Positions 1 to 35,518 of a DNA stretch of 35,518 nt are shown piece by piece. Position 1 is the stretch's first letter, and every line of letters starts with the position of its first letter. Source of the DNA: Schlesneria paludicola DSM 18645 (GTDB lineage: Bacteria > Planctomycetota > Planctomycetia > Planctomycetales > Planctomycetaceae); the NCBI GenBank assembly GCA_945869955.1, contig CAMBQP010000037.1, positions 1 through 35,518 of the forward strand. Reading direction: 5' to 3'. The notes beneath the pieces are model-generated. The model did not search any database and was not told the DNA's origin. It saw only the letters and a list, made by a program, of their open reading frames with translations. The translations under genes and the position numbers were made by a program.

Positions 1-126
1 AAACGAGTTCTGATCCTTTGGTTTTTCCGCTGGCTCAGGGGGCGACAGTTTTGGAAGTTCTTTCCAAACGTTTGGATGTTTGGTCTTACGGCACGGTCGT
101 TTGTTTGTAGAATCACTCAATCGTGG

Positions 127-170
127 AAGAATGGGGACAGACACCGCGGACGGAGTCAGTTCCCGTTCTT
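127..170 (+). repeat. REP-like hairpin, short form, copy 1
   Basis: The arms AAGAATGGGGAC (127-138) and GTTCCCGTTCTT (159-170) are complementary at 10 of 12 positions. Inside them lie ACAGACACC and GGAGTCAGT around a six-base loop. The stem reads as six pairs, A.A mismatch, GAC/GTC, A.A mismatch, two pairs. It is the first of two same-orientation copies set 70 bp apart in the RAYT pseudogene. Confidence 0.75.
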
Positions 171-193
171 TCACGCGACGAGCTGGTCGCGCC

Positions 194-243
194 GGGAGGA
201 AAGGGGACAGACACCGCGGACGGAGTCAGTCCCCTTTCCTCCC
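194..243 (+). repeat. REP-like hairpin, short form, copy 2
   Basis: The arms GGGAGGAAAGGGGAC (194-208) and GTCCCCTTTCCTCCC (229-243) are a perfect 15-bp inverted repeat around the same core as copy 1. The ten bases CTGGTCGCGC occur at both edges (183-192 and 243-252), which resembles a target-site duplication but could also be part of a larger tandem duplication. The core is identical to copy 1 over about 28 bases. Confidence 0.8.
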
Positions 244-651
244 TGGTCGCGCTGGATGTTGTGTGGAGAAATCAGAGGGGTCAGAGTCATGGCCGGTTGC
301 AGATCTTTTGGATAGACGACGATGATTCCGCGTTTGAACAAATCCTGGCGGAAGTGGTAGCGGAATACGATGTTTCGGTTTTCTCGTTCCCATTGATGCC
401 AAATCATTCGCATCTGGTACTGCGCCCGAATGTCGACGGGGAAATGAGTCCACTTCTACGCTGGGTGACTGCCATACACACGATGCGCGATCACGCTCAT
501 GATCTCACATCCGGGGAAGGCCCACCTGGATCAAGGGTATGACAATAGTTTTCCGCTCGAGGACGATCAGCACTTTCTGACGGTCTGCCGGTACGTCGAG
601 CGGAACACGCTGCGAGCCGAATTGGTTTCCCGAGCGGAACAGTGGCGCTGA

Positions 652-855
652 AATAGAAAAGAAGGAAAGAGCACAGTCCAAACAACACAAAGCCGCCATT
701 CGTTGATTCCGGGCCGGTGAACCGTCCGTGCTATTCAACGTGCGATTAATTTCATTCTCAACATCCTCATCCGCGCACTGGGTTTGTCGTTGAACTAATA
801 TTTGACCTGTCCCAATTTCTGCTGCCACGCGTCACGAACAAAATCGTTGAGCGGT
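652..855. other. intergenic, nothing recognised
   Basis: This stretch lies between the RAYT remnant and the stop of the minus-strand lipoprotein gene. I see no open frame with family features, no strong terminator hairpin and no repeat shared with the rest of the window. Confidence 0.5.
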
Positions 856-1305
856 TTAGGGCCTCGGGTCCACGGCGAACTCAAAATGATTCGTCTCACC
901 AAGTTTCACCTCCACAGTCAGTGGGCTTTTCATCGCGTCGTAGTACTTCGAATGAATTCGACTTTTTCGCCCGGCGGACATATCCACCCAGTCGCCTCCT
1001 TCGCTGATGTAATCGTCCTTCATGTGGTGGGTGTCAATGAGGGAGACTCTGCTGCTACCGGGCAGGCAGCCGGAGCGTTTTAAATCATCCGTTTTGAGTT
1101 CGAAGGTCCCCGTTTCGTCGGTGTTTCCAATCGATCGTGGTCCCGCCAACGGCCAGAACTCGACGTGAATATGTTCCAGCGGCGTACCGTTCATGGTCAC
1201 CACACCAGTCACATCCACGATCTCAGGCTGTTTCGGCCCGCAACCCCCTAGTGTGAACAACAACGCGCAAGATCCGCACAAAAGGTACGCACGAACGAGA
1301 TTCAT
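856..1305 (-). CDS. small carboxypeptidase-regulatory-type lipoprotein
   Basis: The 149-residue product starts with a lipoprotein signal: Met-Asn-Leu-Val-Arg, a hydrophobic run, and the lipobox LGGC at residues 19-22, so Cys22 should be lipidated and the protein anchored in a membrane facing the periplasm. The mature part contains VTGVVTMNGTPLEHIHVEFWP and a DETGTFEL segment. These match the small Ig-like or carboxypeptidase-regulatory-type fold common in planctomycete lipoproteins. The ATG at 1305 was chosen because AGGAG sits about ten bases upstream; the frame stays open to 1353 but has no better signal there. It follows the DUF1559 gene on the same strand, but a terminator at 1424-1461 separates them, so it probably has its own promoter. 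Exact function is unknown. Confidence 0.8.
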   Translation of the reverse strand: MNLVRAYLLCGSCALLFTLGGCGPKQPEIVDVTGVVTMNGTPLEHIHVEFWPLAGPRSIGNTDETGTFELKTDDLKRSGCLPGSSRVSLIDTHHMKDDYISEGGDWVDMSAGRKSRIHSKYYDAMKSPLTVEVKLGETNHFEFAVDPRP

Positions 1306-1423
1306 CTTGTCATGGCTCCTGGCAGTAGTTCTGCTACTCCGTATTCTTTGCAACGTGCACCGACCGAGGCCGTTGACCGACCTCAGTCTGCGCGATAATC
1401 CAGTCGGAATCGTGAGCCGACAG

Positions 1424-1461
1424 GAAAAAAAGGAGGCAGAAACTGATCAGTGTCTGCCTCC
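1424..1461 (-). terminator. intrinsic terminator after the DUF1559 gene
   Basis: Nine-base arms GGAGGCAGA (1432-1440) and TCTGCCTCC (1453-1461) form a perfect hairpin. Read on the minus strand it is followed at once by a run of seven or more T residues. It lies 26 bases after the stop of the DUF1559 gene. Confidence 0.85.
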
Positions 1462-1487
1462 ACGCATGACGATTTCACGATTCTACG

Positions 1488-2597
1488 TCAAAATTCGCCA
1501 ATCACTTCTCCGCCCGCTCGCGTTCCCAGAGCGTTGAACACCTGTGAGGAAATGTTCTCGTTCAGGAAACGGACCGACCCATCAACGAGCACCACGTGAG
1601 CCCCGCCGACATGCAGGCTGCCCATCGCATTGATCCGATCGTCATAACGGACCGGGTCGAGATATTCCGTACAGTTGCGGATGCGGAAATTGATCGGCAC
1701 GCCGGTCCCCAGGAAGACGTTACCTTCGGCTCCGAACGACCACCAACCCCAATTGCCAATTTTGGTCGTAGAAAACCCGGTCGAAGGTCCGCAGTCATCG
1801 AATACCCTGTCACTGTACGAACGCTCTGCGATCAAAATCGTGTTACTGGTCCCGTCGGTATTGTCTTGGAGCGGGAACTGGCGATTGCGGGTGAACATTC
1901 CGTCACTGAGAGCAGAATTCATCGATGTGGTGGAGCCGGGAATGGTCGCCTGAGGATGATCCGTTCCCGGACCGAACGGGTTCCACAACGACGGACGAGT
2001 CGCTTGATAGCCCGGATAGCCTCGCCGGCCTGCACAGGCGAGATAGTCGGCTCGCGAATAACGACCATTTGAATCAGCGGAGTGACTCTGGTTCCAGAGA
2101 CTTCCCGTGTTCGACGGGCACACGAAGCCTGGAACCGACTGCCTGTGGAACCACTCGGGAGTCCAGTCTGTGCCATAAGTGCCGTCGGAATTGCGTTGCT
2201 TCTGGTTATTCGAAAACACCATTTGGTCAAACCAAGTGAACAAATTAGTTTGGTCCATGTAGGGGAGCAACTGGAAGTGCAACGCATACCGTCGATTCTG
2301 TTCCGGTAATGTGCCGAACGCGGGGTGGCCCCAGCGCGTGCCATCGCTGCGCAACATACCGTAGGGGAGCTTGCCGTACGTACTTTCAAAGTTGTGGACC
2401 GCCAATCCCAACTGTTTCAAATTGTTCCGGCACTGAGTCCTTCGCGCTGCTTCGCGAGCCTGCTGCACGGCCGGCAAAAGAAGTGCGATCAGGACCGCAA
2501 TAATGGAGATCACGACCAACAACTCAATCAGCGTGAACGCATCTCGTCCTGTGCCTCGGCGCGTTTTTGCGGCTTTGATCCTAGAATAAGCCAACAT
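1488..2597 (-). CDS. DUF1559 prepilin-like protein (type IV pilin-type N-terminus, H-X9-DG)
   Basis: This 369-residue protein has the planctomycete DUF1559 architecture. A short basic leader ends in an FTLIELL cleavage motif near residues 20-27, with Glu at position +5 of the mature protein and Ala rather than Gly before the cut. A hydrophobic helix follows, then AVQQAREAARR, a long domain, and near the C-terminus HVGGAHVVLVDG, the H-X9-DG signature. Such proteins resemble type II secretion/type IV pilin pseudopilins and are thought to be processed by prepilin peptidase; their biological role is not established. The ATG at 2597 has GAGGA about eight bases upstream. A strong terminator follows the gene. 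It is monocistronic as far as the sequence shows. Confidence 0.95.
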   Translation of the reverse strand: MLAYSRIKAAKTRRGTGRDAFTLIELLVVISIIAVLIALLLPAVQQAREAARRTQCRNNLKQLGLAVHNFESTYGKLPYGMLRSDGTRWGHPAFGTLPEQNRRYALHFQLLPYMDQTNLFTWFDQMVFSNNQKQRNSDGTYGTDWTPEWFHRQSVPGFVCPSNTGSLWNQSHSADSNGRYSRADYLACAGRRGYPGYQATRPSLWNPFGPGTDHPQATIPGSTTSMNSALSDGMFTRNRQFPLQDNTDGTSNTILIAERSYSDRVFDDCGPSTGFSTTKIGNWGWWSFGAEGNVFLGTGVPINFRIRNCTEYLDPVRYDDRINAMGSLHVGGAHVVLVDGSVRFLNENISSQVFNALGTRAGGEVIGEF

Positions 2598-4049
2598 AAT
2601 CTTTCCTCACCCCTAAAAATGTGAATAAACCTGAAAGTTTGCCAGAACAACTGGAAACATTTTTCTTGCCGGAATGAAATTTGGACTGGTCGACGTCAGT
2701 CGCCCCGAGATCTCCGAAAGCCTTGTCCACCGTGAATTCGGGTTTGGGGATTTCTGAGTTGCAATAACGACCATGAAGCTTAAAAGTCTCGGAGTGTTGT
2801 TCACTAAATATGTCATAATCTTTTCATTGAAACTCAGGACGTAGTCGCCTGTCGGAGTACGGCATCGCGGGTTTCTCGGGAATGACACGCAGTCGTGAAC
2901 TGTTTGCGAGCCTCAATGCGAGTGACTGAGACTTTCAAGTCGTTATGCCGCTATAACAAATGAGAGGTCCTCTCTCTGGAAGGTGAATTGCACGAGCCGA
3001 CAAACCGAAACTCGACCTCAGACATGGGTACGACCAACGAATCGAGAGTCAGGATAGGTCGACGAAGATTAGACTGCCCACCGGGACATAACAATTTCAA
3101 AAAACAGAGTGGTTTGATTCAAATTTTCAATGGATGCTGTTGTCATCGAATATCTGTTGGCGAAGTAACGGCGAACCATGGGAACGGTCACAACAATATT
3201 CGGCATGCTTTGTGCGCGAGAACTGACGTTGAATGAAACTGGCGCATGCACACGCCACAGGAAGCCGAAAATACGAACTCGCCGCCGTAATTGACGGGGA
3301 AAGATGTCGTCGGCCACGAGTATTTCGGCCAGCTGGTCCTTTTTCTGACGCGAATGCGTGACGATGGATGTACTCGGACACGTGCGACAAAAGTCTTTGA
3401 GTGAAAATTGCCTTTTCGGCAGCCTTGGGTTGGTCAAACGGCGAAGTTTGCGCTCATTTCCATGGGTGTGCGAGAGGCAAGGGCCGCAGACACCCTCAAT
3501 GCGATCCGACCAGCGTCTGGACGAGCGATGCGGGCGTTCATGGACCGGCCGAATACCGGCGGAGAACCCCGTGCGAACGGGGATTGAAATTCCGCATGCT
3601 CCTGGTCAACAGCGCGAAGTGGCGTGCTTGACATGGATTTTGACGGGTCATACCACTCTGTTTTGGTATCAGGTGGAACTTGCTTCCCTCCGCTCAACTG
3701 CGGGAACCAAAAAAGGGGCAGTTCCGTTCGGGGCAGATGCTTTCTGCCGGAATGGGGAAAAGTAAGTCTCAGATTCGCCGGCCGCTCATTACCCAGGATC
3801 AACGTTCGCTGGCTGGGACCACGCCATGAGGTTGACTCGTGGAAAAAAGAATCCGGATTGAGGCAGATAGGGAATCGCCCAGAGTCGTTAACCCAGCGGT
3901 TTTAATGCCCCAGAAACTCGGCGTGTAACTCTCTATTTTTGGCCCCCAGACATGGACCGTTTTGGCCAGAGATGAGGCCAGAGAACGCATTTGCAGAGCG
4001 TGATCAAAGGCCAACAGATTGCCCCCCGATAAATATCCGGGAGGCTACG
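2598..4049. other. long intergenic region without convincing genes
   Basis: About 1.45 kb lies between the pseudopilin start and the tRNA terminator. Open frames of 60-135 codons occur on both strands and overlap one another, but none has a ribosome-binding site together with recognisable family features. A small perfect palindrome (GAGAGG/CCTCTC) lies at 2962-2974. A plus-strand TTGACA at 3628-3633 is followed 17 bases later by a poor -10 (TACCAC). A CRISPR-repeat-like hairpin lies at 3555-3590. The rest looks like decayed or non-coding DNA. Confidence 0.5.
3555..3590 (+). other. single CRISPR-repeat-like hairpin (orphan)
   Basis: CCCCG (3567-3571) and CGGGG (3578-3582) form a stem around TGCGAA, followed directly by ATTGAAAT (3583-3590). 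A short GC stem followed by ATTGAAA(C/T) is the usual 3' end of many type I and type III CRISPR repeats. Only one copy exists; no second unit is found one repeat-plus-spacer away on either side, and no cas gene is in the window. Confidence 0.25.
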
Positions 4050-4090
4050 AAAAAAGCCGACGTTTTGCGTTTCCGCTTAACGTCGGCTTT
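4050..4090 (-). terminator. intrinsic terminator after tRNA-fMet
   Basis: Arms AAGCCGACGTT (4054-4064) and AACGTCGGCTT (4079-4089) are perfectly complementary. On the minus strand the stem runs into TTTTTTCG. It lies about 45 bases beyond the tRNA 3' end. A second small stem, GTTTGGTT/AACCAAAC (4103-4126), lies between tRNA and terminator and may belong to the trailer. Confidence 0.85.
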
Positions 4091-4133
4091 CTCGAACACC
4101 TCGTTTGGTTACAATTCGAACCAAACAATCAAA

Positions 4134-4207
<74 letters not shown>

Positions 4208-4633
4208 TCAGTGTGTCGCTGTCGACAGAGGGAGTATATCGATGAACCTGCAGAAGGGAAGTCAGTTCACCTGAGATTTACGAACTTGGTGATGAGTTTC
4301 CCAAAATTCTCGGCGAGCCCTTCGTCTACCGGTTGAATCCGCCGATGATGCGGTCAGGTCGTGATCAGCAACTCATCTTGGTTTTATCCCCTCGGAACGC
4401 GTTCATTGGATTTCCTCGATCTCGAAAAATCGGGGCTTTGCGTTGTCCTCGGCTGCGGATTGGATTCCTATTTTCCAGCACAATCCCTTGCCTCTCACCC
4501 ACGTCATTAATTTTGCCAACCGATACAACCGATACAGACGGCAGGGTTACGGTTAGGATTACGATACGATTTTTCGCAAACAGCAGAATCCAGTAGAAAT
4601 CAGACCAAAACCGGTTTGGAATGAAGTGAGCCA
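4208..4633. other. intergenic between tRNA and porin
   Basis: Apart from the tRNA -10 candidate at 4233-4238, the only structure I see is a short direct repeat, ACCGATAC twice near 4519-4536, followed by GTTACGGTTAGGATTACG-like degenerate repeats. The minus-strand open frame here is a repeat-derived artefact rather than a gene. Confidence 0.45.
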
Positions 4634-6457
4634 TTGAAAATCAGCGCCACGAATCAAAGTGTCGGATATTGGCTGCTGAAATGCAGGGGCATCTTCGTTT
4701 TGTGGAGCTTTGTCCGCCAGTTCTTGGGGCTCGCTTTCCATGGCAGGGATCAACGCGGGTTAACAGAACCCCGGACGCCATGGTCCCCTGCATGGTTGTT
4801 TGCCCTGGCAATTGGCTTATGTCTGGCCTGTTCACCGACAATCGGACGAGCACAAACGCCGACTCCAACCCCCTCGATTTTCAACGAGGATCGTGCGGAG
4901 GCTTTGGAAAAACAAACTCTTGCGGGTGAGTTTTCCGAACGACTTTCTCGCTATTCGACGCAGAAAAATAGCGACAGTGACGAGGACCAAGAGAGCAATC
5001 CGATTGAATTGTCGAGCCATTTGGATGCGGATCCAATTCCTTCAGAGAAGAAATCGCAGGACAATCTCGCTGCACCGGGACTGGCGGCGGAATTTCGGAA
5101 GCGTTTGACGGATGTTGAAAAACAGTTGAAGAAACGGGATGAGGCCGATGCGAAAAAAGCGGGCGAGTTTCCCACGCATAAAATCACCGGATTTTTGCAG
5201 TTGGATACGGTATTCTACTCGCAAAGCCCAGCAAATATCGCCACCGTCGGCAACGCTCAGGATGGAACCGGATTCCGGCGGGCTCGTTTTGCCGTGAATG
5301 GCAAGGTGGCTGAATTTACCTCGTACCAGTTCGAAATGGATTTCGCGACAGCGGGACGCCCGAGCTTTTTTGACAACTACGTTGAACAAGGGAATCTCCC
5401 CTTTTTCGGTGCGGTTCGCGCGGGGCAATTTCTGCAACCGTTCAGCGTGGATGCGATGAGTGGGTTTCGGAATCTTGCGTTTCTTGAGCGATCACTGCCG
5501 TTCCTGGCATTCGTGCCGTTTCGCCGTGTCGGTATCATGGCCTCCAACAATACCGATGACGAACGGACACATTGGGCCTACAGCCTCTTTCGTACCGGGG
5601 GGTACAACGATGCTCCGCTTGGTGATTCTCGTTACGCCACCGACTTCGGCAACATTGGCGGGTATTCGTTTTCCACACGCTTGACGCATCTGCTGTATTA
5701 TGATGAGTTTGCGGAAGACCGCTATTTGTGGCACGTTGGTTTTTCGTATGATTACAGTCAACTCGGAGCCAATAACTCGCCGGGTAGTGGTGCCCCGGGA
5801 AATGCGGGAAGTCCCAAGCCCTTTTACCAGGCCCGTACCACCCCCGAATTTTCCTTGGGCTATCCAGAACTCAGCTCCAATTTTGGAACCGGCGTCAACG
5901 GAACTCCCCTGTTTGTCGATACGGGCCGTTATCAGGCGGACAACTTCAATCTCGTGGGACTTGAAACCGTCTATCAATCGGGAGCGTTCAGCTTACAGTC
6001 CGAATACATGGCGACGGTGGTGGAAAGTGTCGTGGGCCCCATCTTTTACCAGGGGGCCTATGTGGAAGGGATGTATCGCCTGACGGGCGAGCACCGTGGC
6101 TATGACAAGAAGCTTGGTTCGTTTAAGAATCCGATTCCGTTTGCGGACTTTATTCCGCTGAAAAGTGATGGAATCCGGGGTTGGGGAGCCTGGAGTCTGG
6201 TGACACGCTGGTCGGCGGTCGATTTGACGAACCCCTCAAAACTGAATGGTCACTACTACAATAGTGTCACCAACACCTTCACGGGGACGAGTAACTCGGG
6301 AAATGGAGTACTCAACGACGTGACGGTGGGGGTGAACTGGTACCTCAATCAACACACGAAATTTCAGGTCAACTGGATACATGCGATGCTGGATAACACG
6401 CAAAAAGGGAACAGCACCGCCGAATTGTATGTCAGCCGGATTCAGGTCGACTTTTGA
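4634..6457 (+). CDS. phosphate-selective-porin-like (OprO/OprP family) outer membrane protein
   Basis: The protein has a hydrophobic export segment at residues 54-68 ending in GRA|Q, a polar, partly helical stretch (80-180, including EFRKRLTDVEKQLKKRDE), and from GFLQLDT at 186 a beta-barrel rich in alternating aromatic and polar residues. FRRARFAVNGKV, YQFEMDFA, VRAGQFLQPFSVDAMSG and FVPFRRVGIM match the porin O/P family. It should sit in the outer membrane as an anion or substrate channel; phosphate specificity is not proven. The start is uncertain. A TTG at 4634 has AAGTGAG just upstream but leaves about 50 residues before the signal; a TTG at 4796 would shorten the leader but lacks basic residues. 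It ends facing the small gene at 6500-6808. Confidence 0.85.
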   Translation: MKISATNQSVGYWLLKCRGIFVLWSFVRQFLGLAFHGRDQRGLTEPRTPWSPAWLFALAIGLCLACSPTIGRAQTPTPTPSIFNEDRAEALEKQTLAGEFSERLSRYSTQKNSDSDEDQESNPIELSSHLDADPIPSEKKSQDNLAAPGLAAEFRKRLTDVEKQLKKRDEADAKKAGEFPTHKITGFLQLDTVFYSQSPANIATVGNAQDGTGFRRARFAVNGKVAEFTSYQFEMDFATAGRPSFFDNYVEQGNLPFFGAVRAGQFLQPFSVDAMSGFRNLAFLERSLPFLAFVPFRRVGIMASNNTDDERTHWAYSLFRTGGYNDAPLGDSRYATDFGNIGGYSFSTRLTHLLYYDEFAEDRYLWHVGFSYDYSQLGANNSPGSGAPGNAGSPKPFYQARTTPEFSLGYPELSSNFGTGVNGTPLFVDTGRYQADNFNLVGLETVYQSGAFSLQSEYMATVVESVVGPIFYQGAYVEGMYRLTGEHRGYDKKLGSFKNPIPFADFIPLKSDGIRGWGAWSLVTRWSAVDLTNPSKLNGHYYNSVTNTFTGTSNSGNGVLNDVTVGVNWYLNQHTKFQVNWIHAMLDNTQKGNSTAELYVSRIQVDF

Positions 6458-6499
6458 TTCCAAGTCGTTGCGGGATGCAGGCGTGGTCGACCTCGTCGA

Positions 6500-6808
6500 C
6501 TACTCGGCGGGCGATTCGGGTTTCTTTTCTGGTTTCGGGCGAATTTTGCCTGACTGAATATCTTTGACCACCTCGGCCACTTGCGCGGGGTCAGCCGTTT
6601 TGAGCACATGCTCGACCCGCGACGGAGGTGTTCCCAGCCGCTCCATCAATTCTTTGGCGGATTCCCAAAGTTTGGGTTTTTTCTTATCGGCCGCGAGATA
6701 CAGTTCGGTGGCCAACTCGGCCAGTCGTTGTTCGTCAAGTGCAGGACGGTTATCGTAATAACGCTGGATCACTTTCTTCTGGAATCGGGAAAAATCACGA
6801 TCAGCCAC
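6500..6808 (-). CDS. small charged cytoplasmic protein, unknown function
   Basis: A 102-residue protein without signal or membrane segment, predicted mostly helical, with a lysine/proline/glutamate-rich tail from about residue 88. The GTG at 6808 is supported by AGGAG eight bases upstream, an excellent ribosome-binding site, which is the main reason to call it a gene. I do not recognise a named domain. RFQKKVIQRYYDNRP and ELATELYLAADKKKPKLWE suggest a compact helical adaptor, but this is only a description. It is convergent with the porin, 42 bases away, with no clear terminator between them. Confidence 0.8.
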   Translation of the reverse strand: MADRDFSRFQKKVIQRYYDNRPALDEQRLAELATELYLAADKKKPKLWESAKELMERLGTPPSRVEHVLKTADPAQVAEVVKDIQSGKIRPKPEKKPESPAE

Positions 6809-7299
6809 GAATCAACTCCTCAAAAAAGTTTTTGGGGGACGGTGTTCCAACCCCCCGCAATCGTATTGCGGCTGTCAGTGTCAAGGTCATCAACTTGCGC
6901 ACAAACACGACAGTATATCGAACGGGAACTCGTTTCCCCATTGCCAAAACCGTGGCTCCGTGAAATTTCCAGGTCTTTCAATCCGAACAATCGAATCCTG
7001 TCGTTTGTCAGACTCATTTGGCTTTGGGGATCTTCTATAAGATACCTGTTTCGTGCCAGAAACGTTTTCTCGCAACAACCATTTCTGAAAAATTGGCAAT
7101 TTTGATCACGTTTCCGTGAGTGTTTTCTGGACGATGGACGTATCAATAGCGGATTCATGGGTCGAGCGGATTATCAGGGATTCATGGGGATTCTCATGAT
7201 AAAAACTGAGTAAGATTCAGGCCCATACTTGCGATGATCACCGATTGTGCGTAGAAGTGTCAGGTGCATTCAGATCTCCTCACATGACGGAATTTCAAT
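6809..7299. other. intergenic region upstream of the adaptor/M50 module
   Basis: About 490 bases between divergent genes, so it should hold promoters for both, but no convincing -35/-10 pair stands out. An 11-base direct repeat GGATTCATGGG occurs at 7151-7161 and 7178-7188. TTCTATAAGAT near 7037 contains a TATAAG -10 candidate without a partner at proper spacing. Small open frames here lack family features. Confidence 0.45.
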
Positions 7300-8211
7300 A
7301 TGAAAGCTGCGAACGTTCTGACTTTCGCTTGTTTCACGGTTTTCGCAACGGCGTTTGCTGTGGATGGACACCTGGATCGGCCCTCGGGACATCCAATTCA
7401 TGTGGAAAAATGCCACACAACATTTATTGAACATGTGATCGTGGGATTTGACCGGGCAGGGATTATCAAAACACTCGAATGTCAAGAAGGAAGCCAGGTC
7501 ACCAAGGGAGCCGTATTGGCCGTCTTGATCGATGATGTGGCACAGGCAAACCTGGCGTCGGCCGAGAAAAAAGCGGCAATTGAATATGCCGTTGACTATA
7601 CGACCGTCGCCAAAAATTCCGCTGAAAAAGAGTTGAATCGAATGGAAAAAATCAATCAAAACTCGGAAAAAAATGGAGGTATGGGTTCAGTTCCCCTCGC
7701 CGACATCGACAAAGCCAAGTTGGCGGAAAAAAAGGCGGAATATGAAATGAATCATGCCATACATGAGCTGGGATTAAATCAACTGAACGTTAAAGTGACT
7801 GCCGCCGAATTAGAAACCTACTCCATCCGCGCTGGGTTTGAAGGTGAAGTTCAAAAAGTATTCAAAAAAGTGGGAGAAGCCGTCCGTCAAGGGGAACCAG
7901 TGATTGCAATCTTGAATGAGCGACGCGTCAAGGTCGAAGGGTATGTCGCCGCGAAGGACCTGAGATTGGTGAAGAAAGGTGCTCGTGTCCGAGTTTGGCC
8001 AGTGGATGCTGCGGGAAAGCGAGTCCAGGCAGAGTCTCTCGAAGGGAATTTGACCTTTGTTGCCAAGGTGTCAGATCCCTTTGATTTGACCACTCGCGTT
8101 TCTGCCGAGATTCAAAACAAAGTCAGTACCATTCATGGGGAATATTTGCTTCGTGAAGGCTTTGAAGCGGCCATGGAAATTGAGATTACTCCGGAATCTG
8201 TCGCGAAGTAA
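7300..8211 (+). CDS. HlyD/RND-type periplasmic adaptor (membrane fusion) protein
   Basis: The 303-residue product begins with a Sec signal (Lys-Ala-Ala-Asn then a hydrophobic run, cut near AFA|V at 20). The first half-lipoyl motif (GIIKTLECQEGSQVTKGAVL) lies near residues 54-73, an alpha-helical hairpin rich in Ala, Lys and Glu covers about 85-170, and the second half-lipoyl motif (GFEGEVQKVFKKVGEAVRQG) follows, then a beta-barrel region. This is the order of periplasmic adaptor subunits that bridge inner-membrane transporters to the outside. It is short for the family and has no inner-membrane anchor beyond the signal. The M50 fusion gene starts 41 bases downstream on the same strand, so the two are probably co-transcribed and act together. 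Confidence 0.85.
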   Translation: MKAANVLTFACFTVFATAFAVDGHLDRPSGHPIHVEKCHTTFIEHVIVGFDRAGIIKTLECQEGSQVTKGAVLAVLIDDVAQANLASAEKKAAIEYAVDYTTVAKNSAEKELNRMEKINQNSEKNGGMGSVPLADIDKAKLAEKKAEYEMNHAIHELGLNQLNVKVTAAELETYSIRAGFEGEVQKVFKKVGEAVRQGEPVIAILNERRVKVEGYVAAKDLRLVKKGARVRVWPVDAAGKRVQAESLEGNLTFVAKVSDPFDLTTRVSAEIQNKVSTIHGEYLLREGFEAAMEIEITPESVAK

Positions 8212-8252
8212 CCGATTCGAACTCGGACCAGTCGTTTGTGGATGACTAATTC

Positions 8253-10478
8253 ATGTCGATGGCGACCCCCAGTCAGGAACTACGATCTTCTCAACGCCCA
8301 GTGCCATTGTTGGGGCGTCGAGACCTCGTCATCAAAAAAATTGATTTTCAAGGGGTGACCCATTACGTGATTAAGGACCCGGTGGGGTTAACTTACCACC
8401 GGCTTCGCTCAGACCAGTATCGCGTGCTGACGCTCCTGAATGGCCAGAAACATCTCGAATCCATTCGCGATCAACTGGTTCGTGAGTTTCCGGCCATCAG
8501 CCCAACCCTGTCTGATACGCAGTTGCTGATTTCAGACCTGCACCAAAAAGGTCTCGCCTACAGCCTTCGCCCCGGACAGGCGACCGCGCGCATAGATCAA
8601 AAACGAAAAAAACAGCGACAGAAGTTTCTCAGTGGCCTGACGAATATTTTGTCGCTCCGTTTGCCAGGCTGGGATCCCGACTCGTTCCTCAAAGGGATGG
8701 TCCCCTGGACGCGGTGGATGTTTCATCCGATCACGGCCTGCGCCGCCATCGCATTTGTGGCGAGCTCTTGGCTGTTGCTGGCGATTCAGTTTCACGCATT
8801 TCAAGCGGGACTTCCCGCCTTTAATCAGTTCTTCGGCTGGCCGAACCTGATTTTCCTCTGGATGACACTCGCCTGCTCGAAAATTATTCATGAATTTGGT
8901 CACGGACTTTCCTGCAAAATGTTTGGCAGTGAATGTCATGAAATGGGGGTCATGCTGCTGGTCGGAAGTCCTTGCCTTTACTGCGATGTTTCTGATTCGT
9001 GGATGCTCAGAAATAAATGGTCCCGAATCCTCATCGGTGCGGCGGGAATGATCATCGAAATCGTCCTTTCGGCGTTTGCAATCTTCTTCTGGTGGATGAC
9101 CGAACCGGGATTGTTCCACTTTTTGTGTTTGAATGTTTTTTTCGTGACTACCGCGACAACCGTCATCTTTAATGCCAATCCGCTGATGAGACTTGACGGG
9201 TATTACATGTTGAGTGATTTCCTGGAAATCCCCAACTTGCGACCAAAGGCTGACAAGTTGACCCAGGAGTGGCTGGCGCAGCTCTGCCTGGGGATTGAAC
9301 CTCGTCACGATCCGTTCATGCCGCAGACGAACCGTCACTGGTTCATCCTCTACGCCATTGCTTCCAAAATCTATGGTTGGTTCGTGCTGTTTGGTATCTT
9401 GATGTTTTTGTATACGGTACTGAAGCCGTACGGGTTACAAAGTCTCGGTCAGTCGATGGCCTTCTTTTCGATCTCAGGAATCATGATTCAAATGACAATC
9501 GGTGCCTATCAACTGCTGTCAGCCCCCCGTGAAAAGCCGATCCAGAAATGGCGCTTGGCACTGTCTGCAGCGGTGATGATGGCTTTGATCATCCCATTGG
9601 GAATGATCGAAGTTCCATTTATTCAGTGGGCGGCATTTCGGATTGAACCAGACCAAGTTCAGCATATTGTGACCAAAGTCCCGGGTGAATTAAAAAAATT
9701 GCACAAGTTCCCCGGCGATATCGTGGAAAAGGGTGATTTATTGGCCGAGCTTTCGGATCCTCAACTGGAAGAATCACAGCGGAGGCTGACCATGCAAAAA
9801 GATATTCAACTGACCGTGAAGCAAAATGCCCAGATCATCGACAATCATTCCGAGATGGAAATGGCGGACAAGATCCTGGATTCGATCAATAAGCAGCAGG
9901 ACGAGTTGGACAAGAAAATGGCACATCTGATGGTCCAATCTCCGATCGCTGGGACCGTGGTCGCCCCTCCTCGCCATCCCACCCCGAAACTTCAGCAGGC
10001 CAAAGTTCGCCTCGGAAGTTGGACGGGAACCCCACTGGACAAAAAAAACCAGGGTGCCTTTCTCGAAGATCGGACGGAGCTCATGAGCATTGCCCCGAAT
10101 CATAGCGTGCAGGCACTGCTTTATCTGGATCAGGCTGACCGGAATGACGTTTCCGCGCAGACAGATGTCGGATTAATGTTTGATCATCTTCCCGGTCGGG
10201 TTTTTCGAGGCAAAATCACTAACATTGCTTCGGCCCACACCGATTTTGTTCCCCCCAATATGGCGACGAAAAACGGGGGGCTGCTTGCCACCACATCCGA
10301 TCGGGATGGGCGCGAGCAGCTGCAGGAATCGGCCTACGAAGCCACGATCGTTCTGGATGAAGCCCCCGATTTGCTGCTCACGAATCTCCGCGGGACAGCC
10401 CGATTTATGGCGGTTAATCGCTCGACCTTCGGGTGGATTTGGCGTTATGTGCGACGCACATTCCACTTTAAGATGTGA
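8253..10478 (+). CDS. PqqD-like / site-2 protease (M50) / HlyD-like fusion membrane protein
   Basis: Three parts are visible in 741 residues. Residues 24-105 resemble a PqqD-type winged-helix peptide-binding domain (HYVIKDPVGLTYHRLRSDQY, then a DLHQKGLAY helix). Residues 150-450 are a polytopic membrane zinc protease: HEFGH at 213-217 is the metal site and NPLMRLDGYY (309-318, Asp315) supplies the third ligand, the site-2 protease pattern. Residues 475-720 carry a barrel-sandwich adaptor module (GELKKLHKFPGDIVEKGDLL, a coiled hairpin, then QSPIAGTVVAP). All catalytic residues are intact. PqqD domains present leader peptides to partner enzymes, so cleavage or export of a peptide or protein substrate is a reasonable inference, but no substrate gene is adjacent. 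A REP-type hairpin ending in a T-run follows. Confidence 0.85.
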   Translation: MSMATPSQELRSSQRPVPLLGRRDLVIKKIDFQGVTHYVIKDPVGLTYHRLRSDQYRVLTLLNGQKHLESIRDQLVREFPAISPTLSDTQLLISDLHQKGLAYSLRPGQATARIDQKRKKQRQKFLSGLTNILSLRLPGWDPDSFLKGMVPWTRWMFHPITACAAIAFVASSWLLLAIQFHAFQAGLPAFNQFFGWPNLIFLWMTLACSKIIHEFGHGLSCKMFGSECHEMGVMLLVGSPCLYCDVSDSWMLRNKWSRILIGAAGMIIEIVLSAFAIFFWWMTEPGLFHFLCLNVFFVTTATTVIFNANPLMRLDGYYMLSDFLEIPNLRPKADKLTQEWLAQLCLGIEPRHDPFMPQTNRHWFILYAIASKIYGWFVLFGILMFLYTVLKPYGLQSLGQSMAFFSISGIMIQMTIGAYQLLSAPREKPIQKWRLALSAAVMMALIIPLGMIEVPFIQWAAFRIEPDQVQHIVTKVPGELKKLHKFPGDIVEKGDLLAELSDPQLEESQRRLTMQKDIQLTVKQNAQIIDNHSEMEMADKILDSINKQQDELDKKMAHLMVQSPIAGTVVAPPRHPTPKLQQAKVRLGSWTGTPLDKKNQGAFLEDRTELMSIAPNHSVQALLYLDQADRNDVSAQTDVGLMFDHLPGRVFRGKITNIASAHTDFVPPNMATKNGGLLATTSDRDGREQLQESAYEATIVLDEAPDLLLTNLRGTARFMAVNRSTFGWIWRYVRRTFHFKM

Positions 10479-10495
10479 GAATAGTCGTTGTTGGG

Positions 10496-10573
10496 AAAAA
10501 CGGGTACAGGGACCTTCCACTGCGTATCATTCCGGTGAGGTTTTGACTTCGGTCGGAGCCAGTCCCCGTTTTT
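10496..10573 (+). repeat. REP-like element, 78-bp long form (copy A); possible terminator
   Basis: Outer arms AAAAACGGGTAC and GTCCCCGTTTTT are complementary except for one position. The interior matches the reverse complement of 30719-30796 without gaps, 65 of 78 positions in all. It lies 17 bases after the M50 gene stop and ends in a run of seven T, so it may also end that transcript. Confidence 0.8.
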
Positions 10574-10752
10574 TTAACAGACCGTAAAGGGCTCCCAGAA
10601 TAAAAACAGTTCGTACCGGACAGCCCCCAAAAGTACGACTCTCCAATCGGCATGGAGAGCCCACTCCCGATCGATGCCGATATAACGCTCGACTTTTTGG
10701 TGAATGAGGGGTCAAGTCTGTTCGAGATCCACTTCACTTGAATCCGCAAGAA

Positions 10753-11928
10753 TTATCGCTGTTGCATCACAAGATAGGGGCGTTCTGCCGGGCCGGTGTA
10801 ATTGGACGACGGGCGAATAATCTTGTTGTCGCTCAACTGTTCGAGGATGTGCGCACACCATCCAACGATCCGGCTGGCAGCAAAAACACAGGTAAACATA
10901 TCGCCTGGAATTCCCATGTAGTACTGCAGGCTGGCCGAATAGAAATCGACATTGCAGTTTTTATGGATACTGGAGATCACCGCATTTTCCATGGCAATCG
11001 AAATGTCATAGAGCTTGGTATTGCCATTTTCGATTCCCAGTCGACGCGAGAGATCCTTCAGGTGTATGGCGCGGGGATCTTCGACCTTATAGACCGCATG
11101 TCCGAAGCCCATGAACTTTCCTTTTTTGGCCCGGACTGCCTCGACCCAGGGGACGACGTTTTCAACTTCGTCGATCTCCATCAGGGTTTTCAGGACTTCT
11201 GTATTGGCCCCACCATGCAGCGGACCTTTGAGTGCCCCAATGGCACCGGTCACCGACGAATAAATATCGGAAAGGGTGGCGGCAATGACGCGTGCGGCAA
11301 ACGTACTGGCGTTTAAGGCGTGTTCGGCATGAAGAATCAGAATCAAGTCCATGGCCTTGGCGGCGTCTGTCGAGGGGGCCTTCCCGTTCAGCATATACAT
11401 GAAGTTGGCGGCATGACTGAGATCGTTCCGGGGTGCAACCGGTTCCAGTCCCGCTTGAATGCGCCGAATCGCAGCCACAATCGTGGTCATTTCTGCGGTT
11501 AAACGGATCGACTTTTCGAAGTTGGCCGATGGCGAATCGTCCTCAGCAATCGGATCATAAGCACTCGACATCGACACCGCGGATCGGAGTGCGGCCATCG
11601 GGGGAGTGTTCTTGGGGAGCGTTTTCAGGAAAGCCAGAACCGGCGGCTCAATTTCGCGATGATGCACGAGGACCTGATTGAACTCTGCGAGCTGCGACGA
11701 GTTGGGAAGCTCACCCTTAAACAGCAGATAAGCGGTTTCCTCAAAGGAACTCTGCTTGGCCAGATCGTGAATGTTGTAGCCACGATAAATGAGTTTTCCG
11801 GCATCGCCATCGACATCGCAAATGTTTGTGTCTGCGGCCACCACCCCTTTTAGTCCACGAGCTGCCGTTTTGTCGGCACTCAAGTCTTTGTCAGAGGCGG
11901 AAACAGAAGGGGATGCAGCAGCGGTCAT
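10753..11928 (-). CDS. gltA: citrate synthase (citrate/2-methylcitrate synthase family)
   Basis: The 391-residue enzyme condenses acetyl-CoA with oxaloacetate at the entry of the TCA cycle. All three catalytic residues are present: His238 in LHGGAN, His277 in GFGHAVYK and Asp328 in VDFYSA. LIYRGYNIHDLA near 46 and a DLSHAANFMYML segment place it with the shorter, dimeric type found in Gram-positive bacteria rather than the NADH-regulated E. coli type, so a 2-methylcitrate synthase role cannot be excluded from sequence alone. The ATG at 11928 was preferred over the in-frame start at 12015 because the added residues are unlike the family; the ribosome-binding site is weak (GTGAG). A promoter at 12063-12090 gives a leader of about 130 bases. 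Confidence 0.95.
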   Translation of the reverse strand: MTAAASPSVSASDKDLSADKTAARGLKGVVAADTNICDVDGDAGKLIYRGYNIHDLAKQSSFEETAYLLFKGELPNSSQLAEFNQVLVHHREIEPPVLAFLKTLPKNTPPMAALRSAVSMSSAYDPIAEDDSPSANFEKSIRLTAEMTTIVAAIRRIQAGLEPVAPRNDLSHAANFMYMLNGKAPSTDAAKAMDLILILHAEHALNASTFAARVIAATLSDIYSSVTGAIGALKGPLHGGANTEVLKTLMEIDEVENVVPWVEAVRAKKGKFMGFGHAVYKVEDPRAIHLKDLSRRLGIENGNTKLYDISIAMENAVISSIHKNCNVDFYSASLQYYMGIPGDMFTCVFAASRIVGWCAHILEQLSDNKIIRPSSNYTGPAERPYLVMQQR

Positions 11929-12062
11929 TGACGGTCTCACTCGCAAGGCAACCAATTCATGGCAGTCGATGTGTGCGGAAGCAACGTCACCGACGTCACC
12001 CAAACAAATTTCCACGCCGAAAACGCTTCAAAATCGAATGCATCTTCCGACTCCATCCCGAG

Positions 12063-12090
12063 AGTATATCACTCGTTCGCAACAGTTCAA
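12063..12090 (-). promoter_or_regulatory. sigma70-like promoter of citrate synthase
   Basis: On the minus strand TTGAAC (12085-12090) and TATACT (12063-12068) are separated by 16 bases. They lie in the gap between the two minus-strand genes and point at citrate synthase. Confidence 0.5.
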
Positions 12091-12172
12091 CAAACGGTGA
12101 CCAGCCTGATTCACCCATTTGTTTATTTCAGGTTCAGCAGACGTTATGGTCCGATGGTTCGCTCGAAAAATC

Positions 12173-13888
12173 TCATCCACCCACCCCACCCGCGTCCGGT
12201 GGCGTTAACGCCTTTTCGAGTTCGGCCAGCAACAAATCCGGTCGAAATGGCTTGTAAAGAGCTAATTTAAAGCCCTTTTGACGCGCTTTCACCATTCGGT
12301 GTGCGCCATCATAACCAAACCCTTTCATCAGAATCACCGGCACATCCGCACAAATTTCCCGAATTTTTTCCAGGGCCTCGATTAAATGAATATCTGACAT
12401 TTCCGCATCGTAAAGAACGACATCGTAGTGGTAGCTGCGCATCATCATCAGCGTTTTCTCACCATTTTCAGTCGTTTCGACTTCACAACCATAGCGTCCA
12501 AGCAGTTCCCGACCCGTTTCTCTTACGGACTGGTCATTATCCGCGATTAAAACCCGTTTTCCTCGCAGTTTAAAATTGGTGGGTGTCGGCATGAAATTGG
12601 AGACAGAAGCATGCGGCACAAATTTCTGCCCGATTCCGAAAATTAATTGTCGAATCGTGAGTGTTTGAGACAAAACCCGCTGCAACCGTTCTGCGGCCTG
12701 TGGGTCGAATCCCACAAATTTATCCTTCAACCAGGCGATGTCATTCAAAATTTCATCAACCGGCTTTGCCGCCTCGCGCAACAACACTGCAGAGCTTTCC
12801 GAGACAACCGTCGCTCGTTCAAACACGAGCAGTTCGAGTGTGTTGAGCGCAACGGCCAGATCACGACAAAACAGCTCGAGAAACTGCAGATCCTGCTCAG
12901 CGAACGCGTTGGCACGTGTACTTTCGACGTTAAACGTCCCTAAAACACGCTCGTTTCGCTTGATCGGAACCGTCAACGAACTGCTCGCACCCGCAACCCC
13001 TTTCAAATACAGGGGATCGTCGGCGGTATCACGGCAGAGGTAACTGTTTCCGGTTGCGGCAACATAACCGGTGACGCCGTTGCCAGTCATCTGTGCAAAC
13101 AGTTCTCGCTCGGCGGCCTCGGCCAGCATCCCGACATTCAGCAGGGGTTCCAACCGATTGGTTCGCTCGTTCAACATCCGAACTTCAATCGTCTCGAACT
13201 TCAAAACATCCTTGGTGTGCTGGATGATTTTTTCCCGCAACAGAATTTTCCGCGCGTCTACGGACATCGTCATCAAATCTTCGGGGGCAATGTCCCCCAA
13301 ATCCTGTCCCGCCTCGTGAATGGCGCGGAGTTTTTCCCGCTGTTGGTACTCGAACGAGACATCACGAACCGTCACAACCACCATCGACGCCTGTGCTGTA
13401 CTCGGCGCAAAGACAGGTGCTGCCACCACATCCAGGTAAGTTGATGCTCCGGTGCGGCATTTCGTTTGTGATGTTGCCCCGGATCCTAAGGCGTTGTGAA
13501 ACGGAGAAAAATCGGGGCCAATGATTTGCAGATCCGCAAATGCCCCATCAAAACTGACGCCACGCAACCCAGCCAACCCCGACTCGGAGCGGCCGGACAT
13601 CGCCAGAAATTGATCATTGCACCATTGAATCTTCAAATCCGCATCGAGAACAGCAATCCCCTCAGGAAGATGTTTCACGACACTCTCGAGCGCCACCAGC
13701 ATTGGCAAGTGCTTTAACGGTTCGCCCAGAACCAACGCAGCAGAAAATTCCCCTTCCGCTGATCCTATCAGCCAAGCAGACTCGTCGGCAGGGCCGACAA
13801 GTGACTCCAGGGACGTAACAGACTCCCAAATCAAACGGGCGACGTCAACTTCTGCGCCTAGCACCAAAATTCGAGGAGTCGTAGACAC
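12173..13888 (-). CDS. PAS-GAF-receiver signalling protein without a kinase domain
   Basis: In 571 residues I see an N-terminal region of unclear fold (1-65), a PAS domain (66-178; LPEGIAVLDADLKIQWCNDQF), a GAF domain (210-350; SLTVPIKRNERVLGTFNVES), a helical segment like a dimerisation domain but without a phospho-accepting His in an HExxxP motif (362-420), and a C-terminal receiver (444-560). No HATPase domain is present, so it cannot be a histidine kinase by itself. In the receiver the acidic pair (Asp450, Asp452), phospho-acceptor Asp494 and Lys546 are intact, but the switch Thr is Lys522 (PVILMKG). It has no membrane segment. The GTG at 13888 has GGGAG upstream. The promoter at 13931-13959 lies just ahead. 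It may relay or sense a cytoplasmic signal; partners are unknown. Confidence 0.85.
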   Translation of the reverse strand: MSTTPRILVLGAEVDVARLIWESVTSLESLVGPADESAWLIGSAEGEFSAALVLGEPLKHLPMLVALESVVKHLPEGIAVLDADLKIQWCNDQFLAMSGRSESGLAGLRGVSFDGAFADLQIIGPDFSPFHNALGSGATSQTKCRTGASTYLDVVAAPVFAPSTAQASMVVVTVRDVSFEYQQREKLRAIHEAGQDLGDIAPEDLMTMSVDARKILLREKIIQHTKDVLKFETIEVRMLNERTNRLEPLLNVGMLAEAAERELFAQMTGNGVTGYVAATGNSYLCRDTADDPLYLKGVAGASSSLTVPIKRNERVLGTFNVESTRANAFAEQDLQFLELFCRDLAVALNTLELLVFERATVVSESSAVLLREAAKPVDEILNDIAWLKDKFVGFDPQAAERLQRVLSQTLTIRQLIFGIGQKFVPHASVSNFMPTPTNFKLRGKRVLIADNDQSVRETGRELLGRYGCEVETTENGEKTLMMMRSYHYDVVLYDAEMSDIHLIEALEKIREICADVPVILMKGFGYDGAHRMVKARQKGFKLALYKPFRPDLLLAELEKALTPPDAGGVGG

Positions 13889-13930
13889 GAATCAAAACTC
13901 TCCCTGTTCAGGCATTCATCAGATGCCGGC

Positions 13931-13959
13931 ATTGTAGATCACACCAGTAGTCTGGGCAA
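13931..13959 (-). promoter_or_regulatory. sigma70-like promoter of the PAS-GAF-receiver gene
   Basis: TTGCCC (13954-13959) and TACAAT (13931-13936) on the minus strand are separated by 17 bases. The start codon follows about 42 bases after the -10. It begins inside the 83-base gap after the NHL gene, so the two genes need not be co-transcribed. Confidence 0.55.
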
Positions 13960-13971
13960 TACGCCCGAAGT

Positions 13972-15132
13972 TCAGCTGAGATGACGCAAAAAACTGACTC
14001 GGCCACCCGGAACCCATTCGACCACGAAAAGATTTCCGACTGCATCAAAGCAGGCATCATGGGGATGAATCCATTTTCCGGCTCTCCATAGCGAGCGGTC
14101 GCTGCGAACGGGAAATTTTCCCTCACCAAGCACCTTGGTCGTCCATTCAGGGTCATTCCCCAAATGAGTAATCACCTGATTGTTGAGATCCAGCAGAGTA
14201 ATCCTCGCATGCAAATCGGGAACCAAGAGCACGTCGCCGCGAATGTCAAAATGTGCGGGAAAGCTGACGGGCGATTTCAACCCCGAAACATCCGATGACA
14301 AGCTCGATTTTCCGGAAGCCTCAGTATGGAGAAGTCCAAGAGGTTTTCCCTCAGGCGTCAGGTATTGCAGACGCGCATTGGCACGATCCGCCACCACCAG
14401 CATGGGGACCCGACCAACCCGATTATCAAACCACAATCCGTGGGGGGTACTGAATTCCCCCAGTTGATTTCCCGTCCCCCCAAAGGTCCTGACCCACTTG
14501 GCCTCGGCGTCAAACTGGTGGATCCAATGAGACCCATAACCATCGGCGACGTAAAACCCACCATCGGGTGCGAACGCCACATTGGTCGGACTGTAGGGCG
14601 TTTTGGGATCATCGTACTTACCGCACTCGGGCAGCCGCTCTTTCTTCCAGACGATCTCACCCTTCAAGGTGGTCTTGGTCACCAGGCCGACACGTGTCGA
14701 GCAGAGATACAAAAATTCTTCGTTACCCTCTTTCCGCAGGTCAATCCCATGCCCCCCCGTGTGGTATTCCTTCCCAAAAGAACGAACGAATTTCCCTTGA
14801 GGATCAAATACAACCACCGCATCGACCGGATCTGGGGCGTGTGAGCGATGCTTGATGTAGATCAACCCGGATTCATCCACGGCGACCCCGTGCGTCTCGC
14901 CCCACTGGATGTGACTCGGAAGTTCACCCCAGTTCTGCGAGACTACTTCATACTGAAAATCTCGTTCACCCATGATGGGGTTTCTTGACCCTGCTTTATC
15001 CGTCGCATGCAGCACCCGTGGACTGACCGACGCCGCTGCGGCGACTCCTGCCACCTGGAGAAACCCACGTCGATTGGTTTCCCACGGGGTTGATGAATCT
15101 GCCGATGATGCCTCAGGACGTTCTTCGACCAC
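13972..15132 (-). CDS. Tat-exported NHL-repeat beta-propeller protein
   Basis: The 386-residue product begins with a twin-arginine signal (NRRGFLQVAG near residues 20-29, then an Ala-rich hydrophobic stretch ending near LHA), so it should be exported folded. The rest is made of NHL-type blades with recurring pieces such as HGVAVDESGLIYIKH, NVAFAPDGGFYVADGYG, WIHQFDAEAKWVRTFG, STPHGLWFD and DACFDAVGNLFVVEW, which form a six-bladed propeller. Such proteins are abundant in planctomycetes; substrate or ligand is unknown. The GTG at 15132 was chosen because AGGAG lies eight bases upstream; the frame stays open to 15279, but that extension is not typical of a Tat leader. A promoter at 15174-15202 fits this start. 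Confidence 0.85.
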   Translation of the reverse strand: MVEERPEASSADSSTPWETNRRGFLQVAGVAAAASVSPRVLHATDKAGSRNPIMGERDFQYEVVSQNWGELPSHIQWGETHGVAVDESGLIYIKHRSHAPDPVDAVVVFDPQGKFVRSFGKEYHTGGHGIDLRKEGNEEFLYLCSTRVGLVTKTTLKGEIVWKKERLPECGKYDDPKTPYSPTNVAFAPDGGFYVADGYGSHWIHQFDAEAKWVRTFGGTGNQLGEFSTPHGLWFDNRVGRVPMLVVADRANARLQYLTPEGKPLGLLHTEASGKSSLSSDVSGLKSPVSFPAHFDIRGDVLLVPDLHARITLLDLNNQVITHLGNDPEWTTKVLGEGKFPVRSDRSLWRAGKWIHPHDACFDAVGNLFVVEWVPGGRVSFLRHLS

Positions 15133-15173
15133 AATCTCGTCTCCTTGAAATTGGATAATTCTGATATTCCTGC

Positions 15174-15202
15174 ACCATATCGGTGACGAATCCTCAGGGC
15201 AA
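15174..15202 (-). promoter_or_regulatory. possible promoter of the NHL propeller gene
   Basis: TTGCCC (15197-15202) and TATGGT (15174-15179) on the minus strand are 17 bases apart and lie about 42 bases before the chosen GTG. The -35 hexamer is the same as that of the neighbouring PAS-GAF gene. The -10 is imperfect. Confidence 0.35.
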
Positions 15203-15276
15203 TCCCGACTGAGCACCTCAACCGCAATCCGCGATGAGTCTCCTGAATTGAGTCGGTTCAGGTTTGACAAACGGTC

Positions 15277-15318
15277 CACAGAAAAGGTGCCACAGAGAAG
15301 GTGCCACAGAAAAGGTGC
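15277..15318. repeat. 14-bp tandem repeat, three copies
   Basis: CACAGAAAAGGTGC, CACAGAGAAGGTGC and CACAGAAAAGGTGC follow one another directly, and a degenerate CGCAGAG begins a fourth. They lie between divergent genes at 15132 and 15518. Nothing else is recognised in that 385-base gap beyond the promoter candidate. Confidence 0.85.
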
Positions 15319-15517
15319 CGCAGAGATCCCTGCTGCGGATTTTCACGCGCGTCAGGCCATGATGCCGACAGATCCCGCGGGACGCGATTTCGTGTATGAT
15401 TCTCCGATCAGTCCGGCCCATTCCGTCCAGCCCGTCAGTCGTTGATGGCAAATTGTTGATGAAATCACACTTGAAAACAGTATCATCGGCACCGCCAACA
15501 TAGTCGAGGAAATCACA

Positions 15518-15907
15518 ATGAAGTCATTCGAGGATCTTGTCGAGGCACGTAAAGACTGGTTGCAGACCATTCTGAGGCCCTGGTGCCAGCTTGCCTGTCG
15601 TCGTGATCTACTGAAAGCCCAACCCGACTGGACCGATATCGCGGGGAAGGTCGATCCCGACAAAACACTCTGGCTCTGGGCTTGGTCACGATTCCCCGAT
15701 CTGGTTCACGAAAGTCTGGGAATCGAGGAAACCTCGGAAGTCAAAGTCCAGTTGCGCGATGGACGCTCGTTTCTCGGCTTCCCTGATGCACGGGACAGCC
15801 AGCGGGGCGAGTTAATCCTTTGGGTACAAGACGCCATCACACAACGCTCAGGACGATGTGGCCCCTTTTCGATCGATGATATCGTCTCGGTCAGCATTCT
15901 TCGTTGA
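15518..15907 (+). CDS. conserved-looking cytoplasmic protein, unknown function
   Basis: A 129-residue protein with no signal peptide or membrane segment. The first 70 residues are helical and rich in Trp and Arg (ARKDWLQTILRPWCQLACRRDLL, LWLWAWSRFPDLV). The last 55 look like a small beta fold (VKVQLRDGRSFLGFPDARD, GELILWVQDA, FSIDDIVSVSIL), reminiscent in outline of Sm-like or SH3-type folds, but I cannot assign it. The ATG is supported by GAGGAA seven bases upstream. The secreted-protein gene follows 58 bases downstream on the same strand, so they may be co-transcribed. Confidence 0.8.
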   Translation: MKSFEDLVEARKDWLQTILRPWCQLACRRDLLKAQPDWTDIAGKVDPDKTLWLWAWSRFPDLVHESLGIEETSEVKVQLRDGRSFLGFPDARDSQRGELILWVQDAITQRSGRCGPFSIDDIVSVSILR

Positions 15908-15965
15908 AATCCATCGCTTTTTCCAACCCGTTTTCTTCCACAACCTCTCAGGAGCACCCATTCCC

Positions 15966-17096
15966 ATGAGAATTCGCACCCTTGCTTGCCCCCTTTGCAG
16001 CCTGCTCATTTCCAGTCTGGCTCTCGCGAATCTGGAGATATCCGTCGACGCAGCACCGATTCCGTCCATCCCCCTGAGCGAGTTGGAATTGGCGGTCTTC
16101 AGCCTGGATGCCAACCAGAACGATTCCCCCGCCGTAACAGCTCGTCCAAAACCAAGTCCCCAGCCGGAAGCGGCTCGCCCCCCCGCCGAGCGACGGCCGC
16201 CAGTCGACGAGTTGGACCAAACCGAATGGCTGGCCATCATGATGGCCCATCGCTTCTCCACCACAGAAATTGCCGATGTATTTGGCCTCTCGCCAGACGA
16301 AGCCAATCAGCTCGTCCAGAACACAAAACTCAATACACCCGACCTGTTAAAACGAGTCCCCTCGACGGGGGCCGGAGTCCCCGTCGTCCTCCCCTATCCG
16401 GGAGGCCGTCATCCCCGCATCGGCTTTCTCGAAGGAGCGGTCCGGCCACAACGAGAAACCAAAGTCAGCCTGTTCGCCCCCTGGAAGGATGGCGGATATG
16501 TCGTCATCGATCTTCCCGAAGCGGTATGGCATCAGCCCGACGGAAAACGGGAACTCCTCTATCTCGCCCATACGCATGTCCCCACAATCTGGGACAAACA
16601 ACAGGTCACACTCAACCCACTCGAATGGAATCGAAAAGTCCCCGCAACCCTCCAACTGGAACGAGTCTTGCCAAATCAGGTCACGATGACATCCCGTGCG
16701 AAACGAGCGACCGAGGGACTGCGAATGGAGTTCTCGATCGCGAACCACTCCAAAACCGACTTAACCGGCCTGCACGTACAAATGTGTGCCATGCTGAAAG
16801 GACTCGTCGGCTTCGACGAACAGACCAACGACAACAAGATTTTTCAAGCCCCCTTCGCGGCATGCAAAGATCGATCCGGAAATCGATGGGTCATCCTGGC
16901 TTTCGACCATTGTCATCGTGCCTGGGGAAACCCTCCTTGCCCGTGCCTCCATTCCGATCCGCAGGTCCCTGATTGCGCGGCGGGTGAAACCCAAGTTGTG
17001 CGTGGCTGGGCCTCGTTCTATGAAGGAACCGACATCAAGGCCGAACTGAAACGACTTGAAAAACTGGCGTTCGAGCCCATTACACAGTCCGAGTGA
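15966..17096 (+). CDS. secreted protein of unknown function
   Basis: The ATG at 15966 has CAGGAG ten bases upstream and opens onto a typical Sec signal (Met-Arg-Ile-Arg, hydrophobic run, cut near ALA|N at residue 22). A proline-rich linker (about 55-80) precedes a helical piece (DELDQTEWLAIMMAHRFS, TTEIADVFGLSPDEANQL) that looks like a helix-turn-helix, odd for an exported protein. The remaining 250 residues are mainly beta, with VSLFAPWKDGGYVVIDLPEA, EFSIANHSKTDLTGLHVQMC and a Cys/His-rich stretch near the end (FDHCHRAWGNPPCPCLHSDP, then VPDC). The last part could bind metal or form disulfides. No family recognised. A longer frame from 15858 overlaps the preceding gene and was rejected. Confidence 0.8.
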   Translation: MRIRTLACPLCSLLISSLALANLEISVDAAPIPSIPLSELELAVFSLDANQNDSPAVTARPKPSPQPEAARPPAERRPPVDELDQTEWLAIMMAHRFSTTEIADVFGLSPDEANQLVQNTKLNTPDLLKRVPSTGAGVPVVLPYPGGRHPRIGFLEGAVRPQRETKVSLFAPWKDGGYVVIDLPEAVWHQPDGKRELLYLAHTHVPTIWDKQQVTLNPLEWNRKVPATLQLERVLPNQVTMTSRAKRATEGLRMEFSIANHSKTDLTGLHVQMCAMLKGLVGFDEQTNDNKIFQAPFAACKDRSGNRWVILAFDHCHRAWGNPPCPCLHSDPQVPDCAAGETQVVRGWASFYEGTDIKAELKRLEKLAFEPITQSE

Positions 17097-17120
17097 AATC
17101 CCTGTGACTGATTAAGCTTC

Positions 17121-17148
17121 ACATTTCACGGTTAACATTTCACGGTTC
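17121..17148. repeat. 14-bp tandem repeat, two copies
   Basis: ACATTTCACGGTTA is followed directly by ACATTTCACGGTTC. The second copy touches the stop codon of the methyltransferase gene, between two convergent genes. Confidence 0.8.
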
Positions 17149-17998
17149 ACGACGAAGCAGAAGCTGGGGACACCGCCTCACGGGTGAAATGATGGAGCAT
17201 GATTCCTGCCGTCACCGCCACATTCAGCGAATCGGTGCCGCGACACATCGGAATCGTCAGCGTCCGGCTGCAAAGCTGCGTCCAGTTTTCCCCCAATCCC
17301 GTATCTTCGTTCCCCAGCAAGATGCCGAAACGAGCCGATCGAGCTGCTTGTTCGAGTCGTTCCGCACCCTCTTCCAGTACCGTGGCCGCCAACTCGAAGT
17401 GCCAGTCCTGTTTCAGACGCAGCAGATCGGTGGCGAGATCTGCTGCTTCCAGGATTGGCAGCTTAAACGCTGTCCCCATCGAAACCCGAATCACTCGTCG
17501 CGAAAATGGATCGGCACAACCTCGTCCCAATAACAACGCATCAACCCCAAATGCGGCACTGATGCGAATGATCGCCCCCAGATTTTCCGGGTTATCACAG
17601 TTCGGGCAAACCACCACGGTGAATCGTGGTGCTGCCGCTGGTAAAACCTGTACTGGCAAAACCAGGGCTGGCAAAACCTGCTCCAGAGAGGTACTCGGAC
17701 GACGAACTCCACAGCCGATCACACCAACATGAAAATCAAAACCGACCAGTTCATTCATCACCGGTTGCGCGGCAAAGTAAAGCGGTACCGTCGGCGGAAC
17801 TTTTTCACGCCATTCCTCAAGATGTCGCTCGCTGACAAATACCGAAGCCGTTTCATAGTCGCTGTCTAACAGCCGCTCAACCACCTTTTTTCCCTCGGCA
17901 ATAAAGAATTCTCCGCCACGCTGCAGGTTGCGCAACTTCAGATCGCGGTACGGTTCAACGCGAGGATCTTCGAGGGTTTCAATGGGAATTGCGGGCAT
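17147..17998 (-). CDS. SpoU/TrmH-family RNA 2'-O-methyltransferase
   Basis: The 283-residue enzyme transfers a methyl group from S-adenosylmethionine to a ribose 2'-OH in tRNA or rRNA. An N-terminal substrate-binding domain (KLRNLQRGGEFFIAEGKKVVERLL, residues 21-44) is followed by the knotted SPOUT domain with its three motifs: NPENLGAIIR (136-145), ILLGNEDTGL (226-235) and IPMCRGTDSLNVAVTAGIML (249-268). The linker near residues 105-120 contains a five-residue repeat (xxVLP three times) encoded by a 15-bp tandem repeat. Which RNA is modified cannot be read from the sequence. It lies 49 bases downstream of dnaE2 on the same strand and may be co-transcribed with it; its own ribosome-binding site is weak. 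Confidence 0.9.
   Translation of the reverse strand: MPAIPIETLEDPRVEPYRDLKLRNLQRGGEFFIAEGKKVVERLLDSDYETASVFVSERHLEEWREKVPPTVPLYFAAQPVMNELVGFDFHVGVIGCGVRRPSTSLEQVLPALVLPVQVLPAAAPRFTVVVCPNCDNPENLGAIIRISAAFGVDALLLGRGCADPFSRRVIRVSMGTAFKLPILEAADLATDLLRLKQDWHFELAATVLEEGAERLEQAARSARFGILLGNEDTGLGENWTQLCSRTLTIPMCRGTDSLNVAVTAGIMLHHFTREAVSPASASS
17640..17684 (-). repeat. 15-bp in-frame tandem repeat in the methyltransferase linker
   Basis: Three 15-base units beginning GG(T/C)AAAACC follow one another on the plus strand and encode EQVLP-ALVLP-VQVLP on the minus strand. Being a multiple of three, copy-number change would alter linker length without a frameshift. Confidence 0.85.
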
Positions 17999-18047
17999 AA
18001 ACGCCAGAGTCTCTTTCTTGCGTGTTTTCTTGTGATCGTGAACTTCC

Positions 18048-21000
18048 TCAGCGAAAGTCGCGAGACGAATTGTGATATTGTCCCAGAACCTCTGTCAGAT
18101 CCTCCAGCCGATCCACCACCAGATGGATCACCTCGTGTTGACGCTGCAAGATCCCCTGAGCAATCAACGCCGAGGCCCGGCGAGCGATCGAACGAAAACG
18201 CTCCCAAACATTAACGTGAACCAGCAGATTCGTCGTCCCCGTCTCGTCTTCCAACGTCATGAAGGTAATTCCCTTCGCCGTCGACGGACGCTGTCGTAAC
18301 AGAACCAATCCTGCGACAGAATATTTCCGCTCAGTTTCCAATAGCCGCAGATCGACCGACCGGACCACACGCCGACGATCCAGTTGGGGACGCAGAAAAA
18401 CGAGCGGATGGCCGCGAAGGGACAACCCGGCAGACTGGTAATCAGCGACAACTTCTTGCACGGGGGTCATGGCCCGTAACTGGGGATCGGCCTCGTCATC
18501 GGCGACACGATCAAACAGCGGCGAACGTTCTTGAACCGGTAACGCATCCCACAGCGATTTTCTGCGGGAATCATTCACCGAACAAAACGCATCGGCCTGA
18601 GCCAGTCGGGTCAGTTCGTGGCGAGCCAGATTCGTCCGCAGGGCAACATCGGCCTGCGATTGAAATAAACCGGATCCCCGAGCCTGCAGAATTTTTTCCG
18701 CCGAATCCCGTCGCATCCCTGCAATCATCCGCATCCCCAGTCGCAGCGCCACAGGGGGACTTCGTAATGGCAGACCCAGTGGTGCCGGGGATTTGCCTTC
18801 CCCCGTTTTTGCATCTGCCCCTGCAGCGACAGGAGCCGATAACGGTTCGAGCGTACAGTCCCAGTCACTGTGATTCACATCCACGGGGCGAACGATCACC
18901 TGCTGCCGTCGTGCTTCGGTGACGAGTTGTGCCGGAGCATAGAATCCGAGTGGCTGGCTATTCAGGAGGGCCGCAGTGAATTCCGCCGGGTGATACCGCT
19001 TGAGCCACGCCGAGGCGTAAACCAGCAGTGCAAAACTCGCCGCATGCGATTCCGGAAAACCGTACTCTCCAAATCCCTGAATCTGTTCATAAACCCGCTC
19101 GGCAAAATCTTGGTCGTACCCACGGGAAAGCATCCCCTCAAGCATCTTCTGCCGAAACGGTTCCATGACTCCCCGTCGTCGCCACGCCCCCATCGCCCGA
19201 CGAAGTTGATCCGCCTCACCGGGGGTAAAGCCGGCTGCAACCACCGCGAGCCGCATCGCCTGTTCCTGAAAAATCGGCACCCCCATGGTTTTTTCCAGCA
19301 CCCCCCGCACCGCATCGCTCGGATACGTGATCTGCTCTTCGCCACTACGGCGGCGTAAAAAGGGGTGAACCATATTCCCCTGGATCGGGCCCGGTCGCAC
19401 AATCGCCACCTCGACCACCAGATCGTAAAAACATCGCGGTTTGAGTCGCGGCAACATACTCATCTGAGCCCGGGACTCCACCTGAAAAACACCAACCGAC
19501 TCGGCCCGGCACAGCATCTCATACACCGCAGGATCTTCAGCAGGGATGGTCGCCAACGTAAGCAGGTGCCCGGTCTGCTGCTGAATCAACTCGAACGACT
19601 TGCGGATCGCGGTCAACATCCCGAGTGCCAGGCAATCGACTTTCAAGATCCCCAGTGCGTCGAGGTCATTCTTGTCCCATTCAATCACCGTTCGATTCGC
19701 CATCGCCGCATTCTCAATCGGCACCAGTTCACACAGCGGGCCGTTGGTGATGACCATCCCCCCCACATGCTGCGAAAGATGACGAGGAAACCCCAGCAAC
19801 TGTTCGACCAGGATCAATAATTGACGCCCCAGCCTCGACGTGGAGTCAAAACCGACATCCCGAAATCGCTGTGACATCAAAGCCGAATCGTGTGCAGACT
19901 CGTCGACGGTTTTCGCCAGTGTATCAACCCGGTCCAGCGAGAGGCCCAGCGCTTTGCCGATATCTCGCACAGCCGATCGCGGCCGATACGAAATCACCTC
20001 GGCCGTCATCCCTGCTCGCTCACGTCCATACTTTTCGTAGAGGTATTGCAAGACTTCTTCGCGGCGTTCATGCTCGAAGTCAACGTCGATGTCTGGAGCT
20101 TCACCACGTTCCTGCGAGATGAACCGCTCGAACAGCACGTCAATTCGCTCGGGATCAACGCTCGTGACACCAAGACAAAAACAGACCACCGAATTGGCCG
20201 CCGAACCACGCCCCTGACAAAGAATTCCCCGACTGCGGGCAAATCGGACCAAGTCCCAGACCGTCAGGAAATACGCTTCATAGTGCAGCAAGGCGATCAA
20301 TTGCAACTCGTGCTCGATCAGCGACCGAACGTGATCCGGAAGCCCCCGCGGGTAACGCTCACGCGCCCCCGCCCACGTTAACTGTGTCAACCAGGCCAAG
20401 GGAGCTTCCCCCTGAGGCGAGAGCTCCTCGGGATACTCATACCGCAGTTCATCAAGTGTGAAATGACATTGCCCGGCCAATTCGACCGTCCGCTCCACCG
20501 CTGCGGGACAGACCGCAAATGCCTGCCGCATTTCATCCGCCGACTTCAAGTGCCGCTCACCGTTCGCCTGCCGATGGGGACCCAGCTCGGCAACCGTACA
20601 TCCCAGCCGGATGGCCGTCAGCACGTCATGCAGATACCGCCGTGAGGCCTCGTGATAAAGCACCCCATTTCCCGCCACAAGAGGAAGCTTTGACCGTTCC
20701 GCAACGTGTCGATAACGATCCAGTGTCCAGGAGTCGTGCGGCCCCTGAGAGAGCTGCGCCAACACCGAACCGCGATCGCCGAAGAGCTCCCGCCAGCGCC
20801 CCAGATCGGCCAGCTGACGTTCCGGCTGGTCTTCGTCAAGCAGCACGCAGGCCAGCAACCCTGCCGAATGGCTGGCCAGATCGTTGAACCCGAGCTGGCA
20901 CTCCCCTTTCGGTGCCCGCCGTTTCCCCAAGGTCAACAACCGCGATAACCCCCCATACCCCGCGCGATTGATCGCGAGCAACACAGCGGCAGACGAATCT

Positions 21001-21293
21001 TCTAACCGAATTTCCGCCCCAATCAGCAATTTCAGCCCGAGAGGCTTCGCCGCCGCATGAGCACGCACCACCCCGGCCAGGCTATTCCGGTCGGTGATGG
21101 CGAGTGCATCATAGTTCAATTCCGCCGCCCGTTTGACCAGTTCGTCCGGATGCGAAGCCCCCCGTAAAAACGAGTAATTCGTGGCGCAGTGCAGCTCGGC
21201 ATACGAAGCCGTTTTCCGGGCCGGGGTGACGACCGATTCTTGAGTCATACTCAATACCGGCCGCCTCAGTTTCGGGTTGGGAATTTCAGGCAT
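18048..21293 (-). CDS. dnaE2: error-prone DNA polymerase III alpha subunit DnaE2 (ImuC)
   Basis: The 1081-residue protein has DnaE2 order: an N-terminal PHP domain (AELHCATNYSFLRGASHP at 33-49, ITDRNSLAGV at 66-75), the polymerase core with GRGSAANSVVCFCLGV and the catalytic PDIDVDF (Asp401, Asp403), a second core segment with DALGILKVDCLALGML, a helix-hairpin-helix region and a C-terminal OB fold (VAGLVLLRQRPSTAKGITFMTLEDETG). It performs mutagenic translesion synthesis and normally depends on ImuB and ImuA. No imuA, imuB or lexA lies next to it, so partners must be elsewhere. Both Met1 (21293) and Met16 (21248) are possible starts and neither has a strong ribosome-binding site. The methyltransferase follows. 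I see no obvious SOS-type operator in the 174-base upstream gap. Confidence 0.93.
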   Translation of the reverse strand: MPEIPNPKLRRPVLSMTQESVVTPARKTASYAELHCATNYSFLRGASHPDELVKRAAELNYDALAITDRNSLAGVVRAHAAAKPLGLKLLIGAEIRLEDSSAAVLLAINRAGYGGLSRLLTLGKRRAPKGECQLGFNDLASHSAGLLACVLLDEDQPERQLADLGRWRELFGDRGSVLAQLSQGPHDSWTLDRYRHVAERSKLPLVAGNGVLYHEASRRYLHDVLTAIRLGCTVAELGPHRQANGERHLKSADEMRQAFAVCPAAVERTVELAGQCHFTLDELRYEYPEELSPQGEAPLAWLTQLTWAGARERYPRGLPDHVRSLIEHELQLIALLHYEAYFLTVWDLVRFARSRGILCQGRGSAANSVVCFCLGVTSVDPERIDVLFERFISQERGEAPDIDVDFEHERREEVLQYLYEKYGRERAGMTAEVISYRPRSAVRDIGKALGLSLDRVDTLAKTVDESAHDSALMSQRFRDVGFDSTSRLGRQLLILVEQLLGFPRHLSQHVGGMVITNGPLCELVPIENAAMANRTVIEWDKNDLDALGILKVDCLALGMLTAIRKSFELIQQQTGHLLTLATIPAEDPAVYEMLCRAESVGVFQVESRAQMSMLPRLKPRCFYDLVVEVAIVRPGPIQGNMVHPFLRRRSGEEQITYPSDAVRGVLEKTMGVPIFQEQAMRLAVVAAGFTPGEADQLRRAMGAWRRRGVMEPFRQKMLEGMLSRGYDQDFAERVYEQIQGFGEYGFPESHAASFALLVYASAWLKRYHPAEFTAALLNSQPLGFYAPAQLVTEARRQQVIVRPVDVNHSDWDCTLEPLSAPVAAGADAKTGEGKSPAPLGLPLRSPPVALRLGMRMIAGMRRDSAEKILQARGSGLFQSQADVALRTNLARHELTRLAQADAFCSVNDSRRKSLWDALPVQERSPLFDRVADDEADPQLRAMTPVQEVVADYQSAGLSLRGHPLVFLRPQLDRRRVVRSVDLRLLETERKYSVAGLVLLRQRPSTAKGITFMTLEDETGTTNLLVHVNVWERFRSIARRASALIAQGILQRQHEVIHLVVDRLEDLTEVLGQYHNSSRDFR

Positions 21294-21396
21294 AAGAGAC
21301 CAATCCGGCGTGTTCCATCAGGCCCGAGACCACTCGAACAATAAAGCGTGATCACCCACAAACCAGACACTCATTCCAGGGACCGCAGACCCCCGT

Positions 21397-21438
21397 GATC
21401 GCAGATTTCAGAGATCGCAGATTTCAGAGATCGCAGAG
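21397..21438. repeat. 16-bp tandem repeat, 2.6 copies
   Basis: GATCGCAGATTTCAGA occurs at 21397-21412 and 21413-21428, followed by a partial GATCGCAGAG. It lies just after the alcohol dehydrogenase stop and upstream of dnaE2. Confidence 0.85.
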
Positions 21439-21467
21439 CGGCGATTCCGTCAGCAACCAACATCGCT

Positions 21468-22679
21468 TTAATAGGCCGCCTGCAGGATTTCCAGCAAATC
21501 GGCTTCGGTCGGCTGGCGACCATTTAATAACATCAGTCGCTTGATCTCGAACGATTTTTTCGCAAACGTCGGCAACTGGTCCAGCGTCCCTCCTAACTCG
21601 CGGATTCGCTGCGGGATTCCGATCGCGGCACGCAACCGCTCGACCGCCGTAATCCCCTTTTCGGCAGCGGCCGTTTCCGAAAGCCCCTCGGTCTTTTCAC
21701 CGAGGAGTTGCGCAATCCGGGCAAATTCTGCCTTACGATTCGGAAGATTAAATCGCATCACATACGGCAGTAGCAGACCGTTGCCCGCACCATGTGAACA
21801 ATGCAGCGCCCCGCCAATCGGGTATTCCAGAGCATGTACCACCGCCACCGCATTGTTGGAAAAGGCGAGTCCCGCCAATGTCGCCGCCAGAGCCATTCCT
21901 TCTCGTGCGACCAAATTATCCGGCTCACGCACGACAGTCGCCAAATGCTGTCCGATCAACTCGATCGCCCGCTCTGCCAGACAATCCCCCAGCGGTTGTT
22001 TGCCATCGTACGGAAAGGGTTCTTCAGCAGGAACATCGAGTTCGTTGTAAGCCACCGCCGTATACGCTTCGATCGCATGCGTCAGCGCATCAATCCCGCT
22101 GTCGGCCGAGGCGCGTGGTGGGCAGGTCAACGTCAGTTTTGGGTCGATCACTGCGAGCGCAGGCCGGAGAAAATGGCTCAGCGAACTGATTTTGGTCTGG
22201 CCCTGAGTATCGGTCAGCACCGCCGCATGCGACACTTCACTGCCGGTTCCGGCCGTCGTCGGCACACAAACCAAAGGCATGATCGGCCCTGGAACTTTGC
22301 CGTAGCCGAAATAGTCACGGTAATGTCCCCCATGGGATTCCACGGTCGCAACAATCTTGGCCAGGTCCAGGTTGCTCCCCCCACCCACCCCAACGATCAC
22401 ATCCGGGCGAAAATTTGCCGAAAATTCAATCCCCTGATCCGCCACAGCAAATGACGGTTCGGGTTCACCCCCGTCAAAAACTTCTACGATAAGACCCGCA
22501 TTCCTCAGCGGAGCTTCCACCTGAGCAACAATCCCGGCCTTCACCAGGATCGGATCGGTGATGATCAACACCTTTTCCGATTTCCAAGGTTTCAAAAACT
22601 GATCCAGTCGCCGAATGACCCCGGAACCAAACACAATTCGCCCAGCCGAATAAAAGTTCCAGAAATCGCGATCTGACAT
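21468..22679 (-). CDS. iron-containing (group III) alcohol dehydrogenase
   Basis: The 403-residue enzyme should interconvert an alcohol and an aldehyde or ketone with NAD(P). Family signatures are GVGGGSNLDLAK (the dinucleotide-binding loop), PTTAGTGSEVSHAAVL, SGIDALTHAIEAY and HALEYPIGGALHCSHGAGNGLLLP. The Asp and the three His residues of these segments form the usual divalent metal site. N-terminal FWNFYSAGRIVFGSGV is also typical. Substrate cannot be told; length is normal for the family. The ATG at 22679 is preceded by AAGGA at suitable distance. The gene precedes dnaE2 on the same strand with a 174-base gap containing a tandem repeat, so co-transcription is unlikely but not excluded. 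Confidence 0.93.
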   Translation of the reverse strand: MSDRDFWNFYSAGRIVFGSGVIRRLDQFLKPWKSEKVLIITDPILVKAGIVAQVEAPLRNAGLIVEVFDGGEPEPSFAVADQGIEFSANFRPDVIVGVGGGSNLDLAKIVATVESHGGHYRDYFGYGKVPGPIMPLVCVPTTAGTGSEVSHAAVLTDTQGQTKISSLSHFLRPALAVIDPKLTLTCPPRASADSGIDALTHAIEAYTAVAYNELDVPAEEPFPYDGKQPLGDCLAERAIELIGQHLATVVREPDNLVAREGMALAATLAGLAFSNNAVAVVHALEYPIGGALHCSHGAGNGLLLPYVMRFNLPNRKAEFARIAQLLGEKTEGLSETAAAEKGITAVERLRAAIGIPQRIRELGGTLDQLPTFAKKSFEIKRLMLLNGRQPTEADLLEILQAAY

Positions 22680-23076
22680 CGAAACACATCCTTCACAAAA
22701 CGGAACCCAGCGTTAGAAATCACAGCAGACTCGCCCAATGATAGTCGATCCTCACATCAGTCGTCATGCCCGGCACAAACCGCTGCACCGATTTCCTGAC
22801 CAGCACCATGATCGTCAATGATCAATCGCGTTCCGGCCCGCGGCAGAAACGTCGGGAAGTGCAATTGAACGCCAAGTCGCCAGGACAGAGAGACGCAAAG
22901 AAGTCAAAAGGCAAAATTGGAATCTGCTTTTTGTATTCCTCGCGTTGCTGCGTCCTGGCCCGTTTGCTTTCTGCTCACGGCACCGTGTATCGGGCCGCAG
23001 CGAGCAATTCTCATTTCCAAAACCACTCGGCCCGATGCTCCGTGTACAACGGTTTGTGATTTGGTATTCGTGACGT
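22680..23076. other. intergenic region with an imperfect inverted repeat
   Basis: Between the alcohol dehydrogenase start and the ankyrin stop there is no supported gene. An imperfect inverted repeat, with ATCGGGCCG near 22992 and CGGCCCGAT near 23028 and partly matching flanks, could form a hairpin after the ankyrin gene, but there is no T-run. The stretch GACAGAGAGACGCAAAGAAG near 22884 resembles low-complexity intergenic debris. Confidence 0.45.
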
Positions 23077-23880
23077 TTAGCCTGCACCCGCGTCAATCAA
23101 GGCACGAATCACAGAACTGTGTTTGCGATTTCGAGCGTGCTCAAGCGGTGTACGTTTTTGAAAGGCCTTGGAATGGACGTCCCACCCATTCTGGATCAGC
23201 ATTTTTACGAAGCCGAGATTCCCCTCCCAAGCGGCTACGCCGAGAGCTTCAGCCTGTTGTCGTGGATCGGCTCCGTGTTTCAGCAGCAGAACGGCGATGT
23301 CTTTACAATTTCGAGAAATCGCACAAGTCAACGGACCAAATCCATGACGGTCACGATGATTCACATTGGCGCCCGCCCGAATCAAGATCCGTGCCGCATC
23401 CGCACGTCCCTGAAAGGCAGCGATATGCAGTGCGGTAGAGCTCATTTTGTTCGCCATACAGGGATCAGCACCATACTTGATCAGGGCACGAAAAATCCGG
23501 AGATCGACTGAACTCGTGGCAGCCTCCCGCAGAATGAAATCACCATCGACCATGATCAGGTTCGGTTCTGCTCCGTTTCTCAGCAGCAAATTCACTGTCG
23601 AAACGTGATTCTTGCGGACCGCGTACAGAAGTGGTGGCTGTCGGAACTTGTTCGTTTCATTAACGTCCGCGCCGAGCGAGATCAGAAGGCGGACGATAGC
23701 CAAGTCTCCTCGTTCAGCTGCGAACATCAAGGGAGTTTCGCCCGCCGGGCGGTTCTGACGTTGAGGCAAGCGAACATCGATGTTTGAAGCCCCCTGTAAT
23801 TGAGAGCGTATTGATCTCACGTCTCCAGTGAGCAGCGTTTGTACGAGCAGATTCAATTCCGAACGAGCGATTCTCGACAT
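23077..23880 (-). CDS. ankyrin-repeat protein
   Basis: The 267-residue product is almost entirely ankyrin repeats, about six to seven of them: GETPLMFAAERGDLAIVRLL, QPPLLYAVRKNHVSTVNLLL, a divergent one, TALHIAAFQGRADAARILI, GPLTCAISRNCKDIAVLLL, ALGVAAWEGNLGFVKMLI and a final TPLEHARNRKHSSVIRALI. There is no signal peptide, so it is probably a cytoplasmic protein-binding scaffold. The ATG at 23880 was chosen because GAGGA lies about ten bases upstream. The open frame continues to 23967, but that upstream Met lacks a ribosome-binding site and the extra residues are not ankyrin-like. No partner or toxin-like domain is attached. Confidence 0.88.
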   Translation of the reverse strand: MSRIARSELNLLVQTLLTGDVRSIRSQLQGASNIDVRLPQRQNRPAGETPLMFAAERGDLAIVRLLISLGADVNETNKFRQPPLLYAVRKNHVSTVNLLLRNGAEPNLIMVDGDFILREAATSSVDLRIFRALIKYGADPCMANKMSSTALHIAAFQGRADAARILIRAGANVNHRDRHGFGPLTCAISRNCKDIAVLLLKHGADPRQQAEALGVAAWEGNLGFVKMLIQNGWDVHSKAFQKRTPLEHARNRKHSSVIRALIDAGAG

Positions 23881-24015
23881 GGACTGGGGTTCCTCATTGA
23901 CCAAATCATGTTGTAATTCATCGCGGTTGTGTCGCGGTCCATGTGGATTGCCTTGCGCTGCATTCATTGAACGACGATACGAAATGTGTGAATCATTGTA
24001 AATTCAGGACGCAAC

Positions 24016-24436
24016 GAAAAAGGGATAAGTCCAAATTCTTGTTGACAGAGTGCATTTTCATGGCATCTTCTCGTTGGCATGCCACGAACATCGCGCCAAG
24101 CGCCGGGGTGAATGAGCTTACACGTACTCAATCGTGGAAATGCCCGCGATCGGATTTTCACCGATGACGCAGCCTCTGCCGCATTCGAAGTTTATGCCCC
24201 TGGCCTATCCCACGACCTCAAGACAGGGGCGGGGTGTGAACGGAGTCTTGACAAAAATAGGAACGGGAAATCGTCCAACCATCGGTCGTTCGAGGCCGAC
24301 CGTCCGGTTCAGAGTCATCGCAAGAAGCAACCGCCAAACAACTCGGACTTTATTCCACATCTCGCCCACCCGAGGCCGCTCGCAAAATACAATCGATGAC
24401 AGCAAATCCAAAAATTATTGGACTTATCCCCTTTTC
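24016..24436. mobile_element. degraded RAYT-derived element with terminal inverted repeats
   Basis: The left end 24016-24037 and right end 24414-24436 are inverted copies sharing GGATAAGTCCAA plus flanking A-rich bases (about 20 matching positions with one small gap). Between them, from 24079, is the start of a RAYT gene with an in-frame stop; the remaining interior has no recognisable coding content. The arrangement looks like an internally deleted transposon. Confidence 0.6.
24079..24191 (+). pseudogene. RAYT transposase N-terminal fragment
   Basis: The frame from ATG 24079 reads MPRTSRQAPG, then a stop (24109-24111), then MSLHVLNRGNARDRIF, TDDAASAAFE. MPR-x-x-R-x-APGG followed by HVLNRGNAR and an acidic AAFE stretch is the standard beginning of planctomycete RAYT proteins. 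The stop replaces the second Gly of APGG. Homology ends near 24191; the catalytic HUH and Tyr parts are missing. Confidence 0.8.
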
Positions 24437-24454
24437 TTCCGCCAACGCCGCGAG

Positions 24455-24500
24455 CGAAAACGGGGACAGGCACCGCAGACGGAGCCAGTCCCCGTTTTCG
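24455..24500. repeat. REP-like hairpin, short form; likely terminator of the Hsp70 gene
   Basis: CGAAAACGGGGAC (24455-24467) and GTCCCCGTTTTCG (24488-24500) are a perfect 13-bp inverted repeat. The inner part AGGCACC/GGAGCCA carries the two A.A mismatches typical of this family. It lies six bases after the Hsp70 stop and, read on the minus strand, ends in GTTTTCG, so it may double as a terminator. Confidence 0.85.
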
Positions 24501-24505
24501 GCGTT

Positions 24506-26302
24506 CTACGATTGATCTGCGTCTTCTCGCACGCTGAATTCCAGCTTCCAGCGTCCGCTCCCGCGTGTGCTGACGCACCAGAGCTCGAGGACTCCCAGTT
24601 CCGTTAACTGCGCGTGAAACTGAACCGGGACATAATGGTCGTCCAGACTGTCATCCTTGGGAAGCGTGGCTTCCAGCGAGTCGGTCTCGACGATTTCATC
24701 GTCGGCCCATCGCTGCAGACGGACTCCCGCCTGATCCTCTTTACGAGTGGATGAACTGAAGAAGCGAAACTGAGCGGGCTGGCCGACAATCAGACCAATC
24801 GCGTCCGAAGGGACTTCCAGTTCGGTCCCCTCTTCCATACCGAAGGGAGCGACACAGAGGGCTCGTAAAGGACGTGCCGCCCCGGGAATGGCGAGTCCTG
24901 AGGTTTCAATCCCGATGTAATAACTTCGCGCCGTTCCACCCCGAATGCGGACGCCCCCTTTGATCTTGGCCCAGCCATAATAGGCCGCACCGCGGGCGAC
25001 CGAGTGATCCAGATCGTGAATCCCCTCCAGCAACTGTGGCGGTTGATCCGGAAACCAGCTGCCGAGTGTTTGCATCAGCTGATTTCGGAATGAGTCCGCC
25101 TTGTAGACGCCCCCGTTGAACAGCACATACGTTGGCCGGACTGGTCCCCCTTCATCGGTGCCGTGACTTTGGAGAAATGCCGCCAGGTGCCGAGTGATCC
25201 CCGCATCGACTTCATAGGGCAGCCCAATCTCCTGAAATCCCGAGACCCGATTTCTTGCCGGCTTGTCTGTCGATTTGCACAGCGGAAAAAAGCCGTCGAC
25301 CAGTAATTGCAATGCCGCTTCACGACTCACTTCGACCGTTACCGTCCCACCAATCAGCTTGCTTCCTCGTCCCAGTACCGAGATCGAATGCTTCTCGGGA
25401 CCTTGGGGGGCCAGCAGTGTTTCCTTGGCTTGCCGGCACGAATGCCACAGCGACACCGATTGCCAGGGATCCAGATTGACTCCCTTCTTGGCAAATAGAC
25501 CGGCAACGTGATGGGCCAGCGCAATGTCCATGTTGTCGCCACCCAGCAGCAGATGATTTCCGACGGCGACCCGTTTCAGCGTCAGTTCGCCCGCTTCTTC
25601 ACTGACACCGACCAGCGTCAAGTCGGTCGTTCCGCCGCCAACATCACAGACCAACAGCGTTTCCCCCACCTTCAACACTTTTCGCCAGCGATCACCAATC
25701 GCCGTCAACCAGGCGTAGACTGCTGACTGAGGTTCTTCCAGCAGGACCAGATCTTCTGGCAAACCGGCCGCCGAGGCCGCTTCTCTGGTCAATTCCCGGG
25801 CACTTGCGTCGAACGAGGCGGGGACCGTCAACACGACATGCTGTTCTGATAGCGGGGCTTCCGGATGGGCCTGATTCCAGGCGGCGACAAGATGCTCCAA
25901 ATACCGGCGCGTCGCCGTCACGGGCGAGACTTTGGGGACATCGTCTGCCGCACCCCAGGGAAGAATCGCCTGATGACGATCAATCCGACTGTGGCAAAGC
26001 CAGGATTTGGCCGCACCGACGGTGCGGTCGGGAAGTTCTGCAGACTGACGACGAGCCATTTCTCCGACGGCAAAGTCATTACCCGTCGACCACGGCAGGT
26101 CATAGGCACCGGTCGCCCCTTCCTGCTTACTGGCAAGATAGAGGAACGAGGGGAGCAGATTGCACGACTCGACGGTCGCAGGGGCAACCAGTTGTGGGAT
26201 CGGAAGGAGTTTGACTTGGGGCTGTTCGCCATCCAGCGCTGTGTACGCGACGGCACAGTTGGTGGTTCCGAGATCAATTCCAATGGTGTACTTGTGAGGC
26301 AT
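24506..26302 (-). CDS. Hsp70-like ATPase lacking the usual lid
   Basis: The 598-residue protein begins with the phosphate-1 motif of actin-like ATPases (IGIDLGTTNCAVAY), continues with LTVPASFDASARELTREAA and LLEEPQSAVYAW, the second phosphate motif VCDVGGGTTDLTLVGV and an adenosine-type motif YVLFNGGVYKADSF. After about residue 440 comes a beta-rich segment resembling the substrate-binding domain, ending in KLEFSVRED with no alpha-helical lid or EEVD-like tail, so it is a divergent Hsp70 rather than DnaK. The ATG at 26302 is the first Met before the ATPase; the frame is open to 26566 but the extension overlaps the fusion-protein gene and has no homology. It is the last gene of the exporter cluster, 121 bases after the fusion protein; a functional link is only inferred. 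Confidence 0.88.
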   Translation of the reverse strand: MPHKYTIGIDLGTTNCAVAYTALDGEQPQVKLLPIPQLVAPATVESCNLLPSFLYLASKQEGATGAYDLPWSTGNDFAVGEMARRQSAELPDRTVGAAKSWLCHSRIDRHQAILPWGAADDVPKVSPVTATRRYLEHLVAAWNQAHPEAPLSEQHVVLTVPASFDASARELTREAASAAGLPEDLVLLEEPQSAVYAWLTAIGDRWRKVLKVGETLLVCDVGGGTTDLTLVGVSEEAGELTLKRVAVGNHLLLGGDNMDIALAHHVAGLFAKKGVNLDPWQSVSLWHSCRQAKETLLAPQGPEKHSISVLGRGSKLIGGTVTVEVSREAALQLLVDGFFPLCKSTDKPARNRVSGFQEIGLPYEVDAGITRHLAAFLQSHGTDEGGPVRPTYVLFNGGVYKADSFRNQLMQTLGSWFPDQPPQLLEGIHDLDHSVARGAAYYGWAKIKGGVRIRGGTARSYYIGIETSGLAIPGAARPLRALCVAPFGMEEGTELEVPSDAIGLIVGQPAQFRFFSSSTRKEDQAGVRLQRWADDEIVETDSLEATLPKDDSLDDHYVPVQFHAQLTELGVLELWCVSTRGSGRWKLEFSVREDADQS

Positions 26303-26423
26303 AAAGCCGTTTCCGGGGTTGAGGTCAACGGCGATCCGTTCTCTTCGCGGATTCGCGAAGTGGTATTCGCGACCGAAAAGGAAAACGGTTTCACCAACGG
26401 CAGGATATTCGACAAAGGCTGTT

Positions 26424-27527
26424 TTACTCGACCACAGGCCGCGCTTCAATTGGCTCGTCCGACTTGGCCGGCTCACATTCGATCGACACATCCACCTGTT
26501 GACCGACATAAATGTTGGTCTGTTCCGCTGCGATTTCGTAGAGGACCTGCAGCACTCGGGTATCAATCCGTTCGGTGTTATCGCCGGTAAAGGCTTTCTT
26601 GGGAATCACGTAAGGCTCAATCCGGACGAATTGCAACTGCAGCGGGGACCCACCCGATGACCCGCGAACGGTGGCGGTTGCCCGGCCCGTGGGCTGAAAT
26701 CGGGGAATATCCCGTTCGTCGATATCGACGCGAATCCGCAATCGGTCCAGATCGCCGAGCAACACCAACGCTCGTGATGCGGTCGTATCGACATATTCAC
26801 CGGGACGAACGTCAATCTTCAAGATCTGTCCATCGACCGGTGCCCGAACCAGACAACGCTGAATTTCGTTACGCATGTTGGTCGCGTTGGCTTTGGCGAC
26901 TTCGACCGTGGCTCGTGAAACGGTTTTGTCGGGGCGCCAGGACCCCGCTTTCAGCAAGGCATCCTCGGCCACAGCCTGCTCCCATTGCTGGTCTGCCTCA
27001 ATGTAAGTGAAACGCCGCGATAAAAATTCCTCTTCCGACATGACCTTCTTTCCCAACAGTTGCTCGCCCCGGTCCAGCAGGTCTTTCAAGCGGATGCGGT
27101 TGGCTTCGGCGGCCTTCACTTTCGCTTCGCTCGCCGGAAGTTCTTCGGGACGGGGCATCTGCTCGATCCGCTCGAACTGAGATTCGGCCAGTATCAGGTT
27201 CGCCTCGAGAATCTGCAGTTGCGACCGGAGATGCCGGTCATCGACTCGGAATAGCGGTGTACCTGCGGTGACCCGCGAGCCTAATTGTTCGTTCGTGACG
27301 CAAACTTCGAGCACGATTCCGGCAACGGGAGTCCCCAACGCCACGTTTTCTGCCCGAGCCTCAATCAAACCGGCTCCCGAAATCGCGGTGACGAAAGCAC
27401 GCCGGGGAGGGGCGACCGGCGGACTGGTTTTCGGCAGTTTCTCGGCAGCAAACAGCAGGTGATAAATCGAGAATGCAAACATGCCGATTGAGAGCAAGGG
27501 AAGGAACGCGTTACGCAAATTTTTCAT
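26424..27527 (-). CDS. HlyD/DevB-type membrane fusion protein of an ABC exporter
   Basis: The 367-residue protein has an N-terminal membrane anchor (about residues 8-28), a first half-lipoyl segment (AGIVLEVCVTNEQLGSRV), a long helical hairpin (about 105-215) and a second half-lipoyl segment (VRAPVDGQILKIDVRPGEYV), followed by the beta-barrel and membrane-proximal domains. This is the order of DevB and MacA-like adaptors that couple an FtsX-type permease to export across the envelope. It follows the ATPase by 84 bases on the same strand. The ribosome-binding site before ATG 27527 is weak. Together with the next two genes it gives a complete fusion protein, ATPase and permease set; an outer membrane channel is not encoded here. 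Confidence 0.88.
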   Translation of the reverse strand: MKNLRNAFLPLLSIGMFAFSIYHLLFAAEKLPKTSPPVAPPRRAFVTAISGAGLIEARAENVALGTPVAGIVLEVCVTNEQLGSRVTAGTPLFRVDDRHLRSQLQILEANLILAESQFERIEQMPRPEELPASEAKVKAAEANRIRLKDLLDRGEQLLGKKVMSEEEFLSRRFTYIEADQQWEQAVAEDALLKAGSWRPDKTVSRATVEVAKANATNMRNEIQRCLVRAPVDGQILKIDVRPGEYVDTTASRALVLLGDLDRLRIRVDIDERDIPRFQPTGRATATVRGSSGGSPLQLQFVRIEPYVIPKKAFTGDNTERIDTRVLQVLYEIAAEQTNIYVGQQVDVSIECEPAKSDEPIEARPVVE

Positions 27528-27611
27528 CTCAAATCATCGCCAGCAGGAAAAAGGATTGAGCGGCTAAGGCGGATCGCATACCGCCGCGAAATCGAGGACA
27601 GGAAATCGGGA

Positions 27612-28445
27612 TTAAGGGGTTCTTTCGGGCACGATTGAACTCTGTTCCAGGGTCTCGTGACCCCTGTGTTGCAGGGTCTCGTGACTCAAAGGTTGTGGTG
27701 CGGTCGCGGTATGATCGGGAGTTTCCACCTGGGTCACAATTCCATCATCCATGTGAATGATCCGATCGCCATAACCGAACACGCGATTGTCATGAGTCAC
27801 CACAATCACCGCCCGCTGCGGTTGTAAGGCAACTCGTCGCAAGAGCTGCATCACGGTTTGACCCGACTGTGCATCCAGGGCGGCTGTCGGCTCATCGCAA
27901 ACCAGCAAATTCGGCTCGTGGACCAGGGCTCGAGCGATCGCCACTCGTTGCTGCTGGCCACCCGAGAGCTGACTGGGGAGCAGATGCAGGCGATTTTCCA
28001 GACCGACCGACGCGAGAATTTCTTGGGACGTGGCGAGCGCCTTACGGCGGGGGACCCCGGCGATAATCAACGGAATGGCCGCGTTCTCGACGGCAGTTAA
28101 TGTCGGCAGCAAATTGTACTGCTGAAAAACAAAGCCAATATTTTTTTGGCGAAATTTGACGAGGGGGGTTCCCTTCATCCGGATGAGGTCTTGACCCAGC
28201 ACCGAGAGCGCACCGCTGGTGGCATTCAATAATCCGGCAATGATCGAAATCAGCGTCGTCTTGCCACAACCTGACTGGCCAACGAGCAGCGTCATCTGAC
28301 CGGGATAGACATCGAGATCGACCCCATTCAGCGCAACGGTTTTGGTGTCCCCCTCGCCAAAGACTTTGACAATCTGACGACAGGCGACCGCCAGCGGGGG
28401 GGCGGCAACCGCCGCAGGGGATGTCGAGGTAAGAACGGCAGGCAT
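27612..28445 (-). CDS. ABC transporter ATP-binding protein (DevA/MacB/LolD type)
   Basis: The 277-residue ATPase has all nucleotide-binding motifs: Walker [10 protein letters not shown] (56-64), Q-loop in [12 protein letters not shown], signature [15 protein letters not shown], Walker [13 protein letters not shown] and H-loop VVTHD. The [14 protein letters not shown] stretch is typical of ATPases serving FtsX-like permeases. The last 35 residues after the H-loop region are unusual and contain an eight-residue duplication ([16 protein letters not shown]) encoded by a 24-bp direct repeat starting at 27648 and 27672. The gene starts five bases after the permease stop, a tight operon junction, with GAGG upstream of the ATG. 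Confidence 0.93.
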
Positions 28446-28450
28446 CGGAT

Positions 28451-29590
28451 TTAACCTCGAAAGACCACGGCAGGTTCAAGAAACAGCACTTTTCGCAAAC
28501 TGAACAGACTCGTGAGCAGAATAATGATCAGGACTGCCAGGCCAACCCCGGTCGCGGCGATCGATGTCATGTGAATCCCCGCCATCGGGGCGAGACGATT
28601 GGTGAATGTGAAAAAGAGCGACGTAATCCCCATTCCCAGGCCGTATCCAATTCCGCTCACGACACTCGCTTGCAGCAGAATCATTCCGATCAGTCGCTGG
28701 TTGGTCACCCCCATCGCTTTGAGGGCACCAAACTGCTTCAGATTTTCCAGTGTAAAGAGATAAAATGTCTGTCCCGCAACCGCCGCACCGACAATGAACC
28801 CGAGGGAAATCGTGATGCCAAAGTTGATCGGGATGCCCGTCGACACCATGAAATATTCAATCGTTTTCCAGAAAAAGCCGTCTTGTGTGAGCGCCATCAA
28901 CCCACAGTTCTGCTCGATCGCCTGACAGACCTCTTGGGGATCGGACCCCGCTGTCGGCTTGGCCAGAATAAAATTCATCACATTACGATTGGCAGGGAGA
29001 AGCTGTTCAATTTCCGTGAATCGGCAGTAGAGCACGGGCAACGTGGTAAAGGGGGCCGAGGCTTTGCAGATCCCCTTCAACACAACTCGCCGATCATTCA
29101 CGTGGAATTCTCGATCCAGCTGAAAGGGTTCATTCGGCCAGAGATATTCGTAACCCGATTTGTCGACAAACACCGCATGGGGGAGATTCAGGTCCGCGAG
29201 TTCCCCTTCGACCATGCTGTGTGGTGCGCCAATCAGCGTGGCATCATCGATCCCCAGCATGATGGCATTGCGAAAATTCCCGTCCTCCAGTCGTGCAGTC
29301 ATATTGCTTTTATGAAACCGAACCGCCCATTCGACCCCGGGAACGCCCCGAACCCGTTGCAGATCATTGGAACGCAAATAGGGGGCTTCGTCCGCGTACC
29401 GGACTTTATTATCCATGATCCAGAGGTCGGCGTCGCGCACATCGAGAATCTGGCTGGCAGACCGCGTCACAATCCCCATAAAGATCGAGACCTGTTGTGT
29501 CATCAGCAGCGTTGCAAAGGTGATGCTGAGAATGAGACTCAGGTATTTACTCCGGTCCCCAGTCAGCATGCGTAAAGCGAGCCAGTTCAT
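28451..29590 (-). CDS. FtsX-like ABC permease (DevC type)
   Basis: The 379-residue protein has one N-terminal transmembrane helix (about 17-37), a periplasmic domain of about 210 residues and three C-terminal helices (about 255-280, 300-330, 345-368), the four-helix MacB/DevC topology. NLKQFGALKAMGVTNQRLIGMILLQ is the conserved FtsX-type coupling region that contacts the ATPase. The N-terminus (MNWLALRMLTGDRSKYLSLI) is typical of DevC. Substrate is unknown; DevBCA in cyanobacteria exports glycolipids, but that cannot be transferred here. The gene lies 227 bases after tetR and heads the exporter genes; a perfect palindrome at 29791-29803 lies in the gap and could be an operator. Confidence 0.9.
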   Translation of the reverse strand: MNWLALRMLTGDRSKYLSLILSITFATLLMTQQVSIFMGIVTRSASQILDVRDADLWIMDNKVRYADEAPYLRSNDLQRVRGVPGVEWAVRFHKSNMTARLEDGNFRNAIMLGIDDATLIGAPHSMVEGELADLNLPHAVFVDKSGYEYLWPNEPFQLDREFHVNDRRVVLKGICKASAPFTTLPVLYCRFTEIEQLLPANRNVMNFILAKPTAGSDPQEVCQAIEQNCGLMALTQDGFFWKTIEYFMVSTGIPINFGITISLGFIVGAAVAGQTFYLFTLENLKQFGALKAMGVTNQRLIGMILLQASVVSGIGYGLGMGITSLFFTFTNRLAPMAGIHMTSIAATGVGLAVLIIILLTSLFSLRKVLFLEPAVVFRG

Positions 29591-29790
29591 GCAAGGTGAT
29601 CTTTAAAATCAGGCGGATTCAAGTCAGGGGACATACCAGGAATGATCCTGAGTCTCGTGTTCTTTTGAGTTCTGTTGGTGATTCGCGTGTCAGCAGGTGG
29701 TTCCGATGGTTGACAGGCTGAAGTCTCGTCTCGTTTTCCACGGTGGGGATTCACGTCATCAGTCATTATTACCGTCAGGCAAATCTTTTT

Positions 29791-29803
29791 TGACGAATCG
29801 TCA
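29791..29803. promoter_or_regulatory. palindrome TGACGA-A-TCGTCA, candidate operator
   Basis: Six-base arms around one central base are perfectly complementary. The site is 14 bases after the tetR stop and about 200 bases before the permease start. On the minus strand it is followed by A residues, not T, so it is not a terminator for tetR. A regulator site for the exporter genes is a guess from position. Confidence 0.35.
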
Positions 29804-29817
29804 TTTTCTTGGGAAAG

Positions 29818-30546
29818 TTACAGCTTTTGCAGGGATTTCAGTTCTTCCGGAAAGATCTCCGAGAAAATTCGCTGGTAGGAAACGCGATAGTCCCACTGGT
29901 GACTCAACGGCTGCCAGTGGTAGCCATCCAACAGGATGTGGATGCTGTTCATGAGTTGTCTGATCGGATCTTCAATCGCAAAACTTTTGAGCATCGGTCC
30001 GTAGTGGAGCGCGGTCAGGTGAGTCCCCATCGCCATGGTCAGGACGGCATAAACCAGTTCCGCCGGCTGGCAATCGGGGGGAAGTTCTCCGCAATCAACA
30101 CCCCCCTGAACAATCCGGACCACAGTCCCAAAACAGCTCGATTCAAGTTCATCAAGTCGCTCGCGACGCTCGGCCGAGGCACGGTCTCGCAAATTCGCCA
30201 GCTTGATAATGAATTCCGAGCGATAGTGGTGCGTTTCGATTCGGCCAAAAATTTCATCGGCAATCCCAATCGCCATCAGTCGCTCGCGTGAGCGTCCGAC
30301 AAATTTTTCGGCACGCAGAAACAGCTCGACCCGCCGCTCCATACTTTCAATCGCGAGCGCAGTAACCAGATCTTCCTTCGTGGAAAAATGCTGGTAGATG
30401 GTCCCTTTCGAGTATTCGGTCAGCTCGGCCAACTGGTCCATGCTTAACCCGGCATAGCCCTGTTCAATGAGCAACTTGCGGGCCGCCTGCAGCAACAACT
30501 GCTCCCGCTCTCGCACTTCTCGCTGTTTTCGTGTTGATGTACCCAT
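29818..30546 (-). CDS. TetR/AcrR-family transcriptional regulator
   Basis: The 242-residue protein starts with a basic stretch and the TetR DNA-binding domain: LLLQAARKLLIEQGYAGLSM, then the helix-turn-helix DQLAELTEYSKGTIYQHFSTKEDL (about 37-60). The rest is the variable ligand-binding and dimer domain. TetR repressors beside export genes usually sense an exported compound, so control of the permease-ATPase-fusion genes is likely. ATG 30546 was chosen because the domain begins right there. A longer frame to 30744 runs through a REP-type repeat and has no homology. No ribosome-binding site precedes the ATG, but a good promoter lies so close (30554-30582) that the message may be leaderless. 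Confidence 0.92.
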   Translation of the reverse strand: MGTSTRKQREVREREQLLLQAARKLLIEQGYAGLSMDQLAELTEYSKGTIYQHFSTKEDLVTALAIESMERRVELFLRAEKFVGRSRERLMAIGIADEIFGRIETHHYRSEFIIKLANLRDRASAERRERLDELESSCFGTVVRIVQGGVDCGELPPDCQPAELVYAVLTMAMGTHLTALHYGPMLKSFAIEDPIRQLMNSIHILLDGYHWQPLSHQWDYRVSYQRIFSEIFPEELKSLQKL

Positions 30547-30553
30547 ATCGTCG

Positions 30554-30582
30554 ATTATTGGCGCGCCGTCGAAAAACGTCAA
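30554..30582 (-). promoter_or_regulatory. promoter of tetR, probably giving a leaderless mRNA
   Basis: On the minus strand TTGACG (30577-30582) and AATAAT (30554-30559) are exactly 17 bases apart. The ATG starts seven bases after the -10, where transcription would begin. The spacer contains the perfect palindrome GGCGCGCC (30560-30567), and TCGACG occurs on both sides of it, so the regulator could bind its own promoter. Confidence 0.6.
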
Positions 30583-30718
30583 GTTTTTTTCAGGCGGCTG
30601 CTTCTGCGATGGCTGCCGATGCGAATTCGGTGACTGGAAATCCGCGTTTACCGTCCTCAGCGGGGTGTTTGAATCCGCTGGAATGGTTTCGTCGGGGTCG
30701 CTACACTCCATTGCCGTG

Positions 30719-30796
30719 AAAAACGGGGACTGGCTCCGACCCAAATCAGAAATCCACTTGAACGATACACAGTGGGAGGTGCCTGTCCCCGTTTTT
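30719..30796 (-). repeat. REP-like element, 78-bp long form (copy B)
   Basis: AAAAACGGGGAC (30719-30730) and GTCCCCGTTTTT (30785-30796) are a perfect 12-bp inverted repeat, extended by one more pair (G...C) outside. Its reverse complement aligns with 10496-10573 over the full 78 bases without gaps, 65 identical. It lies between the divergent tetR and glucose-dehydrogenase genes. Confidence 0.85.
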
Positions 30797-30858
30797 CAAC
30801 CGGCAGCTCTGTTTTTGCAAGTCCCTCAATCTGGTCCCACTGACGAGTCGAAAATTCC

Positions 30859-31983
30859 ATGAAAGCTGTTGCGGTCCTTCCCGGCAAACCAAATAGTGTT
30901 CACCTGCGTGATATTCCCGTACCGAAACTGCTCGATCAACCTCACCCCCACGTCTGCCGAATTCCTGACGGACGGGCGGTGCTGGTCCGAACCCTGCAGA
31001 TCGGTGTCGACGCCACCGATCGCGAGATCAACGACGCCCTCTACGGCAACGCCCCACCAGGGGGTGAACATCTCGTAATCGGTCATGAAAGCTTTGGCGA
31101 AGTGCTGGAAGTCGGCACCAAGGTGACAGAGCTGAAGGTGGGCGATTATGTTTCGTGTACCGTGCGCCGGCCGGGTGGATCACTGTTCGATGTGATTGGA
31201 CGCAATGACATCACGAGCGAAGAAACCTACTACGAGCGTGGGATTAACCTTTGTCACGGGTATTTGAGCGAATCGTTCGTTGATGATGCCGAATATATGG
31301 TGAAGGTTCCGGTAAAATTGAAGCATTTGGGGGTCTTATCCGAACCCGCCAGCGTCTGCGCTAAAGCCATCGATCAAGCCTACTTGGCTCAACAGCGGCT
31401 GCAGGTCTGGAATCCGAAACGGGCTTTTGTGTTAGGAGCAGGACAGATTGGCTTGCTGGCCACCATGATGCTCAGGCTGCGTGGGATGGAAGTCTTTACC
31501 CTGGCCACCCGCCCCGGTCCCCATCGCAAGCAGGAAATTGCAGAAGCTTACGGTGCCACCTATATCAGTACCAAACAGACTTCGATGCACGAACTGGCGA
31601 AAAACGTCGGCAAACCGGATCTCATTTTTGAAGCGACCGGCAATGCCGAAGTTGCGTTTCGTGCGATGGAAGTGCTGGCTCACAACGGCGCTTTAGTCTG
31701 GACCAGCATCACGGGTGGCAAGCATGAAGTCTCGCTCGATGCCGCAAAAATCAATCTGGAATGGGTGCTGGGAAACAAACTGCTGGTCTCGAGCGTGAAC
31801 GGAAATCGCCGTCACTTCGAGCTGGGAATTGCCGCACTCGCCCTGGGTGAGCTGACCTACCCCGGCGTGACCGAGCGGATCTTGACCAACCCGATTGCGG
31901 GACTCGACAATTACAAAGAGATGATGCGACTGCTCGTGGAAGACAAAGAAGCACTCAAGGTCTTCGTCAACGTGGCGTCGTAG
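30859..31983 (+). CDS. glucose 1-dehydrogenase-like zinc-dependent MDR enzyme
   Basis: The 374-residue protein matches archaeal-type glucose dehydrogenases of the medium-chain family: [60 protein letters not shown] and [16 protein letters not shown]. Expected catalytic zinc ligands are Asp51, His76 and Glu77; Asp51 takes the place of the more usual Cys, as in haloarchaeal glucose dehydrogenase. The coenzyme-binding fold has GAGQIGLLA. The four-Cys structural zinc lobe is missing. It would oxidise glucose or a related aldose with NAD(P), giving gluconolactone. Ribosome-binding site is weak (GACGAG). The gene is monocistronic, ending in a hairpin shared with the convergent lnt gene. Substrate is inferred from family only. 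Confidence 0.85.
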
Positions 31984-32083
31984 GGGACGCGAGGCGACGG
32001 CGAGATGCGTCTCCGTATCATGTCATGACGCCAGACAGACGTTCTTTGTCGTGGCTCAGTCTGGATGAGGTTGTTTCTGAGAG

Positions 32084-32116
32084 TGACCTGATGGTGACCT
32101 GATGGTGACCTGATGG
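32084..32116. repeat. 11-bp tandem repeat, three copies
   Basis: TGACCTGATGG repeats three times without a gap, followed by a partial TGA, between the glucose-dehydrogenase stop and the terminator hairpin. Confidence 0.9.
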
Positions 32117-32118
32117 TG

Positions 32119-32156
32119 AAAGGGGAGGCGGGGTGAGTTCACCGAGCCTCCCTTTT
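32119..32156. terminator. bidirectional terminator between convergent genes
   Basis: AAAGGGGAGGC (32119-32129) and GCCTCCCTTTT (32146-32156) form a long stem around a short loop, with T-tracts on both strands. It lies just outside the lnt stop codon and about 135 bases after the glucose-dehydrogenase stop. Confidence 0.8.
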
Positions 32157-32167
32157 GATTTCACCGC

Positions 32168-34003
32168 TCATGCAGCTGCCGTCCGTTTGGGAATCAAGAC
32201 CGACATGGCCACGCACAGCGTTGCCGTCGTACAGGCCATGGCGAACCAGTCGCCGTACCGCACGTACAGGCTTCGCCGTCCATCCAGCGGCACGGTGTGA
32301 ATCAACGCCGCGTTCAAATTTTTGTACCAGGCACCCGTCTTGGGATCACGCGACGTGGTCCGCGGGGGTTTTTCTGCATTTTTACGAGCATCGCCGTCGA
32401 TAAAAATTTCGGGTTCCCGGATGGCTCCGTCGCCATCAATTACCGCCGAAATGCCGGTATTGACCGCTCGTACCAGCGGCGTGCGGCATTCGACGGCGCG
32501 AAACGAGGCGGTGATCAGATGCTGATCCAGTTCACTCGATCCGCGAAACCAGCCGTCATTGGTCAGGTTAACCAGCAGATCAATCGGTGGTCCCTGTTCG
32601 GATTGGGAACCTGCGGACACGATGTCACGCACCAAATGGGGCACGGTATCTTCAAAACAGATGATCGGAGCCATTCGCCAGCCTCGGTATTCGAAGACCG
32701 ACGGATTTGTCCCGGCAACCATGCCACTCGCTTCACCGTAAGGGGAAAATCTCTTCAACACAGGAAAAATGTTCGTCAGCGGAATGTATTCACCAAACGG
32801 CACCAAGTGCATTTTGTCATAGCGACCCGCAACACCCACATCGGGCCGGACAAAGACAGCGGAATTGTGCTGTGCCACATTGCCGGGGGTCGCCTCGACC
32901 GAATTGATGCCAAAAATCAATGCAGCACCCGACCGTTGACTCTCTTCGACGAGCACCGAGCGAACCGTGTCATCGCGCCACATCTCGGGCTTGACGGCCG
33001 GGACCAGTTCACGCAGTTGATCGTCGGTCAAATCGCTGGAAGGGGACATCATCGGCCAGGGGAACATCCCTTCCGGCCAGATGATCACTTCGGCTTGCTC
33101 ACGAACAGCACGGGCATTTAATCGGAGGTGGGTGAGGTAAATGTCGTCATGAGAAGCGGGCTCTTCCCGCAACGAGGCGAGAAAATTGCCCTGAATCAGT
33201 GCAATTCTCGGCCCCGGTTGAAAGTCGGCCTGCGCCCGACGGGCGTAGCCATAGCCGAGTGTCGCGACAAATACGGCGAAGGCACTTGTCACCTGAATCA
33301 ATTGGGACAATGTCAGGCCGGAAGCGGTGACTGGTCCCGTCGAAGGAAGTACCAGCCGCAGCCGAATCAGCCAGGTGTGCGGCACCATTAATGTCAGAGC
33401 GGCAGCACTCATGACAATCACAAAACTGACTCCATAGGCTCCCACCAGATCACTGATCTGAATCAGTTCGAGCCAGCGATATTGGGAGTGCCCCAGAAAA
33501 TACCAGGCGAAACCGGTCAACAGATGGGCTCGCAGGTATTCCAGCGAAGTCCAGACCACCGGGCCGACTAAGACCAGTGGCAGCGACAAGCGATGAACCG
33601 CGACGCGTGAAATGGCGACGAAAGCGACCATGTAGGTGGCCAAATAAGCGGAAAGTGCCCACCAGGCGATGTACATGGTGGGATCACCGAGCCGCATCCA
33701 CTGGAGCATGGCCAATTGGCTGAACAGGCTACCAAAATAAATCGAGACCGACATCCAGCGTGTCCGATCCTCAATCCGTACGAGCAGCAGCAGCGGCAGT
33801 GGTGCGAGCCAGGCGAGTGGGCTGGCATTGACCGGGGTGAAGCTGAGCCACAGCAGCAACCCGGCAAGCAGTGACATACCAAGCACACCGCGCGAGCCGA
33901 CACGGGCTTTGGTGAGACTTCGGATCGTGCGGGCGGAAGCAATAATTTCGCTTACCGACTTCTCGCCCATGTTCCGCTTCGCTTTCATCGTCGCTGTTGA
34001 CAT
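32168..34003 (-). CDS. lnt: apolipoprotein N-acyltransferase
   Basis: This 611-residue integral membrane enzyme adds the third acyl chain to the N-terminal Cys of lipoproteins in the inner membrane. About seven hydrophobic segments occupy residues 40-255; the nitrilase-like catalytic domain follows, with Glu311 (WPEGMFPW), Lys397 (DKMHLVPFGEYIP) and Cys449 (PIICFEDTVP) as the triad. NLTNDGWF and AVECRTPLVRAVNTGISAVID are also family signatures. A hydrophobic segment near the C-terminus anchors the domain. It is about 100 residues longer than the E. coli enzyme, partly from a basic N-terminal extension. The ATG at 34003 has AAGGAG seven bases upstream. It is divergent from the radical SAM gene with 67 bases between them. 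Confidence 0.95.
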   Translation of the reverse strand: MSTATMKAKRNMGEKSVSEIIASARTIRSLTKARVGSRGVLGMSLLAGLLLWLSFTPVNASPLAWLAPLPLLLLVRIEDRTRWMSVSIYFGSLFSQLAMLQWMRLGDPTMYIAWWALSAYLATYMVAFVAISRVAVHRLSLPLVLVGPVVWTSLEYLRAHLLTGFAWYFLGHSQYRWLELIQISDLVGAYGVSFVIVMSAAALTLMVPHTWLIRLRLVLPSTGPVTASGLTLSQLIQVTSAFAVFVATLGYGYARRAQADFQPGPRIALIQGNFLASLREEPASHDDIYLTHLRLNARAVREQAEVIIWPEGMFPWPMMSPSSDLTDDQLRELVPAVKPEMWRDDTVRSVLVEESQRSGAALIFGINSVEATPGNVAQHNSAVFVRPDVGVAGRYDKMHLVPFGEYIPLTNIFPVLKRFSPYGEASGMVAGTNPSVFEYRGWRMAPIICFEDTVPHLVRDIVSAGSQSEQGPPIDLLVNLTNDGWFRGSSELDQHLITASFRAVECRTPLVRAVNTGISAVIDGDGAIREPEIFIDGDARKNAEKPPRTTSRDPKTGAWYKNLNAALIHTVPLDGRRSLYVRYGDWFAMACTTATLCVAMSVLIPKRTAAA

Positions 34004-34070
34004 CGCTGACTCCTTCCCTGGAATAAGGATAACGCTTAAGTTAATCCAACCTGCGAAATGAGGGAAGCCG

Positions 34071-35054
34071 ATGTTTCTCGAGAAAAGGGATGAAATGGCC
34101 TGGCCACAGATGATCGATCAAGAAATTCTCGCTGCCAGACCGGCTAAAAATCGACTCGACCCCTGGATCCCCTATGCCTTTCTCGTCGAATCCGAGCGTT
34201 CGCGGCGAGGAACCCTCGACGAGGTTTTAACCCTGTTCCTGACCAATCAAGAATGCCCGTTTCGCTGCACCATGTGTGATTTATGGCGAAATACACTCGA
34301 CCAGCGTGTCCCATTGGGGGCCATCCCCGCTCAGATCGATTATGCGATCGAACGAACCCCCCCCGCCAGACACATTAAATTGTATAACGCGGGAAATTTT
34401 TTCGATGCACAGGCGATTCCGCCGGAAGATCACGGTCAAATCATCGCCCGAGTTCGCGGCTTTGAAACGGTGATTGTCGAAAATCACCCCCGCTTAACGG
34501 ATGAGCGGTCGGTCCGATTTCGCGATCAACTCGGGACGCGACTCGAAGTGGCCATCGGATTAGAGACCATCCACCCCGAGATTCTGGCGGGACTTAACAA
34601 ACGGATGACGGTTGAGGATTTCGATCAGTCCGTCCGATTTTTATTGAAACATCAAATCGATGTCAGAACATTTCTGCTGTTGAAGCCGCCGGGACTGGAC
34701 GAAGCGTCAGGAAGGGAGTGGGCGCTCCGTTCGTTGAAACATGCTGCGGAGCGGGGTGTCGGCTGCATCAGCCTGATCCCGACACGCCCGGGGAATGGGA
34801 TGATGGAGCAACTTCAAACGCAGGGCGAGTTTTCTCGGCCAACGATTCAGAGTATGGAATGGGTCCTGGAACAAGGACTGGAATTTGTGCGAAAGCACCA
34901 CCCGACAACGCGTCTGTTCATGGATTTATGGGATGTAGAGTCGTTCTATGATTGCCTGCAGTGCGGTCCGGCCCGTGCGGAGCGAATTCAAAAGATGAAT
35001 CTGTCACAGCAGATCGAGCCTGCCGTACCGACGTGCGTCTGTGGTCACTCGTGA
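34071..35054 (+). CDS. radical SAM protein with a C-terminal cysteine cluster
   Basis: The 327-residue protein has the radical SAM 4Fe-4S motif CPFRCTMC (Cys62, Cys66, Cys69), followed by the usual barrel elements (IKLYNAGNFFD, VIVENHPRLT, LEVAIGLETIHPEIL, FLLLKPPG). Near the end are four more Cys in CLQC (295-298) and CVC (322-324), which could hold a second cluster or a zinc ion. It generates a deoxyadenosyl radical from S-adenosylmethionine; the substrate is unknown. The outline resembles ELP3/MiaB-neighbourhood families rather than a peptide-modifying SPASM enzyme, but I cannot name it. The ATG at 34071 is supported by GAGGGAAG just upstream; an internal Met9 is a weaker alternative. No obvious peptide precursor is nearby. 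Confidence 0.88.
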   Translation: MFLEKRDEMAWPQMIDQEILAARPAKNRLDPWIPYAFLVESERSRRGTLDEVLTLFLTNQECPFRCTMCDLWRNTLDQRVPLGAIPAQIDYAIERTPPARHIKLYNAGNFFDAQAIPPEDHGQIIARVRGFETVIVENHPRLTDERSVRFRDQLGTRLEVAIGLETIHPEILAGLNKRMTVEDFDQSVRFLLKHQIDVRTFLLLKPPGLDEASGREWALRSLKHAAERGVGCISLIPTRPGNGMMEQLQTQGEFSRPTIQSMEWVLEQGLEFVRKHHPTTRLFMDLWDVESFYDCLQCGPARAERIQKMNLSQQIEPAVPTCVCGHS

Positions 35055-35066
35055 AACCATTTTTTC

Positions 35067-35155
35067 CCATTCACACGTTTGTCACCCCTTCACATGTTCA
35101 CATGTTTTTCTCCATTCACACGTTTTCTGCCAAACACCCGTTTTTCTCCAAACAC
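35067..35155. repeat. degenerate 18-bp tandem array
   Basis: Units beginning with CC follow the pattern CC-(A/C)(T/A)TCACACGTTT plus four bases: 35067-35084, a longer one with an internal CACATGTT duplication (35085-35111), 35112-35129, 35130-35147 and a partial one from 35148. The array begins 12 bases after the radical SAM stop. Confidence 0.7.
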
Positions 35156-35214
35156 GGAGTCCTCCAGTCGACGAGGTCGGATTGCGCATGAACGCAAAAG
35201 CTCTGTCGTTACGA

Positions 35215-35518
35215 TGGACCCCAAAAACGGGACCAGGAAATAGGTAGACTTTCCATGGTTCAATTTTGGAGGTGAAGATGGAGGTAAGCGTAAAATTCGG
35301 AGCGGCAGTTTCAAAGCGAAGGTTGCGATCGCAGCGTTGCGCGACCAGGAGACGTTGGCGCAATTTCCGAGTCGATTCACGGTGAATTCGCCGCAGATTA
35401 CTGTTGGAATGCGCCCGCTTTTGGAGGGGGGGGCAAGGTTGTTTGATTCGGTTGGTCGACCTCGGAAGGAAACGAAAGGAGAGGGGGGCGAGGTTTCCAT
35501 GGAAGCTCTCTACGAGCA
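35215..35518 (+). mobile_element. left end of an IS3-family insertion sequence, cut by the window edge
   Basis: A terminal-repeat-like sequence starts at 35215 (TGGACCCCAAAAACGGGACC), the TG..CCCC-A-rich form usual at IS3-family ends. About 60 bases later begins a transposase OrfA frame. The right end is outside the window, so completeness cannot be judged. Confidence 0.65.
35278..35518 (+). pseudogene. IS3-family transposase OrfA, frameshifted, partial
   Basis: In the frame entered at 35283 the translation reads GKRKIRSGSFKAKVAIAALR, DQETLAQ, then PLLEGGARLFDSVGRPRKE and EVSMEALYE up to the window end. This matches the OrfA helix-turn-helix and leucine-zipper start of IS3 elements (xKRKxxSxxFKAKVALxAxR ... 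LLEGAxxLF ... ELYEQ). The only start with a good ribosome-binding site (GGAGGTG before ATG 35278) is in another frame. Deleting two bases near 35281 would give MGKRKIRSG, so a two-base insertion right after the start codon has probably inactivated it. The helix-turn-helix core is also eroded (SPQITVGMRP where QI-x-x-WK is expected). Confidence 0.75.

Follow-up and report, generated by a model that had tools for sequence, protein, structure and literature searches.

Hairpins and decayed transposase genes in the window

The window, by which we mean the whole analysed stretch of 35,518 nucleotides, is contig C37 of the 6.25-Mb draft genome of Schlesneria paludicola DSM 18645 (394 pieces), referred to below as the source genome. 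It carries three short hairpins with cores at 133-164, 203-234 and 24462-24493, and a direct check of the sequence bore out the positions and sequences that the original prediction had given for them. The three share the core GGGGAC-A-GRC-A-CC/GG-A-GYC-A-GTCCCC and differ in their outer arms. The first (123-174, plus strand; 68.7 bits, E 4.6e-16) has GAC/GTC in the core, arms of the type AAGAAT at about 123-132 and 165-174, and a G.T wobble in the stem where its 3' side reads GTTCCC. The second (193-244, plus strand; 73.4 bits, E 1.8e-17) also has GAC/GTC, with arms GGGAGGAAA/TTTCCTCCC. The third (24452-24503, plus strand; 68.3 bits, E 6.3e-16) has GGC/GCC and arms CGAAAAC/GTTTTCG, and lies directly past the stop codon of a minus-strand gene at 24506-26566. 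The loop of the short copies is GCGGAC or GCAGAC; its end bases also pair, and this six-base loop is better read as four unpaired bases enclosed by an extra G-C pair. In single-strand DNA folding, every copy tested formed the expected long hairpin (z about -9.5).

Both left hairpins belong to a block at 1-254 (plus strand) that has a near-duplicate, 96% identical, at the contig end of C51; a tandem unit of 121 bp produces four hairpins there in a BIME-like cluster. Two further copies in the window have long loops between the same ends. One, at 10492-10577 on the plus strand (core ends 10502-10567), has a 40-nt loop and lies about 24 bp past a gene at 8253-10478; the other is at 30715-30800 on the minus strand (core ends 30725-30790; 50.8 bits, E 1.1e-10). 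These long-loop cousins are probably the remaining two of the five copies counted in the original prediction. An Rfam scan of the window matched no curated family except a tRNA at 4134-4207, and a known RNA family is thereby ruled out as the identity of the hairpins.

Decayed Y1 (HUH-tyrosine) transposase genes adjoin all three short copies. They belong to sister clades of the hairpin-associated clade described below. The remnant at 279-717 (plus strand), beside the hairpins at 133 and 203, is spread over two overlapping frames and reaches 74% identity to a source-genome gene at C42; a probable left terminal inverted repeat (TIR), AGAGGGGTCAGAGTCAT, lies at 274-290 on the same strand and may be compared with AAAGGGGTCAGGACTCATTG of relatives. 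One of the six Y1_Tnp matches in the source genome falls here, at 315-485. The remnant at 24046-24365 (plus strand), beside the hairpin at 24462, is of another sister clade; it keeps its N- and C-terminal parts, has lost the middle and contains stop codons. Its right TIR, TTATTGGACTTATCCCCTTTTCTTC at 24415-24439 (plus strand), matches the TIR of locus L252. Insertion of the left hairpins inside a Y1 gene spanning 24-717 was also considered and is ruled out, as they stand just outside the left end of the remnant.

Size and distribution of the hairpin family

A search of the source genome with a degenerate pattern found 28 copies at no more than two mismatches and none with the reversed pattern as a control; half-sites numbered 250 against 51 in the control. 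The original prediction had proposed a covariance model and a search of the genome and its relatives as a check. A model built from 54 copies of the source genome gave 100 matches there, corresponding to about 73 distinct sites (27 matches fall on the opposite strand of a palindromic site already counted), which is a lower bound with 150 candidates scored. The family is thus found, as dispersed extragenic imperfect palindromes in high copy like those of canonical REP/RAYT systems, and most of the dispersed copies are far from any transposase gene.

Within the genus Schlesneria the model found matches in 10 of 15 genomes and none in G009, G010, G012, G013 and G014. G008 and G004 yielded 128 and 129 matches, respectively, with both strands counted. 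The exact core is also present in Geomonas, Citrifermentans, Nitrospira, Desulfoscipio, Singulisphaera and others. A 30-bp core with the loop TGGC is identical between the planctomycete G008 (for example at L251) and Geomonas (for example at L179), whose transposases are distant. Loop length varies by genome, with 6 nt in the source genome and G002, 10 nt in G004 and mostly 4 nt in G008. As loop types are largely genome-specific, the family would have expanded inside each genome, as if grown from few masters.

The long-loop copies form a subfamily of these hairpins, MITE-like and distinct. About 20 sites in the source genome (for example 30715-30800 of the window) have 40-nt loops related to one another, their outer arms are conserved, and many of them carry arms like CAGTCTGTTGAAAAAC/GTTTTTCAACAGACTG. 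A search of the open literature for core 13-mers returned three unrelated papers, apparently by chance.

Base pairing, covariation and A.A mismatches

The three short copies were predicted to have outer arms that differ in sequence and remain complementary, and the alignment of 54 copies agrees. Paired cells make up 90.7% of the alignment compared to 78.3% in shuffles, cells changed on both sides number 168 compared to 63.8, and the covariation score is 0.328 compared to 0.110; none of 500 shuffles reached the observed value of any of these measures. Sliding the partner by one to three columns lowered pairing to 38-50%. The pattern and regular-expression searches for copies took no account of the outer arms, which are therefore a fair test of pairing. 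Dealing the right flanks among the copies of the short set of the source genome (n=32) reduced pairing strongly, with z of 4-6 over most of the first 8 positions; the same control gave z of 6-8 for the outer arms in relatives (n=43) and weaker values in distant genomes. Very long perfect arms also exist, for example one of 19 bp at C10.

Nearly all covariation falls in the ten outer-arm pairs and the core pairs hardly vary; it is therefore chiefly in the outer arms that structural constraint can be seen. The main exception in the core is GC/AT at columns 19/34 of the alignment. The original prediction had described it as a compensatory double change, and the difference between GGC/GCC and GAC/GTC does exist; however, the AT rows come from positions 1-254 of the window and from the copy at C51, and since they lie within one block duplicated at 96% identity they count as one event. 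On the alignment, then, the change in the two left copies probably counts once. A long-loop copy at C2 also has the AT pair at these columns, which may be an independent change.

Conservation of the two A.A positions, another part of the prediction, was confirmed. They are kept in 49 and 54 of the 54 source-genome copies and in 185 and 207 of 212 copies elsewhere, rates that are somewhat raised by a search permitting two mismatches per arm and requiring more A than T at the A.A sites. TnpAREP of E. coli depends on the mismatch bulge in its REP, and bases that are unpaired or mismatched are what transposases of the IS200/IS605 kind read (PMC8266576); it is therefore fair to suppose that the A.A sites are read by a Y1 protein. 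By analogy with the E. coli bulge, the proposal that the hairpin is mobilised as a folded strand with a kink recognised by protein is likewise reasonable. With the paired sites, the reading of mismatches by Y1 proteins can readily be put to the test.

Association with one clade of Y1 transposases

A scan of the flanks of the fetched Y1 genes found a hairpin near all eight members of one clade of these IS200-like transposases and near none of 17 relatives; the eight of eight is somewhat favoured by choice, as a hairpin known beforehand was the reason for fetching some of the regions. The maximum-likelihood tree (midpoint root) separates the 8 hairpin-bearing genes from the 17 others with support of 96/95. 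The eight genes are those most like the G001 gene at C3 and span two phyla, Geomonas included. The fragment L099 and the Y1 remnants of the window, which have hairpins nearby, were left out of the tree. An adjacent Y1/HUH transposase of a matching clade is a further feature of canonical REP/RAYT systems, and the predicted link between a REP-like hairpin family and a RAYT-type (Y1) transposase is in this sense upheld.

The hairpin lies 5-97 bp downstream of the Y1 genes in G001, G002, G005, two cases in G008 and two in Geomonas (24-97 bp in the G001, G002, G005 and G008 cases), and upstream of the hairpin-clade gene in G038. Hairpins flank both sides of the genes at L251 (G008), L179 and L223. 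At L247-L249 a hairpin stands downstream and the left end is only short, matching or related; the left end GAAAAAGGGGAC at L248 matches the right half of the hairpin. No hairpins were found within 700-900 bp of the full-length sister-clade Y1 genes in the flank scan. In the 394-piece assembly of the source genome, the sole hairpin-clade gene found is a frameshifted remnant at C267 with a hairpin nearby. At L247 (3045-3130), tandem units resembling GAAGACGAAAAAGGGAACAC separate the Y1 stop codon from the hairpin.

The hairpin-clade protein is 233 aa long, scores over the Pfam cut-off for Y1_Tnp, and carries NHFH, WQ and YVERNP motifs that fit class 2. No Pfam family of the helix-turn-helix, which TIRYT proteins of subclass 2.1 have at the C-terminus, matched it at E<=0.001. 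With the NCBIfam model REP_Tyr_transpos, the Geomonas protein at L179 scored 82.6 (cut-off 80) and those at L247 and L251 fell just under. The only significant relative of solved structure is E. coli TnpAREP (4er8), aligned over the HUH and tyrosine motifs.

Terminal inverted repeats and relation to known systems

Inverted repeats lie on both sides of the Y1 gene at the sister-clade loci L252, L253, L257, L259 and L263. Several sister-clade genes have one kind of repeat (AAAGGGGTCAGGACTCATTG, AAAAGGGGACAGGTCC, GAAGAAAAGGGGATAAGTCCAA and TCAAAGGTGTCAGGCACCGTTA), an A-rich stretch joined to a GGGGWSAG-type sequence. The motif of TIRYT elements is GGGGWSAS (PMC3733652), which is matched exactly by two of these four repeats and nearly by the others. 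The segment GGGGACAG present in every canonical hairpin copy fits the same motif, and sister-clade TIRs carry GGGGTCAG and GGGGACAG. An upstream motif, GGGGACATTCTACTTTAA, is common to the Y1 genes at L247, L248 and L249, with a variant at L257, and is possibly another type of TIR.

One of the closest parallels is with TIRtron/TIRYT elements (Di Nocera et al. 2013, PMC3733652). Their Y1 transposase measures about 230-240 aa, its gene is flanked by inverted repeats that contain GGGGWSAS, and copies of their ends are dispersed in the genome. In the scheme of Quentin et al. 2018 (PMC6006769) they probably correspond to subclass 2.1. Unlike in TIRYT elements, the ends here form compact high-copy hairpins with conserved paired A.A mismatches, and in the 2018 survey REP-like structures were not found beside subclass 2.1 genes (PMC6006769). 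TIRYT-type transposases, left without REP-like hairpins by that survey, gain here a likely cognate hairpin family with a recognition core that crosses phyla.

The hairpins also resemble the REPs of E. coli and TnpAREP (REPtron, group 2; PMC8266576) in being dispersed extragenic hairpins with stem mismatches, an adjacent Y1 gene and clusters. They differ in having two separated A.A mismatches rather than one AA-GC bulge, in their variable complementary outer arms, and in lacking the GT[AG]G foot. It is very improbable that they are canonical GTAG REPs of a known RAYT group that have merely diverged: Y1 neighbours, clusters and dispersed extragenic hairpins with conserved mismatches would all be expected of such REPs, but GT[AG]G shows no excess in the 20-nt flanks (0.09 observed and 0.11 expected in the source genome) and the core fits the TIR motif GGGGWSAS instead. 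CGTC is in excess in the 5' flanks of the source genome (0.24 vs 0.04) and its relatives (0.09 vs 0.03) and shows no excess in distant genomes; it looks less like a tag than like flanking sequence that a few clustered copies have inherited.

The REPINs of P. fluorescens (Bertels and Rainey 2011, PMC3116915) likewise consist of two inverted conserved ends and a spacer forming one hairpin, with frequent compensatory changes, expansion within genomes and a link to a Y1 gene. Their conserved ends lie on the outside and enclose a variable spacer, whereas here the conserved core is inside and the outer arms and the loop vary. The family is real, structurally constrained and transposase-linked, with a REP-like anatomy, a TIRYT-like end motif and no GTAG foot. 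It appears to work like a REP/REPIN system; judged by sequence, the missing foot would place it outside the canonical REPs and the motif would place it with the TIRYT elements.

We consider it probable that the hairpins are minimal non-autonomous ends of a TIRYT/REP-type system, recognised as folded single strands by one Y1 clade. Each hairpin would represent two element ends, an A-rich arm with GGGGACAGGCACC and a facing A-rich arm with GGGGACTGGCTCC, with a loop of 4-14 or about 40 nt between them that stands in for the transposase gene. On single-stranded DNA, for example at a replication fork, the element would fold into one long hairpin, in which the cognate transposase would read the fixed core and the two A.A mismatches on one strand, then cut and rejoin that strand, so that copies spread. 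Copies would come to rest chiefly on the 3' side of genes and tRNAs, a position in which the GC stem and T tract could act as a terminator. The arms would stay complementary because the fold requires it and probably also because one arm serves as the template for the other. Hairpin binding, strand choice, cleavage, movement and termination are the parts of this scheme that we infer.

Genomic placement and transcription termination

Open reading frames called at 100 aa placed many copies inside genes, and a limit of 180 aa removes many of these; 9 of 33 short copies of the source genome still lie inside such putative genes. Among short copies of the source genome and relatives within 60 bp of gene ends, 18 are at the 3' end and 2 at the 5' end by crude gene calls. 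The eight hairpins that adjoin tRNA genes are all 3' of them, and in each the A strand is the one opposite the tRNA; since several are orthologous, they represent fewer independent events. At six loci (L048, L055, L056, L250, L331 and L342) the hairpin lies 8-11 nt past the 3' end of a tRNA-Arg or tRNA-Pro gene.

This placement is what would be expected if the hairpins were bidirectional intrinsic terminators, in which a GC stem and a T-rich arm end transcription on either strand and the arms covary for the sake of the stem. The arms are indeed A-rich on the 5' side and T-rich on the 3' side, the window copy at 24462 lies just past a stop codon, and close relatives have ordinary terminator-like hairpins at its site. 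A terminator, however, could do without a fixed 26-nt core, without the two A.A mismatches and without a link to one transposase clade across phyla; some arms lack a T run (GATCCTCC), a simple terminator scan did not call the copy at 24462, and long copies in the source genome show no clear 3' preference. We therefore regard termination as an unlikely explanation of the family, and as a likely secondary role of its hairpins.

Orthologous sites and copying of the arms

Occupied orthologous sites were compared at 86-93% flank identity. At L320/L333 an A-T pair of the arm in one species is C-G in the other, with a small length difference in the adjacent right flank. At L316/L337 the arms GAAACTC/GAGTTTC correspond to GAATTC/GAATTC, a mirrored change of length. 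At L328/L338 one species has an extra G-C pair on both sides, and next to a shared left flank the core runs in the opposite direction (L328 1511-1542, L338 1437-1468); cores are also in opposite orientation at L323/L344 (L323 1517-1548, L344 680-711). In G002 the right arm at L326 runs into sequence that can be aligned to hairpin-free orthologs in G006 and G005. The left arm there would be an inverted copy of host DNA and part of the 18-bp arm appears native, with an alignment that is weak alone (58 of 2000 shuffles for G006).

These observations bear on a different account, in which complementarity of the arms arises by mutation: by template switching at a quasi-palindrome one arm would be copied onto the other, now and then with host DNA included, while the core would be an old repeat that does nothing. 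The mirrored indels and substitutions, the flipped cores, the seemingly native arm at L326 and very long perfect arms such as that at C10 are all in keeping with it. It leaves unexplained, however, why the core and the A.A sites vary so little from phylum to phylum and why there is a transposase link, and a new insertion replacing an old one would also yield mirrored differences and flips. As a complete explanation it is possible but less than probable; its arm-copying half and the explanation by transposable ends read as folded strands can be true together. The structural selection proposed in the original prediction is supported in part, mainly by the outer arms, the core being nearly invariant; the mirrored changes and flipped cores suggest templated copying or replacement of arms besides point-by-point selection, with the direction of change not fixed by the comparison. 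A more doubtful proposal couples palindrome-making to the Y1 transposase: hairpins would perfect themselves, a landed core folding back and priming the copying of flanking host DNA, which would give it its own long perfect arms and flip cores.

No clean empty sites that would define insertion boundaries were found, the intergenic DNA being too diverged at the first three loci and conserved on one side only at two more. At the orthologous places of three source-genome copies, among them the long-loop copy at 10492-10577, the relatives examined have no hairpin, so these copies would either have arisen here recently or have been lost there. With orthologous copies that carry mirrored arm changes, the upkeep of REP palindromes, an old question, becomes directly testable. 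At the G001 site of the L316/L337 pair (contig C114, L316 1490-1610), a second hairpin of the same family is nested in the loop of the first, together with a third partial arm.
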